NCBI GenBank assembly: GCA_945875915.1
Contig: CAMCMT010000006.1
Coordinates: 1-64,000 of the forward strand
From: Synechococcus sp. UW140
GTDB lineage: Bacteria; Cyanobacteriota; Cyanobacteriia; PCC-6307; Cyanobiaceae
Direction: 5' to 3'
DNA length: 64,000 bases
Shown piece after piece: positions 1 through 64,000 of the stretch. The notes under the pieces were generated by a model. That model was not told the DNA's origin and did not search any database. It saw only the letters and a list, made by a program, of their open reading frames with translations. The position numbers and the translations under genes are program-made. Numbering within the stretch: the stretch's first letter is position 1; each line of letters begins with the position of its first letter.

Positions 1-87
1 GTCTGGTCTCGGGAAGGTGGTAGTGCTCCGACCAGAGTCACAGACCAGCCCACCCATTCCCCCGCAAGGGCTCTGAGCAACGGACCG

Positions 88-112
88 TCAGCACCGGCTA
101 CGCCGGTGCTGA
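88..112. repeat. Perfect 11-bp inverted repeat (hairpin)
   Basis: Arms TCAGCACCGGC (88-98) and GCCGGTGCTGA (102-112) pair perfectly around a 3-base loop. No T-tract follows on either strand, so it is not a classical terminator. It lies just before the point where the hsdR-like reading frame opens, next to the in-frame stop at 110-112. It may be a REP-like element or a recombination scar. Confidence 0.6.
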
Positions 113-154
113 GCCCAGGGATTTACACCACTTGGCGGGACGCCCCCCGCCCTG

Positions 155-820
155 GTGGCAGATGGAATCACCGATGTCTTCAAGGTGGCAGGTCTACAGA
201 AACCTGATCTCAGCATCCTTTCGGATACGTTCCTGGCGGAGGTCAGCAAGATCCCCCAGAAGAACCTGGCGGTTGAACTGCTCCAACGGTTGCTAAGGGA
301 AGAGGTCCAGACCCGCTTCAAGACCAACGTGGTGAAGCAGAAGCGGTTCAGTGAACTTCTCCAGGCATCCCTGAACAAATACGCCAACCGCTCGATCGAG
401 GCGGCACAGGTGATCGAAGAACTGATTGCGATGGCAAGGCAGTTTCGTGATGAAGCAGAAAAAGTAGACGCGATGGGGTTGTCGGTTGCCGAGGTTGCCT
501 TCTATGACGCCCTGGCAAACAACCAGTCAGCACACGATTTGATGGGCGATGAGGTGTTGATGAAGATGGCACGGGAACTGGCAGAAAAACTCAGAAACAA
601 CCTCAGCATTGATTGGCAATACAAAGAGAACGTGCGGGCACGACTGCGAACGATGATCAAGGCACTGCTGAAACGCTATAAGTATCCGCCCGATCAGGAG
701 GCAGCAGCGATTGACCTGGTGCTTCAGCAGACAGAAATGATTTCTGAGGAATGGTCTAGAGAGGATCTTGGCAAGAAGATTGAGGCAGTTGTTGCTGATG
801 CTTTGGAAAAGCAGTTCTGA
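155..820 (+). pseudogene. hsdR: 3' remnant of type I restriction enzyme subunit HsdR
   Basis: The 221-residue frame matches the extreme C-terminal helical region of type I restriction endonuclease R subunits. Recognisable segments are PDLSILSDTFLAEV near residue 18, NLAVELLQRLL, AQVIEELI, FYDALANNQSA and NNLSIDWQYKENVRARL. Full HsdR proteins are roughly 800-1100 residues, with nuclease and helicase domains upstream. Here the frame is closed by TGA at 110-112, and the preceding codons (113-154) do not look like HsdR. The GTG at 155 is simply the first usable start. No hsdM or hsdS lies nearby, so this is almost certainly a truncated leftover without restriction activity. A complete gene continuing to the left in another frame cannot be excluded, because only 154 bases precede it. 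Confidence 0.8.
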
Positions 821-827
821 TTGAGAA

Positions 828-1076
828 CTACTCCTCTACAACCTCCAACAGATCCTCAATCCCACAATCCAGCACAGTCACAATCTTCCCCGCCAGATCC
901 AAGGGCAATGAGGACGCCCGCTTGGCATCTGTTCTTGCCAGTCTTGTGATGGTCGTTGCGGCAACACCGATCTCAGTGGCAAGGGCATTCATCGTGATCG
1001 CCTTTTGACCCCGCTCTGCCCGCTTGAGGTTCGCAAGGGCAATCGCTTTTGGCAGTGTGAGTCGGACTTCCTTCAT
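828..1076 (-). CDS. Small helix-turn-helix transcriptional regulator
   Basis: This 82-residue protein has a Cro/CI (XRE)-like core: a helix with ITMNALATEIGV followed by the probable recognition helix AATTITRLAR, then a C-terminal segment (LAGKIVTVLDCGIEDLLEV) typical of short XRE regulators. The ATG at 1076 is preferred to the GTG two codons upstream. It converges on the hsdR remnant with only 7 bases between stop codons. Such regulators often accompany restriction or mobile modules, but its target cannot be read from the sequence. Confidence 0.7.
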   Translation of the reverse strand: MKEVRLTLPKAIALANLKRAERGQKAITMNALATEIGVAATTITRLARTDAKRASSLPLDLAGKIVTVLDCGIEDLLEVVEE

Positions 1077-1448
1077 GGGCACGATAGCTTAAGTATCCAA
1101 CCAAGATAAAACAGCGCCAAAAAGGCTAGATCCAGTATTTCATACGATGAACGCAGTGCTGAAGCCAGCGGGTGTTGAGAAGCCCATGCTCCCAACCCAT
1201 CCCAGAATCCCGAAAGAGCATCAAACTATTGCGTCCAATCTGTGTCCCAGCCACCTGACGACCCTCAACACCGTCTGTGAAATGGTCGTTTCTGCTCTCC
1301 GCAATCCCATGTCTGCCAGTGGGAGCAGCAATCCTTGACGCCGTAGCCTTTGAGGGTGAATTTTGTGGTTCCCCAATGCGAGCCATCACTCCTGCGGGTG
1401 TCGGCGGAATCCCCCTGCCACACTTCATCCAAACCCCACTCAGCAAAA
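1077..1448. other. Gap without a supported gene
   Basis: Only short overlapping frames on both strands occur here, none with a recognisable family or a good start. Base composition is intermediate. It probably contains the promoter of the HTH gene and degraded sequence. Confidence 0.5.
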
Positions 1449-1913
1449 ATGACAAGCACTTATCCTACGGATCCTCAGCAATTTGGAATCCACTTCAGTG
1501 ACAAGGTAACTGCAGGAAACAACAAGCTACTTGCCAGGATAGATAGCAAAAGTATAGCAAAAGCGTCCTCGGTTAGCGGAAGTATATACTTCTACGTAGC
1601 GATTCGTGGCGATGACGGTCTTGGCAAGGAAGAATTAATCAATGATCCATCCGCATTGGAGGCTGCTACCGAGACCCTTGGAATAGAGATAAGGCATGAA
1701 AACAAACACCATCGATGGTCCGCTGGGTTGCCACACGCGTTTAAAATATTGGAATTTGCTGCAACCCACTTAAAACAAAGCAACAATATTGCATCTGGGA
1801 ATATTGGCGTCAATGCTGAACTTAAATGGCGGGACGATCAGGGTCTAGAAAGTATCATTCATCTATCGCAAGGCAAAGATAGTGTCGATTGGCAGGTCAC
1901 GCGATATCTTTAA
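1449..1913 (+). CDS. Hypothetical protein in AT-rich DNA
   Basis: A 154-residue protein starting at ATG 1449; the frame is open further upstream, but those codons look non-coding. It is soluble, with no signal peptide or membrane segment, and is predicted mixed alpha/beta (SGSIYFYVAIRGDD near the start, HRWSAGLPHAFKILEF in the middle). I do not recognise a family. The gene is clearly richer in A+T than the core genes further right, which fits recent acquisition together with the hsdR remnant and HTH gene. Confidence 0.5.
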   Translation: MTSTYPTDPQQFGIHFSDKVTAGNNKLLARIDSKSIAKASSVSGSIYFYVAIRGDDGLGKEELINDPSALEAATETLGIEIRHENKHHRWSAGLPHAFKILEFAATHLKQSNNIASGNIGVNAELKWRDDQGLESIIHLSQGKDSVDWQVTRYL

Positions 1914-2289
1914 TGAAATCATGAATTTGTTTAATTTCAGATAAATTTGCTTGAGGGATAGCGATGTGGTTTTCTGTTGCCGAGGTTGCCTTCTCCTGCG
2001 CCACAGCGGGATTCCCTGTCAAACTCACCTAACCAGTAGCCCCAGCAGAAATGGCAATCGAACATCCTGCGCACCCAAGCAAGTTGCCATCAGATTGAAT
2101 GATGAGATCATGGGGATGGCTTCGGCAATTCAACACTTATTGAGGTCTTAGCTCGGCTTGAGCCAAGAGAGCACTTGAGCGCCGAATCGCGGATCGGACC
2201 CCCTGGGCCGGCTCCTGGGCCATCCATTTCAAGGATTTGACGCAAGAAACGGCAAAATCAGCTAGCATGTTAGAAATCGCAACGTTTCT
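1914..2289. other. Gap holding a copied fragment of the hsdR remnant
   Basis: No gene is supported. Positions 1961-1994 match 470-503 in the hsdR remnant at 31 of 34 bases and include an exact 19-base run (1976-1994 versus 485-503). The copied piece stays open for a few codons (SVAEVAF) before diverging and stopping. Confidence 0.6.
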
Positions 2290-2589
2290 GTGATCAAGGG
2301 TCTTCTGAGTGTTTTGTTTGCGGTGCTCTCCTTCGTTCAAGTGCCCCAATGGGACAACGACTGGACCAAATGCTCCGTTTCTGTTCCTGACACCGCTTGT
2401 CACTGGTACGTGGTGAATCCCGATAACACTTTTGGTAAGGGGTTCAGCTGGATCACTGCTCCGGAGTTTGATGTCGCTGCCTTGAGGGATATTGGCGCTC
2501 AGCACGATCTAACCATCTCCCAGGGCTACCAGACCACTGTGGAACTAATGAATGCCGATTCAGCTGTTAAATACGGCGACGACTATTGA
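2290..2589 (+). CDS. Small secreted hypothetical protein
   Basis: A 99-residue protein with GTG start. The N-terminus (MIKGLLSVLFAVLSFVQV) looks like a short signal peptide or signal anchor. The rest is acidic and contains two Cys (in TKCSV and TACHWY) that could form a disulfide outside the cytoplasm. I do not recognise the family. It stands alone between two gaps, and its coding status rests on the continuous frame and the signal-like start. Confidence 0.4.
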   Translation: MIKGLLSVLFAVLSFVQVPQWDNDWTKCSVSVPDTACHWYVVNPDNTFGKGFSWITAPEFDVAALRDIGAQHDLTISQGYQTTVELMNADSAVKYGDDY

Positions 2590-2935
2590 TCGCCTCGTTC
2601 AACCACGTAATCACCATTCTGTTGGGCATTAATATATCTTCTGTGGGTGGGTAATCGGGCTACGGACCAAAGAACGCATCTTTTATTTTCTTGATAGGTA
2701 TTCACTTTGTCAAGGCTGTGTAGATTGAAATAATGTACCTGATGTGATCAATTTAAGTGGCCCTGGAGACTGCATGCATCAGCAAATCTTGACTAATCAA
2801 GTGATAATCCTTTGCGGCATCCGCTTTGGAGAATCGTATTTTTTGCAGTTAAAAGGTATCTTGATTTAGTTGGTAACTGTGCAAGTGCTGAGAAATATCC
2901 GGATATCGTCGAACACGAATGGCTTTTGCATTTAG
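2590..2935. other. AT-rich intergenic region
   Basis: About 345 bases without a plausible frame, between two gene ends. I see no clear terminator or repeat. Confidence 0.5.
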
Positions 2936-3463
2936 CTACGCGAATGTGATTTTGCCGTGAATTTCTACGGTAAGCAATTCAATCCTTTCGCTGAATTGCT
3001 GTATGGTTGCCGTCAATTTATTGTTATCTTCTAATAGTCGAAGTAATTGCTTTGACTGATCCAATGCAAGGCTCTGCTCTTTTTGCATTTGATAGGCAAT
3101 TTCCTCCCAGTGCAAGGCATCTGCTTCCGAACGTGCTTTGTCTCTGTCTGCTTGCCTGGTCTGGGCGAGCAATATCAGTGGAGCAGCGTATGCCGCCTGC
3201 AAGCTAAACGCGAGATTGAGTAAAATAAACGGATATTTATCAAATCCGGAAGAACTATGTGCATTGTATCCAATCCAGAATATCACGATGATTGTCTGTG
3301 AAATCAGAAAGAAGGGTGTCCCAAAGAATCTGGCAAAACGCTCTGCTCCCTTTGCGAACCAGTTCCCTCCGAAAACTGCCGATAAATGAATGTGCTCTGC
3401 TAGGAATCTTAAATGATGGGGAGGATTTTGTTTTTGATTGATCACAGTTAAATATACATCCAT
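2936..3463 (-). CDS. DUF1003 family membrane protein
   Basis: A 175-residue protein that follows the DUF1003 pattern: an N-terminal segment with FGGNWFAKGAERFARFFGTP, a first membrane helix (FFLISQTIIVIFWIGYNA), the FDKYPFILLNLAFSLQAAYA motif forming a second helix, then APLILLAQTRQADRD and a charged coiled-coil C-terminus (about residues 110-170). The start at 3463 is the ATG just ahead of the conserved region. These are inner-membrane proteins of unknown function. The gene is AT-richer than the core genome, like its neighbours to the left. Confidence 0.85.
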   Translation of the reverse strand: MDVYLTVINQKQNPPHHLRFLAEHIHLSAVFGGNWFAKGAERFARFFGTPFFLISQTIIVIFWIGYNAHSSSGFDKYPFILLNLAFSLQAAYAAPLILLAQTRQADRDKARSEADALHWEEIAYQMQKEQSLALDQSKQLLRLLEDNNKLTATIQQFSERIELLTVEIHGKITFA

Positions 3464-4025
3464 TTTGATTCTATGTGTATTCGGCAAGCAAGTTAAGTAG
3501 CGGTCTGATCTAAGTGGCTTTGATTTGCTTGGACTGCAAGGAGTGAAACAACCAGTCAAGGTGGAGTCAGGCAGTCGATTTACGGGTCGCCCAGCGCCGC
3601 TGACTTTCAGAACGTTGCCACTGCTTGGCTGCCCATCTGGCAGTCTTAATCAGCGGTGGCTGCCGCGGTTCAACTGGGGCATCATCCGGCCAATAGATCC
3701 AGATAGCCACCGGTTGATGGCAGCAACGCGTCGACCATGACCAGCGTCGTGGATGGCATAAACGGGCTCGTTCGCAGACGCCTGTCCGCTGACGACGGGG
3801 AGAACCAACGGCTGCCTGCGGCGCTTGCTGATCCGCTCCCTGAGGCAAGCCCTACTTACTAGATCGGCTGCAATGCCATGGTCCTCGTGTGCGGCGCCAT
3901 CCCAGGCCCGCCGCTGGGTTGCCGCAGCGACGCATTGTCATGGTCTCAAGCCCCCGGTTGTACAAATTAAAGGGGTGACATCTTTCCTGAAACCGGGGGG
4001 CCTTAGAGGGCCAAGCGGGACAGGG
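3464..4025. other. Gap with possible mobile-element remnant
   Basis: About 560 bases with only broken frames. An inverted repeat of 9 bases, CCCCCGGTT (3951-3959) and AACCGGGGG (3991-3999), encloses an AT-rich stretch and resembles an insertion-sequence end or a weak hairpin. No intact transposase was found on either strand. Confidence 0.4.
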
Positions 4026-4637
4026 TTAAAAGCTGGCAGTCGCCTGCCACCGTTGGCCGTCGGCAGCGGCTGCCTCGCAGCGCACGCTCCGGCCCTCGAC
4101 CCGGCAGCTGCCGCTCGCCAGCCAGGCCTTGGGCAGGCCTTGGGCCAGGCCCCGGCCATCGAAGCTGCGCTCGCTCACCGTGCTCACCACCGTGCTGAGC
4201 GGGCCGGCCAGCTGGCAGTGACCCTGCAGGCAAACCAGGGGCGGGCTATTGGGTTGAAGCAGCCCCACCAGGATCAGCTGGTTGAGGCTGTCTTTCTGGG
4301 CGCCAGGGGCGATGAAGCGAACCGTTAGCAGGCCCTCGAGCTGTTGCTCTAGTTGCACCTGCTGGCAATTGCTTGGGGGTGATTCGGCCAGGTTGCGGCT
4401 GCAGCTGCGGGTGCCGCTCTGCCAGGAGCCGAAGCCCCCATCCCGGCCCGCAGGCACCCGGTTACTGGCCGCCTGCCCTTGGCCGTTGGCCGTGCTGGTG
4501 GAGGGCTGGGCAAGGGCCTGGGGGGGGCTGGAGAGCAGGGCCAGGCTGGCGAGACCGAGACCCAGCCGGGCCCAGAGCGTGGTGTCCGGTCCTGTGGGGC
4601 TCAATAGCCCGAATCTGCTACGCAGATCCCCTCGCAA
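4026..4637 (-). CDS. Secreted hypothetical protein
   Basis: A 203-residue protein with a typical signal peptide: charged start, hydrophobic stretch LGLGLASLALL, then SSPPQALA followed by a likely cleavage site near residue 43. The mature part is rich in Ser, Gln and Cys (NCQQVQLEQQLEG, LQGHCQLAG, GSCRVEGRSVRCEA), suggesting disulfides in the periplasm. I do not recognise a domain; it looks like a lineage-specific picocyanobacterial protein. The open frame begins at a TTG (4637), so the true start is uncertain. Confidence 0.65.
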   Translation of the reverse strand: MRGDLRSRFGLLSPTGPDTTLWARLGLGLASLALLSSPPQALAQPSTSTANGQGQAASNRVPAGRDGGFGSWQSGTRSCSRNLAESPPSNCQQVQLEQQLEGLLTVRFIAPGAQKDSLNQLILVGLLQPNSPPLVCLQGHCQLAGPLSTVVSTVSERSFDGRGLAQGLPKAWLASGSCRVEGRSVRCEAAAADGQRWQATASF

Positions 4638-4814
4638 CTGAGTCCATTGTTGGCCGTGCGGCCGCAGTGGTGGCAGAGCACGCGATCCCGGGGGGCTGGT
4701 AGCGAGATCTTCGCCGGGTTCGCTCCCCCTCCCGGACCTGGGCCTGGACCTGGGGGCTGGCCTGGACCAGGCAGCTGAGAATGCACCGAAACTGGGGCCA
4801 TGGAAGGATTAATC

Positions 4815-5789
4815 ATGGCAAGTGAGCCGGCTTCCCTGCCGTCCATCGGTGTCGGCACCTGGGCCTGGGGTAACCAGTTCCTTTGGGGCTACGACCCCGC
4901 CTTGGATCACCAGTTGGCGGCCACGTTCCGGCGCTGCCTCGACCTGGATCTCTGTTTTTTCGACACCGCCGATTCCTATGGGACCGGCCGCTGGAACGGC
5001 CGTAGCGAGCAGTTGCTGGGTCAGTTCGCCGCTGCCTTGCCGCCCGCCCAACGGTCCCGCTGTTGCATCGCCACCAAGCTGGCCCCGTTCCCCTGGCGCC
5101 TCGGCCGGCGCGGTTTTGATCGCGCCTTCAGGGCGTCTAGGCAGCGCCTCCAGGGCAAGCTCGATCGGGTGCAGTTGCATTGGAGCACCGCCCGCTATGC
5201 CCCCTGGCAGGAGCCACCCCTGTTGCGGGGCTTGGCCGATCTGGTGCGCAGCGGCCAGGTGGCCAGCCTGGGCCTCTCCAACCTCGGGCCGATCCGGCTG
5301 CGCCAGGTGGTGGCCCAACTGGCAGACCAGGGGGTGACCGTGGCCAGCCTGCAGGTGCAACTGTCGTTGCTGGCTCCTGAGGCCGTGGCTCCCGGCGGTG
5401 TAGCCCAGGTTTGCCAGGAGCTGGGCATTCAATTGATTGCCTATAGCCCCCTGGCCCTGGGACTGCTGGCCCGGGCGCCCCGCCAGGCCGCCACCGAGCC
5501 TAAGGGTCCTCGGGGCAGCCTGTTTCGGCGCCTCAAACCGGGTCTGGGGCCCCTGCTCGACACCATGGCTTCGATCGCCGCTGGCCATGGCAGCGACCTG
5601 GCGGCGGTGGCCCTGAATTGGTGCCGGGCCCATGGGGCCATGCCGATTCCCGGTTTGCGCCGGCCTGACCAGGTGGACTCGGCGGCGGCGGCGTGCCGTT
5701 GGCAGCTCAGCCTGGCGGAACGCCAGCGGCTCGATCAGCTCGTGCTGACCGGCCCCCGCATGCCGAGCAACCCTTTCCAGAGCCGTTGA
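4815..5789 (+). CDS. Aldo/keto reductase
   Basis: A 324-residue NADPH-dependent oxidoreductase of the aldo/keto reductase superfamily (TIM barrel). Visible elements: GVGTWAWG at the first strand, DTADSYG with the catalytic Asp and Tyr, ATKLAPFPW with the catalytic Lys, VQLHW at the usual His position, SLGLSNLGP, AYSPLALGLL, and the C-terminal PIPGLRRPDQV cofactor region. ATG 4815 is chosen over ATG 4800 because GGAAGG at 4802-4807 lies at ribosome-binding distance from it. The substrate cannot be deduced. Similar enzymes are common in cyanobacteria. Confidence 0.88.
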   Translation: MASEPASLPSIGVGTWAWGNQFLWGYDPALDHQLAATFRRCLDLDLCFFDTADSYGTGRWNGRSEQLLGQFAAALPPAQRSRCCIATKLAPFPWRLGRRGFDRAFRASRQRLQGKLDRVQLHWSTARYAPWQEPPLLRGLADLVRSGQVASLGLSNLGPIRLRQVVAQLADQGVTVASLQVQLSLLAPEAVAPGGVAQVCQELGIQLIAYSPLALGLLARAPRQAATEPKGPRGSLFRRLKPGLGPLLDTMASIAAGHGSDLAAVALNWCRAHGAMPIPGLRRPDQVDSAAAACRWQLSLAERQRLDQLVLTGPRMPSNPFQSR

Positions 5790-5855
5790 GATGGGCTGTT
5801 GCAGCAACCACGACCCCGCTGCTTGCTCGGGCTAGTCCGCCTGGGCGGCCCAGGG

Positions 5856-6701
5856 TTACGGCTGACTGGGTCTGGCCAGGGCCGTGGAGGGATCCGGGCT
5901 CAACACCACGGGCAAGGGTTGGCGCTCGTTCTCCGCACTGGGGGCATGGCGCACCACATTGAAATTGCGGGGTGCCAGTGGCCTTGCGGCCAGGGTCGGC
6001 CCGGCGTCCAGGCCTAGTTGGGATTGATCCTCTCCGTTTAACCGTTCCCCCTGGGCGTGCCCTGAACCAGCCAAATCGGCGTAAGCCGGATCCGGGTCGC
6101 CATCAACGGCCGCTGAGCCATCGGGGGCTGTGGCGGTGTCGGGGTCCAGCTTGAGGCCGGTCTCCAGTTCCAGGATGCACACCGCTTCCTGCAGCAGAGA
6201 ATCGAAGGTGGCCCCCGACAAGCGGTGACGGGCCAGCTCCAGGAAGGCGCGGCTCAGGGATTCGCCAGCGGCGGCCTTGAGCGCCGGATTGGAGCGTCGT
6301 TGCTCCTGCTCGTCGTCCACCGCCCGGATGAAGCGCTCGGTGACATCCCGTTTGGTCGAGGCGCGGATGATCGTTTCCTGCTCGAGCTGGGAGAGGTTGA
6401 TCTGCTGTTGAAGTTCTTCGATGCGGCGGTTCAGGCTTTCAAGCACCTCACGGGCTTCGCGCACCACATTGCAGAGCTGGCCATCGGAGAGGCGGGGTAG
6501 GTCGGCCACAAAGACCTTGCCGTGGTCCCGCAGGGCTAGGAAGGTGGCCCGCGCACCGCCGCGCATGGGTTGTTGGGGATCGCGGGGGCTGAGGGCGCGG
6601 TTGGGCGGGATCGGACCAGCGGAGCTACGGCGCCGAGTTAAGCGATTGACCCCGTCGGATGGTCCGGGGGCCAGGGGCCTGGTGATCGGTCTATTAAGCA
6701 T
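5856..6701 (-). CDS. Conserved cyanobacterial hypothetical protein
   Basis: A 281-residue soluble protein. The N-terminal 50 residues are Pro/Arg rich. Residues about 60-125 form a helical region with coiled-coil character (CNVVREAREVLESLNRRIEELQQQ). A further helical segment (SRAFLELARHRLSGATFDSLLQEAV) precedes a low-complexity acidic and Pro-rich tail. I do not recognise a catalytic domain; architecture and location beside purM suggest a picocyanobacterial conserved protein. The start at ATG 6701 is the first in frame. Confidence 0.65.
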   Translation of the reverse strand: MLNRPITRPLAPGPSDGVNRLTRRRSSAGPIPPNRALSPRDPQQPMRGGARATFLALRDHGKVFVADLPRLSDGQLCNVVREAREVLESLNRRIEELQQQINLSQLEQETIIRASTKRDVTERFIRAVDDEQEQRRSNPALKAAAGESLSRAFLELARHRLSGATFDSLLQEAVCILELETGLKLDPDTATAPDGSAAVDGDPDPAYADLAGSGHAQGERLNGEDQSQLGLDAGPTLAARPLAPRNFNVVRHAPSAENERQPLPVVLSPDPSTALARPSQP

Positions 6702-6865
6702 CTCGAACCTCTATGGGGATTGTCTCGCGGACAACTGACTGCAAATCCGGTTGGGATCTGCCGCGTTAACCAAGAACCTTAACCAATCCATTGCCAAAAC
6801 CCCCTGCCGTAGGAGGGGACTGCTGGGGGCCTGATCTGGGCGGTTTTGAGGGTTGCTAGCTGCCT

Positions 6866-7903
6866 TTAAGCGGGCAGTCCTAACAAGCGTGCGGCTCCGT
6901 CCGCCGCTCCGGGCTCCACCACGCCAAGCCGCCAGGCCTGGTGCCCCTGATCGGCGCAGACCTGGAGTGCCTGCGCCACGGCCGCCTCGGGCAGCACCAG
7001 GCAGTAGCCGACGCCCAGGTTGAAGGTGTGCCAGAGGTCGGCTTCGGGCACCTCTCCTTTTTCTTGTAACCAACGGAACAGCTGCGGCCGCTCCCAGCTA
7101 GCCGGATCGATGCGGGCCTGGAGTCCGGCTGGCAGGCAGCGGGGCAGGTTTTCGGGCAACCCTCCACCGGTGATGTGGGCCATGCCATGCAGGGGGATGG
7201 CAGCGCCCAGCAGGGCTTGCACCAGGGAGCCGTAGAGGCGGGTGGGGGTGAGCAGGCTCTCGATCACCGCCGGACCGCCGGGGCTGAGCTCGCTGGCCCC
7301 GTCGACTTGGTGGGCCTCCAGGATTTTGCGCACCAGGCTGAAGCCATTGCTGTGGACGCCGCTGCTGGCTACGGCAACGATCTGATCTCCGGCCACCACA
7401 GCGCGGCCATCAATCAGGGCGTCTTCCTCCACCACCGCCACACAGAAGCCGGCCAGGTCGTAGCGACCGGGGCCATAGAAGCCGGGCATTTCGGCGGTTT
7501 CACCGCCCAGCAGGGCGCAGCCACTCTGGCGGCAGCCATCGGCGATTCCCTCCACCACGGCCGCCATCGCCTCCGGGCTGAGCTTGCCGGTGGCCAGGTA
7601 GTCGAGAAAGAAGAGGGGCTGGGCCCCGCTGGTGATCACGTCGTTGACGCACATGGCCACCAGGTCGATGCCGACGCCGTGGTGGCCGCCATGGGCCTGG
7701 GCCAGTTCGAGCTTGGTGCCCACCCCATCGGTGCCCGCCACCAGCAGGGGCTTGCTGAGGCCCGCCGGCAGCCGGCAGAGGCCGCCGAAGCCGCCCAGGC
7801 CGCCAAGAACCTCTGGCCGGCGGGTGGACTCAACGCTGGAGCGGATACGTTCGACAAAGGCCCGTCCCGCCACCACGTCCACGCCGGCTGTGCGGTAGTC
7901 CAT
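6866..7903 (-). CDS. purM: Phosphoribosylformylglycinamidine cyclo-ligase (AIR synthetase)
   Basis: PurM makes 5-aminoimidazole ribonucleotide from FGAM with ATP, the fifth step of purine synthesis. The 345-residue protein has the family hallmarks: [12 protein letters not shown] at the start, [15 protein letters not shown], the [15 protein letters not shown]-binding loop, [49 protein letters not shown] and [14 protein letters not shown] 7903 matches the usual N-terminus; a TTG ten codons upstream is a less likely start. It is followed on the same strand by the unknown protein at 5856. Confidence 0.97.
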
Positions 7904-8317
7904 TCCAGAGCTGCTGTTGGCACGATCCTGCAACGGCGTGCCGCGCCCTTGGGCGTGCGGATCGGCCCCATGGGTGTCCAGGCGGTGGACGGTTGGCCGA
8001 TTGGCCCCCGTTGCGATCAGCTTGGCTTATGAGCGTCATCGGACTTGCTGATCCGTCGCCCGTTGACGTCGGGGGCAGAACGTAGGCAGGGCCTTGGATC
8101 GTGCTTTAGATAGTGAATACTGATCAATCTTTGTGCCGCAAATATGACCAAAACCTCCAGGCAAATCGGGTTAACTTTGCCGGGTCGTCAATTCCCGATA
8201 GGAACTTCGCCGTCAGTTCATCACAGCTTCTTTTCCAAAATGCTGTCTTGAACACTACGCAGACAGGTCACAACTTCAAGTGTGGCTGCTGCTTTTGAAC
8301 GGCGAGTTTCGCCTGTT
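7904..8317. promoter_or_regulatory. Divergent intergenic region purM / rlpA
   Basis: About 410 bases separate the two divergent starts. The half nearer rlpA (about 8100-8290) is unusually AT-rich for this neighbourhood and has no convincing frame. It should hold both promoters and a fairly long rlpA leader. I see no named riboswitch or small-RNA motif. Confidence 0.45.
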
Positions 8318-8896
8318 ATGTGCCGATCCATCTTCCTGAGTGGCATTGCCCTCCTGATTTCCGGTAGTAGCGTTGTCTCCCCTGCCCTGGCTGCTTCCAC
8401 CCGGGCAGTTCAGACTGCCGATGCCCTCGCCAGCCAGCAGCCTTCTTTGTTGGCTGACCCTGCCGAGGCTTCCCAGGCCTACGAACCGGAATCCAGTGAT
8501 CTCGCCATCCGCGAGGTGCAGCCCATCCAGGTCCAGGACCAGCAACCGGGCAATCCCCTGGTTCCCAGCCAGCCGATCGCCGCCTCTTCCAACCGCCAAG
8601 TCCGCAGCGTCACCACGGGCGAAGCCAGCTGGTACGGCCCCGGTTTCTACGGCGGTCGCACTGCCAACGGCGACGTGCTCCGCCGCGGTGACTTCACCGC
8701 AGCCCACCGCAGCCTTCCCTTCGGTACCAAGGTGCGGGTCACCAACCTCTGGAACGGCCGCATCGCCGTGGTTCGGATCAATGACCGCGGCCCCTTTGTG
8801 GGCCACCGCGTGATTGATCTCGGCCCAGGAGCCGCCAGCCACCTCGGTCTGGTTGCCAGTGGTGTGGCCTCAGTACGCCTTGAAGTGCTGCGCTGA
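8318..8896 (+). CDS. rlpA: RlpA-like septal ring lytic transglycosylase / double-psi beta-barrel protein
   Basis: A 192-residue secreted protein. The N-terminus (MCRSIFLSGIALLISG ... SPALA) is a signal peptide and supports ATG 8318 over the GTG at 8282. After a linker rich in Ser, Gln and Pro comes the double-psi beta-barrel domain of the RlpA family (about residues 105-192): GEASWYGPGFYGGRTANG, TAAHRSLPFGTKVRVTN, VRINDRGPFV and RVIDLGPGAA. RlpA proteins act on peptidoglycan in the periplasm. No SPOR domain is present, as is common in cyanobacteria. A terminator follows directly. Confidence 0.9.
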   Translation: MCRSIFLSGIALLISGSSVVSPALAASTRAVQTADALASQQPSLLADPAEASQAYEPESSDLAIREVQPIQVQDQQPGNPLVPSQPIAASSNRQVRSVTTGEASWYGPGFYGGRTANGDVLRRGDFTAAHRSLPFGTKVRVTNLWNGRIAVVRINDRGPFVGHRVIDLGPGAASHLGLVASGVASVRLEVLR

Positions 8897-8931
8897 GTCC
8901 TGGTCGCCCTGATCCGATCACGAACCCCCTT

Positions 8932-8960
8932 GCCCATCCGTCTTTGACGGGTGGGCTTTT
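8932..8960 (+). terminator. Rho-independent terminator after rlpA
   Basis: GCCCATCCGTC (8932-8942) pairs with GACGGGTGGGC (8946-8956), with one T-G wobble, around a TTT loop, followed by TTTT. It lies 35 bases after the rlpA stop codon. Confidence 0.88.
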
Positions 8961-8985
8961 CAATAGGGGAGTTCTGGGGGTTGCC

Positions 8986-10572
8986 TTGCGTCTGCTTCAA
9001 ACCTGCGCCGAGCTGCGCCAATGGCGCCAGGGCTGGGAGTGCCCGGCTGGCCCGCTGCAGTTCGTGCCGACCATGGGAGGGCTGCATCAGGGCCACCAGT
9101 CCCTGTTGGCCTTAGCGGACCAGGCCCGCGCCGCTAGGGGCGGTCAGGTGCTGCTCAGTGTCTTCGTCAACCCGCTCCAGTTCGGCCCGGCCGAGGACTG
9201 GGATCGCTATCCCCGCGACCTGGAGGCCGACGCCCAGCTGGCTGCGGCCGCAGGCGCCGATGCCCTGTTCGCCCCCAGCGCGGCCGAGATCTATCCGGGC
9301 GGCCCGGCGGAGCTCACCCGGCTCCAGCCGCCCGACTCCCTGGTGGCGGGGCTGTGTGGCCGCAGCCGGCCGGGCCATTTCGCCGGGGTGGCCACCGTGG
9401 TGGCCCGGCTCCTGGCCCTGGTGCGGCCCGATGTGCTCTGGCTGGGGGAAAAGGACTGGCAGCAGCTGGTGATCGTGCGGCGTCTGGTGGCCGACCTGGG
9501 CTTGCCCCTGCAGGTGCGCAGCGGTCCCACCCATCGCCAGGCCGATGGCCTGCCCCTGAGCTCCCGCAACCGCTATTTGAGCCCAGGCCAGCAGCAGCAG
9601 GCCCTGGCCCTGCCCCGCAGCCTGGCGGCGGCGGCCCAGCAGGCCCAGGCCGGGTCCAACGACCTCCAAGGCGGTTCCTCGGTGGGCTCCCTCACCGAGG
9701 CGGTGCGCAGCGGCCTGCTCCAGGCCGGGCTGGTGGTGGACTATGTGGAGGCGGTGGAGCCCCGTAACCTGCGCCCAGCTGACACGCTGGAGACCACCCC
9801 CCTGCTCCTGGCGGCGGCGGCCTTCTGCGGCACCACCCGCCTAATCGACCATGTGTTTCTGATGCGCCGCCCGCCGATCGTTGCCATCGATGGCCCCGCC
9901 GGGGCCGGCAAAAGCACCGTGACCAAGGCCTTTGCCGCCCGCCTCGGTCTGATTTACCTCGACACCGGCGCCATGTACCGGGCCGTCACCTGGTTGGTGG
10001 CCTCGGCTGGAGTCGATCCGGCGGAGGCCAGCGCCGTAGCGGACCTGCTGGTGGACCTGGATCTGCAGCTGAGCACCAGCGCCGAGGGGGCCCAGCGGGT
10101 GTCGATCAATGGCCAGGACGTGACCGAGGCGATCCGCAGCCCCGAGGTCACTGGCCAGGTGTCGGTGGTGGCGGCCCATGGCTGCGTCCGCGAGGCCCTC
10201 ACCTGCCAGCAGCAGGCCATGGGGGCCCGGGGCGGCCTGGTGGCCGAAGGCCGCGACATCGGTACCGCCGTGTTCCCCGATGCGGAGCTCAAGGTGTTCC
10301 TCACCGCCACGGCGGCTGAGCGGGCCCGCCGCCGGGCCCTGGACCTGGCCCAGCGGGGCTTTGCCGTGCCCGAGCTGGCCGAGCTCGAAGCCCAGATCAC
10401 CGAGCGCGACCATCTCGATTCCAGCCGCGCCGTGGCCCCCTTGGTGCAAGCCGCCGATGCGGTGGAGCTGATTACCGATGGCCTCTCGATCGGGGCCGTG
10501 ATCGACCAACTGGAGCTGCTCTTCCGTGAGCGGGTGCCGGCGGATGCTTGGCCCGCTCCGGCCCAGGCCTAG
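8986..10572 (+). CDS. panC-cmk: Bifunctional pantothenate synthetase / cytidylate kinase
   Basis: A fusion protein of about 528 residues. The N-terminal part (to about residue 285) is PanC, which joins pantoate and beta-alanine to pantothenate: VPTMGGLHQGHQSL, VNPLQFGPAEDWDRYPRD, GHFAGVATVVARLL, GEKDWQQL and SSRNRYL. From about residue 293 the CMP kinase follows: IVAIDGPAGAGKST (P-loop), YLDTGAMYRAVTW and LVAEGRDIGTAVFPDA. The same fusion is standard in cyanobacteria. The start is uncertain: an upstream TTG (8944) lies inside the rlpA terminator, so the TTG at 8986, directly before RLLQTCAELR, is preferred. Confidence 0.95.
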   Translation: MRLLQTCAELRQWRQGWECPAGPLQFVPTMGGLHQGHQSLLALADQARAARGGQVLLSVFVNPLQFGPAEDWDRYPRDLEADAQLAAAAGADALFAPSAAEIYPGGPAELTRLQPPDSLVAGLCGRSRPGHFAGVATVVARLLALVRPDVLWLGEKDWQQLVIVRRLVADLGLPLQVRSGPTHRQADGLPLSSRNRYLSPGQQQQALALPRSLAAAAQQAQAGSNDLQGGSSVGSLTEAVRSGLLQAGLVVDYVEAVEPRNLRPADTLETTPLLLAAAAFCGTTRLIDHVFLMRRPPIVAIDGPAGAGKSTVTKAFAARLGLIYLDTGAMYRAVTWLVASAGVDPAEASAVADLLVDLDLQLSTSAEGAQRVSINGQDVTEAIRSPEVTGQVSVVAAHGCVREALTCQQQAMGARGGLVAEGRDIGTAVFPDAELKVFLTATAAERARRRALDLAQRGFAVPELAELEAQITERDHLDSSRAVAPLVQAADAVELITDGLSIGAVIDQLELLFRERVPADAWPAPAQA

Positions 10573-10629
10573 GGCTGGCGCCCCTGCCTGGGGGCTGGTT
10601 GGTCGATCCCGCCAGCCGGGGGCTGGGCG

Positions 10630-11118
10630 TTAGGGGGTCCTGAGATCGTCGAGGAGGCCGCCGCAGGCGTCCTCCAGCAGGTCGAGCACCTGCTCAAAGC
10701 CGTCCTCGCCGCCGTAGTAGGGGTCGGGCACCTCCTCCAGTCCGAACTGGCGGCAATGGCGGGTGATCGGTTCGATCAGGGCCAGGTCCCGGGCAGCGGA
10801 CGCTGGGCTGCTGCGGGCCATGGCCTCCACGGCGGCCAGGTTGTCGTTGTCCATGGTGAGGATGCGATCGAAGCGGCCCAGGTCGGCGGCTTCGATCTGG
10901 CGGGCCCGGCTGGGTAGGGCGATGCCCCGCCGTTCGGCGGCGGCCAGCATGCGCCGATCCGCCGGCTTTCCCACATGCCAGCTGCCCGTGCCGGCCGAAT
11001 CCACCACGAACTTGTCATTTAGACCCTCGCGGGCCAACAGATGCAAGAACACCCCCTCGGCGGCGGGGGAGCGGCAGATGTTGCCGAGGCAAACGAACAG
11101 CAGGCGTTGGGGCGACAT
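10630..11118 (-). CDS. Low-molecular-weight protein-tyrosine phosphatase
   Basis: A 162-residue phosphatase of the LMW-PTP family. The catalytic P-loop CLGNICRS (Cx5R-S) lies close to the N-terminus, and the general-acid motif DPYYGGEDGF is near residue 130. DSAGTGSWHVGKPADRRM and DRILTMDNDN are further family signatures. ATG 11118 is chosen because it places the P-loop at the standard distance; an upstream start at 11166 would add an atypical Pro-rich extension. Such enzymes dephosphorylate tyrosine on proteins; its substrate here is unknown. Confidence 0.92.
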   Translation of the reverse strand: MSPQRLLFVCLGNICRSPAAEGVFLHLLAREGLNDKFVVDSAGTGSWHVGKPADRRMLAAAERRGIALPSRARQIEAADLGRFDRILTMDNDNLAAVEAMARSSPASAARDLALIEPITRHCRQFGLEEVPDPYYGGEDGFEQVLDLLEDACGGLLDDLRTP

Positions 11119-11278
11119 GGCTAGATCAGCGCAGCAGGGCTGGATGGGGGGAGTGGGGGTGGACATTGCCCTTCCGACGGCAAGGGTTCAATGACCACGC
11201 AACGGCGATCACTCTGGCCCCCGTGCCTTCCGTTGACCGTGCCGTTCAGGCAGAAGATTGCCCCAAGCGGGCGCGCGG

Positions 11279-11749
11279 TCATCGGGCGATCTTCACGTCG
11301 ATGCGCGTGTCGCCGCTTAGGTCGAAGGCTGCCTCGTCAAATTTCGGCGTGCGAAAGGTATGACGGACGTTTTTGCTCACGCCCCACGGCTCCTTCGGGG
11401 CGCCAAAGACGTTGAGGTCGACTTTGCCGTTTGCGACCCGGTCTTGATGCACCGCGACGGCATAACGGCCCGGGGGCAGGTTCCGGAAGACAAACGTTTC
11501 GGCGTTCGCGGTGGTCAGCGGCTGCTGCTGGACCGCCGTCGCGGTCTTGCCCAAGGGGAAACCGGAGGGGCCGGAGAAGAGGGAAGCCCTTAGGTCGCCG
11601 TCGTTGGCGCGGGCCCCGGTGACTACGACGGTGAGGGTGGCCTCGTCTTTGGCGGGGGCGGCGGAGAGGGGGCGCGGCTGCCCGGTGGTGATCAGGCCGG
11701 CTACGGCAAGCAAGGCAGGCAGGAGGCGGGCGGGTTTGGCGTTTGCCAT
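11279..11749 (-). CDS. Secreted DUF2141 domain protein
   Basis: A 156-residue protein with signal peptide (LLPALLAVAGLITT, cleavage near ...PLSAA at about residue 31) followed by a DUF2141 beta-sandwich: LTVVVTGARANDGDLRASLF, FVFRNLPPGRYAVAVHQD, GKVDLNVFGAPKEPWGVSKN, and FDEAAFDLSGD at the end. The PPGRYAVAVHQD and PKEPWGVSKN segments are diagnostic. Function is unknown; location is outside the cytoplasm. It is divergently transcribed from the TetR gene with 82 bases between starts, so the regulator may control it. Confidence 0.88.
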   Translation of the reverse strand: MANAKPARLLPALLAVAGLITTGQPRPLSAAPAKDEATLTVVVTGARANDGDLRASLFSGPSGFPLGKTATAVQQQPLTTANAETFVFRNLPPGRYAVAVHQDRVANGKVDLNVFGAPKEPWGVSKNVRHTFRTPKFDEAAFDLSGDTRIDVKIAR

Positions 11750-11831
11750 CGGGCCGAAGTGCAGCAGGTTGCTGCCATGTGAACAACGTCTACATTATTG
11801 CCGTTTGATGTGATGGCTGTCAACATTGGCC

Positions 11832-12443
11832 ATGGCCTCGACCCGCTATCACCACGGCAGCCTGCGGGCGGCCCTGCTCGAAGCCGGCTTGCGGATTGCC
11901 GCTGCCAAGGGGCCGGCGGCGCTCCAGCTGCGCGACCTGGCCAAGGCGGAGGGGGTGTCGGCCTCCGCGGTGTATCGCCATTTCCCTGACCTGGCCCACC
12001 TGTCGGCGGAGATCAGCCGGCTGGCGCGCGAGCGGCTGGCCCAGGCCATGCTCGATGCGGCGGCCGCCGTGCCCGACCATCCCGATGCCGGCCTGCTGGC
12101 GACCCGCCGCTTTGACGCGATCGGCCGCGCCTACGTCAGTTTCGCGGTGACCCAACCCAACCTGTTCGATACCGCCTTTCAGGCGCCGGGTGCGCCGCCA
12201 TCGCGCCCGGATGATCCGGACGCTTGGACCGTGCTCAATCGGTCCTTGGATGCCCTGGTCGAGGCAGGGGAACTGTCAACGCTGATGCGCGTTGAGGCAC
12301 CGATGGTGGCCTGGTCGGCGGTACACGGATTGGCCGGCATCCTGGTGCGACGGATGCCTGTGGAACCGATCGAGCAGAAGTCTGCGGTTGAGTCGGTCCT
12401 CTGCGCCGTACGACGGTCCCTCTCCCTGCGCGGCCAGCTCTGA
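11832..12443 (+). CDS. TetR family transcriptional regulator
   Basis: A 203-residue regulator. Residues 1-60 form the TetR DNA-binding domain (YHHGSLRAALLEAGLRIA, then LQLRDLAKAEGVSASAVYRHFPD with the recognition helix). The C-terminal ligand and dimer domain contains AVTQPNLFDTAF and APMVAWSAVHGLAGI, the WHG-type C-terminal domain. ATG 11832 is chosen over the TTG two codons before. It sits back to back with the secreted DUF2141 gene, its most likely target along with its own promoter. Confidence 0.9.
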   Translation: MASTRYHHGSLRAALLEAGLRIAAAKGPAALQLRDLAKAEGVSASAVYRHFPDLAHLSAEISRLARERLAQAMLDAAAAVPDHPDAGLLATRRFDAIGRAYVSFAVTQPNLFDTAFQAPGAPPSRPDDPDAWTVLNRSLDALVEAGELSTLMRVEAPMVAWSAVHGLAGILVRRMPVEPIEQKSAVESVLCAVRRSLSLRGQL

Positions 12444-12627
12444 GCTGTTGGTTGCCTTGCTGCTGCCCCAGGCGCGGCGGATCGATGGCCAATCGCTCGA
12501 CACCGATTCCGGGCTTACTCCGGATCCCTTTCGGGTTGCGGGTTGGAACGATGCGAGGCCAAAGCATCGTCTGCCCAGCAAGCCGCTCCATCCCCCCAAC
12601 AACGGGCCTCAGTCCCAACGATTTGGC

Positions 12628-13305
12628 TCAGGCGCTGGGCAGCCCGTCCAAGCGCCGCAGCGCCAGGGCGGCCCGTAGCCGCACCACCGGCACCGCCTCG
12701 GCATCGGGCTGGCTGAGGCCCAGCAGGGCCAGGCGGCTGGCGGGACGCAAGTGGTCGCTGTTGACATCAGCCAGGCCAATCCCCTCCAGACCCACGGCCA
12801 CGGCATAGCGCACCACCCATTCGCCATCGGCGCAAGCGGCCACCAGGGCCTGGAGGCAGCGGCCCTGCACCGCCTGGCGCTGGCTGTCCTCTAAGGCGTC
12901 AAGCCGCAACTGGCCCAGGCCCCGGGCGGCGGCCCGGCGCACGCTTGGGCCGATGTCGCTGCCGAGGGCCTCTTCGAGCAGGTCGAGGCCGTGTATGTCG
13001 CCGATGCCAGCCAGGGCTCGCACGGCCCAGGCTCGGGCGCCGTAATTGCGGGGATCAAGGCTTTCCAGGATCGGCTCCACCGCCATCGGGCCCAGCCGGA
13101 TCAGGCCATTCACGGCGACCACGGCAGCGCCGGGACAGTTGAAGCCCAGCACTTCCACCAGGCAGGCGATTGCCTCGCCGCTGATGCTGTTCCCGTGGTC
13201 GCTGGTCGCCAGGACAGCGGTGGCGGCCAGCAGGGTCTGGGCGCTGTCTGCCTGTCGCACCGCCTCGATGCGTTCGCCGATTGGGTCGCTTTCAACGCTC
13301 CTCAC
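12628..13305 (-). CDS. cpcF: Phycocyanin alpha-subunit bilin lyase, subunit CpcF
   Basis: CpcF works as a heterodimer with CpcE to attach phycocyanobilin to Cys-84 of the phycocyanin alpha subunit. The 225-residue protein is built of HEAT-like repeats and has CpcF signatures: ACLVEVLGFNCPGAAVVAVN, GARAWAVRALAGIGD, SVRRAAARGLGQL and GEWVVRYAVAVGLEGI. Its GTG start overlaps the cpcE stop by 4 bases (GTGA), implying translational coupling and equal expression. In red strains a related pair (RpcE/F) or fusion (RpcG) acts on R-phycocyanin. Separate E and F genes fit C-phycocyanin with PCB at alpha-84. Confidence 0.93.
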   Translation of the reverse strand: MRSVESDPIGERIEAVRQADSAQTLLAATAVLATSDHGNSISGEAIACLVEVLGFNCPGAAVVAVNGLIRLGPMAVEPILESLDPRNYGARAWAVRALAGIGDIHGLDLLEEALGSDIGPSVRRAAARGLGQLRLDALEDSQRQAVQGRCLQALVAACADGEWVVRYAVAVGLEGIGLADVNSDHLRPASRLALLGLSQPDAEAVPVVRLRAALALRRLDGLPSA

Positions 13306-14180
13306 AACAGGGAGTCCATGGCGCTCAACACGGCCCCAGCCTGAATGGTGGCGTCATGGTGCGCCCCCTGCTCCACCAGGCCCCGCAGAGCGATCAATTT
13401 GAGACTGTTCTCGGCCAGGGTGTGGCAAATCGGCTCCAGGGCCGGCCGCCAGCCGACAGCCCCGAGATCCATCAGGGCGGCGCGCCGCACCTGCAGTTGG
13501 GGATGGTCCAGCAGTTGCACTAAGGGGTCGGCCCAGCGGGCCTCGCCACTGAGCTGCAGCAAGGCCCGGCAGGCGGCGCTGCGGATTAGGGGACGGTCAT
13601 GGGCCGTGAAGGCTTCGATCAAGGTGATCACGCCGGGCTCGGCGATGCCGATCGCCCCCAGGGCCTCCAGCATCGCCTCGCAGGGTTCCTGTAGGCGCGG
13701 GCTAGCAAGACGGGGGGCTCCAGCACCGGCTGGGCCGCTGGCCAGGCGCCGCAGCAGCACCGCCACCGCCTCGGTGGCTTGCAGCTCGCCGAGTGAGCGG
13801 GCAGCCGCCTCCCGCAGGCCGTCATCCCCATCGTCGAGGGCGGCCAATAGCTCGGGAATCGCGCCGGCATCACCCAGCTTGCCCAGGGCGCGGGCGGCAT
13901 TGCGGGCGATGGCGTTCTCCTCGACACCGGCGCCGGGATCCCGGGGGCGGCGTTGGTGCAAGGCGGCCAGCAGCAGGGGCAGGGCCTCCGGGTGGCGGCT
14001 GCGGTTACGACCCAGCCACCAGGCGGCGTAGTACTGCTGCGAGTGATCCTCGCTCTGTCGAAGGCGCTGCAGCGCTTCGGCCTCCGTGATCGGTTCGCCT
14101 GCTGCGCTGATCCCGGCATCTGGATCGATGGTTCCAGCCATGGCCCGCACGATGCCGGAGAGAGAGTTCGATGTTGCCAT
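13302..14180 (-). CDS. cpcE: Phycocyanin alpha-subunit bilin lyase, subunit CpcE
   Basis: The partner of CpcF, 292 residues of HEAT-like repeats. Diagnostic segments are the N-terminal EDHSQQYYAAWWLGRNRS, NAARALGKLGDAGAIPELLAA, LREAAARSLGEL, EAMLEALGAIGI and the C-terminal QVRRAALMDLGAVGW plus AENSLKLIALRGL. The start is ATG 14180, because GGGAGGA lies at ribosome-binding distance before it; the GTG at 14198 overlaps that site. With cpcF it forms a two-gene operon at the left edge of the pigment region. Confidence 0.94.
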   Translation of the reverse strand: MATSNSLSGIVRAMAGTIDPDAGISAAGEPITEAEALQRLRQSEDHSQQYYAAWWLGRNRSRHPEALPLLLAALHQRRPRDPGAGVEENAIARNAARALGKLGDAGAIPELLAALDDGDDGLREAAARSLGELQATEAVAVLLRRLASGPAGAGAPRLASPRLQEPCEAMLEALGAIGIAEPGVITLIEAFTAHDRPLIRSAACRALLQLSGEARWADPLVQLLDHPQLQVRRAALMDLGAVGWRPALEPICHTLAENSLKLIALRGLVEQGAHHDATIQAGAVLSAMDSLL

Positions 14181-14386
14181 TGCGTCCAGTCCTCCCACCC
14201 GGATGTCACCCCATGCTGCCTAGGGGTGGGCTTTGAGGAGATCCCGGCGCCGAATCTTGACACCAGTGGGGTGCCATCCAGCCCCAGAAAAATGGCATCT
14301 ACTGCCCCGTCACGACGATCAAGAAGTGACCTCAGACTGGCCTGAGAGAATCAGGTCATGAAAAGCCAGATCCTGGACTGATCACC

Positions 14387-15217
14387 ATGGCATCGACGAC
14401 CAACCGGAGTAATACAGGAGCAGATCGTCAGTGGGATCTGATGCGCGCCAGCTTTGATGGCGACTGGCAGGGGGTGACCTCCTGGTATGGGCGAGACAGC
14501 ACTGGGATGAATCTGACCCGGGGAGAATCTGATCCAGCTGGATCGATCTATGCTATCCGTTTCTCCGATGCAAGCACGGGGCTTTGGCATGGAACGGGCT
14601 TGCGATCCGCTTCAGGGGGGGAACGCAGGTTTCCTTTGTTTCGGCATAGCTATAATCTAAGCAATAATTGTTGGCATTTCCCCAATACAGCAGGCCAGTC
14701 AAGTCTTGAAATGGACGGTAGTGCTGGCCGGGCAGGCCATGAAGTGAACTTCTTCACCTGCCGCTCCCGCTCCATGCTCATTGCTCTTTATCAGCGACAG
14801 GAGGATCACTCCATGGTCCTGCAATCCATCGCCGCCACACCCTTTCGCTGCAAGCGGGCGCTGATCGATCCGGTTCGGGCCAGGCTAGATTCGATACACG
14901 ATGTCTTTGAGGCCATTGCAGGATGGCCTGGGATGGAGCAGGAGTTGCGACCCGGGCAATGGCCTGAAAACTCTTCTCTAGGTCACTCTATCCCTGAATT
15001 CGATGCAAAAAGCTTTCAAAAACATGATGTTAACGGGTGCTTCTTGGACGGTCTATTGTGTAGTTTGCCCGGATACTTACCCCAGGGTGCATTTGATCTA
15101 AATTTTGGCTGCCTGTTAAGTGCAAAAAGTTTTGTCCATCTAATCATTCGCTACGATGGGAAGCATCAGCTGGTCAGCTGGGTGGAACGTCGTTATCAAC
15201 CCACCATCGATGGCTGA
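14387..15217 (+). CDS. DUF3598-like (lipocalin-type) hypothetical protein
   Basis: A 276-residue soluble protein. The N-terminal half begins DRQWDLMRASFDGDWQGVTSWYGRD and continues with GSIYAIRFSDASTGLWHGTG; the C-terminal half has LIIRYDGKHQLVSWVERRY. This two-part beta-rich pattern resembles the DUF3598 calycin-like proteins of cyanobacteria, distantly related in fold to the CpcS/CpcT lyases. It lies divergently next to cpcE within the pigment region, so a role in bilin handling is possible, but this is inference from location. Its stop overlaps the converging epimerase gene by 22 bases. Confidence 0.55.
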   Translation: MASTTNRSNTGADRQWDLMRASFDGDWQGVTSWYGRDSTGMNLTRGESDPAGSIYAIRFSDASTGLWHGTGLRSASGGERRFPLFRHSYNLSNNCWHFPNTAGQSSLEMDGSAGRAGHEVNFFTCRSRSMLIALYQRQEDHSMVLQSIAATPFRCKRALIDPVRARLDSIHDVFEAIAGWPGMEQELRPGQWPENSSLGHSIPEFDAKSFQKHDVNGCFLDGLLCSLPGYLPQGAFDLNFGCLLSAKSFVHLIIRYDGKHQLVSWVERRYQPTIDG

Positions 15218-16113
15218 GTCAGCGTGAAGCCAAGTTGCTTAAGCTTTGCGTTGCTCACTCTGGCGTTGAGCACCCGATCGGTCGTGTCAGTCGTCAACCA
15301 TTTTGCCAGGGGCAGACCAGCTTGTTCGCACAGGCGATCAGTCAGCTCTTGGCCGGTGTATTGGGTATCATTCACCAGGTTGTAAGTGTCGTTGAGGTTG
15401 TGCTCAAAAGCAAATGACACCCCGCGGACAATGTCATCACGATGGATCCAGCAAGGCACGTTTTGGCCGTTGCGTTGAACAACGCTGCCGGCAGCTGAAA
15501 GCAGCATGGCGGGAATATCACGGCCAGGCCCGTAGATGCCACCCAGTCGCAAAATGCAGACGTTGACCGATTCTGAGCGGAGGGACTGGACCATATCCTC
15601 CGCCATCGCCAGAACCTCATTAACCGGGTGAAGCGAATCCACTCGGACGGTCTCGTCTGTTAAGGCACCATGGCGATTGCCGTAAACACCGCAGCTGCTC
15701 AAGTGAACCAGTTGTAGGGGGGTTTGCCTAGGACGTTGCTGGAGTGCCTCAGCCAGCATCTGCAAGCCTCCTAGAAAGGTTTCCCGATATTGATTGACAT
15801 CAACTTGGGAAGCTTTAGAGGGTGCAAATGACGCAAGGATTCCGTCAAGACTTCCGGCAAATTTAAGGCTGCTGCGGGGATCTGTAGAATCAAAAACTAC
15901 CGGAGTATCAACAATCTCGGCTAGGTTCGCTAGGCGTTCGTGGCGGGTCGTCGTTCCCCAAAGTTCATGGCCCTCCTGCCTCCAAGCCTTGGCGACCGCT
16001 TCACCCACATAGCCACAACCAAGGATCGCCCGCCGTTCACCTGAGGGCAAAATGGGCCGCTGCTCCTTGGCCAGTAATTGATAGAGGGAGGCCAGGTCCG
16101 GGGAGGACGTCAT
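15196..16113 (-). CDS. NAD-dependent epimerase/dehydratase family protein
   Basis: A 305-residue extended short-chain dehydrogenase. The Rossmann motif ILGCGYVGEAVAKAW is followed by a strand ending in GTTTR. LVHLSSCGVYGNRHGAL holds the active-site Ser/Tyr region; ILRLGGIYGPGRD and IHRDDIVRGVSFAF are typical of the YeeZ/NAD-epimerase-like group. The glycine pattern is G-x-G-x-x-G as expected. The substrate is unknown. ATG 16113 is preferred to an earlier GTG-type start because the extra residues are unlike the family. It overlaps the opposite-strand DUF3598-like gene at the 3' ends. Confidence 0.82.
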   Translation of the reverse strand: MTSSPDLASLYQLLAKEQRPILPSGERRAILGCGYVGEAVAKAWRQEGHELWGTTTRHERLANLAEIVDTPVVFDSTDPRSSLKFAGSLDGILASFAPSKASQVDVNQYRETFLGGLQMLAEALQQRPRQTPLQLVHLSSCGVYGNRHGALTDETVRVDSLHPVNEVLAMAEDMVQSLRSESVNVCILRLGGIYGPGRDIPAMLLSAAGSVVQRNGQNVPCWIHRDDIVRGVSFAFEHNLNDTYNLVNDTQYTGQELTDRLCEQAGLPLAKWLTTDTTDRVLNARVSNAKLKQLGFTLTQPSMVG

Positions 16114-16246
16114 GCAGCCGTTACATTTCTTAAACGTTAGCCGGCCTGTTGGTGGCCTGCGAGGCAAGGGATGGCTCGATCATCCCCGCTGAGAGATCGG
16201 CCAGCTCCGCCTCGCGTGGGAGGTTGGCTTGAGATGCCCTATCCCA

Positions 16247-16489
16247 ATGCCCAATTACCAGATCACAGCCGAGGGGCTGGTGGACCTACAGGTGAACTGT
16301 CCCGGTTGCAGCGGTGACGCCCTCGTTCTGGCCCTGAGGCACTGGGACATTCAGAGCTATCAGACGCTTCGGCGCAGCGAGGACGGCCTTCAATGGTGGT
16401 TTCAGGTGACCTTGAAGCCCGCAGCGGCTGGAGTCAGGGACGACAGTGCACTCACCAGGGTGGTCAACGTCTGTCGAATCGACGACTGA
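16247..16489 (+). CDS. Small hypothetical protein in the pigment region
   Basis: An 80-residue protein from ATG 16247 (MPNYQITAEGLV). It contains NCPGCSGDALVLALRHWD, with a CxxC pair, and ends VVNVCRIDD. I do not recognise the family. The spacing to the epimerase (133 bases, divergent) and to pebB (convergent, 92 bases) leaves room for its own promoter. The CPGC pair could bind a metal or be redox active, but the size is too small to say more. Confidence 0.5.
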   Translation: MPNYQITAEGLVDLQVNCPGCSGDALVLALRHWDIQSYQTLRRSEDGLQWWFQVTLKPAAAGVRDDSALTRVVNVCRIDD

Positions 16490-16581
16490 AGTTGTGATTG
16501 AGGCCATGGGCCAGGAGGCTGCTGGAGTGGCAGGCCGAGGCGCTGGGCCCTCCGGATTGCGCTCCCGAGAGCGCCCTACGC

Positions 16582-18101
<1,520 letters not shown>

Positions 18102-18716
18102 TTAGCTATCCGCAGCAAGCGGCTGCGACGCAAGTGGGAAACGCTGTCGAGCCGTTGCGCCGATGGCTTCCAGTTCGGCCCCATTGGGACAGCGCAGCTC
18201 GGTGCAGTAGGTCGTCATGCTGATGCCATCAAGGAATTGGATACTGCTGACCCGAATGCGTACGCCCTCGCTAACGAACCAGCAGCGCTCAACCCCCACA
18301 TTCGTGTCGTAGCGAGTGGTGATCGTGAGCAGGCCGTCCTCGGCAAAGCAGTAGTTGCTGATCACCGGTTGTTTCTCGATGTAGCCCTTGTCCCGCAGTA
18401 GAAAGCCGCGGCGTGGGTTCGCAAGGTCCACAACATCAAGCAGAACGGCGGCATTCTCGTCACCGCGACTGTTCTCCTTGAGGTTGCTCTCCCACCAGAA
18501 GCGCGCACCGCCGCTCACCTGGCTGGAGGCAACTCCAAGGCTTTCGCAGATACTCTGCACGGCTCCATCCGAGCGATCAAAAGGCTCGATAGTGAGATTG
18601 GAGTCGCCGGCTTCGTCGTCCTGGTGATCAAGATGGTGCACGGCGCGGCGGGTTAGCCAAGTGCCGGCACTGGCGGCCAAGAACGCCGCCATGGTCAACG
18701 CTGGAAGCTGTGCCAT
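18102..18716 (-). CDS. cpcS: CpcS/CpeS-family phycobiliprotein lyase
   Basis: A 204-residue S-type bilin lyase (lipocalin fold). Signatures: AASAGTWLTRRAVHHLDHQ near the N-terminus, SNLTIEPFD, VSGGARFWWES, PRRGFLLRDKGYIEK, ITTRYDTNVGVERCWFVSEGVRIR and ISMTTYCTELR. S-type lyases load beta Cys-82 of phycobiliproteins. A second, clearly different S-type gene (cpeS, 26186) sits with cpeT and cpeR, so this copy more likely serves phycocyanin (and allophycocyanin); the letter assignment is inference. A GTG directly precedes the ATG. The gene lies between ho1 (4 bases upstream) and pebA. Confidence 0.82.
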   Translation of the reverse strand: MAQLPALTMAAFLAASAGTWLTRRAVHHLDHQDDEAGDSNLTIEPFDRSDGAVQSICESLGVASSQVSGGARFWWESNLKENSRGDENAAVLLDVVDLANPRRGFLLRDKGYIEKQPVISNYCFAEDGLLTITTRYDTNVGVERCWFVSEGVRIRVSSIQFLDGISMTTYCTELRCPNGAELEAIGATARQRFPLASQPLAADS

Positions 18717-18720
18717 CACC

Positions 18721-19434
18721 TCAGGCGACTACGGCCTCAGTGCTGCCGGTCCGGAGCCGCCGGGTGAGGAAGCCGAACAGAACCTTGCCGATGGCGGCGA
18801 CCAGATTTCCCTCCAGTTCCTGGAACATCTTCATGTTGCAGTGGAACGCTTGGTTGGCCTCCGCCACGATGCGGTCCGCCACGGTCTGATCAATCGGCAG
18901 GCCGTCGAGGATGGCGCGGTAGCCAGACTTGAAGGCCTTTTCGTCATCGATGGCATCAAACTCGTAGAAGCGCAAGCCATCGTGCTCTCCCAGGTTCATG
19001 GCCTTCTGGGCGATGGCCTTGAGGATCTGGCCGCCGGAAAGGTCGCCGATGTAGCGGGTGTAGTGGTGACCCACCAGCAACGCGGGGGCCGTCTGGGCCA
19101 CCTGATGGATGCGGGCCACGTACTCCTGGGCGCCTGGGGTGGCTTTCACCTGGCTGCGCCAGTCCGAACCGAAGTAGAAGGCCAGGTCCTGCTCCAGTGT
19201 CAAGCGCCGATTGAGCTGCGGAAAACTGATTGGCCCCACCACGGGGTGATCGGCGAGCTTACCGATCTCCTCTTCCATGGCGCTATACACAAACCAGAGA
19301 TCCCCCACCAGGGTGCGGTAGCTGGCCTTGTCAACCACCCCCTTAAGGAAGCAGCTCACAAAGCCCGTGTTCTCGGCCATGGTGTGGGCCTTCTTCGTCC
19401 CCTCTCGCAGCTGGAGAGCAAGGTTGACAGCCAT
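18721..19434 (-). CDS. ho1: Heme oxygenase (biliverdin-producing)
   Basis: Opens heme to biliverdin IX-alpha, CO and iron using reduced ferredoxin, the entry step of all bilin synthesis (also called pbsA). The 237-residue protein has the proximal-His region LREGTKKAHTMAENTGF, FLKGVVDKASYRTLVGDLWFVY, and the distal-helix motif GHHYTRYIGDLSGGQILK with the flexible Gly residues over heme. It heads a reverse-strand series ho1 - cpcS-type - pebA - pebB with gaps of only a few bases. It is shorter than plant enzymes, as usual for cyanobacteria, and lacks a transit sequence. Confidence 0.96.
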   Translation of the reverse strand: MAVNLALQLREGTKKAHTMAENTGFVSCFLKGVVDKASYRTLVGDLWFVYSAMEEEIGKLADHPVVGPISFPQLNRRLTLEQDLAFYFGSDWRSQVKATPGAQEYVARIHQVAQTAPALLVGHHYTRYIGDLSGGQILKAIAQKAMNLGEHDGLRFYEFDAIDDEKAFKSGYRAILDGLPIDQTVADRIVAEANQAFHCNMKMFQELEGNLVAAIGKVLFGFLTRRLRTGSTEAVVA

Positions 19435-19552
19435 GGCGGCAAGGCAGGAATAGTTCTGGCTCGAACCTAAGGGAGGATCGCCCGGGATCCGGTCCCTCAG
19501 TTGCAGCCCTCAATGAAAGTGCAGGCTTGCCGAAAGGCAGGACTGAATCGGA

Positions 19553-19768
19553 TTAGGACGGAGCGGTGGCCTCGAGCTGGCTGGCTAGCTGGAGGAGGAC
19601 CGCCTCGATGCGCTGCAGTTCGGCGTGGGAGGCGAGGGTGGCCTCAATCTGCTTCTGGGGGAGCTTGAGACGCTGGCCCATGGCCTTGACATCGGTGACC
19701 AGGCGATCGCGGTAACCGCTGAGCACTTCGATTGACTCGAGACAGTCCTGACGGCTGGGATCGGCCAT
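19553..19768 (-). CDS. Small helical hypothetical protein upstream of ho1
   Basis: A 71-residue, entirely helical protein (CLESIEVLSGYRDRLV, GQRLKLPQKQIEATLAS, AELQRIEAVLLQLASQLEA) with coiled-coil tendency and no Cys cluster or membrane segment. I do not recognise a named family. Its place between the ho1 operon and cpeBA suggests a pigment-region protein. It starts at ATG 19768 and stops 118 bases before ho1. Confidence 0.6.
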   Translation of the reverse strand: MADPSRQDCLESIEVLSGYRDRLVTDVKAMGQRLKLPQKQIEATLASHAELQRIEAVLLQLASQLEATAPS

Positions 19769-20685
<917 letters not shown>

Positions 20686-20702
20686 TCGGCTTCAAGCAAT
20701 AG

Positions 20703-21236
<534 letters not shown>

Positions 21237-21255
21237 GGTCCGTTTGATTGTGCAG

Positions 21256-21284
21256 GGGGAGGCTTAGGCCTCCCCTTTTTTTTT
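21256..21284 (+). terminator. Strong terminator of the cpeBA operon
   Basis: GGGGAGGC (21256-21263) pairs with GCCTCCCC (21268-21275) over a 4-base loop, followed by nine T. It lies 20 bases after the cpeA stop codon. Confidence 0.95.
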
Positions 21285-21332
21285 GTTGACGGCCCCTTCT
21301 GGGCCCCTTCCCCTCGCAGCGACGACCTCCCG

Positions 21333-21956
21333 ATGGCTCCTGGCACCAGCACCGGCTCCCTCGATCAGCTGTTCGACGATCTTGGGCATCCCAATCCCTA
21401 CGTGCAGACCGAGGCGTTTCTGGAGATGGTTCGGCACCATGCCGATGCATCCTTGCCTCGCTTGCTGTTGATGCTCGATCATCAGGATGTGGTGAGGCGA
21501 CGGGCAGCGGTGCGCGCTTTGGGTGTTTTCGCCGATCGGGCGATGCTGCCCCTTGCCGCTAAGTTCCACGCCAGCTCCGATGCCACCGTTCGCGCCAGTT
21601 GCGTGAAGGCCTACGCCCAGATTGCTTCCAATCGGCCCGGCATCGACGTTCCGCCTGAAGCCATGGCAGCCCTTGAGGCCGCGTTGCATGACGACTCCCC
21701 CGTGGTGGCGATCTCCGCTGTGATGGCCCTCGGCCAGGTTGGCAGGCAGGCTTTGCCGCTGTTGCTCCAGGTGTGCCGAGGCAAGAACGAGGCCCAGGCC
21801 GTGGCAGCGGTAACGGCCCTGGCTGGCAGCGATCACCCGGATGTGAACGCATGCTTCCTTGAGTTGTCCACCGCTGAAACGACCGATCCCTACGTGCTCG
21901 AAACGGTGATTTCGTCGTTGGCCAGGGTGGCGGATCTACGGATGCGGCAGGCGTAG
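21333..21956 (+). CDS. cpeZ: Phycoerythrin lyase/chaperone CpeZ
   Basis: A 207-residue HEAT-repeat protein. The N-terminus (LDQLFDDLGHPNPYVQTEAFLEMVRH) and the repeats (VRRRAAVRALGVFAD, ATVRASCVKAYAQIAS, VVAISAVMALGQVGRQ) match CpeZ of the E/F lyase group. In Fremyella diplosiphon, CpeZ acts with CpeY and as a chaperone for phycoerythrin loading. Here it follows cpeBA after the terminator, on the same strand, in good agreement. No catalytic residues are known for this family. Confidence 0.88.
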   Translation: MAPGTSTGSLDQLFDDLGHPNPYVQTEAFLEMVRHHADASLPRLLLMLDHQDVVRRRAAVRALGVFADRAMLPLAAKFHASSDATVRASCVKAYAQIASNRPGIDVPPEAMAALEAALHDDSPVVAISAVMALGQVGRQALPLLLQVCRGKNEAQAVAAVTALAGSDHPDVNACFLELSTAETTDPYVLETVISSLARVADLRMRQA

Positions 21957-21995
21957 ATCTCACATTCAACGATCACTCTGGCGCCGAGCCAGTCG

Positions 21996-22988
21996 TCAAC
22001 GGTCGTCAACGGCTTGTTGATGGTTGCGCAGCTGCTGAAGTGAGACCTGCAGCACAGGCTTGACTTGGTCGCTGGCTTCTGCTGCCAGGGCAACCTCCAG
22101 CTCGGTGATGGCATCGAGGGCTCGCAACTTCATCAACGAAAGGGCCGAATTCTTGCGCACCTGATCTGAACGGTCTCGCAGCAAGGGCTGCAGGAGCGGT
22201 GAGGCCCAGATCGGATCATGCAGCTTCCCCAAAAGAGTGGCGGCCTCGGCGCGCACCTGGTCAGCCGGATCGGCGAGGGCCTCGATCACCAGCACCCGGG
22301 CCTGCTCGTCGTCCAGGCTCTGGATCTGCTCACCAAGGGCCGCAATCGCCGCCGTACGCACTTCAGTGTCAGCAGAACGGGCTGCTCGGCGCAGGGCTTC
22401 TGGCGCCCTGGCGCCGACGAAAGCCAGACCCCAGCTGGCCAAACCCAGGTGCATGCTGGTGCTTTCGGCATTGGAGAGAACAGCGATCAGAGCCTCCACG
22501 GCGCACTCACCCGTGGCGGCCATGGCACCCACGGCAGATCCTTGCACCACCGGATCCGGATCATTGAGAAGGGCAGCGAGGAGATCAGGGAGGGCAACTG
22601 GATCCCCGATCAAGGTGAGGGTTTTGGCGGCGGCACGGCGCACGGTCACATTGGCGTGGGTTCGCAGGGCCTGACACAGAGCCGGAACGGCTGCGGGACC
22701 AACGGCACCGAGACTCTCGGCAAAGGTGAGCCGCATCAGGCCGCGTGGATCGCCGAGCCCCGCCACCATCTTCTGGATCAACTCCTGGTCCCCGGGGGGG
22801 CGATCTCCGGAGCGCAACTGCTGCTTCAGCTCCGCAGCCAAAAGGGCAGCTTCCTCTTCACTGAGGGAGATGGCCGCAGATACTGGCGTTAGGGGCGGAG
22901 TCTGGTGGATCAAGGCGGTGTGGCAGTCCAGGGCCCATTCTTGACGCAGAGCCAGTCGCCACCCGGCTGGCGTGGCTGCTCGTAACAT
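21996..22988 (-). CDS. cpeF: HEAT-repeat bilin lyase, CpeF/MpeU/MpeV type
   Basis: A 330-residue protein. An N-terminal non-repeat segment (RAATPAGWRLALRQEWALDC) is followed by PBS-lyase HEAT repeats: GDPRGLMRLTFAESLGAVGP, NVTVRRAAAKTLTLIGDP, VVQGSAVGAMAATGE, TSMHLGLASWGLAFVGA, TEVRTAAIAALGE and DQVRAEAATLLGKL. This layout matches the CpeF/MpeU/MpeV group; CpeF of Fremyella attaches the doubly linked bilin of CpeB at Cys-50/61. With only PE-I here, the CpeF role is the most likely, but MpeU-type function cannot be excluded from sequence alone. ATG 22988 is chosen; upstream codons overlap the divergent gene. Confidence 0.75.
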   Translation of the reverse strand: MLRAATPAGWRLALRQEWALDCHTALIHQTPPLTPVSAAISLSEEEAALLAAELKQQLRSGDRPPGDQELIQKMVAGLGDPRGLMRLTFAESLGAVGPAAVPALCQALRTHANVTVRRAAAKTLTLIGDPVALPDLLAALLNDPDPVVQGSAVGAMAATGECAVEALIAVLSNAESTSMHLGLASWGLAFVGARAPEALRRAARSADTEVRTAAIAALGEQIQSLDDEQARVLVIEALADPADQVRAEAATLLGKLHDPIWASPLLQPLLRDRSDQVRKNSALSLMKLRALDAITELEVALAAEASDQVKPVLQVSLQQLRNHQQAVDDR

Positions 22989-23009
22989 AAGCTCCAACGA
23001 AAAAAAGTA

Positions 23010-23444
23010 ATGACCACCTTCTTGGTCTCCCACAACCTGCAGGTGGCGAGTGAATTCTGCCCCCCCTGGGATGGGTTGCAATTGGCGTCAGGGTTGGAAC
23101 GATTCTGTCCATCGGTCACCTCTGCAGAAGCACTCTCCCACCCGCACTGGCGACTGCGGCTTGAGAGCCCGCTGGATGCCCCCCGTTTTGCTGAGGAACT
23201 GGTGGCAGGATGGGCCTCCCTGCGTAGCGACTATGGCCATCGGGTCAACCATGGGATTCTTGCGCTAGGAGGGCGCAAGGACACACCGGCAGCCAGCTCT
23301 TCACCACTCGGTTTGGGCTCCTGGGGGGTCGACGTCGTTGAAACTCCTGACCCAGATGCTTTTCTGGAGGGCATTCAATGGGAACAGCTGAAGGCTGGCC
23401 GTCCAGCCGATGGCGTCTTTGAGGTGCTCTACAAGCCGCTCTAG
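23010..23444 (+). CDS. Conserved small protein of the pigment region
   Basis: A 144-residue soluble protein, divergent from the CpeF-like gene with only 21 bases between starts. It begins TTFLVSHNLQVASEFCPPW and contains HWRLRLESPLDAPRFAEEL and RVNHGILALGGRKDT. I think it may belong to the cyanobacterium-restricted DUF2656 group, but I am unsure. No catalytic motif is visible. Very tight divergent spacing with a lyase gene and its position inside the cpe block suggest a part in phycobilisome assembly. Confidence 0.6.
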   Translation: MTTFLVSHNLQVASEFCPPWDGLQLASGLERFCPSVTSAEALSHPHWRLRLESPLDAPRFAEELVAGWASLRSDYGHRVNHGILALGGRKDTPAASSSPLGLGSWGVDVVETPDPDAFLEGIQWEQLKAGRPADGVFEVLYKPL

Positions 23445-23454
23445 TGGAACGGCT

Positions 23455-23787
23455 TTAGGTCCTCTTGGTCCGGGAGGCTGGCTTGGTCGTGCGCTGGCTT
23501 ACGCGTTTAGTCTCCTTGGGTTGACCAGGTTCCGACCGATCAGTGTCAGGGGAGGACAGGGCTTCGACATTCTCCTGCGCTGAAGTTGGCTGGGGTGCAG
23601 CACCGACATCAGCCCGGGCGTGAATCTGGCCAGTCACATCGGCAACCCTCAATCCCTGGCGATGAAGCCCATGCATCACGACACTCAGGGTTTGCAGTGG
23701 CACTCGAATGGTTCTGCAAGCGACGTGGCCACCTTTCAAGGATCCGACCACGCTCACATAAAATATCTGATTCACCAGGATGCCCAT
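23455..23787 (-). CDS. CpcD-like small linker-domain protein with basic tail
   Basis: A 110-residue protein. Residues 5-52 (NQIFYVSVVGSLKGG ... IRVPLQTLSVVMHGLHRQGLRV) follow the pattern of the CpcD phycobilisome linker domain: a first strand, an IRVP strand, a helix with HR-x-G, then a last strand VADVTGQI. The remaining half is low complexity and ends in Lys/Arg/Thr-rich residues (SQRTTKPASRTKRT). CpcD-type proteins cap rods; this one could terminate PE rods, but the match is by eye and the tail is unusual. It converges on the gene at 23010 with 10 bases between stops. Confidence 0.5.
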   Translation of the reverse strand: MGILVNQIFYVSVVGSLKGGHVACRTIRVPLQTLSVVMHGLHRQGLRVADVTGQIHARADVGAAPQPTSAQENVEALSSPDTDRSEPGQPKETKRVSQRTTKPASRTKRT

Positions 23788-23915
23788 GCTTACGCAGGGA
23801 TCTTACTTGGATTGTCTCTCAACCCCATTGGGCTCGCCAATCGCTACACATTCTGACATCTGCCATGCGCTGCCTTGATCGGTAGCGCATGGGATAATGA
23901 ACGATGTAATCAAGG

Positions 23916-25262
23916 ATGAACGAGTCCGTGAGTTCAAGCCGCTTTAATAACATCCATCCGGGCCTTGATCAGGCAGAGTCCTTGCGGATTCTGTCGTTAC
24001 CAGTGGCAGAATTGGAGTCAAGCAGCGATCGCTACATGGCGGCGGCCCAATTGCTCAACTTTCCCGGCAAGCAATCGGAACAGGCCTTGCTTGGGCTGCT
24101 CGCAGAGGAAGACGAAACGCAAGCAACCCAGCTCGCCAAGCGCAAAGCCGTGGAGGTGCTGGCACGGCTTGGTTGTAGAGATGCGATTAAGAGCATTGGC
24201 AAGTGCCTGATCAGTGACGATCATTATTTGGTGGAGAATGCAGCTTGGGCCTTACACCAGTTGGGCTGCCAGGATCAAGGGATCATCAATCAGATGGTGG
24301 CCTTATTGGCAGACTGCCGTCAGAATCGTCGTGTGCTCATTCAGAGTTTGGCCGGCCTAAGGGTCGTGCAAGCACTTCCTAGGATCAGCGCTCTCCAGGA
24401 TGATGGTAGGCCAGGAGTTCGTGGGGCAGCTATCGCCGCTGTGGCCTCTCTGGGCGGATCAAGAGATCGGATTTTGAGCCTTGGTGAACAGCTTTTTCTG
24501 CCGAATCAGATGGACCGGCAGTCGGCTATTCAAGATGTGATTGATGCTGGCGCACAAGAGCTGCTTGAGGAGGTTTTGTGCGCCCCTGTTTCGCCGGTGT
24601 TTCGGATGCGGGCGGTGCGTCTGCTTTGGCCCGAGGCGCAGCCTCTGAGCAACGGCCTAGCGCTCTTGGATACACTTGATTTGCTGCTCTTGGATAGCCC
24701 TGAGAGCCTTCAGCTTGTCCATAGCTATGGCGAAAAGCAAGAGAATTTGTTTTTAATTAATGAGTTTTTTGGTACGGATTTTAGTCGCTGCTATCTTGCC
24801 TTGCAAACACTTGCCTGCGAACCAGGTGAGCACCTATGGCCCCTGCTCGAGCAGCGTTGGCTGGAAGAGGCCCACAATGACTATGGAGCTCACTATTTCT
24901 TTATTCGCCTATTTGCCATGGTGGCAAACTGGGGGGCCGAAAAGGCTAAGGTAGAAAGCTATTGCGAAGCTACCATTTTCAACCGTCGACCGCAGTTTAG
25001 CAAGTCTCGTCCTGCGGCTATTCTGGCCCTATTACGTCTTCAGCCCGAACGATTAAATGCTCCTCTTACTCAACTGCTGGATCCTGCGGTGGAGTCGAAC
25101 TGGGAATGCCGCTATGCGTCATGGATGGCGGTTGCCCAGATGATCACAATGGGACTGTCCATCGGCACTCAACTTATGCATTTACATATCAAGACTAATG
25201 ATCCAAACGCTTTTGTTGAGAGCAAGAAACGACAGGTTGCTGGATTACTCGCTGATTTCTGA
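23916..25262 (+). CDS. cpeY: Phycoerythrobilin lyase CpeY
   Basis: A 448-residue HEAT-repeat lyase that in Fremyella attaches phycoerythrobilin to alpha Cys-82 of phycoerythrin, helped by CpeZ. Visible repeats: RYMAAAQLLNFPGK, AKRKAVEVLARLGCRDAIKSIG, DDHYLVENAAWALHQLG and PGVRGAAIAAVASLGG. The C-terminal part has NLFLINEFFG, DYGAHYFFIRLFAMVANWGA and WECRYASWMAVAQMITMGLSIG, all typical of CpeY. AAGGA just before ATG 23916 supports the start. Base composition is lower in GC than cpeBA. Its last 18 bases overlap the converging cpeR gene. Confidence 0.92.
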   Translation: MNESVSSSRFNNIHPGLDQAESLRILSLPVAELESSSDRYMAAAQLLNFPGKQSEQALLGLLAEEDETQATQLAKRKAVEVLARLGCRDAIKSIGKCLISDDHYLVENAAWALHQLGCQDQGIINQMVALLADCRQNRRVLIQSLAGLRVVQALPRISALQDDGRPGVRGAAIAAVASLGGSRDRILSLGEQLFLPNQMDRQSAIQDVIDAGAQELLEEVLCAPVSPVFRMRAVRLLWPEAQPLSNGLALLDTLDLLLLDSPESLQLVHSYGEKQENLFLINEFFGTDFSRCYLALQTLACEPGEHLWPLLEQRWLEEAHNDYGAHYFFIRLFAMVANWGAEKAKVESYCEATIFNRRPQFSKSRPAAILALLRLQPERLNAPLTQLLDPAVESNWECRYASWMAVAQMITMGLSIGTQLMHLHIKTNDPNAFVESKKRQVAGLLADF

Positions 25263-25556
25263 AAAACGTGTCTTTGTGCTTCCATTACTTGCCCAATAGC
25301 TCACTATCGAATGACCGGCAGGTCGTGGAACCTTTGCCACAGCACGTAGAATCTTAAAAGTTCGCTTTGGCCCCATCGGCCAGGCACCTACTTCTCGTAT
25401 TGAGATGACCTCACCCCCTAAAGAAAGCAGACAGACTTCGAAGCGCTCGATCAAAGATTGATCAACTGTCTCAAAGATAAATTCAGTCCCGCGGCAGATA
25501 AGATGCTGCGATCGAATCCAGCTTTCCAGCTGATGCTGTGGGCTCTTTATAGCCAT
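25245..25556 (-). CDS. cpeR: Phycoerythrin gene activator CpeR
   Basis: A 103-residue protein matching CpeR, the activator needed for expression of phycoerythrin genes in Fremyella and related strains. The diagnostic part is LESWIRSQHLICRGTEFIFETV followed within 25 residues by ERFEVCLLSLGGEVISI (the family pattern has FFIFETVD and ERFEECV). It is last in the reverse series linkers - cpeS - cpeT - cpeR, the same gene order end as the Fremyella cpeCDESTR operon, with 5 bases after cpeT. It may therefore be co-expressed with the linkers and activate cpeBA. It has no classical HTH motif. Confidence 0.9.
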   Translation of the reverse strand: MAIKSPQHQLESWIRSQHLICRGTEFIFETVDQSLIERFEVCLLSLGGEVISIREVGAWPMGPKRTFKILRAVAKVPRPAGHSIVSYWASNGSTKTRFSEISE

Positions 25557-25561
25557 CTTAA

Positions 25562-26182
25562 TCAGCTGCTTGCATGATCATTCTGGAGCCAGCCTTCATC
25601 GAGATGGTCGCCATAGCGATGCGATCGACTAAAGCGTAGAGGTCCATTCTCAGCTCCCCAGAGATAGGAGTGGGTACTGGGGTCAAAGCCGCGATCTCGG
25701 CTCACCCAGTGATCCTCGCCAAACTCTACTTCGCTTACCAGATAGGTTAGCTGACCATCGCGGGGAATCAGGCACTTGCAACCCGGCTCTACTTCACCGC
25801 AGAAAGAACCATCTTGCTTCTGGCGAAAGACCATCGCACAGCCTGGACGGGGCAGCAGATCCTCTACAACGATGCCAGACAGTAATTCGGGCCGAGATCC
25901 TGCTCCGGCTGCGCGAATTCCGTTGCGAAGGCCAAAGTTGAGCATCAGAAGATGGTCATCTGCAACGATCAAATGATGCAAACCCTGGCGGTATGGCCGC
26001 CAAGGATCATAATCATAACTCTGCTCAGAGTAAAACCAAGGGCCATGAAAAGTCTCCCATGGAAAGGGACGAAAAAAAATGTTGATATGAGAGAACTTGG
26101 ATGGCTCTGCCTGTGCCTGTTGATGGTTGCTGAAACAGCCTGAAATAGTCTGAGCGAAGTGCAATATGGATGCAGAATTCAT
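25562..26182 (-). CDS. cpeT: Phycoerythrin beta-chain bilin lyase CpeT
   Basis: A 206-residue T-type lyase (CpcT/CpeT family, beta-barrel). Signatures: FAQTISGCFSNHQQAQAEPSK with the conserved SN-QQA, FHGPWFYSEQSYDYDPWRPYRQGLH, FCGEVEPGCKCLIPRDG, TYLVSEVEF and DRGFDPSTHSYLWGAENGPL. The family loads the third beta Cys (here CpeB Cys-167). It lies 3 bases after cpeS and 5 before cpeR. The second T-type gene at 37399 sits near cpcBA and is assigned to phycocyanin. Confidence 0.93.
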   Translation of the reverse strand: MNSASILHFAQTISGCFSNHQQAQAEPSKFSHINIFFRPFPWETFHGPWFYSEQSYDYDPWRPYRQGLHHLIVADDHLLMLNFGLRNGIRAAGAGSRPELLSGIVVEDLLPRPGCAMVFRQKQDGSFCGEVEPGCKCLIPRDGQLTYLVSEVEFGEDHWVSRDRGFDPSTHSYLWGAENGPLRFSRSHRYGDHLDEGWLQNDHASS

Positions 26183-26185
26183 AAC

Positions 26186-26719
26186 TCAAGCCTCTATTCT
26201 TCTGATTTCCGAGCTGAAGGAAGTCTGCAATATGCCCGATCCCTCTGATGTACGCAGAACCGATGATCGGCAACGCACGTGCTCAGAAAGAAACCAGATG
26301 CGTTCCTCTGCAATTGACTGGCTATAGACAGTCTTGAGGATAAATGTGCCGTCGTCTAGAAAATTATAGGATGAGACTGCAGACTCTGCTTCTGCATAAC
26401 CTGTGCTGCGCAGCAGTTGTCCCGTTCGTTCGGTTTCTGGAAGCGGAATCAGGATGCAGGTGCCTTGAGAAACTGCCGTGGCATCATCGGGTTCCCAGTC
26501 TGACTCTGCCTGCCAAGTCATCTGAAAAGGGCTGGAAATCGTGCCAGGAACAATAGACTGCAATGCCAGATAATCCACTACTTCTTGATTATTAATGGCT
26601 AGTCGTTCGATCTTGATATTGCTTATGACATCCTCAAACTGTCTAAAGGCTAGGGCGTGCGCTGAACGCATCGACCGCCATTGCCCTTCCGAACGGGCAA
26701 CGAACTGCTCAATGCTCAT
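26186..26719 (-). CDS. cpeS: Phycoerythrin beta-82 bilin lyase CpeS
   Basis: A 177-residue S-type lyase. It opens IEQFVARSEGQWRSMRSAHAL and has AFRQFEDVISNIKIERL, IPLPETERTGQLLRSTGYAEAE, IAEERIWFLSEHVRCRSSVL and LQTSFSSEIRRIE. The family attaches phycoerythrobilin to beta Cys-82 of PE (CpeB). The RSAHALAFRQFE stretch is characteristic of CpeS rather than CpcS. It overlaps the preceding small gene by 11 bases and is followed by cpeT after 3 bases, so the set is tightly coupled. Confidence 0.93.
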   Translation of the reverse strand: MSIEQFVARSEGQWRSMRSAHALAFRQFEDVISNIKIERLAINNQEVVDYLALQSIVPGTISSPFQMTWQAESDWEPDDATAVSQGTCILIPLPETERTGQLLRSTGYAEAESAVSSYNFLDDGTFILKTVYSQSIAEERIWFLSEHVRCRSSVLRTSEGSGILQTSFSSEIRRIEA

Positions 26720-26942
26720 ACATTAATTGCGGGAGTTGGGCGAGCCTATCCGTTTCCGGTCGGGCGGCCTGCACCATGTGGACCAGGCTGTTGATCATCA
26801 GGTCCCTTGCCTCAGCGGAGCTGGCCTTGCTCATTCTGGATGGGACGACCTGTGCGAACTGAGACTGGGATTGCATGTCGGATAAAGGAGATAGGGATAT
26901 GGTGGGAAGCGCCAGGTTGTCTCCCTTTCGGTCAAACGCCAT
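26709..26942 (-). CDS. Small protein translationally coupled to cpeS
   Basis: A 77-residue frame from ATG 26942 that ends 11 bases inside cpeS. It contains LALPTISLSPLSDMQSQSQ and a helical C-terminus (SSAEARDLMINSLVHMVQAARPETDRLAQLPQ split by turns). I do not recognise a family, and it has no Cys. The overlap with cpeS and position right after the cpeE-like linker suggest a genuine small pigment-operon gene, but it could also be a leader frame without function. Confidence 0.45.
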   Translation of the reverse strand: MAFDRKGDNLALPTISLSPLSDMQSQSQFAQVVPSRMSKASSAEARDLMINSLVHMVQAARPETDRLAQLPQLMYEH

Positions 26943-26987
26943 TGACTGTCCCACCATGAACCAAGTTAGGAGTCCAAAAGGCGCCGT

Positions 26988-27728
26988 TCAGCCATTTGTT
27001 ACGGACAGAATTGAACCGCCGCGCCGTTGCACACTCTGTAGCGTTGAGGAGAGGCTGCCATAGGGGACAACGGACACTTGCACAGCTCGGCGGTTCACTC
27101 CGGTTGGCGACAACGTGCTCCAGCAGATGCGATAGCGACGCTGATTGCGGCTTGAACTTGCTCCCCGGTTTCCACGAGCCGCAGAAGCCGGCGCTGAACC
27201 CGTTGCAAGGCTTGCTTTTAGGATCGGTCGTTTACCGCCATCAAAGGCAGCGGAATTACCTCTCAGACTCAGGGAGCGCACATAGGTAAGATTGCTTTCT
27301 CCAGTGGTGGTAGCTGTGGTACGCCAGTAAGGAACGCTGTCGAAACCGAAGGCATCGCCGTACTCAGTGGAATACACGTAGCTGTCGATTTCGGCTTGAT
27401 ACCCTTCAGCGGCCAGTCGCTGAACATGCTCGCTCAGTTCTGCTTGGTTGCGTGGTGCCCGGCCCAGCAGATGTTTGAAGTTGAGTTCAACGAACCGATA
27501 GGGACCATTTTTCTCTAGAAACAGGCTGCGATAGGTGTCTGAACAGGCAAGGGCGGAAATCAGCCCCTGAACGGTGAGATCACCTTGGAGAAATTGGCTT
27601 TCAGCGGTCGCAACCAGCTGCTCTTCCATTAAGTGCGCATTGCCAAACACTTGTCGGTAGGCAGCTCGCAGTACGTCCTGGGCATGGGCTTGGTCTTGCA
27701 CTGATAACGTGGTGAGTGTGAAAGTCAT
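26988..27728 (-). CDS. cpeE: Phycoerythrin-associated rod linker (CpeE-like)
   Basis: A 246-residue linker. Residues about 15-150 form the PBS linker (pfam00427) domain: VLRAAYRQVFGNAHLMEE, FVELNFKHLLGRAPRNQAEL, EHVQRLAAEGYQAEIDSYV and FGFDSVPYWRTT. A C-terminal CpcD-like domain (RYRICWSTLSP to the last RRGGSILSVTNG) ends the protein. Such linkers sit in the PE hexamer cavity and join discs. Its linker domain closely resembles the second domain of the tandem linker upstream. Naming among CpeC, CpeD and CpeE is by similarity and order and could differ in other schemes. Confidence 0.85.
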   Translation of the reverse strand: MTFTLTTLSVQDQAHAQDVLRAAYRQVFGNAHLMEEQLVATAESQFLQGDLTVQGLISALACSDTYRSLFLEKNGPYRFVELNFKHLLGRAPRNQAELSEHVQRLAAEGYQAEIDSYVYSTEYGDAFGFDSVPYWRTTATTTGESNLTYVRSLSLRGNSAAFDGGKRPILKASLATGSAPASAARGNRGASSSRNQRRYRICWSTLSPTGVNRRAVQVSVVPYGSLSSTLQSVQRRGGSILSVTNG

Positions 27729-27798
27729 TGCCAGGGAGAAAACAGCAAAGGGAGAAACGAGTGTTGCAATTAAGAGCAGGCAGAATAGCCGGGCTTAC

Positions 27799-29325
27799 TT
27801 AGGCAACTTCAGTAATTGAAATGATGCGTCCGCCACGGCGGTGGATGTAGGCCAATTGGGTGGTCATGTCCTTGCCAGAAACTAGGTAGCTGGCGTTAGG
27901 TGTGCGCTGGCGGCCACCTGCGGGTTGCGCCTGAACGGCAATCCGATACCGTTTTGTGGTGGGGTCAACCGAGCCGCTGAAGGCGGAGCGGCGGTTCAGA
28001 CGTACGGTGGTGCTGCTCCAGCCGCCCGGCAGAGCCTTGGCACCCAACGAAGTTACCAAGCTGGAGGAACTTTGTACACTGTCGCTACTAGAGAAGCCCT
28101 GCACCAGCGCCAAGTGACGATTAAAGCCAATCTGGTTGCGGCCATTCTCCGTTTGGATGCGGGCGAATGGAACAGTGTGTTCGCCAAACCACTGTTGGTA
28201 TTCTGAGCCATCTAGGTAGCTGCTGATTTCCGCTTCGTAGCCTTCAACGGCCAGCCGTTGGATGTGTTCGCTCAACTCGGCCTGGCTAGCCGGCGCGCGT
28301 CCGAGCAGGTGCTTGAAGTTGAGTTCTACGAAGCGATAGGGAGCATTGCTTTCGAAGAAGCGACGCCTATATTCAGGCGAACAGGCAATAGCCCGCACCA
28401 ACTCTCGGGTGCTGAGATAGCCTTCGGCGAACTTGCTTTCGGCGCTGATTACCCTTTCGCTTTCCATGAGATGGGGGTTGCCCATCACTTGGCGGTAGGT
28501 TGCCCGGAGCAACCCCTGAATCTGATCGGGGGTGTCTCCCGGGACCCGTTGGAAGATTTCCTGGCTGCGCTGGCCGAGCCCGAATCCTACATATAGATCG
28601 CCACGCAGCGGTACGGAATCTCCCCCATCGCTGTTGCTACGACGCACAGGCGTAAAGGTTGTGCGACCCGTTTCAGTTCCTCCAAAAGCTCCAAAACTTT
28701 GGGCCCGAAACACCTGGGTCGGAACACGAATTGTGATGGGCTGATTCCTGGCCAGACTGACGAGGAGCTTACTCTTGGAGCCGATTGCGGAATCGCTGCC
28801 AGCAAAGTTCTGCTCCAGGGCAGCGATCCGATTGAAGGCCGATTGGGGTGAGCCGGCTGGGCTGTTCCAAGTGCGGATGTATGGGGCCGTGTCGTCTCCG
28901 AATGAACGTCCGTACTCTTCGGAATCAATGAGGGCATCGATGCTCGCGTCAAAGCCGGCGCTAGCAATCCTTGCCACTTCGGCGCTCACTTCTGCCTCAT
29001 CGACTGGCGGGCGGCCCAGTAGATGCTTGATGGACAATTCAACGCAACGATGGGGCGCCACGGCTTCATAGAAGCGTGAGCGGTAGAAGGACGACTTCGC
29101 GAGGGAGCGAACGAACTCTTTGACCGTTAGGCTGCCATGCCTCAGTTGCGATTCCGCCGATTCGAGGCGCTCACTTTCCATCGGCATGGTGTTACCGAAG
29201 ACATGCCGGTAGCAGGCGCTGATCACAAGGTTTAGGCTGGACTCATCATTACCTACTTTGTAGCTAACCGGATTGTCTAGAAGGGGAGTGGCGCCAAAGC
29301 TGAGTGCGAAGGATTGGTTGGTCAT
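27799..29325 (-). CDS. Tandem phycobilisome rod linker with two linker domains and a CpcD domain
   Basis: A 508-residue linker, about twice the usual size. Domain 1 (about residues 30-165): ISACYRHVFGNTMPMESERL, VELSIKHLLGRPPVDEAEV and SFGDDTAPYIRTWN. A Gly/Ser-rich spacer follows. Domain 2 (about 265-405): LLRATYRQVMGNPHLMESER, FVELNFKHLLGRAPASQAEL and WFGEHTVPFARI. A CpcD-type domain (about 455-508, ending IHRRGGRIISITEVA) closes it. It should hold two PE hexamers by one chain. Marine Synechococcus are reported to have long PE linkers of this kind, sometimes named CpeC; I leave the symbol open. Gaps to neighbouring linkers are 70 and 111 bases. Confidence 0.88.
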   Translation of the reverse strand: MTNQSFALSFGATPLLDNPVSYKVGNDESSLNLVISACYRHVFGNTMPMESERLESAESQLRHGSLTVKEFVRSLAKSSFYRSRFYEAVAPHRCVELSIKHLLGRPPVDEAEVSAEVARIASAGFDASIDALIDSEEYGRSFGDDTAPYIRTWNSPAGSPQSAFNRIAALEQNFAGSDSAIGSKSKLLVSLARNQPITIRVPTQVFRAQSFGAFGGTETGRTTFTPVRRSNSDGGDSVPLRGDLYVGFGLGQRSQEIFQRVPGDTPDQIQGLLRATYRQVMGNPHLMESERVISAESKFAEGYLSTRELVRAIACSPEYRRRFFESNAPYRFVELNFKHLLGRAPASQAELSEHIQRLAVEGYEAEISSYLDGSEYQQWFGEHTVPFARIQTENGRNQIGFNRHLALVQGFSSSDSVQSSSSLVTSLGAKALPGGWSSTTVRLNRRSAFSGSVDPTTKRYRIAVQAQPAGGRQRTPNASYLVSGKDMTTQLAYIHRRGGRIISITEVA

Positions 29326-29436
29326 TACACGACTGGGAGGGGGGAGGGGGGAGATCGGGAAATGCTGCGTTGGTGAGTGACTATCTCACTAGGCAGGTTT
29401 TGACGTTCTCTGAGTCAAGTAGCAATCAATGAATAG

Positions 29437-30312
29437 TTATACGGGAGTAATGCTGGCGATCACTCCTCCCTCGCGGTGAATCTGCTTGTATTTTGTTGAG
29501 AGCTGATCGAAGGGTACAAAGTAGGTGCGGTTCGCTTTCTTGTAACGAGAAATCGGTTTCACGTTGTTGGCGCGATACGCCGTTACATCCACTCGATAAA
29601 TGCGACCTTCTGCTCCAGCGCCAACTCCCAAACGGGTCTGGGCATCCTGGAGGTTAGACGAAGGCCTGAAACTCCAGCCCTGGCTGTCCGCGGAGGAGGG
29701 CGGAATTACCGCAACCGCTCGGTTGAGATAGGCATTCGCGCCGAGCCGTGAAGCCTTACCGGTAAGACTGCCCTTGAGGCTGCTGCTGCTGGCTCCCCTG
29801 AGCAACTGGAAGGTCCACGTGAACTCCTGCATGGTGAGGCAGCTTTCCGTCTTCCATCCCCTCTGGTAGGGAACAGTCCACTCACCGAAGGTGCTCTGGT
29901 ACTCATCTGAATCGATGAAGCTGTCGATATCTGCGTCATAGCCGTGGCTATCGAGGCGTTCTGCGTGGGCACGCATCTCTTCAAAATCCGCAGGAGCACG
30001 GCCCAGCAGGTGCCTGAAGGCCAGTTCGATATAGCGGTAGCGTGGGCAGGCATCGAAGAATCGAGCCCGATAGAGATCGCTCTTGGCGATGGTGCGAATG
30101 AACTCACGTACGCTGAGCTCACCCAGCTTCAGCTGGGACTCTGGAACTAGCTGACGCTCGCTCTCCATCACATAGGCGTTGCCCAACACTTGGCGGTAGG
30201 CGGCCTGAATCAGCTGCTCTTTGGCCGCGTCGCTATCACCAGGAAGCAGCTCGAGGGGGAGGTCGCTGTCGAATCGCTCAACGCCTAGGACCGAGGCGGG
30301 GCCAAAGGACAT
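29437..30312 (-). CDS. cpeC: Phycoerythrin-associated rod linker CpeC type
   Basis: A 291-residue linker. It begins SFGPASVLGVERFDSDLPLE, then the linker domain: IQAAYRQVLGNAYVMESER, LSVREFIRTIAKSDLYRARF, RYIELAFRHLLGRAPADFEEM, DSDEYQSTFGEWTVPYQRGW and FTWTFQLLRGASSSSLKG. A C-terminal CpcD-like domain runs from RIYRVDVTAYRANNVK to HREGGVIASITPV. The pattern agrees with CpeC of Fremyella. It is the first gene of the reverse-strand linker - cpeSTR series, so a promoter should lie in 30313-30521. It probably links the PC-proximal PE disc. Confidence 0.88.
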   Translation of the reverse strand: MSFGPASVLGVERFDSDLPLELLPGDSDAAKEQLIQAAYRQVLGNAYVMESERQLVPESQLKLGELSVREFIRTIAKSDLYRARFFDACPRYRYIELAFRHLLGRAPADFEEMRAHAERLDSHGYDADIDSFIDSDEYQSTFGEWTVPYQRGWKTESCLTMQEFTWTFQLLRGASSSSLKGSLTGKASRLGANAYLNRAVAVIPPSSADSQGWSFRPSSNLQDAQTRLGVGAGAEGRIYRVDVTAYRANNVKPISRYKKANRTYFVPFDQLSTKYKQIHREGGVIASITPV

Positions 30313-30521
30313 GATAATGCATTCCTGGGATTACTCAAGGAGTATCGGACGAGATCGGACTAATCCGGTAGCGGTTTAACAATCCGCAATCCTGTCCTTG
30401 CCTGGCTGGCTGGAGCAACGGGCGCGGTCCACCCTGCCCATTGCTGTAGGCCCATCGTGACTGGATAATTTTTTGCATGCGGCCCTGGCCCCCGACGCGC
30501 CCATTGGATATCCCAGAGTTA

Positions 30522-31721
30522 TCAAAGCAGCCCTAGCCCATGCAGGGGCCCGTGCCGGCTAATCACCTCCATCAGGAAGGCGACAGTTCCTAGCATCGCT
30601 GCCCGACCGTTCCAGATCTCGGTGTTGTTATTCCAGCCCCAGGTCCATTTGCCCTGGGGGGTGGGATTCACCTTGGTGGGGAGCTGGGCGGCTTGATCGA
30701 GATTTGTTACCGTTTCGGCCATCGCCTGCTCCACCAGGTCGGTCAAGGCTGCAATGAACGCTGGATCTGTGTCCAGCGCAGGGACGCGACGGAAGTTTTT
30801 TACTCCGGCGGCGATAGCGAGCTCTCGGTATTCCATATCGATTTCTTCTAGGGTTTCGATATGTTCACTGACAAAGCTGATTGGCACTACCACAAGATCT
30901 TTCACTCCTTGCTCTCCCAATTCCTGCAGGGCATCTTCGGTGTAGGGCTTAAGCCATTCAACCGGTCCAACACGGCTCTGGTAAGCGAGGGTGAAGGGGT
31001 TGGGATGGCCGAGCTGCTGCTGCAGTTGCTGAAGGATCAGCCTGCTGCAGGCTACGATCTCCAGTTGATAGGGATCCCCGGCGTCCTCCACATAGCTCTT
31101 GGGAACACCGTGGGCGCTGAAGAATATATGTGCACTGGAAGGATCTTCGCAAGCTTTTATTTCGCGTGCGATCAAACTTGCCAGTGCTTGGATGTAGCCC
31201 GGATGGTCGTACCAGCTACGAATGCAGCGGATTGGCAGGCGGTTGAAGGCCGGATCCGTATTGCGCAAGCGCTGCAGCTCCCGGAAGCTCGAGCCACTGG
31301 TGCTGATCGAGAAGTGAGGGTAGAGCGGTAGCACAACCACTTCATCGACTCCGTCGGCCTTGAGGTCGGCTATAGCCGATTCGGTGAAGGGATGCCAGTA
31401 GCGCATGGCTACATAGCTGGTGGCATCCACGCCCTTTTGTCGCAGGCTGGTTTGTAGTTCTCGGGCCTGCTGCTTGGTGATGCGCCGCAACGGTGAACCA
31501 CCACCGATTGAGCGGTAGGCTTGCCGCGACTTGCCGCTGCGTAGGCTGCTGATCAGCCAGGCGAATGGCTTCTGCATCACTGATACCGGAAGGCGAATAA
31601 TTTCCGGATCTGAGAATAGATTGTACAGAAAGGGCCCGACGTCCTCGATCCGTTCTGGCCCGCCAAGGTTTAGCAGGAGAACGCCAACTCGTGGCTTTCG
31701 TTTGGTTGTAGATGGTTCCAT
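30522..31721 (-). CDS. hemH: Ferrochelatase with C-terminal chlorophyll-binding-type segment
   Basis: HemH inserts iron into protoporphyrin IX to make heme. The 399-residue protein starts near [21 protein letters not shown] and has [45 protein letters not shown], the active-site [13 protein letters not shown] and [15 protein letters not shown]. After a linker it ends with a hydrophobic helix containing the CAB motif [11 protein letters not shown], typical of cyanobacterial and plastid ferrochelatases and linked to membrane association. Its place inside the pigment cluster, 26 bases after the pentapeptide gene, is unusual and could tie heme supply to bilin synthesis. Whether another hemH exists cannot be seen here. 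Confidence 0.96.
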
Positions 31722-31746
31722 ACAAATCGTGTACTCACAACTGGCT

Positions 31747-32442
31747 TCAGCCATTCAGGCTCTCGCGCGTCGTTCGGCGTGTCAGTGGGTTCCAGCAGTC
31801 GAGCTCCTTGAATGGGCGGCCAAGCAGGGAGGCGCGCAGGGCGTCGAGGTTGATGGCACCTGAAAAATCAGCCCCGCGAATGGAGCCAGCGCTGCTTATA
31901 TCAGCGTTGTTGAGCTCTGCACATCGGAAATCTACGTAGTCAAGCTGGCAGTTTAGGAATCGAGTTTTTTCACACAATGCACCTCTCAATAGGGCATGGC
32001 GCAGATCCGCGCCAGCCAGTCGCGCGCCCCTTAGGCATGCACCAGAGAGATTGGCTCCACTAAGATAGGCACCCATTAACGATGCTTCTTCCAGATCCAT
32101 GCCGGAAAGATCAGCACTGTTGAGAAAAGCCCCATTAAGTCTCGCCTGCGGGCCGATTGCCCCACTGCTTCGGAAATCGAAACCGTGGGGCCAAATAGTA
32201 TAACTGTCATAGCGAGCCAATCGTAGATCAGCGCCGTCAAGTTGGCAGCTGTGAAGGTCAGCGCCCCTGAGATCTACTCGGCATAATCTAGCGCTGGAGA
32301 GATCTAGCTCGCCAAGTTGTAAGTTGCGCCAATCGGCTCCCCTGGCATCCAATGGGCCTTCATGCCTATTGCCAGGGGGTTTCTGCTGTTCGGGGGTTGT
32401 GCGCTCAAAGGCGAGTGAAGTAATGGGGGAAGCTGACGTCAT
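31747..32442 (-). CDS. Pentapeptide-repeat protein
   Basis: A 231-residue protein with tandem A(D/N)LxX repeats between about residues 30 and 200: [73 protein letters not shown] and [14 protein letters not shown]. These form a right-handed quadrilateral beta-helix. A segment ([15 protein letters not shown]) of the kind seen in many cyanobacterial pentapeptide proteins interrupts the helix. No membrane segment. It lies between the phycobiliprotein-like gene and hemH on one strand. Function is unknown; a structural or assembly role in the phycobilisome is inference from context. Confidence 0.85.
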
Positions 32443-32548
32443 GATATCTGGAGGGTTGATTTGTACATGGATAATGGCATCGCCTTTGCATTGATCGCCC
32501 TAGGCGGACTTGCTGATGCTGGAGCTAGAAATGGCGCAGCCAATGAGT

Positions 32549-33148
32549 TCATAAGTTAACCTCAGTGGCTGGGCTGGATTGTTGGTCCAATTGTTGAATC
32601 ATCTTCTCAAGGTGCTCCAAGGCTTCTCCTAGAAGGGATACATCGTTTGAGCTCGCATAGGTAGAATAGTGTGAAAGCGCGTCTGTTTTTAGAAAGCTTA
32701 TCGCTAAAGCCATGCTGTTGACTGGCACCCCTAATTCCCGATATAAATCACGCAGGCCCTCTACTCCGGGAGGATGGGTGAAAATTGGGCGTCCCACCGC
32801 AACTGCATAGATTGTTACCCTAAGAAAATGCCAACAGTCGCGCCAACACGCTTCCGCTCTTGCCCCAGGGTAAAGCGCACCACCGGCCAGAACTAGGCCT
32901 GGATCTTCGCGAAGTAGTTGACTTTTGGCAGAGGTAACAATCAGCGGAGTCTTTGACTGAAGCCGCTGTAGGTTCTCAGCATTGACGGTAGAGTAACTGC
33001 AGATGATGGCCAATTCCTCATCGCTTAATGCACGAGCCTCCCCATCTGCTTGCTGAAGTATTGCGCGAATTGATGGCGGCAGAGATTGATCGTGCATCAA
33101 GCCGAGTATGCGCGCCTTGGCTGTCAGCTCTCTTAGTCTTTCGTCCAT
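32549..33148 (-). CDS. Divergent phycobiliprotein-like protein
   Basis: A 199-residue protein whose central and C-terminal parts align by eye with phycobiliprotein beta chains. ALYPGARAEACWRDCWHFLR matches the beta [20 protein letters not shown] region, so Cys-101, Arg-103 and Asp-104 fall on the bilin-binding Cys-82 and its Arg and Asp partners. Next come TIYAVAVGR, then VEGLRDLYRELGVPVNSMA, matching the [16 protein letters not shown] helix. The equivalents of Cys-50/61 and Cys-153 are absent. It may bind one bilin, or be a chromophore-free assembly or degradation factor. It starts 4 bases after its upstream neighbour (33153) stops. Confidence 0.7.
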   Translation of the reverse strand: MDERLRELTAKARILGLMHDQSLPPSIRAILQQADGEARALSDEELAIICSYSTVNAENLQRLQSKTPLIVTSAKSQLLREDPGLVLAGGALYPGARAEACWRDCWHFLRVTIYAVAVGRPIFTHPPGVEGLRDLYRELGVPVNSMALAISFLKTDALSHYSTYASSNDVSLLGEALEHLEKMIQQLDQQSSPATEVNL

Positions 33149-33152
33149 GGGA

Positions 33153-33644
33153 TCATTCTCGGTTAAGCCGCTTCATGTCATCGGTGCGTGCGGTGACTTG
33201 AAGTTTGATGTCGTTAGAGTCTGGATCATGATTGAGCACGGGCGTGGCAACCAGGTGGCCGTGACGTTCCAAGTAAAGCGCCCAGGCAACTTTTCCGGCA
33301 ATACCTGGGCAGTTTAGTAAAACGGAATTTACCAGGTCTGAGCCTAGGCCAAGAGCATGCAAGAGCACCTTGCAATCATCTTGACTGTTTACAGAGGCAG
33401 GGCGAATTGCTGCTCCTACAATCCAGCCTAACGAGGTGTCTTCAAGGGGGCCAGTGGAACTCAAGCAAGCCAATAGGAGATTTGCTCCTTTCCCAGCGAT
33501 TTGCCTATGCTCTAATCTCCATAGCTCAAGATTTTGAGGGTTCAGGGAAATCCGAAATCCGGGCTGACTGGCGTCAGGGGTAACCTCGTCTTGGCCTTGA
33601 CTGGAGTTGATAAGAGCATTGAGCTGACTAAGGGGATCGCTCAT
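33153..33644 (-). CDS. Hypothetical protein, first of three-gene pigment cassette
   Basis: A 163-residue soluble protein starting at ATG 33644 (SDPLSQLNALINSSQG). It has a mixed fold: FRISLNPQNLELWRLEHRQ, GANLLLACLSSTGPLEDT, GWIVGAAIRPASVNSQDD and VAWALYLERHGHLVATPVLN. I do not recognise the family and see no catalytic or metal motif. It runs into the phycobiliprotein-like gene with a 4-base gap, so both are probably co-translated. Its DNA is AT-richer than cpcBA just upstream. Confidence 0.6.
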   Translation of the reverse strand: MSDPLSQLNALINSSQGQDEVTPDASQPGFRISLNPQNLELWRLEHRQIAGKGANLLLACLSSTGPLEDTSLGWIVGAAIRPASVNSQDDCKVLLHALGLGSDLVNSVLLNCPGIAGKVAWALYLERHGHLVATPVLNHDPDSNDIKLQVTARTDDMKRLNRE

Positions 33645-33805
33645 TGCAATTCTCGTTGCGGGAATAAGATCTTCATCCAGCTCACTTTGCCAAGGATGGT
33701 GGTAAGAGCAATCGCTTCGGCCATCAGTTGAGCCCATTATTGACGAGATTGACGATGAACCCATTCCTCAATTGTTGAAGGTAATTGATTGATGCGAATC
33801 CCATT

Positions 33806-34564
33806 TTATTGTGCTCCTGTGCTCAGCATGGCAGCTGCAATCCAGAGCACGAGTCCCGTGATCACAAAACCACCGGCTGTCACAGTATTTTGCCAGAGCT
33901 TTCGAGCCCATGGTGCGGGGGCGTCGGCGAGCCAGGCCGGTCGTTGCTTGATGGCGTCTTGCCAGAGCACCTTGGCTGGAGCTCGCTTGGCCGTTTTGTC
34001 CCTCCAGATGCTGTCGTAGCGGGGCGCCTGCTGGTTGAAGGGCATGGTGCCCAGGGCTTGGCCCGGTAAAATCCGTGACCTTTGATAGGGAACGGTATTA
34101 AATCCAAATGTATCCATGTATTCTTCCGAATCCAGGAGTGAATCAATAAATGTTCCGAGACCATGCTGGGCGATCATGATGGAGTAGGCGAGCCGCTCTT
34201 GATTGCCGTGTACAGGACGTCCCAGCACCCGGTTCACTACCTGCTCAACCATGCGGTAGTTGCTGTTGCAGCGGTAGAAATCATCCCGGAACTTTCGAGA
34301 CAGTAGTAGACCCCGAATGAAATCTCGCATCGTGATCTGGCCGTTCTGCAGCTGCGACTCAAGCGCTGGCTCCCGGTCGACTTTGAAGGCGTGAAAGAAG
34401 ATCTGTTTGTAGGCCTGGGCAATCTGGCTCTCAAAGTTTCCGTTGCCACTGAGCTCACCAGTTCCGGACTTGAACTCACGGCTGTCCTGTCCGCCGGGTA
34501 GCTGAAAGCTGTTCACCCGCGCGTTCATGGTCAGCAGCTGGGTAGCAAGAAGCGGAAGGGCCAT
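33806..34564 (-). CDS. cpcL: CpcL (CpcG2)-like rod linker with C-terminal membrane helix
   Basis: A 252-residue linker of the CpcG group. It opens MALPLLATQLL...NARVNSFQL, as CpcG proteins do. The linker domain covers about residues 45-165: AQAYKQIFFHAFKVDREPALE, MRDFIRGLLLSRKFRDDFY, VVNRVLGRPVHGNQE and FGFNTVPYQRSR. Instead of the usual core-binding tail, residues about 228-247 (VTAGGFVITGLVLWIAAAML) form a hydrophobic helix. This is the mark of CpcL/CpcG2, which anchors core-less phycocyanin rods to the thylakoid and passes energy mainly to photosystem I. It lies just downstream of cpcBA on the same strand, past a terminator. Confidence 0.88.
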   Translation of the reverse strand: MALPLLATQLLTMNARVNSFQLPGGQDSREFKSGTGELSGNGNFESQIAQAYKQIFFHAFKVDREPALESQLQNGQITMRDFIRGLLLSRKFRDDFYRCNSNYRMVEQVVNRVLGRPVHGNQERLAYSIMIAQHGLGTFIDSLLDSEEYMDTFGFNTVPYQRSRILPGQALGTMPFNQQAPRYDSIWRDKTAKRAPAKVLWQDAIKQRPAWLADAPAPWARKLWQNTVTAGGFVITGLVLWIAAAMLSTGAQ

Positions 34565-34853
34565 CGGAGCATGTATTTTGTTTGATTATCCAACGCCTGC
34601 TAGCTGCACCAGACCCGTCAAAATAAATCTACATCTTGCTTCATTTCTGTTGATCTGGCCAGCTGGCGATCCCCGCGCTTGGTACTGCGACGCGCAAGCT
34701 TGGGCGTGGGTGTAGCCAGAAGCAAGCAGCTGGGTTGGCCTTTGCCCCCCTAGATTGGCTAGACGGTGTTTTCGCTTCCCTCGCCTAATACAGGGCCCGC
34801 TCCGACCTTACTTTGGTCGAATCCTCTTCCTCTCAATGGCAAGCACCAGGCAA

Positions 34854-34876
34854 ATAAAAAGGCCCCGAATGGGGCC
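34854..34876 (-). terminator. Terminator of the cpcBA operon
   Basis: On the reverse strand GGCCCC and GGGGCC pair over a 4-base loop (34861-34876), followed by TTTTTATTTG (to 34851). It lies about 40 bases after the cpcA stop codon. Confidence 0.9.
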
Positions 34877-34916
34877 TAAGAGAGGATCGACGGAGATAAC
34901 AACCCTTGGCCTGGAT

Positions 34917-35405
34917 TCAGACGAGGGCGCCGATTGCGTAGTCGATGTAGTTGTTGGCGATATTACCGGGGTCGCCGGAAATGCCGTGGTTGGCCTTGAT
35001 GTAGTTCAGGGCTTCGACGTACCAGGAGGGGGACAGTTCGAACGCGCGGTTGATTTCATCGAGACCAGCGATGAGGTACTCATCGATGGGGCCTGTGCCA
35101 CCAGCCACCAGGCAGTAGGTGATCTGACGGAGGTAGTAACCGATGTCACGGGCACACTTGGCCTTGCCACGGGCGTCGGAAGCGTAGTTGCTCCCTTGCA
35201 TCTGGGTGGTGTAGGGGAACTTGCTATACACAGCCTGGGCAGCACCGTTCACGAGGGAATCGGCATTGGCGGTGAGTGACTTAGCGGCTGCGAGGGCGTT
35301 TTTGGCGCGCTCGAAACGACCGAAGGCTGCGTTCAGCTCGGTTTGGCTAAGGAAGCGGCCTTGGGAATCGGCTGCTGAAACGGCCTCGGTGAGGGGTGTC
35401 TTCAT
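34917..35405 (-). CDS. cpcA: C-phycocyanin alpha chain
   Basis: The alpha subunit of phycocyanin, 162 residues. The single bilin site is Cys-84 ([20 protein letters not shown]). Other marks are [20 protein letters not shown] at the start, [19 protein letters not shown] and the C-terminal [12 protein letters not shown]. CpcE/CpcF coded at 12628-14180 load this Cys. It is second in the cpcBA operon, 67 bases after cpcB, and is followed by a strong terminator. Confidence 0.97.
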
Positions 35406-35472
35406 GGAAGGAAGAAGGGGAAGGAAAGTGAAGCAAAACCAAACTGAGATGCCATCAAGGCAGGCTCAGTGA

Positions 35473-35991
35473 TCAGCCGACAGCAGCAGCGGCGCGATCG
35501 AAGTAGGTGCCGATCTCGGAGACGAGAGCGGTGCAATCACCCTGGGTGATGCCGCCGCGATCGTTAACAATGGCGAGGGCAGCGTCCTTCATCTTGCGAA
35601 CGCCTTCAGCCACCGACGCGCCGGGGACGCCGAGGGCGAGATAGGTTTCGCGTAGGCCATTCAGGCAACGATCTTCCAGCACGGAAGCATCGCCGTTGAA
35701 GGTTGCATAGGTGACATAGCGGAGAATGATCTCCATGTCACGCAGGCAAGCAGCCATGCGGCGTTGGGTGTAAGCGTTGCCGCCCGGGGCGATCAGGGCA
35801 GGCTGCTGGTCGAAGAGACCGCGGGCAGCGTTGGTGACGATTTTGGAGGCGTTGGAGGTGATGCGGTTGACCGAATCCATGCGCTTGTTGCTTTCAGCAA
35901 CAACAGCTGCGAGGGCGTCGATCTGACCAGCGTTGAGGAATTCGCCGCGGGCATCAGCCTGAGCAACGACCTTGGTGAAGGCGTCGAACAT
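35473..35991 (-). CDS. cpcB: C-phycocyanin beta chain
   Basis: The beta subunit of phycocyanin, 172 residues. Bilin sites are Cys-82 ([18 protein letters not shown]) and Cys-153 ([12 protein letters not shown]). Asn-72 in [11 protein letters not shown] is the position of gamma-N-methylasparagine. [20 protein letters not shown] is the conserved helix. The S-type lyase at 18102 and the T-type lyase at 37399 are expected to load Cys-82 and Cys-153. Only one cpcBA copy is present in the window. Confidence 0.97.
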
Positions 35992-36316
35992 TGAGGGGCT
36001 CCATGGTCCTGACGTTCGAGGTCAGGAAGTGGTTAGGGGGAAGGGTGTGACCGCTAACGCGATGCACGGGTCGAAAAGGCTTGTCACCAGTCAAGGCAAC
36101 CAAGCCGCTTCAGCCCACACATTGTTGTTCTGCGCATGGCTCCCATGAGGGATACTTAACAAACGGTCACCGCCCTGCCAAATCCGTTGCGGTGCAGGGT
36201 CTTTGCTGGCCGCATTGCCCGGGCCAGGCTGGTGTTGGCTTCAGGCCAGGCCCGCAGCGCTGTACGACCAGCCGCTAGCGAGGGACCACCGGTATCCATG
36301 GCGCTGGGCTGCTTGC
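35992..36316 (-). promoter_or_regulatory. cpcBA upstream region
   Basis: About 325 bases between cpcB and the decayed linker frame. No gene is supported. A perfect inverted pair near the start codon (CCTGACGTTCGAGGTCAGG, 36008-36026) may form a leader hairpin in the cpcB transcript. The promoter of the highly expressed operon should lie here. Confidence 0.45.
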
Positions 36317-36910
36317 TCAAGACGGGGCTCGGTCCGGGACGAGCCGATCAAGGCGATCAGCCGCTGTTGGCGGAGCCCGTCTTGGCGCGGTCGGGCTTGT
36401 TGGGCCGGCTTCGCCATCGCTGCCGCGGACGCCGGTGGAGACGCTAAAGCCGACGACTTTGCCGCCCATCCGGCTGACCCGCCGGATCGTGTCGCCCATG
36501 GGGGAGAAGGGCGCATTCCTCACCAGATCCGATGTGCGGGCGTAGTCGATGGTGTATCGGCCGCATCTGGGCCATGTTCTGGGGGCCCGGCCGTGCTGAT
36601 GCTTGAAGTTCAGCTCGCTGAAACGATTGGCGTTGCAGTTCTCCAAGAACTTGGTGCGATAGAGGCCGCTCTTGGCTATTTGACTCCCAAACTCCCGCAC
36701 GCTCAGGTAGCCCGGCTTGACCAGCAATTCGGGGCCTTCGAGGCGCTCGGGGGCCATTACATCTGGGTTGCCGAGCACCTGTTGAGTCACGGCCTGGATC
36801 CGGGCAACCTCGTCGTGTTGCGATCCATGGGTTCTTTTTTGCTCTTGAGCAACCCTTTTGACATTGTTACAAATTTCGCCGCTGGCGGTTTTGCGCTCAG
36901 CCGATACCAT
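36317..36910 (-). pseudogene. Collapsed phycobilisome linker gene
   Basis: The frame holds the first half of a PBS linker domain (VTQQVLGNPDVMAPERLEG, GYLSVREFGSQIAKSGLYRT, NRFSELNFKHQHGRAP) and then jumps to a short CpcD-like motif (RRVSRMGGKVVGFSV). The second half of the linker domain and the spacer are missing. The remaining C-terminus is Pro/Ala-rich filler. Family positions that are normally fixed are changed, for example FKHQHGRAP for FKHLLGRAP. The gene lies upstream of cpcBA where a PC rod linker (CpcC type) often sits. It is most likely a decaying copy, though the reading frame is still open. Confidence 0.7.
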
Positions 36911-36936
36911 CCGGCACAACCCCTTTGGGCTCTGTA

Positions 36937-37371
36937 ATGGCCGCCCAGTCTCCACCCCCCTCCCCAGCCCAGCTTCAACACCGCGTCGGCGAGCAACTCC
37001 AGGCCCTTAGCCAGGTGTCGGAGGCCTTGATGTTTCGCCTCCTCGACCTAGAGGAACGGCTGGGAGCCGTCGAGCAGCAGCTCGTTAGCCTCCGCGCCCG
37101 CGACGATCAGGCCTCCTGGGGCTTGGGCGCGGACACGGGCGAGATTCTCGCTCTCACCGAGGAGCGGCTAGCCCGGCTAGAAGACCTACTCAACGGCCGC
37201 CGTCAACTGCTTGGCGGCGGTGGTAGTTCTTCCTATGGTCAAGACGCTGGTTTCGCCGGTGCCGAGGGAGCCATTAATGCAGTGGCGAGCGGCTCCGCGG
37301 TGCGGGACGCGGCCTTTGATCCCTTCCCGGAAGAGGAAGAGCAGGCCTTCATGGATGAACTGATCGCCTGA
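36937..37371 (+). CDS. Coiled-coil hypothetical protein next to cpcT
   Basis: A 144-residue protein from ATG 36937. A Pro-rich start is followed by a long helix with heptad character (LQHRVGEQLQALSQVSEALMFRLLDLEERLGAVEQQL broken here as a whole region, residues about 12-50), a second helix (ILALTEERLARLEDLL), a Gly/Ser spacer and an acidic end (FPEEEEQAFMDELIA). I do not recognise a named family. It overlaps the upstream end of the decayed linker frame region and converges on cpcT with 27 bases between stops. Confidence 0.65.
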   Translation: MAAQSPPPSPAQLQHRVGEQLQALSQVSEALMFRLLDLEERLGAVEQQLVSLRARDDQASWGLGADTGEILALTEERLARLEDLLNGRRQLLGGGGSSSYGQDAGFAGAEGAINAVASGSAVRDAAFDPFPEEEEQAFMDELIA

Positions 37372-37398
37372 TCTTTGGTTGGCCAGATCGTCAGACCA

Positions 37399-37992
37399 TC
37401 AGACCTGGATCCAGTCGCTGGGTAGTTCGGAGCTGTAATCGTGGGTTCGCTCGAACTCAAAAGGGCCAGCTAGGGAGCCCCACAGCTGCTCGTGGCTGCC
37501 GGGGTCGTGGCCCCGGTCGATCGTGCGCATGCCCTGGCCATCGAGCTCGAAGCTGCTGACCAGATAGGCGGTGGCTCCCTTGCGTTCCACCAGGCAGCGG
37601 CAGCCCGGTTCCACCTCACCGATGAAGCCATTGGCCGTTTCCTTCACGATGTAGCTGCACCCCTCGAGCAAGCGCAGGTCACCGGAACGGATCTGTTGGC
37701 GCCGGTCGGCGTCCTCCACCGCTCCCCAGAAGCGTTGCCCCTCGTCGATGGCCTGGTTGTGGATTACGAGGCTGTCGCTGCGTTGCTCCACCCGCAGCAC
37801 CCGGATGCGGTAGGGGCGGCCTGGATCAAACGAATAGCACTGCTCCAGCAGCAACGAGCCCGGCGCCAGCTGGGGCAGGGGCCGTAACTTCACCAGGATG
37901 TGGGCGAAGAGGGGCGGATTTTCGAAGGCCTGTTGTTGGTTGCTGAAACCGGCGCTCAACTGGCTCAGCAGGCGGGCGGAGGGGCTGGTCAT
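37399..37992 (-). CDS. cpcT: Phycocyanin beta-153 bilin lyase CpcT
   Basis: A 197-residue T-type lyase. Family marks: LSAGFSNQQQAFENPPLFAHI, LLLEQCYSFDPGRPYRIRVL, GFIGEVEPGCRCLVERKG, AYLVSSFELDG and DRGHDPGSHEQLWGSLAGPF. CpcT attaches phycocyanobilin to Cys-153 of CpcB. The assignment to phycocyanin rests on its closeness to cpcBA, while cpeT lies in the PE series. This gene marks the right end of the pigment region. Confidence 0.92.
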   Translation of the reverse strand: MTSPSARLLSQLSAGFSNQQQAFENPPLFAHILVKLRPLPQLAPGSLLLEQCYSFDPGRPYRIRVLRVEQRSDSLVIHNQAIDEGQRFWGAVEDADRRQQIRSGDLRLLEGCSYIVKETANGFIGEVEPGCRCLVERKGATAYLVSSFELDGQGMRTIDRGHDPGSHEQLWGSLAGPFEFERTHDYSSELPSDWIQV

Positions 37993-38109
37993 GGCCGGAT
38001 CCTATGGGCAGTGGAGTCCCGCCCATGGGCCGACCGCTGGAAACGCAGAACTCGGCAAAGGGCAGCGCTTTCGGTCTGTGCCGAAGCGCCTGTGGCTGGT
38101 CCTAAGGGC

Positions 38110-38349
38110 CTAGAGACCCAGCAGCCGGATGCGGAATTCGGCCACCTGGCGCGCCATGGCCGGGCTGCTCACCATGAAGGGGTGGTCAGTGCAGCTGGCC
38201 AGGATCAGGCCAATCTTTTCGGTGCTGGCCATGGCGTGGTCAGGGTTTTGGGTGGTGTGGCGCTTCCAGGCCGCATCGAAGACCATGCCAAAGCTGTCGG
38301 CGTTATCGAATAGCTGGCTACTGCTGGCCTCCGGCCGTGGAGAACGCAT
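38110..38349 (-). CDS. Small hypothetical protein
   Basis: A 79-residue soluble protein starting at ATG 38349. It has SSSQLFDNADSFGMVFDAAWKRH, then TEKIGLILASCTDHPFMVSS and MARQVAEFRIRLLGL. I do not recognise the family. Stop and start codons are clean, and codon use is like the neighbours. It stands alone between cpcT and dipZ. Confidence 0.55.
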   Translation of the reverse strand: MRSPRPEASSSQLFDNADSFGMVFDAAWKRHTTQNPDHAMASTEKIGLILASCTDHPFMVSSPAMARQVAEFRIRLLGL

Positions 38350-38583
38350 GACCCCTGGGGCGTTGGTTTGATCGGATGCTAAGTCCCGGTTAGGACGGCA
38401 CTAAGGTGGGAGCGATTCGACTTACCAGCTACTGATGGTGTTGGTAAGCAATCACAGCCGATTCGCAATGGCCCCGATCGTTGTCTGCTCCATGGCTTTG
38501 ATAGGGCTACGAACACATTTAGCTGCTGGCGGTTTCGCCACGATTTTGAGCGGGATTTAGAGCCTCAAAACGTGCTGCTTAAC

Positions 38584-40374
38584 TCAACCAAAGCTGAAGG
38601 AGTAGGCCTGCACCCCAGGGTCTAGGAATTCGATCGCAAAGGTATGGAGACGGTCAGAGCCTGTGCGCAGCCGGACCAGCTGGTGGAGCCGGTGCTGCTG
38701 CACCACTCCGTTGCCCATGGCATCGGTATCGCTGCCATGGGAGTCGCCCGGGGGCGCGCCGTCAATCCGCACCCGGAAGCGCACCGGCCGGTTGCCAGCC
38801 CCGGGCCCGAGCACCAGGTGGAGATTCCGGGCGCGGAAGCGGTAGACAATGCGGCCCCCTGGGCTGCTGGAGGTTGCCTTCTCGCTATCCACCCACCAGC
38901 GGCCCGCCAGTCCCCAATGGTCCGGAGCCAGGTCGGCGGGTAAGTCGTAATTGCGGGCCGCCGGCGGCAAAAGGGCTCCGGAGGCGAAGCGATCGGTGCG
39001 CTCGAAGCCCAGATAGGTTTCCGGCGAAGGGAGCTGGCCGCCCGCGGCGGCGGCCTGGCTGCCCGGGGTGGCTAGCTCCACCAGGGCCGTCGAGACCCCT
39101 GGGCGGCCGGCTTCGCGCAGAAGTTGCTGGATCACCAGTTCTGACCGTTTGTAGGCGCCTTCGCCGAACTGAACATGGCGGATTCGGCCGCGGGCATCGA
39201 TGAAATAGTGGGCCGGCCAATAGCGGTTTTGGAAGGCTTTCCAGATCGCGAGATCGTTGTCGAGCACCACCGGATAGGTCACCTGGAGTTTGCGGGTGGC
39301 CTCGCGCACGTTGCCCAGGTCCCGCTCGAAGGCGAACTCGGGAGAATGGACCCCGATCACCACCAGGCCCTGGTTTCGATACTTCTCGGCCCATGCGCGC
39401 AGGTAGGGCAGGGTGCGCAGGCAGTTGATGCAGGAGTAGGTCCAAAAATCAATCAGCACCACCTTCCCTTTGAGTTGCTCCCGGCTCACGGGCGAGCCGT
39501 TGAGCCAGGTGGCCCCTGGCGGCAAGGGCGGCATGGCGCCCAGCACGGGAAGGGGCAGGGGCGAGCCAGGGGTGGTTTGGTTGGAGGACGCATTTGTGAG
39601 GCTGGCGCTGGCAGCGGTGGACCGCACCCCAGGAGTGGCTGCGGCCGTTGGGTGCAGCTTGGATACAAGCGTTTCCTCCAGGCCGCTGGCGCCGGAACGG
39701 GCCGCGGTCGCCACGGAGCTGCGATCCAAGCCCAGGGCGATGGCCGCCACCCCCAGCAGCACCACGGCGCCCAGGCCCCTCCGCAGCGTTTCGCTGGCGC
39801 CGAGAGAGCGTTTGAGGCCCTGGGACAGCCGCCCGCCGGCCCCTAGCGCGAGGGCCAGGGAGGTGGCGGCCCCGAGGCCGTAGGCCAGCAGCAGCAGGGC
39901 CGAGTGGCCACTGGCGCCCCCGATGGCCGCCCCGGTGAGGATCAGCCCCAGGATCGGGCCGGCGCAGGGGGCCCAGAGCAGGCCGATCGCAATGCCAAGC
40001 AGCAGCGAGCCCCCCACCGCATGGCCCGAATGACGGGCCCGATCGGCCCGCAGGGAGAGACGATTGCCCAGCCGCACTAAGGGCTGGCTGAGCCGATCGG
40101 CCAGGGCCGGAAACAGCAGGGCCAGGCCGAAGACGGCCAGCAGCACCAGGGCCAGCAGGCGACCGGCCTGGTTGGCCTGCACCACCCAGCTGCCGCTGAT
40201 GGCGGCCAGGCTGCCTACCGCGGCAAAGGAGACCGCCATGCCCAAGAGCATCGGCAGAACGCTGCTGCGGAAGGGCTGGCCCAACCTGGCAAACACAAAG
40301 GGCAGCACCGGCAGGATGCAGGGGCTGAGGATCGTCAGCAGGCCGCCAAAGAAGGCCAGGATCAACACACTCAT
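38584..40374 (-). CDS. dipZ: DipZ-type thiol:disulfide interchange protein (CcdA + thioredoxin + C-terminal domain)
   Basis: A 596-residue membrane protein. Residues 1-210 form a CcdA-like domain with about six helices and the paired cysteines in LTILSPCILPVLP and LLWAPCAGPILG, which carry electrons across the membrane. After a Ser/Thr-rich linker a periplasmic thioredoxin-like domain follows (about 290-430): LKGKVVLIDFWTYSCINCLRTL holds the CxxC active site. The C-terminal 130 residues (LGFERTDRFASGALLPPA onward) are the beta-rich domain of DipZ proteins. It supplies reducing power to periplasmic thiols. ATG 40374 is preferred to the adjacent GTG. Confidence 0.92.
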   Translation of the reverse strand: MSVLILAFFGGLLTILSPCILPVLPFVFARLGQPFRSSVLPMLLGMAVSFAAVGSLAAISGSWVVQANQAGRLLALVLLAVFGLALLFPALADRLSQPLVRLGNRLSLRADRARHSGHAVGGSLLLGIAIGLLWAPCAGPILGLILTGAAIGGASGHSALLLLAYGLGAATSLALALGAGGRLSQGLKRSLGASETLRRGLGAVVLLGVAAIALGLDRSSVATAARSGASGLEETLVSKLHPTAAATPGVRSTAASASLTNASSNQTTPGSPLPLPVLGAMPPLPPGATWLNGSPVSREQLKGKVVLIDFWTYSCINCLRTLPYLRAWAEKYRNQGLVVIGVHSPEFAFERDLGNVREATRKLQVTYPVVLDNDLAIWKAFQNRYWPAHYFIDARGRIRHVQFGEGAYKRSELVIQQLLREAGRPGVSTALVELATPGSQAAAAGGQLPSPETYLGFERTDRFASGALLPPAARNYDLPADLAPDHWGLAGRWWVDSEKATSSSPGGRIVYRFRARNLHLVLGPGAGNRPVRFRVRIDGAPPGDSHGSDTDAMGNGVVQQHRLHQLVRLRTGSDRLHTFAIEFLDPGVQAYSFSFG

Positions 40375-40401
40375 CACAGTTGCCTGGTTGGCAAGTAGTA
40401 C

Positions 40402-41118
40402 TTAGGGGCTGGGAGCCGAAGCTGGCGAGACCGGGCAGGTATTGCGCTGGTAATCGCAGGCCTGGATGGCAGGTTTCTGCCAGCTGAGCGGGATTTCCAG
40501 TAGATCCCTAGTGCCGCTGATTGCCTGGGCTAGGAAGATCAAAGCCGCCAACAGATTGGCGCTGACGTGTAGACGACGCCAGCGCAAATGCCGGCTGATC
40601 TCGGGCCGGCCGGCCACCGAGAACAGCATCAGGCCGGTGAGCCCGGCGCCCCCCCAGAAATGGGATTGCCAGAAGGCGCCCTGGAAGGGGTTGTCGCCCA
40701 GGCGATAGACCTCACCTTGGAGGCCGAGCGTGATTACGCCCGCCCAGCAGAGCAGGGAAAAACAGGCCCGATAGGCAGGGCTTTTGGCACGCCACAACAA
40801 CACCAGGGCCAGGCTCGAGCCGAGTAGCACCAGCAGCACTAAGGCCAGCCTGGGTAGGCCCCCGGGGAAGGCAGCAAGGGGGTGGCCGCTGAGGATCACC
40901 ACGGCCAGGGCCAGCAGCACGATGGCCACCACAGCCGCAGCCAACCAGCGGCCCAGATCGGCGTGGTCCCGCCCCACGGTGGGCGGCAGTTTTGTCTGGT
41001 TGAGGCGGCGATCCCGGGCTTGGTAGCCCAGGCGCAGCACCATGCCAAGTAGGGGATAGACCACCGCCACTGCCAGCACGGGGTGCAGCAGCCAGAGCCA
41101 GTCGATGGATTGCAGCAT
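40402..41118 (-). CDS. DUF4079 family membrane protein
   Basis: A 238-residue protein with about six hydrophobic helices. It opens SIDWLWLLHPVLAVAVVYPLLG, followed by LRLGYQARDRRL and VGRDHADLGRWLAAAVVAIV, and later HFWGGAGLTGLMLFSVAGRP and RRLHVSANLLAALIFL. This matches DUF4079, found in cyanobacteria and plastids, with conserved His pairs that suggest heme or quinone chemistry (inference). ATG 41118 begins the conserved region. It is followed by dipZ after 27 bases on the same strand, possibly one operon. Confidence 0.85.
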   Translation of the reverse strand: MLQSIDWLWLLHPVLAVAVVYPLLGMVLRLGYQARDRRLNQTKLPPTVGRDHADLGRWLAAAVVAIVLLALAVVILSGHPLAAFPGGLPRLALVLLVLLGSSLALVLLWRAKSPAYRACFSLLCWAGVITLGLQGEVYRLGDNPFQGAFWQSHFWGGAGLTGLMLFSVAGRPEISRHLRWRRLHVSANLLAALIFLAQAISGTRDLLEIPLSWQKPAIQACDYQRNTCPVSPASAPSP

Positions 41119-41230
41119 CGGTTCGGGGGCGAAGGAACAGCACCCGGCTGGGGCCGGGGGGCAGGACTGGCTGGGCTCAAATGGGCTTGCCGCTCCCAAT
41201 CGCCCCCACAAGTTGAACGCCAGCCGATGG

Positions 41231-41267
41231 TGAGGCGCCAGGTCTAGGTGTCGTCCCTGGCGCCTCA
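41231..41267. repeat. Perfect 12-bp inverted repeat
   Basis: TGAGGCGCCAGG (41231-41242) and CCTGGCGCCTCA (41256-41267) pair perfectly over a 13-base loop. It starts 6 bases beyond the stop codon of the DM13 gene, so it may act as a terminator-like or RNA-stabilising hairpin, although no T-tract follows. Confidence 0.6.
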
Positions 41268-41272
41268 GACCC

Positions 41273-41767
41273 TCAGGATTTCAACGGCGACCAGGCCATG
41301 GTGGCGTTGAACTGCTTGCACCAAATCAGAACTGATCCCTGGGCCTTGAGGTCGATCGAGGCGGGAATCTCATAGCTCTGGGCCCCCTTGCTCGACTTCA
41401 GCGACGCCAGGATCGTGTAGCTGCCGGGCTTGAGCGGGAAGCCCGGTGCCTTGGTGCTGGCGAGCGGTGTTTTTGACGGGCTGAAGATCACCTTCAGGTC
41501 GGGGGCCTTGTCGTTGGTCTTGAAATCGCTGCTGAGGCTGAGCACCTGCCGGCCCCCTTCTTTCTTGATCGAGAAGCTGCCGGCCACCGGGGCTTCCGCC
41601 ATCTGGAAGGTGCCCTGCAGCTTCACATCTGCCGAGGCCACCATGGCCGGGGCGGCGGCCTGGGCCTGGGGCAGGGCACGGGCCTCGAGGGCGCTGCCCG
41701 TGAGGGTTGCGGCGCCGACCAGGGCAACGGCGGCGAAACGGGAGCCTGCGCTAGATAGAGCCAACAT
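41273..41767 (-). CDS. Secreted DM13 domain protein
   Basis: A 164-residue protein. The signal peptide (FAAVALVGAATLTGSAL) leads to a DM13 domain: VKLQGTFQMAEAPVAGSFSI, VLSLSSDFKTNDKAPDLKVIFSPS, GSYTILASLKSSKGAQSYEIP and the end with SVLIWCKQFNATMAWSPL. The single Cys in the WCKQF segment is the conserved one. DM13 domains have been proposed to act in extracytoplasmic redox or electron transfer. It lies upstream of DUF4079 and dipZ on the same strand. Confidence 0.87.
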   Translation of the reverse strand: MLALSSAGSRFAAVALVGAATLTGSALEARALPQAQAAAPAMVASADVKLQGTFQMAEAPVAGSFSIKKEGGRQVLSLSSDFKTNDKAPDLKVIFSPSKTPLASTKAPGFPLKPGSYTILASLKSSKGAQSYEIPASIDLKAQGSVLIWCKQFNATMAWSPLKS

Positions 41768-41842
41768 GGCCGATGGGATGCAAATGGGCAGCTCGGGGGC
41801 CGGGATCCGAAACGGAGTAGCTCCCGAGCGAAGGGAGTACCG

Positions 41843-42659
41843 ATGAGGGATCCGATCGGATTGGCTCCGCCTGGGCAAGCGCGCTTGTTGGCCTGGCTGC
41901 CCCTGGTGGTTTACGTACTGCTGCGGGGATTGGATGGCACGGTTCTCAAGTGGCTGCAACTTCAGGGCGCGGCCCAAGCGCTGAACGGCGTGAATCCGAT
42001 CAGCTTTTGCAATATTTTCTTCATTGCCCAGCTCAGTCTGGGACTGGCGACCCTCGTGCCTGGCCGCAACCATTTGTCCCGGGATCTTGGTTCCTTAGCA
42101 GGCCGGGACCGACTGCTGTTGGCGCTCCATGGAGGGTTGGGCCTGTTCCTCGGCCCAGTCGCCACTGTCCTAGCCCTAGACGCGCTCTCGGTGACCAGCC
42201 AGACCCTTCTGTTCGCGTTGGTGCTGCCCCTTTCGGCCTTGCTGGCCCGCTGGCTGTTGCATGAATCCCTGCCCCGGGCGTTCTGGCCCAGCTTGGTCCT
42301 GGTTCTCTCCGGACTGCTGCTGCCCCAGGCGGCCATGGCCATGGAGGGCGGGCCCATGGACGAGCTGGTGGGAGTGACCTGGCCCCTGGTCGTCAGTGTT
42401 GGCCTGCCCTCGACCCTGGCCGCCCTGGTGTCTGCCCTGGGGCTCTATGGGCCCCAGCACTTTTTGCTGCTGCGCCTCGGGTGGGTGGTGGGCGTGATTG
42501 GGGTTTATGGCCTCTGCCTCACCCTTGGCCGAGAATTGGCCCTGCGCGCGGCCAGCCGCCCTGGGTTTGGAGCTGGTACTGGCTGGTGTGGGCCTCGATG
42601 GCGTGGCCAGGGCCCGCAGGGAGCAATCCGATCTGACTGGTGGGCGGTACTCCCCTTGA
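41843..42659 (+). pseudogene. DMT/EamA-type transporter, internally deleted and frameshifted
   Basis: The N-terminal part (about 230 residues) is a normal drug/metabolite-type transporter with eight or so helices: WLPLVVYVLLRGLDGTVLKWL, PISFCNIFFIAQLSLGLA, SQTLLFALVLPLSALLARWLL and VVGVIGVYGLCLTLGRELAL. Then the sequence becomes non-membrane. In the next frame, ALGLELVLAGVGLDGVARA, a plausible last helix, appears and stops at 42659. About 60 residues seem to be missing at the junction near 42560. If read straight, the frame runs to 42754 and overlaps the sigma factor start. I therefore call it a damaged gene. Confidence 0.65.
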
Positions 42660-42753
42660 AGACTCCCCTCGAAGTCGCCTCCTTTTGGGATTGTTCCGGC
42701 CCAGCCCCACTAGTCCGGCCCTGCGCCCGGCCCCGTCGCTGGGGGAGAGGCTG

Positions 42754-43275
42754 ATGCAAACCACTACTTACAACTCTCTTGAGGAGCTTTACGACGCCTG
42801 TGCTGGGGCCGTCTATCGGCTAGCCCTGCACCTAAGCCGCGACCGTCAGGAGGCCGAAGACCTCTGCCATGACGTGTTCTTGCGCTACTGGCAACAGGGC
42901 CGCTACGAACCCTCGCGGGGACCAGTGCTCGCCTATCTGTTGTTGATGACCCGTTCGATGGCGCTCAATCGCCTCAGCCAGCGCAAGAACCGTTGGGAGC
43001 TGCTGCAACGCTGGTCCCACCAGCTCTTCCCCGCGGCGGTGACCAGCCCCCAGGAGGCCGCCGAAGACGATGAACTGGCGGGACGGGTTAAAGGGGCGCT
43101 GGGCTCGATTCCTGCCGACCAGCGCCAGGTGCTGGAGCTGGCCTACTACGAGGGCCTGAGCCAGTCGGCGATCGGCGAAAGGCTCCAGCTGCCCCTGGGA
43201 ACCGTCAAAACCCGATCGCGGCAGGGATTGATCCGGCTGCGGGCGTTGCTATTCGACTACCGGAGCGAACCATGA
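42754..43275 (+). CDS. ECF-type RNA polymerase sigma factor
   Basis: A 173-residue sigma-70 family factor of the extracytoplasmic-function type (SigK-like). Region 2: LYDACAGAVYRLALHLSRDRQ, EDLCHDVFLRYWQQG and VLAYLLLMTRSMALNRL. Region 4: IPADQRQVLELAYYEGLSQSAI followed by LQLPLGTVKTRSRQGLIRLR. The start is ATG 42754, with GGGGGAGAGG as ribosome site. Its stop overlaps the anti-sigma factor start by 4 bases (ATGA), so factor and inhibitor are made together. It probably controls an envelope or redox stress regulon. Confidence 0.93.
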   Translation: MQTTTYNSLEELYDACAGAVYRLALHLSRDRQEAEDLCHDVFLRYWQQGRYEPSRGPVLAYLLLMTRSMALNRLSQRKNRWELLQRWSHQLFPAAVTSPQEAAEDDELAGRVKGALGSIPADQRQVLELAYYEGLSQSAIGERLQLPLGTVKTRSRQGLIRLRALLFDYRSEP

Positions 43276-44045
43276 GCCATCCCGACCAACCGTCCGCCGC
43301 CGCCATCGATGCCCTGCTGGCCGGCCATGCCCTCGGCGACCTCGACGATGGCGAACGCCAGCAACTGGCGGCACTGCTCCGCCAGCGGCCGGAGCTGCGC
43401 GCCCGGCTCGATCAATTCAGTACCACCCTCGACCTGTTGCCCCTGGCCCTGCCAGCCACCGCGGCGCCGCCCGCCCGCCTGCGCCGCCGACTGCTGGAGC
43501 CGCCCCGGCCGGAGCGGCCGCCCCGCCCCTGGCTGCTGCCCGCCCTTCTCGGGGTGGGCTTGCTGGTGCTGGGGCTGGACCTGCACCAGACCCGCCAGCA
43601 ACTGGCCCAGGTGCAGCAGCAACTGCAGGCCCCTCGCCGGTCTGCCCCAGGGAAGTCGGCCCCAGAAAACCAGGGGCGCCGCCTGATCCTGGCCTCCACG
43701 CTTGGTGATTCAGCCCCCTCTGCCAAACCTTCCTCAGACCCATCCGACTCGGTCTCGCGGGGCTCGCCTACGGGAGAAGTGGTGGTGATGGCCAATTCCA
43801 ACAACAATCTTTTGATACTGAACAACCTGCCGGCGCCCCCGCCCCACCACGTCTACCGGCTGTGGGCCACGGTTGACGGTCAGAAGGTGGGCTGCGTGGC
43901 CTTTGTGCCGACAGCCCAGGGCCATGTGGCGATGCCGATCCCACCGATGCCCTCCAACCTGGCCAGCACCATCAGCGTCACCCTTGAAGCCAACGCGACG
44001 GGCACGGTTCCACGCGGGCCGATGGTCCTCTCGACGCGGGTCTAA
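43272..44045 (+). CDS. Anti-sigma factor, RskA type
   Basis: A 257-residue membrane protein. The N-terminal part (about residues 1-80) is the sigma-binding domain (IDALLAGHALGDLDDGERQQLAA). One membrane helix (about 95-113, WLLPALLGVGLLVLGLDL) leads to a coiled coil (QTRQQLAQVQQQLQA) and a periplasmic RskA domain (from VVVMANSNNNLLILNNLPAP; HHVYRLWATVDGQKVG; STISVTLEANATGTV). In SigK/RskA systems, signal-driven cleavage of the anti-sigma factor frees the sigma factor. There is no zinc-binding HxxxCxxC. It is translationally coupled to the sigma factor. Confidence 0.92.
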   Translation: MSHPDQPSAAAIDALLAGHALGDLDDGERQQLAALLRQRPELRARLDQFSTTLDLLPLALPATAAPPARLRRRLLEPPRPERPPRPWLLPALLGVGLLVLGLDLHQTRQQLAQVQQQLQAPRRSAPGKSAPENQGRRLILASTLGDSAPSAKPSSDPSDSVSRGSPTGEVVVMANSNNNLLILNNLPAPPPHHVYRLWATVDGQKVGCVAFVPTAQGHVAMPIPPMPSNLASTISVTLEANATGTVPRGPMVLSTRV

Positions 44046-44209
44046 GCGGGCGGCGGGGCTAGCCCCATCCGATCTTGACTTTGACCCGTATGGCATGCAA
44101 TGGGTGGGCAATCGCCGTGGCTCTGCACACCAGCTTGATCCGCAAACTCTTTCCCAAACCGTTCACGAAACAGGCCACCAAATCAACGTCGAAATCAACG
44201 TCTAAACCG

Positions 44210-44912
44210 ATGACCACACTGTTGCGCCAGCATCAGGACAGACTCCTGCCAGGGGTGTGGCGCGGCACCCTCCTGGCCCTCTTGCTTCAGGTTCCCCTGG
44301 CCGGTGGCATCCAGGCCGCCCAGGTCCAGGCCCATGGCTTTAAACGGCTCCAAACCATCGCCGCAACCCAGGGCTCTCGCACGGCCGTCTTCGCGGGTGG
44401 CTGCTTCTGGGGCATCGAGGCGGTCTTCGAGCACGTCAGGGGCGTGACGGATGTGGTGTCGGGCTACGGGGGGATCCAGCAAAAATCCCAGCTACGAGCA
44501 GGTCAGCAGCGGCCAGACGGGCCATGCCGAGGCGGTGCGCATCAGCTTCGAACCCAAACGGATCTCCTATGAGCAGCTCCCGGACGTGTTCCTAACGGTG
44601 GCCCACAACCCAACCGAGCTCAACCGCCAGGGCCTGGATGTCGGCTGCCAATATCGTTCCGCCATTTTATACGGTGATGCCAGCCAGAAACAAGCGGCCA
44701 TTAGGGTCTTGGCCCAGCTGCAGCGATCCCATGCCTACCCCCGCCCCCTGGTGACCCAGGTGCTGGCCCTGCGGGGCTTCCATCCGGCCGAGGCCTACCA
44801 CCAGAACTACCTGGCCCTGCACCCGACAATTTCTTTTATCGTCAGCCACGATCTGTCAAAACTGGCCCAATTGCGACAACGGTTCCCGACTCTCTACCGG
44901 GCCCTGCAGTGA
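44210..44912 (+). pseudogene. msrA: Periplasmic peptide-methionine (S)-S-oxide reductase MsrA, frameshifted
   Basis: The first frame begins at ATG 44210 with a signal-like N-terminus ([13 protein letters not shown]) and runs through the active site [21 protein letters not shown] to VVSGYGG. Here, at a run of six G (44468-44473), the reading frame is lost. The family continues perfectly in the next frame: [41 protein letters not shown] and HPAEAYHQNYLALHP, to a stop at 44912. A change of run length (eight G would match the family length best) restores one protein. The change could be a real mutation, a slippery phase-variable tract, or an assembly error. Confidence 0.9.
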
Positions 44913-45386
44913 AGACGGTCTGAACAAACCAGGCAAGTGTGCCTCATGAGCCTTAGGGAAACCATGGTTTCCCTTGGAAGCCGATTGGACCCATAACCGT
45001 TTTTGAGCCCTTCCTATAATTTCACTAGGGTTGGAATTGCTGAGCAGCACCCGACGAAGGTGACCATCCCAATCCACCACCATTCGGGGCTAGATCGTCT
45101 CTTCCGTACTTGAATGGGGCTAGCTTATTTGCTATTGTTAGGGAACCATTGGGGGTGGTGGGTTACTGCTTCGTAAGTGCCCATCCCAAGGCCCCAACAT
45201 CGACCGTGAGATCACCTTTGTGTTGCAAAGCAGGGCGTTTCAGCGGCTCAGGCTCCGCAAGCGACTGGGCTGGGTTGGGGCGCCACGGAGCAGTAGGGCT
45301 GGGCTGAGCAGTAGGGAGGGGAACGGGATGGCTAGGGCCAGCCGCAAGCGAGGGCCTATGGGTTTTCTGGGGGTAATGGCCCACGG
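44913..45386 (-). other. Gap with decayed copy of the end of the neighbouring LprI-like gene
   Basis: Positions 45028-45100, read on the reverse strand, resemble the 3' end of the gene at 45387: ACGATCTAGCCCC versus ACGATCTATCCCC, followed by coding for VVDWDGHLRRVLL beside VVACDDNLNRALL. The copy has lost its upstream part and has no start. The rest of the gap holds no supported gene. Confidence 0.55.
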
Positions 45387-45731
45387 CTAATTGCCTAACG
45401 ATTGGAATTCCTTGAGGAGCGCCCGATTAAGGTTGTCATCGCAAGCAACCACTAACTGGGGATAGATCGTGCCGTTTTTGTAGGACCCATAGGCCTTGGC
45501 GCACAGCTCCCGGGTGGCGTCTTGCCACTGGTCAAGCTGTTGCTTCGAGATCTTCTGCCGCAACTGGCGCTCGGACTGCTCCCATGACTTGCCCGCGCAA
45601 TAGCGCATCTCAAAGGTGTTATCGCCTGGACAGCGGATGTCCGGCGTCTTGGCGCCAGCTCCATGGACTGGCACCAGCAGACAAACGACCAGCAGTAGGC
45701 GCTTCATCGAAACCACTAGGGCTGCTTTCAT
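45387..45731 (-). CDS. Secreted LprI-like (DUF1311) protein
   Basis: A 114-residue protein. The signal peptide (KAALVVSMKRLLLVVCLLVP) is followed by a DUF1311-like domain with four Cys: IRCPGDNTFEMRYCAGKSWEQSE is split around the first pair, then RELCAKAYGSYKNGTIYPQ and VVACDDNLNRALL hold the second pair. The family includes the N-terminal part of the lysozyme inhibitor LprI. It is probably a disulfide-bonded periplasmic protein. ATG 45731 is chosen for its AGGAG ribosome site; ATG 45707 is an alternative. Confidence 0.75.
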   Translation of the reverse strand: MKAALVVSMKRLLLVVCLLVPVHGAGAKTPDIRCPGDNTFEMRYCAGKSWEQSERQLRQKISKQQLDQWQDATRELCAKAYGSYKNGTIYPQLVVACDDNLNRALLKEFQSLGN

Positions 45732-46096
45732 GCTAGGGCTCCTGGCTGCTCCAGCCAGTTCTTTAACCATTGGAACGTGATTGCTGAACTTCCCTTGCCG
45801 GTCTCCCATGGACATAGTGATCACCCCCTTGTCTTAAGCGATGAGGCATCACCCCTTGGGCTTGGGGCCTGCGCCTGGTTGCTCATCGACTCTAAGTTTT
45901 CCCAGAGGTCTCTCTGCCTGCGGGGAAGAGAACGGTGCTCGGTCACTTTTTTGAGGGTCTTAGTCGCCCTAAGTCGATTGAAGGTCTTCGTCTTGGGTGT
46001 TTCGCAGGCAGGTGACAATTGGTTTTGCTAAGAGCAGATTTGCCGGAGATCGCCATTGCTGTCTTTAGGCTGATCTCTAGGGTCTTGGCTTGTCCC

Positions 46097-46324
46097 ATGA
46101 ATGTCATCCATAAGGACCAAGAGCATCTCGTTTCCTTCTCCTCTGATGAGGTTGCCCTGCTGCTGGATCTTTGCTTTGCAGGGGCCTGTTCCGACCTCTT
46201 GCCCGCCACCAGTACGGCCAAAACCCGCGTGAGGCGCTTTGTCGGGCAGGTGCAGGAGTGTTTATTGGCTACGGCTCAGCAGGAATGGGTGGCAAAGGGG
46301 AGTCCCAATCGTCAGGAGACGTGA
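46097..46324 (+). CDS. Small hypothetical protein
   Basis: A 75-residue soluble protein from ATG 46097. It has KDQEHLVSFSSDEVALLLDLC, then helical TAKTRVRRFVGQVQECLLATAQ and a charged end. I do not recognise the family. The frame is open further upstream, but the codons there look less coding. About 270 bases before it (45825-46096) hold nothing I can support. Confidence 0.45.
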   Translation: MNVIHKDQEHLVSFSSDEVALLLDLCFAGACSDLLPATSTAKTRVRRFVGQVQECLLATAQQEWVAKGSPNRQET

Positions 46325-46564
46325 TGCTTCGCCTGGTTCATTTTTGCGCTCTCCAAGGGATCTACGGGATCTGCTAGAAGTCAATAACGGCATTAGTGAC
46401 ATCGCTGCATTGCTGTTTCTAGCGCTAATCAAGGGCTTTTAAAGAGTTCTTGGTTGTTGTGGGCCCTTTATGGGGCTGCCGGTGTGGTTGACCAGCCGAG
46501 GTGTTTCCCCCCGAATCCACACAACCAGAAGTGGAAAACCCTTGCAAATACAGAGGTTTTGGTA

Positions 46565-46637
46565 TGCCAGGACCCAGATTTGAACTGGGGACACGGCGAT
46601 TTTCAATCGCCTGCTCTACCAACTGAGCTATCCCGGC
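46565..46637 (-). tRNA. trnF: tRNA-Phe (GAA)
   Basis: On the reverse strand the 73-base sequence begins GCCGGGATAGCTCAG, has an anticodon stem GGCGA/TCGCC-type pairing with loop TTGAAAA (anticodon GAA), a GTTCAAAT T-loop and an acceptor stem GCCGGGA/TCCTGGC. CCA is not encoded. Its 5' end overlaps the last 10 bases of comF. Confidence 0.96.
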
Positions 46638-47386
46638 CCGTCGCCGCAGCGACCAACAGATCTTAGATCACGGGGTTCTTCACCCCGTTTCGGCGCCCAC
46701 CTCCCTGGCGCCGGCTGCCGAAAGGGGGTTCTCGCCAGGCAGAGCAGGCCCTTCACCTCCAGGCCCGCCTGCTCCAGGGCGGCGGCGGCGGCCAGGGCCG
46801 TGGCGCCGGTGGTGAGAATGTCATCCACCAGCCAGATCGGCTGGCGTTTGAGTTGGGGCAAGGCGGCCCGTTGGCCGGGCTGGAGGCGGAAGGCGCCCTC
46901 CTGGTTGCGGAGCCGTAGCTGGCGATCCAGGTGGTGTTGGCCCAGGGTCGGGCGGCTGCGTTGCAGCAGGGGCAGGGCCCGGGCGCCCAGGGGCGGGCCT
47001 TGCCCCTGCTGGGCGATCAGTTGCTGCACCACCAGGTTGGGCAGGGGATTGCCTTGCCGTTTCCAGCTGGGGATGGCCACCAGGATCGAGCCACCGATCC
47101 CCCCGGGTACCTCCGCAGCCAGGGCCTGGGCTAGGCCTCGCAACACCGTCCCTTTCGGCCTTTGGCGCTGGTTGAGCAGCAGCTGCCGATAGGCGTCCGC
47201 ATAGAGCCCCAGGCCAAGCCAGGGCAGGGGCGTGTCGCCCGTCAGACCCCCCGGGACCAGGTCGAATGTTTCGCGGCAAGAGAGGCAGGGGCCAGGCCCA
47301 TCCGGGGGATCGGCCCCGCCGCCGCACACGGGGCAGGGGCTGGTGCTGATCAGGTTGAGACTGGCCTGGAGCAGGGCCCTGAGCAT
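46628..47386 (-). CDS. comF: ComF family phosphoribosyltransferase-like protein
   Basis: A 252-residue protein of the ComF group. The N-terminal zinc-finger-like part (SPCPVCGGG ... CLSCRETF) has four Cys. The C-terminal phosphoribosyltransferase signature is PIWLVDDILTTGATALAAAAA, preceded by RPTLGQHHLDRQLRLRNQ. ComF proteins are linked to DNA uptake in naturally transformable bacteria, which agrees with dprA at 58087. The frame runs past the conserved end and stops inside tRNA-Phe, so the last 30 or so residues are probably unconserved. Confidence 0.9.
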   Translation of the reverse strand: MLRALLQASLNLISTSPCPVCGGGADPPDGPGPCLSCRETFDLVPGGLTGDTPLPWLGLGLYADAYRQLLLNQRQRPKGTVLRGLAQALAAEVPGGIGGSILVAIPSWKRQGNPLPNLVVQQLIAQQGQGPPLGARALPLLQRSRPTLGQHHLDRQLRLRNQEGAFRLQPGQRAALPQLKRQPIWLVDDILTTGATALAAAAALEQAGLEVKGLLCLARTPFRQPAPGRWAPKRGEEPRDLRSVGRCGDGPG

Positions 47387-47490
47387 GGCCTGACGGTTGG
47401 CGAACCCGGCTCAAGTGTTCCCAGGGCCTCGCCGGTTTGCCAAGGCCAACGGCCCAGGGTCAGCGGCTGCCGGCCAGACCCGGGCTGGCT

Positions 47491-47769
47491 TCAGGCTTCT
47501 TCTGGCCGGGGCATGGCCCGCAGCATGGCCACCAAGGTGCGGTGGGCGTCTTCGCTGTCGTTTAAGGGGTGGTCGAAGCGTACCTGCACGGGCTTGCCAT
47601 CCACTTCCAATTCCATGGCCTCGACGGCCACCTTGCGCATTGTTGCCGTCTTGGCATCGCTGATGCCGCCGTAGTGGCGGGCGTAGGCCACCACCGCGGC
47701 GGCGTGGTCCTCGTTCATGTGCTTACAGATTCGGTCACTCACGGCGGGGCTGAGGGGGTCGGCGGCCAT
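47491..47769 (-). CDS. DUF2470 domain protein
   Basis: A 92-residue protein matching DUF2470: SDRICKHMNEDHAAAVVAYARHYGG, then ATMRKVAVEAMELEVDG and VRFDHPLNDSEDAHRTLVAMLR. The HMNEDH motif is diagnostic. In larger proteins this domain is found with FMN-binding heme-utilisation proteins, and free versions are common in cyanobacteria. A role in heme or flavin handling is possible but unproven. Confidence 0.88.
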   Translation of the reverse strand: MAADPLSPAVSDRICKHMNEDHAAAVVAYARHYGGISDAKTATMRKVAVEAMELEVDGKPVQVRFDHPLNDSEDAHRTLVAMLRAMPRPEEA

Positions 47770-47849
47770 GGCATGCAGGAGTTTGGGTTAGGTCGATTCT
47801 GGGGGCTGGGGGCTGGTGGGGGCCCTTGGCGGTGCTTGCGGCCCAGGCC

Positions 47850-47969
47850 TCAGCCGGCGCCGAAGCGTTGCCAGAGCAGCACGGCCAGGCGCAGGCCGCT
47901 GAAGCCCACATAGCCGGCCAGGACCACGAACAGGCCCATCGACAACACCGTGCGCACGCGCTCGTTCAT
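47850..47969 (-). CDS. Very small membrane protein
   Basis: A 39-residue protein (ATG 47969) with one membrane helix, VLSMGLFVVLAGYVGFSGLR, and a basic end. It overlaps the end of the FGGY kinase gene by 4 bases, so it is translationally coupled to it. The size and topology resemble the small single-helix proteins common in cyanobacteria. I do not recognise a name. Confidence 0.6.
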   Translation of the reverse strand: MNERVRTVLSMGLFVVLAGYVGFSGLRLAVLLWQRFGAG

Positions 47970-49300
47970 GGGGTTGGGGCGGCTGGGGCCATAGGTAGGC
48001 CCCCCATTGTGGCTCCAGGCTCCTGCTGGAGGGCCCTGAGCGCCAGTCGCGCCACCCCAGCGGCGGCAGACAGGTTCGGCCGATTTGCCACCGGCATCCC
48101 GAGGAACCGTTCCCGGATCCGTCGCCACTGGGGGTTGCGGGCGCCGCCCCCCAGGCTGATCACCCGCCCGATCGGCGGTGCTCCCAGCGCCTGCAGCCGC
48201 TGCCAGCCGTCCCGCTCGATGGCCGCTAGACCCTCGAGCAACCCCTGCAGAAACAGGGCATCACTCACCGGACGCGGGCCCAGCAGCGGCTCTAGATCTG
48301 GGTCGTCGATGGGAAACCGTTCGCCTCGCCGGGGCAAGGGGCGCAGCTGCAGGCCACTGGGCTGGTCGGTGTTGATCTGGCGGCTGAGTTGTTCGAGGTC
48401 CCGATCGGTGAAGAACTGGCGCAACACCCCGCCACCGGCGTTTGAGGCGCCGCCCACCAGCCAGTGGCCGCCAAGGCGATGGCAGCTGATCCCCGGCCCT
48501 TTGATGGGCGCGGGACTGAATTGCTTCAGCACCAAGGTGGTGCCCAGCACCGTGATGCCATCGCCCGGTTGGGGATCTGCGGCTAGCACGGCCGCATTGG
48601 CGTCGGTGGTGCCCGCTACCACCAGGCATCCCGGCTCCAGATCCATCTCGGCGCGGGCGCCGGCTCCGAGAGCCCCCAGGCGGGTGCCGCTGGCCACCAC
48701 CTCGGGCAGTTCTTGGGCCCAGGTCTGGCGGCTGAGCGTGCCGCTCCAGCGGCCCTCGATCAAGTCCCAGCCCAGCTTGAGGTTGTTGCCCTCCTCGCCC
48801 CAGCGCCAGTCGCCCAGGAGCCAGCCCATCAGCCAATCGGCCTGATGGCGCATCAGGCCGGGGCCTAGGCCATGTTGGCGTTGGCGTAGCTCAAGGGCCC
48901 GGGCCAAGCTGCCGCTGGCGCTTGCTGCCGGGCTCCCCGGGGCCACAAGGGCCGTGCAGGCAGCTAGCTGCTCGGGGCAGGCCTGGTGATAGGGCAAGGC
49001 GTCGCCCAGGGGATTGCCGAGCGGGTCGCAGCGCAGCAGCGTGCCCGAGGTGCCATCGAGGCTGATCGCCCCGATCCGCCGGCGCAGGCCGGGCTCCAGG
49101 CTGGCCACTAGCGCGATCAGGCCATCGCGCCAGCTGGCGGCGGTCTCAAAGGCTCCCCGATAGGCAGCCTGGCGCTCGGTGACCAGCTGGCCCTGACCGT
49201 TGACCAGGGCCAGCCGCAGGCCGCTCGTGCCGAGATCGACTCCCAGGGCCAGGGGCCCGTCGGGGGCATTCGGCGGCGGCTCCGGCAGGGCTTGGGCCAG
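47966..49300 (-). CDS. FGGY-family carbohydrate kinase without a standard start codon
   Basis: A sugar kinase of about 444 residues. The phosphate motif GVDLGTSGLRLALV lies near the start, GAISLDGTSGTLLR follows, VVAGTTDANAAVLAAD and GTTLVLKQF are in the middle, and GRVISLGGGARNPQWRRI (the adenosine motif) is near the end. The FGGY domain pattern fits xylulose-kinase-like enzymes; the sugar is unknown. Between the metK stop (49304) and the DLGTS motif there is no ATG, GTG or TTG in frame. CTG 49300 is given as a provisional start; the GTG at 49108 would remove the phosphate motif. See findings. Confidence 0.85.
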   Translation of the reverse strand: MAQALPEPPPNAPDGPLALGVDLGTSGLRLALVNGQGQLVTERQAAYRGAFETAASWRDGLIALVASLEPGLRRRIGAISLDGTSGTLLRCDPLGNPLGDALPYHQACPEQLAACTALVAPGSPAASASGSLARALELRQRQHGLGPGLMRHQADWLMGWLLGDWRWGEEGNNLKLGWDLIEGRWSGTLSRQTWAQELPEVVASGTRLGALGAGARAEMDLEPGCLVVAGTTDANAAVLAADPQPGDGITVLGTTLVLKQFSPAPIKGPGISCHRLGGHWLVGGASNAGGGVLRQFFTDRDLEQLSRQINTDQPSGLQLRPLPRRGERFPIDDPDLEPLLGPRPVSDALFLQGLLEGLAAIERDGWQRLQALGAPPIGRVISLGGGARNPQWRRIRERFLGMPVANRPNLSAAAGVARLALRALQQEPGATMGGLPMAPAAPTP

Positions 49301-49303
49301 GGC

Positions 49304-50572
<1,269 letters not shown>

Positions 50573-50661
50573 CCCGTTGGGAGCCAAATCAAGTTGCTCA
50601 GCTTATGTGCAGGCTGCTGTTCCCCTGGTGGGCCGGGCCACTTCCGTGGGGTGGGCGATCC

Positions 50662-51441
50662 TCAACGGGTCGCCCGCACCCTGAGCTCCGACCAGTGGTG
50701 GATCAGGGGATGGGGCTCCGCCAGGGGCGGCGGGCTGCTCCAGCCGTCCATGTAGCCGATGCAGAGTTGGGTTGGAATGCCGGCGGCTCTTGCCATCTGC
50801 AGGTCGCTGTTGGCATCGCCGACCAGGGCGCAGCTGCCCACCGCCAGCCCTAGTTCGGCGCAGAGGCCATGCACGGCGGCGGGATCGGGTTTGCGCGGCC
50901 GGTGTTCGGCGCTCCAGTAGCCGGCAAACAGTCCGCCCAGGTTGTGGCTGGCGAGGAAATGCTCGATGCCGGAGCGGTCGTCGTTGCTGATCACGGCGCA
51001 GACCACCCCGGCGCTGTGAAGCTCCTCTAATAGGGGGCGCAAGCCTTCGGTGAGGTTGCTGGTGCTGCCCGGCTCGCCGCTGCGGCGCCGGTCACCCTGG
51101 TCGCTGGCGGCAAATACCGCCTCGCTGATTGCCAGGGCTTCCGGCCAGCCCAGGCCCACCTGGGCCAGGGCCGTGGCCGTGGCGATCAAATTGTGATCGC
51201 GGGCGGCTACGGCGGTGACCCCGGCCGGATGGATGGCCCCCGCCAGGAGGCCGTAGGCCCGCTCGAGCAGGTCCTGTAGGGGCGCCCGCTGGGCAACGGT
51301 CACCTGCTCTAAACAGGCCAAAACCCTGGCCTGAGCCAGGCTGAGCAGGTCGGGTTCGCTATGGCTCAAGGTGCCGTCCTTATCGAACAGCACCGCCTCA
51401 ACGTCGCCGAGATCGGCGCCGCGCAGCAGTAGGCGGGGCAT
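50662..51441 (-). CDS. HAD-family phosphatase (phosphoglycolate-phosphatase-like)
   Basis: A 259-residue haloacid dehalogenase-type hydrolase. Motif I is VLFDKDGTL (DxDGT pattern with the nucleophile Asp), motif II is VVCAVISNDD, the Lys of motif III lies in EHRPRKPDPAAVHG and motif IV is ALVGDANSDLQMARAAG. The helical cap domain lies between motifs I and II. It resembles Gph-like enzymes; the substrate is unproven. Start at ATG 51441 gives a normal family length. Confidence 0.9.
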   Translation of the reverse strand: MPRLLLRGADLGDVEAVLFDKDGTLSHSEPDLLSLAQARVLACLEQVTVAQRAPLQDLLERAYGLLAGAIHPAGVTAVAARDHNLIATATALAQVGLGWPEALAISEAVFAASDQGDRRRSGEPGSTSNLTEGLRPLLEELHSAGVVCAVISNDDRSGIEHFLASHNLGGLFAGYWSAEHRPRKPDPAAVHGLCAELGLAVGSCALVGDANSDLQMARAAGIPTQLCIGYMDGWSSPPPLAEPHPLIHHWSELRVRATR

Positions 51442-51515
51442 GGCGGAAGGAACCCGAGGGGACGCAATGGACCGATGGTCAGCTTGGCAGGGCTTGCCCA
51501 GCGATCTGCATGGAA

Positions 51516-51549
51516 CCGTTCTTGGCAGAAAGGCGCCGTTCTTGGCAGA
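51516..51549. repeat. Short direct repeat
   Basis: CCGTTCTTGGCAGA occurs at 51516-51529 and again at 51536-51549, 20 bases apart, just beyond the rps1 terminator and upstream of the HAD gene. It could be a protein-binding site pair for the HAD gene promoter. Confidence 0.6.
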
Positions 51550-51570
51550 TGTCCCCGTTAGAAAACCGTA

Positions 51571-51609
51571 GAAAAGCCCCTGCCGAAAGCTTGTGCTTTC
51601 CGCAGGGGC
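51571..51609 (-). terminator. Terminator of rps1
   Basis: On the reverse strand GCCCCTGCGGAAAGC pairs with GCTTTCGGCAGGGGC (one mismatch) over a short loop at 51576-51609, followed by TTTTC. It lies 22 bases past the rps1 stop codon. Confidence 0.88.
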
Positions 51610-51631
51610 CCTGGTGGCTTGCGCCGGAGGA

Positions 51632-52702
51632 TCAGTCGAGGGTGACGCCCATGGGCTCGTTCTCCTCGGCCTGCTCCAGCAGCATTTGCTTGTAGCGGGC
51701 GGCCATCTCCTCGGCCTTGTCGAACACCTTCTGGGGATCGGTGAGCATGTCGCCGGGCTCGGGCTCGAGCGCCTTGGTCGAGAGGGAGATGCGGCCCCGT
51801 TCGGCATCGAGGTCGATGATCATCACCTTCATCTGGTCGTTGACATTGAGCACCGTGTGGGGCGTCTCGATGTGTTCGTGGCTGATTTCGGAGATGTGCA
51901 GCAGGCCGCTGACGCCCCCGATGTCGATGAAGGCGCCGTAGGGCTTGATGCCGCGCACGGTGCCGATCACCACTTCGCCCACTTCGAGGCGATTCATCTT
52001 GCGCTCCACCAGGGCGCGGCGATGGCTGAGCACCAGGCGGTTGCGCTCCTCGTCCACCTCCAGGAACTTGAGGGGCAGGAAGTCGGCCACCAGGTCTTCC
52101 TTGGGCTTGCGGGTGCTGATGTGGCTGCCGGGGATGAAGCCGCGCAGACCTTCCACCCGCACCAGGGCACCACCACGGTTGGTGGCAAACACTTCTGAGT
52201 AGATGGTGGCGTCTTCTTTTTGCAGCTGGCGCACCCGCTCCCAGGCCCGCTGGTATTCGATCCGGCGGATCGAGAGCGTGAGCTGGCCGTCTTCGTTTTC
52301 TTCGCTGAGGATGAAGAACTCGCGCACTTCGCCGGGCTCAAGCACGTCGGAGATGCTTTCAACCCTGTTGATCGACACCTCCTGCATGGGCATGAAGGCG
52401 GCGGTTTTGGCGCCGATGTCGATCATGGCGCCCTTGGGCTCCATGGCGAACACGGTGCCCTTCACCACGTCGCCGGGCTTGAAGTTGTAGTCGTACTTGC
52501 TGAGGAGGGACGCAAATTCCTCCAGGGTGAAGCCCACCCCATCCATGTCGCGCACGGCCGCCCGGCTGCCGGGGTCATCGGCGGTGGGCACCTCTTCCGG
52601 GATGGCTAGGTCGAGGAGATCGAGCTCTGCTGCGATCTCCTGTTCCAGGTCAATGGGGCTGTCTGTCTCTAGGAGACTGACGTCGGAAGGGGTCACGGTC
52701 AT
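51632..52702 (-). CDS. rps1: 30S ribosomal protein S1 (cyanobacterial short form)
   Basis: A 356-residue S1 protein with three S1 RNA-binding domains, as in cyanobacterial Rps1a and plastids (E. coli has six). Domains: about 75-145 (GDVVKGTVFAMEPKGAMIDIG), 160-230 (ATNRGGALVRVEGLRGFIPGS) and 245-315 (GEVVIGTVRGIKPYGAFIDIG, then GLLHISEISHEHI). The first 60 residues are acidic. ATG 52702 is the first good start. It binds mRNA for translation start. A clear terminator follows. Confidence 0.96.
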   Translation of the reverse strand: MTVTPSDVSLLETDSPIDLEQEIAAELDLLDLAIPEEVPTADDPGSRAAVRDMDGVGFTLEEFASLLSKYDYNFKPGDVVKGTVFAMEPKGAMIDIGAKTAAFMPMQEVSINRVESISDVLEPGEVREFFILSEENEDGQLTLSIRRIEYQRAWERVRQLQKEDATIYSEVFATNRGGALVRVEGLRGFIPGSHISTRKPKEDLVADFLPLKFLEVDEERNRLVLSHRRALVERKMNRLEVGEVVIGTVRGIKPYGAFIDIGGVSGLLHISEISHEHIETPHTVLNVNDQMKVMIIDLDAERGRISLSTKALEPEPGDMLTDPQKVFDKAEEMAARYKQMLLEQAEENEPMGVTLD

Positions 52703-52950
52703 GGGGGGGTGGCGGACTGCCAGGGGCAGGATGAAGGAATCGGCGCCAACGTCCGCCGACGTCAAGCGCAGAATCGATCACTATACAAAAGGCTGATTTG
52801 GGCTCTTGAACTGGCACGGAATCTGACTTCCCAGGCTCCAGAGCCCATCGGCGGCTAGAGCCAGTGGGGTACCCATCCGCCCATCCAGGTCCCAAGCCGG
52901 TCCAAGCCCGAACCGAAAAGCTAGTGAGCGCGTTGCCCAGCCCTCAGCCC

Positions 52951-53442
52951 TCAGCCCACCGCCGCCGCCAACTTGGCGCCCCGGCTACGGGGACGCCGGC
53001 TCAGGCCTTCGAGGGTGGCGACAAAATCGCTGATTCCCTGGAACTGGCGATACACGGAGGCAAAGCGCACGTAGGCCACCTCGCTGATTTCGCTGAGCTG
53101 CTGCAAGACCAGCTCACCGATCTCATTGCTGCTTACTTCGCGGCCACTGCGGCCCTGCAGTTGCAGTTCGATTTCATCAACTACCCCTTCGAGCCGAGCT
53201 GGTTCGAGGCCGGTTTTTTCGCAGGCCCGCAGCAGGCCATGCAGCAATTTGCTGCGACTGAAGGTTTCGCGGCTGCCGTTGCGTTTCACCACCGTCACGG
53301 GCACGGTTTCGACCCGTTCATAGGTCGTGAAGCGAAATTCACAATTGAGGCATTCACGGCGCCGCCGCACACTGCGCCCGGAGTCCGCCGCCCGGGACTC
53401 CAGCACGCGGCTGTCGGTGTGTTGGCAGGAGGGGCACTGCAT
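52951..53442 (-). CDS. nrdR: Transcriptional repressor NrdR
   Basis: A 163-residue repressor of ribonucleotide reductase genes. The N-terminal zinc ribbon has [17 protein letters not shown] and [19 protein letters not shown] (four Cys). The ATP-cone domain follows: [40 protein letters not shown] and [14 protein letters not shown]. Length is normal. It lies between psbB-psbT and rps1, an order I recall from other picocyanobacteria. Confidence 0.96.
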
Positions 53443-53632
53443 GCCCTAATCACCGCATCTGCGATCGATGAAACTTTAGACACAAAATGGCCCGTTGAGA
53501 AGGGCTACGCCGCAATGGGTCTCAGCGCCAGCTGGGATTAGCCCCCCAAGATGACCCCTTGGCCCCGCTTGGTTAACCGCAAAGGTGCCGCACCGGGCGC
53601 TGCCTGCGCCAATGCAACGCATTTGCAGCCAT

Positions 53633-53661
53633 GAAAAAGCCCCCACCTTGGGGTGGGGGCT
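53633..53661 (-). terminator. Terminator of the psbB-psbT operon
   Basis: On the reverse strand AGCCCCCACC pairs with GGTGGGGGCT over a 4-base loop (53638-53661) and is followed by TTTTC. It lies about 30 bases after psbT. Confidence 0.92.
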
Positions 53662-53688
53662 GGCTGGATCAACTGGGTCCCGGTGGGA

Positions 53689-53784
53689 TCACTTGCCGAT
53701 CTTCGGGGGATCGCGGAAGGCGATGGCGAAGAACAACGTGGCGATCGCCAAGGTGAGGATCAGGATGTAGGCGAAGCTCTCCAT
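53689..53784 (-). CDS. psbT: Photosystem II reaction center protein T
   Basis: A 31-residue single-helix protein of photosystem [21 protein letters not shown] is the membrane helix, followed by [10 protein letters not shown]. It matches PsbT, located at the PSII dimer interface near PsbM. It lies 23 bases after psbB, the usual cyanobacterial and plastid order. The frame contains a HIP1 octamer (53741). Confidence 0.95.
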
Positions 53785-53807
53785 GGGTTACCTCGAGGGT
53801 CTGGCGG

Positions 53808-55367
53808 TCAGCGAAGCGTGCTGCCAGCGGGGGGCACGTAGCCCTCCGGCAGCCTGCGGGTGGTGCGGTCGCCCAGTTTCGCGAACAGACCGAATTCCAC
53901 CTGTTCGCCCAGATCGGGGTCAATACCAGCGAACACGTCGCGGTACAGGGTGCGAGCACCGTGCCAGATGTGGCCGAAGAAGAACAGCAGGGCGAACACG
54001 GCGTGGCCGAAGGTGAACCAGCCGCGGGGTGAACTGCGGAAGGTGCCATCGGAGTGGTACTTTTCGCGATCAAACTCAAACCCTTCACCCAGCTGGGCCT
54101 TACGGGCGAGGCGCTTCACGTCTGCAGGATCGGTGAAGGTCTGGCCGGCCAGGGCGCCGCCGTAGATGGTGGCGGTCACGCCGGTCTGTTCGAAGGAGTA
54201 CTTCGCCTCAGCCCGACGGAAGGGAATGTCAGCGCGCACGATGCCTTGGGCATCTTCGAGAATCACAGGGAAGTTCTCGAAGAAGTTGGGCAGGCGACGC
54301 ACTTGAAGGTCTCGGCCCTCCTTATCGGTGAAGGAGATGTGGCCAATCCAGCTGGTGGGTAGGCCATCGCCATTCACCATCGGACCCACCCGGAACAGGC
54401 CGCCCTTGGCGGGACTGTTGCCGACGTAGTCGTAGAAGGCCAGTTTCTCGGGGATGGCGGCGTAGGCCTCAGCCTTGGTGGCGCCATTGTCGAGGGCCGT
54501 CTGCACGCGGCGGTTGATCTCGGTTTTGAAGTAGCTCTGGTCCCACTGGAAACGGGTGGGGCCGAACAGTTCAACCGGGGTGGCAGCAGCGCCATACCAC
54601 ATGGTGCCAGCCACAATGAAGGCCGCGAAGAACACAGCGGCAATGGCGCTGGCCAGCACGGTTTCGATGTTGCCCATGCGCAGCGCCTTGTAGAGGCGCT
54701 CCGGCGGACGGCTGGTGATGTGGAAGATGCCGGCGATGATCCCCACAATGCCGGCGGCAATGTGGTGGGCCACGATCCCGCCTGGGTTGAAGGGGTTGAA
54801 ACCTTCAGGCCCCCAGGAGGGTTGCACCGGTTCTAAGTGTCCTGCGAGGCCATAGGCATCGGACACCCACATCCCCGGACCAAACACCCCAGTGAGGTGG
54901 AAGGCGCCGAAGCCGAAGCAGCCGAGGCCGGCGAGCAGTAGGTGGATGCCGAAGATCTTGGGTAGATCAAGGGCGGGTTCCCCAGTGCGGGGGTCCTGCC
55001 AGATCTCCAGATCCCAGAAGGTCCAGTGCCAAATGGCGGCGAGGAAAAGTAGGCCGCTGAAAATGATGTGGGCTGCTGCCACACCTTCGAAGCTCCAGAA
55101 GCCTGGGTCAACACCGGTTTCACCGGTGATGCTCCAGCCGCCCCAGCTACCCGTGACGCCGAGGCGTGCCATGAAAGGCATCACGAACATGCCCTGGCGC
55201 CACATCGGGTTGAGCACCTGGTCGGAGGGATCGAAAATGGCCAGTTCGTAGAGCGCCATGGAGCCGGCCCAGCCGGCAACCAGAGCGGTGTGCATGAGGT
55301 GCACGGCCAGAAGACGGCCTGGGTCGTTGATGACGACCGTGTGCACCCGATACCAGGGCAATCCCAT
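53808..55367 (-). CDS. psbB: Photosystem II CP47 chlorophyll-binding protein
   Basis: The 519-residue CP47 inner antenna of photosystem II. It begins [20 protein letters not shown] and has six membrane helices with paired His ligands ([76 protein letters not shown] and [20 protein letters not shown] with its neighbours). The large lumenal loop between helices V and VI is present in full. It is the first gene of the psbB-psbT operon and diverges from the ferredoxin gene. Confidence 0.98.
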
Positions 55368-55620
55368 GGGGTTCAGGTCCGGGGAAACAACCAGCCGTCG
55401 TGTCCAGGGGTTGCCTGGAACCTGACGGCAGAACGATCGAAACCGACGAAGGCTCGATCCGTGCTGGCGATCGTAAGGGGTTCCGCAGGCCCCGCGTTAC
55501 CGATGGCGCCCAGCTGAAACGTGCCGTGATGGGGCAGCGGGTTTGGCCCCTGGCTGGCGTTTACAAAACGCAATTATTTGCGCCGTTCCACAATGGTTGC
55601 CATCCCGCAGTGAGCTGGCC

Positions 55621-56070
55621 ATGCCCGTGATTCGATTTGTGCGTGAGGGCCAGGATGTGGAGTGTTATCCGGGCGAAAACCTGCGCGAGGTGGCCCTGCG
55701 CGAGGGCATTGAGCTGTATGGCCTCAAGGGCAAGCTCGGCAATTGCGGCGGCTGCGGCCAGTGCATCACTTGCTTTGTCGAGGTCGTTGGCGAAAGTTCG
55801 CCCAGCAGCCTCTCGCCCCGCACCGGCGTGGAGGAGCGCAAGCTGGAGCGTCGGCCCGAGGGCTGGCGCTTGGCCTGTCAGGCCCTGGTGCAACAGTCGG
55901 TATTGGTCTTGACCCGTCCCCAGGTGGGTCTGGCCGATGCCGAAGCGCTGCTGGCGGCGGCCAGCCAGGCACCCCTGCCCGCGGGCCCTACGGCCTGGCC
56001 GGTAGTGGAGACGGCTCCAGACGAAGAGGAGGCCGGCGATGGTGAAGCCGATCTCCAGGGCCCGGCTTAG
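55621..56070 (+). CDS. 2Fe-2S ferredoxin-type protein
   Basis: A 149-residue protein. Residues 1-100 form a plant-type-like [2Fe-2S] ferredoxin fold: IRFVREGQDVECYPGENLREVAL, then KLGNCGGCGQCITCFVEVVG with the Cys cluster, and WRLACQALVQQSVLVLTRP with the last Cys. The C-terminal 45 residues are acidic and low-complexity. Such proteins are conserved next to psbB in picocyanobacteria and may serve PSII or NDH-like functions (inference). The start at ATG 55621 is set by the fold; it diverges from psbB. Confidence 0.88.
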   Translation: MPVIRFVREGQDVECYPGENLREVALREGIELYGLKGKLGNCGGCGQCITCFVEVVGESSPSSLSPRTGVEERKLERRPEGWRLACQALVQQSVLVLTRPQVGLADAEALLAAASQAPLPAGPTAWPVVETAPDEEEAGDGEADLQGPA

Positions 56071-56256
56071 GTCCCAGGACTAGTTCGCGCCTGACCCTCC
56101 CCTCCCCAGGGGCAAAATCCGTGGCCAAGCGGGTTCAGGGGGGTCGGGCTGGGTTTCGCCTTGCTTGGCTGGGGGCGACAAACCACAACGGGCGATGAAG
56201 CTGGCTGGTTCTGGCCCGGCAGCGGTGATACGGTCTCTCAGCTCCAGCGATCTGTA

Positions 56257-56361
56257 ATGGAAACCAACGATCTCGGCTTCGTGGCCAGCCTGATGTTCGT
56301 GCTGGTTCCAGCGGTCTTTTTGATCATTCTTTACATTCAGACCAACAGCCGCCAGAGCTGA
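56257..56361 (+). CDS. psbM: Photosystem II reaction center protein M
   Basis: A 34-residue single-helix subunit of photosystem [20 protein letters not shown] is followed by [16 protein letters not shown], matching PsbM at the dimer interface. It starts at ATG 56257 and lies downstream of the ferredoxin gene on the same strand, 186 bases away. Confidence 0.95.
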
Positions 56362-56560
56362 GGCTCGCCAAGCTGCCTGGTTTGTGCTCTGGCCCGATCG
56401 GGCTGGCAGTTTGGCCGCGCCCAATTTTGTTGCGACCGTCCTCCTTGGTGACAAGGCGCCATGGTGCGCTTGCTGCCCAGCTCGGTTGGCTTGCCAGCTG
56501 CTGGGTTGGGGAGTGGCCAGGGGGGCAACCTGTCTTTGATCTACCCCGACCCGCTGGCCC

Positions 56561-57412
56561 TCAGGCGCGGCTTCCCTCCGGTTCGCGCACCAGCAGCACC
56601 GGCGCCGGGGCATGCACGCGGATGTAGTCGCTCACCGAACTGCCCAGCAGGCGGTCAATATCAACAAGGGCCCGGGCCACCAGGGGCCGGCGGTCCTGGG
56701 AGGCAATCACTAGCAGGTCTGCCTTCTCTGCTTCGGCGGCCGCGCACACCCCCCGGCCGATGTCGCCAGTGGTGTGGATAGCTTTGAGTTCAACGCCAAA
56801 GGTGCGGGCCCGCAGCACCGCCTTTTGGAGCGCCTCATCGGCGGGGGAGAGGCCGCCGCGGGAGGGGGTGATGTCCTGGCGGCTGATGTGGATGCCGGTG
56901 AGGCTGCCGCCCGGGATCTCGCGCACCAGTTCGCAGGCAATTTTGAGGGCGTCATCGCCCACACCGGTGCCGTCGATCGTCACCATCACCCGATTGATGT
57001 GGCGCACGTAAAGGTCGTCGCGCACCAGCAGCATCGGCCGGGTCGAAAGCTGGAAGATGTACTGGCTGGTGCTGTTGCTCAGGATCGATTGCAGCCGGCT
57101 CAAGCCCCGCGATCCCATCAGAATCAGGTCGGCATCGAGCTCGTCGGCCACCTTGAGCACGGTCTGCTTGGTGTCGCCTTGGCGAATGATCGTATTGATC
57201 TCGCTGGGGTTAAGGCCGAGACGTTGCACGGATTCGGCCACCATGCCGGCGGCCTTCTCCCAATGCTCCTGGAAGTTGTTCCCCACCTGTTCCGGCACCA
57301 CATGCAGGAGGTTGAGCCTGGCCAGGCGTAGCGCTGGGATGGCGCGGAGCATGCGCACCATCTCTTCGACATGACCCTTGCCGGAATCGGCGATCAGCAG
57401 GTTGCGAAACAC
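56561..57412 (-). CDS. Tandem universal stress protein
   Basis: A 283-residue protein made of two Usp domains. Domain 1 (about 1-135): FRNLLIADSGKGHVEEMV and the nucleotide motif ADLILMGSRGLSRLQSILSNSTS. Domain 2 (about 140-280): NRVMVTIDGTGVGDDALKIACE and ADLLVIASQDRRPLVAR...LLGSSVSDYI. The G-2x-G-9x-G motif is clear in the first domain and degenerate in the second, so ATP binding may be limited to one site. The start is GTG 57412. Function in stress response is inferred from the family. Confidence 0.9.
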   Translation of the reverse strand: MFRNLLIADSGKGHVEEMVRMLRAIPALRLARLNLLHVVPEQVGNNFQEHWEKAAGMVAESVQRLGLNPSEINTIIRQGDTKQTVLKVADELDADLILMGSRGLSRLQSILSNSTSQYIFQLSTRPMLLVRDDLYVRHINRVMVTIDGTGVGDDALKIACELVREIPGGSLTGIHISRQDITPSRGGLSPADEALQKAVLRARTFGVELKAIHTTGDIGRGVCAAAEAEKADLLVIASQDRRPLVARALVDIDRLLGSSVSDYIRVHAPAPVLLVREPEGSRA

Positions 57413-57498
57413 GGTCAGACGGTGGCTGCGCTCAGCCTATGGCTGGTGTCAGCTTGTGGCTGGTTTTGATGGCGCCGGTGGATAGCAAAAAGGCCGTA

Positions 57499-57951
57499 AT
57501 GGAACGGGTTTGGCGCCTGCGCCGCCGCGTGTTGCCCCAGCACACCGACCATGCGGGCGTGATGTGGCACGGCGCCTACCTGGCCTGGCTGGAGGAGGCC
57601 CGGGTCGAGGCCCTTCAAGAGGTGGGCCTGGCCTATAGCGAGCTCTCGGCCCGGGGCCTGGAGCTGCCGGTGGTGTCGTTGGCGATCAACTACCGCCAGG
57701 CCTTGCTCCATGGCGACCAGGTGGAGCTGCTGAGTCGGGTGGAGCGCCGTTCGGGTCTGCGCCTGCCCTGGTTGAGCCAGTTCATCGCCCCCAATGGGGC
57801 CGTGGCGGCGGAGGCACGGGTGGAGCTAGTGCTGGTGGAGCTCTCAGAGGGAGGCGCCCAGCGCCGCCTGATCCGCCAGCCTCCCGCCGACCTGGCCGCT
57901 GCGATCGAGCAGCTGAACGCCGGGCCAAACCAGGGCCAAGGGGGCGTATAG
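57499..57951 (+). CDS. Hotdog-fold acyl-CoA thioesterase
   Basis: A 150-residue 4HBT-type thioesterase. Catalytic segment: LPQHTDHAGVMWHGAYLAWLEEARVE is the DHAG...H...E pattern of YbgC/DHNA-CoA-type enzymes, split here by the loop; then LPVVSLAINYRQALLHGDQVEL. It hydrolyses acyl-CoA thioesters; in cyanobacteria related enzymes include 1,4-dihydroxy-2-naphthoyl-CoA thioesterase of phylloquinone synthesis, but the substrate is not proven here. ATG 57499 is chosen by homology; an ATG at 57469 is also possible. Confidence 0.88.
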   Translation: MERVWRLRRRVLPQHTDHAGVMWHGAYLAWLEEARVEALQEVGLAYSELSARGLELPVVSLAINYRQALLHGDQVELLSRVERRSGLRLPWLSQFIAPNGAVAAEARVELVLVELSEGGAQRRLIRQPPADLAAAIEQLNAGPNQGQGGV

Positions 57952-58086
57952 TACAAAGCTACTGCTGATTGGGGAGTGGCGGATCGTCCTCTGGGGTCCC
58001 GAGCCGGGGCTGGTGTGGTGGTTGGGGTTGGTCGCTTTGGGGCACTACTTCCAGGGGAGGCGGTACCAGGGGACTCCCTGGCCGTT

Positions 58087-59406
58087 ATGGCTTCCCATTC
58101 CCCACGCCAACCTCCGGCGCCCCAGGGCCAGCCCATCCCACCCCTGGCGCCCTTGCTGCTCGTGCCCAGCCCGGGCCTGTTCCCGCCCCCAGGCCCCTGG
58201 CACCAGGCCCAGCGCCTCTGGTGGTTGCTCTGGTGCGGCTGCCCCGGCATCGGCTGGCAGCGGCTGGCCCGCCTGCAGGCGGCCTTTGGCGGCCTGGATC
58301 ACGCCTGGCAGGCCCCTGGCGATGCCCTGGCCCAGCGGGCCGGCTTCCGTGGACGCTTGCTGGAGCAGGTGGAGGCCTACCGCCAGCGCTGGGGGGCCGA
58401 ACCCTTCAGCCAGCCGGCGATCGCTGATCGCTTGGCCGCCCGTGGTCCCTACCGGCGCCTGCTGCCCGGCGATCTGGCCTGGCCCGGAGCCCTCACCCGC
58501 CTGGCCCGGCCGCCCCTGCAGCTCCACTGGCAGGGCCAGGGCCAGCTTTGGGCGTCCCTGCGCCAACGCCGGGCCGTGGCTGTGGTGGGCACCCGGCGTC
58601 CGTCGCGTCACGGCCTAGCCATGGCCAGGGCCCTGGGGGTGGCCCTGGCGGAGGCTGGCTGGCCGGTGGTGAGTGGCCTGGCGGAGGGCATTGACGGGGC
58701 CGTTCACCAGGGCTGCCTGGCCGCGGGAGGCGCCCCGGTGGCCGTGCTGGGCACCCCCTTAGAACGGGTTTATCCCAGGCACCACCACAGCCTCCAGGCC
58801 CAGGTGGCTGCTGCGGGCCTGCTCATCAGCGAGCACCCCCCCGGCACGCCGGTGCGCCCAGGCCACTTCGCCAGCCGCAACCGCCTCCAGGTGGGCCTGG
58901 CCCAGGCCGTAGTGGTGGTTGAGTGCCCTGAGTCGAGCGGTGCCCTCCATTCGGCTTCCCTGGCGTGGGACCAGGGCCTGCCGCTCTGGGCGGTGCCGGC
59001 CGATGCGGGCAAGCTCTCGGCTGCCGGCAGCAATCGCCTGCTCGCCTGTGGTGCCAGCGTGCTACTCGATCCCGGAGACCTGGTGCGCCAGCTGGGGCCG
59101 GGTCCCCTGGCGGCAAGCCCAGGCCCGGCCGCTGGAGCCCCCAGCCAACGTTCAGGGGCCGCCTTCGCCCAAGGCGCCATGGCGGCTGGTCCACCAGGCC
59201 CCGGCGTCCCCAACCCGGAGCCCGGGGCCCCACCCTTGGCTGGAGCCCAACGGGCCCTGCTGGCGGCGGTGGGCCCCGGCGCCTCCTTGGAGCAGGTCTG
59301 CGAGCGCCTCGACCTGGGTGCCGCCAGTGCATCCCGGGCCCTGTTGGAGCTGGAGCTTCTCGGGCGGCTTCGGGCCGAACCCGGCCTTTGGTGGAGTCCC
59401 TGTTAG
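58087..59406 (+). CDS. dprA: DNA-processing protein DprA (Smf)
   Basis: A 439-residue protein. A helical N-terminal domain (RLWWLLWCGCPGIGWQRLARLQAA) leads to the Rossmann-like DprA core: VAVVGTRRPSRHGLAMARAL, VVSGLAEGIDGAVHQGCLAAGG, AVLGTPLERVYPRHHHSLQ, LISEHPPGT and RNRLQVGLAQAVVVVE. A C-terminal winged-helix-like part ends the protein (LEQVCERLDLGAASASRALLEL). DprA loads RecA on incoming single-stranded DNA during transformation. With comF it hints at competence. ATG 58087 is chosen; the frame is open to 57976. Confidence 0.94.
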   Translation: MASHSPRQPPAPQGQPIPPLAPLLLVPSPGLFPPPGPWHQAQRLWWLLWCGCPGIGWQRLARLQAAFGGLDHAWQAPGDALAQRAGFRGRLLEQVEAYRQRWGAEPFSQPAIADRLAARGPYRRLLPGDLAWPGALTRLARPPLQLHWQGQGQLWASLRQRRAVAVVGTRRPSRHGLAMARALGVALAEAGWPVVSGLAEGIDGAVHQGCLAAGGAPVAVLGTPLERVYPRHHHSLQAQVAAAGLLISEHPPGTPVRPGHFASRNRLQVGLAQAVVVVECPESSGALHSASLAWDQGLPLWAVPADAGKLSAAGSNRLLACGASVLLDPGDLVRQLGPGPLAASPGPAAGAPSQRSGAAFAQGAMAAGPPGPGVPNPEPGAPPLAGAQRALLAAVGPGASLEQVCERLDLGAASASRALLELELLGRLRAEPGLWWSPC

Positions 59407-59580
59407 GGGTCTGGCGGAGCCAGGGAGTTCACCTAGAACTTGGCTCTAGAACTTGGCTGAGGATGGGACTTGGCAGCTGCTTAAGCACTGGGCGGCAGAT
59501 TGGGCAACAGGGAGGGCTGCGGAGGGGGCTACGGGTGGGCTAGAGATTTGGCTGATGGCTTGGCTGGGGAGGTCCCCTTC

Positions 59581-60564
59581 GTGCTGGCAAGGGATGGGGG
59601 CGCAGGGCGGGAAGACGGGTTGCTGGATGCCGAGGCGCTGTTCGCCTGGCGCCGGGTCCAATTGCGACGGGGCGGTAGCTCCGCAGATTTTGATTGGCTA
59701 TTGGAATTTGCCGGCGGCCTGGGTTGGAGCCAATTGCAGCGCCTGCGCCTTGATCCGGGCCAGCCAGTGGCCCTGCGCTGCAGCCTGGGCGCGATCGCGG
59801 CCCTCTGGAGCCAGCATCTGGAGACGGCGACCCCCCTGCAATACCTGGTGGGGATCGCCCCCTGGCGCGACTTTGAGCTGGCGGTGGGTCCTGGCGTCTT
59901 GATCCCCCGCCAGGAAACCGAGCTGCTAATCGAGCTGGTCCAGGCCCTGGGGCTGGCGGCTCGGGCCAACTCGGCCCCCCTGCTCTGGGCCGATCTCGGC
60001 ACCGGTTCTGGCTGCCTGGCCCTGGCCCTGGCCCAGCTGCTGCCCACCAGCTTTGGGCTGGCGGTGGATGCCAGCGCAACGGCCCTGGCCCAGGCCGGCG
60101 CCAACCTGGAGCGCCAGGGCCTCGCCGGCCGGGTGGCCCTACGCCAGGGCTCCTGGTGGCAGCCCCTGCAGCCGGAATGGGGCCGGCTCGATCTGGTGTT
60201 GAGCAACCCCCCCTACATCCCCACGCGGGTCTGGCAGGAGCTAGCGCCCGTAGTGCGCGACCACGAACCGCCCCTGGCCCTCGATGGCGGCCCCGATGGT
60301 CTCGATGCCCTCCGCACGATTGCCGCCGGGGCGCCCCTGGCCTTGGCCCCGGGCGGCTGGCTGCTGCTGGAGCACCACTACGACCAATCCGAAGCCGTTC
60401 AGGCCCTGTTGGCGGCCCAGGGGCTCGAGGCGATCCAGACCCACCCAGACCTGGAGGGCCACGGGCGGTTTGTGAGTGGCCGCCGGCCCGCCTTGGCGGC
60501 CAATCCGCCGGGGTCCGGCCCCGGCGACCAGCTGGCCCCTCGTCCGGGAGCGGACCATGGCTGA
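59581..60564 (+). CDS. prmC: Peptide chain release factor N5-glutamine methyltransferase PrmC
   Basis: Methylates the GGQ glutamine of release factors with SAM. The protein of about 327 residues has an N-terminal helical domain (LFAWRRVQLRRGGSSADFDWLL), PLQYLVGIAPWRDFELAV, LIPRQETELLIE, the SAM loop LWADLGTGSGCLALALA and the catalytic LVLSNPPYIP. GPDGLDALRTI is also typical. The start is uncertain: GTG 59581 and TTG 59620 are both possible, and the frame is open further upstream. It overlaps the next gene by 8 bases. Confidence 0.93.
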   Translation: MLARDGGAGREDGLLDAEALFAWRRVQLRRGGSSADFDWLLEFAGGLGWSQLQRLRLDPGQPVALRCSLGAIAALWSQHLETATPLQYLVGIAPWRDFELAVGPGVLIPRQETELLIELVQALGLAARANSAPLLWADLGTGSGCLALALAQLLPTSFGLAVDASATALAQAGANLERQGLAGRVALRQGSWWQPLQPEWGRLDLVLSNPPYIPTRVWQELAPVVRDHEPPLALDGGPDGLDALRTIAAGAPLALAPGGWLLLEHHYDQSEAVQALLAAQGLEAIQTHPDLEGHGRFVSGRRPALAANPPGSGPGDQLAPRPGADHG

Positions 60565-61279
60565 GACACCGTTCCTAGGGCAAGTTCTGGCGGCTGCGGA
60601 GCTGGCCGACCGGCTGCTGGCCGGTTCGGCGGCCCTGTTCCCCACCGACACGGTGGCGGCCCTGGCCGCCCGTGCGGAGGCTGCCGCCCAGCTTTGGCAG
60701 CTGAAGCAACGGCCGGCCCGCAAGCCCATGATCCTGATGGGCGCCGATGCCGAGGCCCTGTTCGCCGCTTTGGAAGTGCCGATAGCGCCCCAGTGGCGGG
60801 CCATGGCCGAGCGCTGTTGGCCGGGGGCCGTAACCCTGGTCCTGCCGGCCCGGGGCCGCCTGGCCCGGGCGTTGTCTGGCGAAGGCTCAAGCCTGGGTCT
60901 GCGCATTCCGGCCTGCCCCGTCGCCTTGGAGTTGCTGCGCCGCACCGGCCCCCTGGCCACCACCAGCGCCAACCGCTCTAGTGAACCTCCTTGCGGCACG
61001 GCGGCCGAGGCGGCGGCCCTGTTCCCGACCCTGCCGCTGCTGGGCCCCGTTCCCTGGCCCCATGGCAGCGGCCAGCCCAGCACCGTGGTTGCCTGGATTG
61101 GGCTAGCAGAAAACAGCCCTGCAGCGGATGGCGGCCTTCGCGAAAGCAGCGCCGTAGCCGTCGCAAAAGCCGTTGCCGGTGAGGCAGGCCATTGGCAGAT
61201 CCTGCGGGCCGGTGCTCTGATGCCCCTGGACTTGCTGCCAGGGGCTGAACCCTGGGAATTCAGTGGTCCGACGAGCTGA
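60557..61279 (+). CDS. Sua5/YciO/YrdC-type protein (threonylcarbamoyl-AMP synthase family)
   Basis: A 240-residue protein of the YrdC family, which uses threonine, bicarbonate and ATP to make threonylcarbamoyl-AMP for tRNA t6A. Family marks: LFPTDTVAALAARAEAA, LKQRPARKPMILMGAD, RCWPGAVTLVLPARG, SLGLRIPACPVALELL and LATTSANRSSEPPCGTA. It overlaps prmC by 8 bases; prmC and a YrdC-type gene are adjacent in many bacteria. It could also be the related YciO, which lacks proven t6A activity. Confidence 0.9.
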   Translation: MAETPFLGQVLAAAELADRLLAGSAALFPTDTVAALAARAEAAAQLWQLKQRPARKPMILMGADAEALFAALEVPIAPQWRAMAERCWPGAVTLVLPARGRLARALSGEGSSLGLRIPACPVALELLRRTGPLATTSANRSSEPPCGTAAEAAALFPTLPLLGPVPWPHGSGQPSTVVAWIGLAENSPAADGGLRESSAVAVAKAVAGEAGHWQILRAGALMPLDLLPGAEPWEFSGPTS

Positions 61280-61289
61280 TGGGGGTTGG

Positions 61290-61502
61290 ATGGTCTCGTT
61301 GCTGCTGCTGTTAATGACCTTGAACCATTGGGTGTTCGCGCCGCTTCTGCAGCTCGCCCAGGGCCTGCTGGAGCTCCAATGGTTCGGTTGGTTGGTCTTG
61401 GCCCTGGGCCTCTGGTTGGTTGGCGGGGCCGCCGGCCCCAGGCTGGAGTCCGGCTCCCTCAAACCCAAACCTGGCGCCGAGCCAGGCCGCCCTCGCCCTT
61501 GA
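61290..61502 (+). CDS. Small membrane protein
   Basis: A 70-residue protein with two hydrophobic stretches (VSLLLLLMTLNHWVFAPLL and WFGWLVLALGLWLVGGAAG) and a basic, Pro-rich end. It follows the YrdC-type gene after 10 bases and is probably in the same operon. I do not recognise a named family. Confidence 0.6.
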   Translation: MVSLLLLLMTLNHWVFAPLLQLAQGLLELQWFGWLVLALGLWLVGGAAGPRLESGSLKPKPGAEPGRPRP

Positions 61503-61560
61503 TTGCGATCCAGGCTGGGTCAGCCAGATCCGCCCGGGCCCAGGTCCCTGCTTGCTCCGT

Positions 61561-62460
61561 TCAGATCCCGCCCAGCTCCAGTTGGTTGGCGTAGGGGCCG
61601 CGGCCGCCAATGCAGGCGGCACCGCAATGGCAGCCCAGGCTGATCGCCTGCTGCCGGCTCCAGCCCGCGGCTAGGCCGGCGGTCACCCCCGCAGCGAAGC
61701 TGTCGCCGGCGCCGTAGCAATCCACCACCGGCCGCGGCAACGGCAGGGCGCTAAACCGGCCGCCTGGCCAGCAGAAGCCGCCCCGCTCCGCCTCGGTGCC
61801 CACATAGAGGGTTGGCGCCGGATCGAGATCGCCCGGGCGATAGATCTCGCCTGGGTCGGCGGCACTGCCGATCAGGGCATCGAGCTGCAGGCCCGAAGCC
61901 TGGATCAGCTCCAGGCCCAGCCGGGGGGTGGCTGCCAGAAAGCGGGCGCGGCGACTCCAGGCCAGGGCCGCGGCATCGGCGGCGGTCACAAACACGCCAT
62001 CGCAGGCCGAGAGGCTGGCCCAGGCCAGGGCATCGGCCGCCGTTGGACTGAGCCGCTCACCGATCACGGTGATCGTGCGTTCGCCGCTGCTGTCGATGAA
62101 GGTCACGGCCCGGCGGCTGGGAGCCTCGCGCCAGGCCACCTGCACATCAAGCCCCAGGCCCTGGAGCTGCTCCGCCGCCAGCTCGCCGATGCGATCCCGA
62201 CCCAGGGCCGTGAAGAAGGGAATCCGCTGACCGGTGAGCTTGGCCAGCTGCACGGCGATAACCGCACCGCCGCCGGCAGCCAGGTCCTGGCTGTGGCTGG
62301 CCCGCTGGATCTCTCCGGCCAGGGGCAGGTGGTCCACCCCCACAAAATTCACCCACTCCACATGGCCCACCACCGCCAGATCCAGGGGCGGCAGGGGCGG
62401 CAGGGCCCCCAGTGGCAAGGGCTCCAGGGGAGCACAAGCAAGTGGCCTATCGGCATCCAT
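61561..62460 (-). CDS. PfkB-family carbohydrate kinase
   Basis: A 299-residue ribokinase-like sugar or nucleoside kinase. Family marks: LAVVGHVEWVNFVGVDHLP, AAGGGAVIAVQLAKLTGQ, FTALGRDRIGELAAEQL and the C-terminal PfkB signature VDCYGAGDSFAAGVTAGLA with the catalytic Asp in GAGDSF. The substrate is unknown. The ATG at 62460 is the best start; the frame is open to 62589. Confidence 0.9.
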   Translation of the reverse strand: MDADRPLACAPLEPLPLGALPPLPPLDLAVVGHVEWVNFVGVDHLPLAGEIQRASHSQDLAAGGGAVIAVQLAKLTGQRIPFFTALGRDRIGELAAEQLQGLGLDVQVAWREAPSRRAVTFIDSSGERTITVIGERLSPTAADALAWASLSACDGVFVTAADAAALAWSRRARFLAATPRLGLELIQASGLQLDALIGSAADPGEIYRPGDLDPAPTLYVGTEAERGGFCWPGGRFSALPLPRPVVDCYGAGDSFAAGVTAGLAAGWSRQQAISLGCHCGAACIGGRGPYANQLELGGI

Positions 62461-62641
62461 GGCTTCGGCTAGACATCGGAGCCAATCCTGGCTGGGCTTG
62501 GAACAGCGGCGCCAGGTCAGGCCTTGGGGCCCCGACAAGGGGGACCTAACCCGTATGCCCTGGGCAGGAATGGGTCCGGGAGGAGCCAATTAAACAGGCG
62601 TAGCGAGGGTGGCTTAGCAAAGCAGGATCAAACTGAAAAGG

Positions 62642-63631
62642 ATGCTATTTTTAAAGAAATATTTGCGCTCCATTGCTTTGGCCGGCCCAATTAATGGACC
62701 TTTCTCCATCGCAATTCCTGTGATCGGAGCCCTGCCCATATCAAATAAGCGGATCAAGCAGCCCTTGACCCTGTCGTGGAAGCCACGGCCCCCCAGGCTC
62801 TGGACCGTTTTGGCGGGCTGTGTTTCAGCGCTGCTGGTGCAGGGTCTGCCATCCCAGTCGCCCTTGTTTTTGGCCTCTGGGCCTGGGAACCCCGCCCCAG
62901 GATCGGCCCTCGCTGGCCCCATGGCTGATCCGGGTGGGATGGCCGGCTTGGGCCCGGTGGACCGGTTGGTGGCCGAGGCCGAAGATCTCAATCCCTCCTA
63001 TTTCAGTGCCGAGGAGATCCGCGAACTGCAGCGCCGCTTCGGCGTGCATGGGTCCCAGCCGCGCCTTGGTCAGCTGTTCACCAAGGGCCTCGACCACCTG
63101 CCCCCCCTCAAGGCCCATACCCTGGCCAGGCTCGAAGCCGTGCGGCCGATTGTGCTTGAGCAAAGCCGCAAGCAGCAGGTGAATGCCATGTTGATGGCAG
63201 CGATTCTCTTTGATGAGATGCAGCATGCCAAGCCTGGTGAAGATATACGGATTCTGGCTGAATCGGGCCTATTTCAGGATCATGGCTTAGCCCAGCTCAG
63301 CATCAGTGAATTGCAAAAGCAGGGCAAGCTAAGGGCCGATGCCACCGATGCGGAAGTGGCGGCTGCTCTAGAGAAATTGCTCACCCCTAGCGAAAACGTG
63401 AAAGTGTTGGCGGGTCAAATAGCCCGCCTGCAAAAACTACTTGGCGTTCCCAAGGGTCACCGTATGGAGGTGAGCACCAGCCGCCGCGATGCCAAGATTG
63501 CCGCCACAATCGCCTACCTCCACAATGGTAAACTTGATTATCCCGAAAGAATTCTTGGTTATATGCAAGACCCAGAGTTACATGCCTTAATTTATTTAAC
63601 ACGCCAGCGAATAGTCCCAGCCCTGATCTAG
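62642..63631 (+). CDS. Secreted or anchored helical protein, possibly lysozyme-like
   Basis: A 329-residue protein. A hydrophobic part near residues 55-75 (LWTVLAGCVSALLVQGLP) could be a signal peptide, and the real start may lie downstream of ATG 62642. The remainder (about 100-329) is helical: FSAEEIRELQRRFGVHGSQP, QQVNAMLMAAILFDEMQH and FQDHGLAQLSISELQKQGKL, then SRRDAKIAATIAYLHNGK. The FDE...LSISEL arrangement resembles the lysozyme-like fold of lytic transglycosylases, but I cannot show the catalytic Glu with confidence. It stands alone between opposite-strand genes. Confidence 0.6.
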   Translation: MLFLKKYLRSIALAGPINGPFSIAIPVIGALPISNKRIKQPLTLSWKPRPPRLWTVLAGCVSALLVQGLPSQSPLFLASGPGNPAPGSALAGPMADPGGMAGLGPVDRLVAEAEDLNPSYFSAEEIRELQRRFGVHGSQPRLGQLFTKGLDHLPPLKAHTLARLEAVRPIVLEQSRKQQVNAMLMAAILFDEMQHAKPGEDIRILAESGLFQDHGLAQLSISELQKQGKLRADATDAEVAAALEKLLTPSENVKVLAGQIARLQKLLGVPKGHRMEVSTSRRDAKIAATIAYLHNGKLDYPERILGYMQDPELHALIYLTRQRIVPALI

Positions 63632-63790
63632 CGCGCTCGCTTGATTTGCTGTAAGCAAAGTTATTGCTTCCTGTTTGATTGGTATCAAAGGCTTGACGTC
63701 GGACGTTAAGGCTGAGATGCCGGATGAATAGGGGTTCAGCTTTTGGTTGAGCCCCTATCAATCCATGAATGAATCCAGCGACCGAATCGG

Positions 63791-64000
63791 TCAGCGGCGT
63801 TCCACCAACTCTTCCAAGGGGAAGCGCACCTTGGCTAATTTCGCGTATTTATCGTCAGAGCTGCGGGTGCCGCAGGCACAGACGACGCTGCTGCGGTAGG
63901 GGGTATCGCCCAGGTTGAGGATCCGGTCGTATTCGCCGGGGGCGAAGCCTTCGATGGGGCAGGTGTCCGCGCCCACCAGGGCCGCGCAGGTCATGAGGTT
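63791..64000 (-). CDS. Nitroreductase family protein (C-terminal part, cut by window end)
   Basis: The last 69 codons of a reverse-strand gene that continues beyond the window. The visible part has LMTCAALVGADTCPIEGF, RILNLGDTPYRSSVVCACG and DKYAKLAKVRFPLEELVERR, the C-terminus of FMN-dependent nitroreductase/dihydropteridine-reductase-like (NfsB) enzymes. Catalytic and FMN-binding N-terminal parts are outside the window. Confidence 0.85.
   Translation of the reverse strand, partial: NLMTCAALVGADTCPIEGFAPGEYDRILNLGDTPYRSSVVCACGTRSSDDKYAKLAKVRFPLEELVERR

Follow-up and report, generated by a model that had tools for sequence, protein, structure and literature searches.

Results

An allophycocyanin-like phycobiliprotein in the window

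A 199-residue open reading frame on the minus strand of a 64,000-nucleotide stretch of Synechococcus sp. UW140 DNA (hereafter the window) almost certainly encodes AplA, a member of the allophycocyanin-like (Apl) class of phycobiliproteins. We further infer that AplA serves phycoerythrin rods as a bilin-carrying accessory; the joint claim of identity and role has, in our judgment, an even chance of being right. aplA is not an unrecognized subunit: the family is already known, since it is named in the clusters of marine Synechococcus (PMC2246261) and in Type IIB clusters (PMC6363710).

The gene begins with an ATG codon, and the plus strand across 32549-33148 is rich in stop codons. A preliminary description of this region had recognized the reading frame as a divergent phycobiliprotein without stating its strand, and had proposed a profile search; that search returned a superfamily match to PF00502 with a score of 109.7 bits (curated cut-off, 22.2 bits). 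The NCBIfam equivalog profiles for ApcA, CpeB, CpcB and ApcB matched with E values of 1e-14 to 1e-17, far under their cut-offs, and AplA fell below the equivalog cut-off for each of ApcA, ApcB, CpcA, CpcB, CpeA and CpeB (top score 61.4 bits, against 270). Sequence matches in the PDB were phycoerythrin, phycocyanin and allophycocyanin chains, the best at 2e-15. In a maximum-likelihood tree, Apl proteins form one clade apart from all alpha and beta phycobiliproteins (100/100), which joins the window’s AplA with proteins from Rippkaea PCC 8801, Gloeothece PCC 7424 and Pseudanabaena PCC 7367 (100/100). The clade, in a tree that does not include the named Fremyella AplA, spans Chroococcales, Pseudanabaena and large-genome cyanobacteria. 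The earlier statement that the protein is neither a phycoerythrin, a phycocyanin nor a known allophycocyanin subunit therefore holds by the equivalog cut-offs, but the protein does belong to a named class.

That class was reportedly named AplA by Montgomery and colleagues in 2004, from Fremyella. In all PEII-containing marine Synechococcus, aplA lies upstream of cpcGII, with unk4 on its upstream side and cpcGII followed by the pentapeptide gene unk5, giving the order unk4-aplA-cpcGII-unk5 (Six et al, 2007; PMC2246261). The Type IIB cluster likewise carries a named aplA downstream of cpcBA (Sanchez-Baracaldo et al, 2019; PMC6363710), and shows the order cpcA-unk4 with hemH inside (Larsson et al, 2014; PMC4139726). 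We considered AplA as a stand-in for a missing core subunit and ruled this out, because other contigs of the genome carry ApcA, ApcB, two more allophycocyanin-like subunits and an ApcE-like core linker.

AplA keeps a single Cys82-type bilin site

Mapped onto the window’s own CpcB, residues C101, R103 and D104 of AplA coincide with C82, R84 and D85, exactly where the preliminary description had placed them, with GLRDLYRELGVP following the site as described. AplA R97, R110 and D35 correspond to CpcB R78, R91 and D13. The same mapping gives no counterpart for beta-Cys153, and the Cys50/61 pair is also missing, bearing out the earlier remark that the other bilin cysteines are gone; Asn72 and Asp3 are not kept. 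AplA retains the chromophore-binding residues expected of the Apl class. The motif CWRD is present in 58/58 Apl sequences from across the phylum, each of its four residues is invariant in all 26 aligned Apl sequences, and Cys101 is invariant in the orthologs, a check that the preliminary description had proposed. The tryptophan next to the bilin cysteine is a mark of the Apl family; at this position, this genome’s canonical subunits carry L, A, I or Y. After CWRD, position 87 is aromatic in 25 of the 26 sequences and position 88 is histidine in 22, a family-specific Trp-His pair. Among presumed alpha-beta contact positions, Asp3 and Tyr18 are changed, and Asp13 and Arg91 are kept.

The N-terminus had been described as different, and alignment with ApcA accounts for this by 23 extra residues, which other phycobiliproteins lack and in which a helix is predicted at residues 3-11. 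Such an extension is another feature of the Apl class and ranges from 23 to 28 residues within the clade. The AplA extension is said to have been put at about 28 residues relative to allophycocyanin in 2004, the same figure that we measured for Rippkaea PCC 8801.

Structure prediction had been proposed as well, and here too the refuting outcome did not occur. An AlphaFold2 model built from 14 orthologs (mean pLDDT 90.7) has ten helices in a globin-like fold, and all of its PDB matches listed by Foldseek are phycobiliproteins (TM-score about 0.52-0.60 by query). The r.m.s.d. of about 8.5 Å to PDB chains is uninformative, as the CpcB control behaved alike. A shifted N-terminal arm, suggested by this high r.m.s.d., was dropped because the window’s CpcB showed the same low TM-score and a larger r.m.s.d., in a control prediction that was itself of low confidence. 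Fremyella AplA reportedly carries a covalent chromophore. Judging from the residues kept, AplA of this organism most likely has one bilin, thioether-bound to Cys101.

aplA is under purifying selection

Orthologs at 41-90% identity occur, with the same neighbors, in 13 named freshwater or brackish Synechococcus, Cyanobium or unclassified cyanobacterial loci. aplA is present in 100 of 400 whole genomes of the family and in 39 of 291 genomes across the phylum; the viral contigs searched held no relative. With our broader Apl profile, the weakest Apl match reached 2.5e-52, against about 1e-28 at best for other phycobiliproteins in the ten genomes that we scanned at a more permissive threshold. This profile detected aplA in phycoerythrin genomes G589 and G653, overturning the absence that a narrower profile had indicated.

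dN/dS for aplA is 0.20-0.35; between the window and locus L014 it is 0.24 for aplA and 0.06 for cpcA. Although aplA evolves faster than this rod subunit, its bilin pocket is more conserved than the remainder of the protein. Chance is ruled out for the bilin site, given its retention in orthologs at 41-90% identity, the presence of CWRD in 58 sequences and these dN/dS values. That an allophycocyanin duplication left AplA behind as a relic without function or without bilin, as the loss of Asn72, Asp3 and Tyr18 in the window lineage might suggest, is highly improbable in view of purifying selection, a bilin site invariant across the phylum, retained synteny and the number of genomes that carry the gene.

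aplA lies in a conserved cluster with cpcL

On the minus strand, the genes run cpcB-cpcA-cpcL (cpcGII)-unk4-aplA-unk5-hemH, followed by three phycoerythrin rod linkers, cpeS and cpeT (Table 1).

Table 1. Features of the aplA region of the window.
Feature	Position	Strand	Evidence
cpcB, phycocyanin beta	35473..35991	minus	TIGR01339 1.2e-96, over cut-off
cpcA, phycocyanin alpha	34917..35405	minus	TIGR01338 2.9e-85, over cut-off
cpcL / cpcGII rod linker	33806..34564	minus	PF00427 3.6e-38
CpcL C-terminal hydrophobic, membrane-anchor-like segment, residues 228-246	33827..33883	minus	hydropathy
unk4	33153..33764	minus	name from PMC2246261
aplA, allophycocyanin-like phycobiliprotein, 199 aa	32549..33148	minus	PF00502 1.7e-31; Apl clade 100/100; orthologs
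AplA N-terminal extension, residues 1-23	33080..33148	minus	alignment with same-genome ApcA, ApcB, CpcB
AplA bilin site, Cys101-Trp102-Arg103-Asp104	32837..32848	minus	alignment with beta C82-x-R84-D85; invariant in 58 and in 26/26 Apl sequences
unk5, pentapeptide-repeat protein	31747..32442	minus	PF00805 2.9e-24; name from PMC2246261
hemH ferrochelatase, C-terminal chlorophyll-binding-like segment	30522..31754	minus	PF00762 1.5e-118; PF00504 0.0015
Three phycoerythrin rod linkers	26988..30312	minus	PF00427 matches; syntenic in orthologous loci
cpeS and cpeT bilin lyases	25562..26719	minus	PF09367 1.6e-55; PF06206 1.2e-58
cpeB and cpeA, phycoerythrin	20125..21236	plus	cpeB NF058508 3.8e-98; tree placement

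The unk4 stop codon lies 4 nt ahead of the aplA start (GAGAATGATCCCATG), a gap so short that the two genes probably share one mRNA. unk4 matches no family in Pfam or NCBIfam and evolves fast (dN/dS about 0.45). Its orthologs often start at Met41 (about position 33644), and several match solely from there onward; the true start probably lies 40 codons downstream of the annotated one. unk5 is syntenic in all loci compared, and hemH is a marker of the Type IIB cluster (PMC4139726, PMC6363710). About 20 picocyanobacterial loci combine unk4-aplA with cpcGII and unk5, in agreement with the published order (PMC2246261), which the marine-type loci reproduce. A linker whose C-terminus carries a hydrophobic segment adjoins aplA, or stands at most two genes away, in nearly all picocyanobacterial loci; in the window’s CpcL, the 19-residue stretch starting at residue 228 has a mean hydropathy of 1.98.

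Further linkers occur around the cluster. In a minus-strand, GTG-start frame at 36317-36955, which overlaps the plus-strand frame unk36925 (36925-37371), only positions 7-84 of a phycobilisome rod-linker domain with 126 positions remain, and the frame looks like a decaying gene; the equivalent place in L014 (3573-4418) holds an intact 281-residue linker. A second CpcL-like linker lies near the cluster’s other end in L014 (2135-2956), where we measured a C-terminal hydrophobic segment, and also in L015, L016, L020 and L022; we saw no such second copy in the window. Two cpcGII copies have been noted before (Larsson et al, 2014; PMC4139726).

aplA co-occurs with phycoerythrin

Across the 291 genomes, aplA is found in 39 and cpeB in 44. 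Both occur together in 35, that is, in 35/39 aplA genomes and 35/44 cpeB genomes (Fisher p about 3e-32 on raw counts, which is overstated as the genomes are related). In 22 of these 35, no more than 25 kb separates aplA from cpeB. Within the picocyanobacterial family, cpeB accompanies aplA in 94 of 100 genomes, and outside it 21 of 22 phycoerythrin genomes carry aplA. Exceptions run in both directions: G435, G607, G609 and G622 have aplA without a cpeB match over the cut-off, and eight picocyanobacterial genomes and G484 have phycoerythrin without aplA. By size and genus group, the eight resemble Prochlorococcus and type 2 strains. Among the exceptions a lost phycoerythrin, or another bilin protein as the partner of AplA, is conceivable. 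Since phycoerythrin genomes without aplA exist, aplA is not essential to phycoerythrin assembly. We found no whole-phylum statement of this tie in the papers searched, and regard its quantification as a useful addition to a known family.

Three Apl copies reside on plasmids, in Rippkaea orientalis PCC 8801, Gloeothece citriformis PCC 7424 and Pseudanabaena sp. PCC 7367, annotated merely as “phycobilisome protein” or “phycocyanin”. Each lies inside a phycoerythrin cassette, and two of the three adjoin pebAB. The Rippkaea and Gloeothece cassettes combine cpeBA, pebAB, linkers and lyases with aplA; the Pseudanabaena plasmid has cpeBA with aplA. Transposase genes occur nearby in Rippkaea and Pseudanabaena, and toxin-antitoxin genes in Gloeothece and Pseudanabaena.

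Two other gene types recur with aplA outside the picocyanobacteria. A pentapeptide-repeat gene, comparable to unk5, accompanies aplA and phycoerythrin genes on plasmids (L111, 2272-3072; L112, 9735-10556) and in a large genome (L103). A HEAT-repeat gene is divergent from aplA in L095, L097, L099, L100, L102-L104, L106 and L111 (8252-8908), and is a possible functional partner. We rejected it as a dedicated HEAT-repeat lyase: the gene is NblB-like, under the NblB cut-off, and is neither CpeY nor CpeZ. Also rejected was the hypothetical gene L110 7477-8043, beside the Pseudanabaena apl, as an unk4; by eye its product resembles a secreted PEP-CTERM-type protein.

Discussion

Two findings, its tie to phycoerythrin across the phylum and its constant position beside cpcL, narrow the question of AplA function to phycoerythrin-containing rods. 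We favor an accessory role over that of a stoichiometric subunit because of the co-occurrence with phycoerythrin, the plasmid cassettes, the proximity to CpcL linkers, and faster evolution around a frozen bilin pocket. In the mechanism that we propose, a bilin would be thioether-bound to Cys101 and held by Arg103 and Asp104. AplA would be made alongside the phycoerythrin machinery and the products of the CpcL-rod genes (cpcBA-cpcL-unk4-aplA-unk5). It would be a bilin-carrying accessory to phycoerythrin-containing rods, active next to the antenna, and not a stoichiometric rod or core subunit. It may serve as an assembly factor, or as a reporter of bilin availability for phycoerythrin. Against such a role stand the genomes in which either gene occurs without the other, and the retention of Asp13 and Arg91, which normally serve alpha-beta pairing and would fit an oligomer subunit as well. 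A narrower proposal is tentative: AplA as a phycobiliprotein turned dedicated accessory of phycoerythrin biogenesis, either a bilin-supply read-out or an assembly chaperone, that serves CpcL (photosystem I) rods in picocyanobacteria.

The conserved pocket and the family-specific Trp-His pair would also suit a soluble photosensor, in which light absorption by the bilin alters conformation or partners and signals independently of the phycobilisome, a view that Six et al (2007; PMC2246261) transferred from Fremyella. However, no signaling domain, kinase or regulator is conserved beside aplA in the loci examined, and a general sensor would need no strict coupling to phycoerythrin genes; we consider this reading rather unlikely.

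The neighboring hydrophobic-tailed linker in picocyanobacteria, together with the retained D13 and R91, raises the alternative that AplA has a structural place, as a subunit, in CpcL rods, the phycobilisome type of photosystem I; it might, for instance, be an emitter with a single bilin or an adapter that joins the rod base to the membrane-anchored CpcL linker. A link between AplA and CpcL rods is plausible in picocyanobacteria, but as a general link it was rejected outside them, since the linkers of the Rippkaea and Gloeothece plasmid clusters have no hydrophobic segment. Moreover, aplA evolves faster than rod subunits, and Fremyella AplA is reportedly absent from phycobilisomes. Type 2 strains keep unk4-cpcGII-unk5 without aplA (PMC2246261). 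We therefore judge a structural place in these rods unlikely and return to the accessory role as our preferred reading.

Comparison with known phycobiliproteins

With the Apl class, AplA of the window shares its fold family, N-terminal extension, single Cys82-type bilin site and gene context (unk4-aplA with cpcGII and unk5, in a Type IIB cluster downstream of cpcBA). It differs in the replacement of Tyr18 in its lineage, in having Cys105 rather than Phe after CWRD, in the length of the extension (23 residues, against 28 in Rippkaea PCC 8801), and in gene order: cpcL lies upstream of unk4 in the window, whereas cpcGII follows aplA in marine strains. ApcA is its best NCBIfam match (9.5e-17) and has the same bilin site, but the score of 61 bits compares with a cut-off of 270, and AplA does not fall in the clade formed by all alpha and beta subunits. 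With CpcB, AplA shares C82, R84, D85, R78, R91 and D13, and its best PDB sequence matches are CpeB chains. Unlike CpcB and CpeB, AplA lacks a Cys153 equivalent, the Cys50/61 pair and Asn72, and has an extra N-terminus and Trp83.
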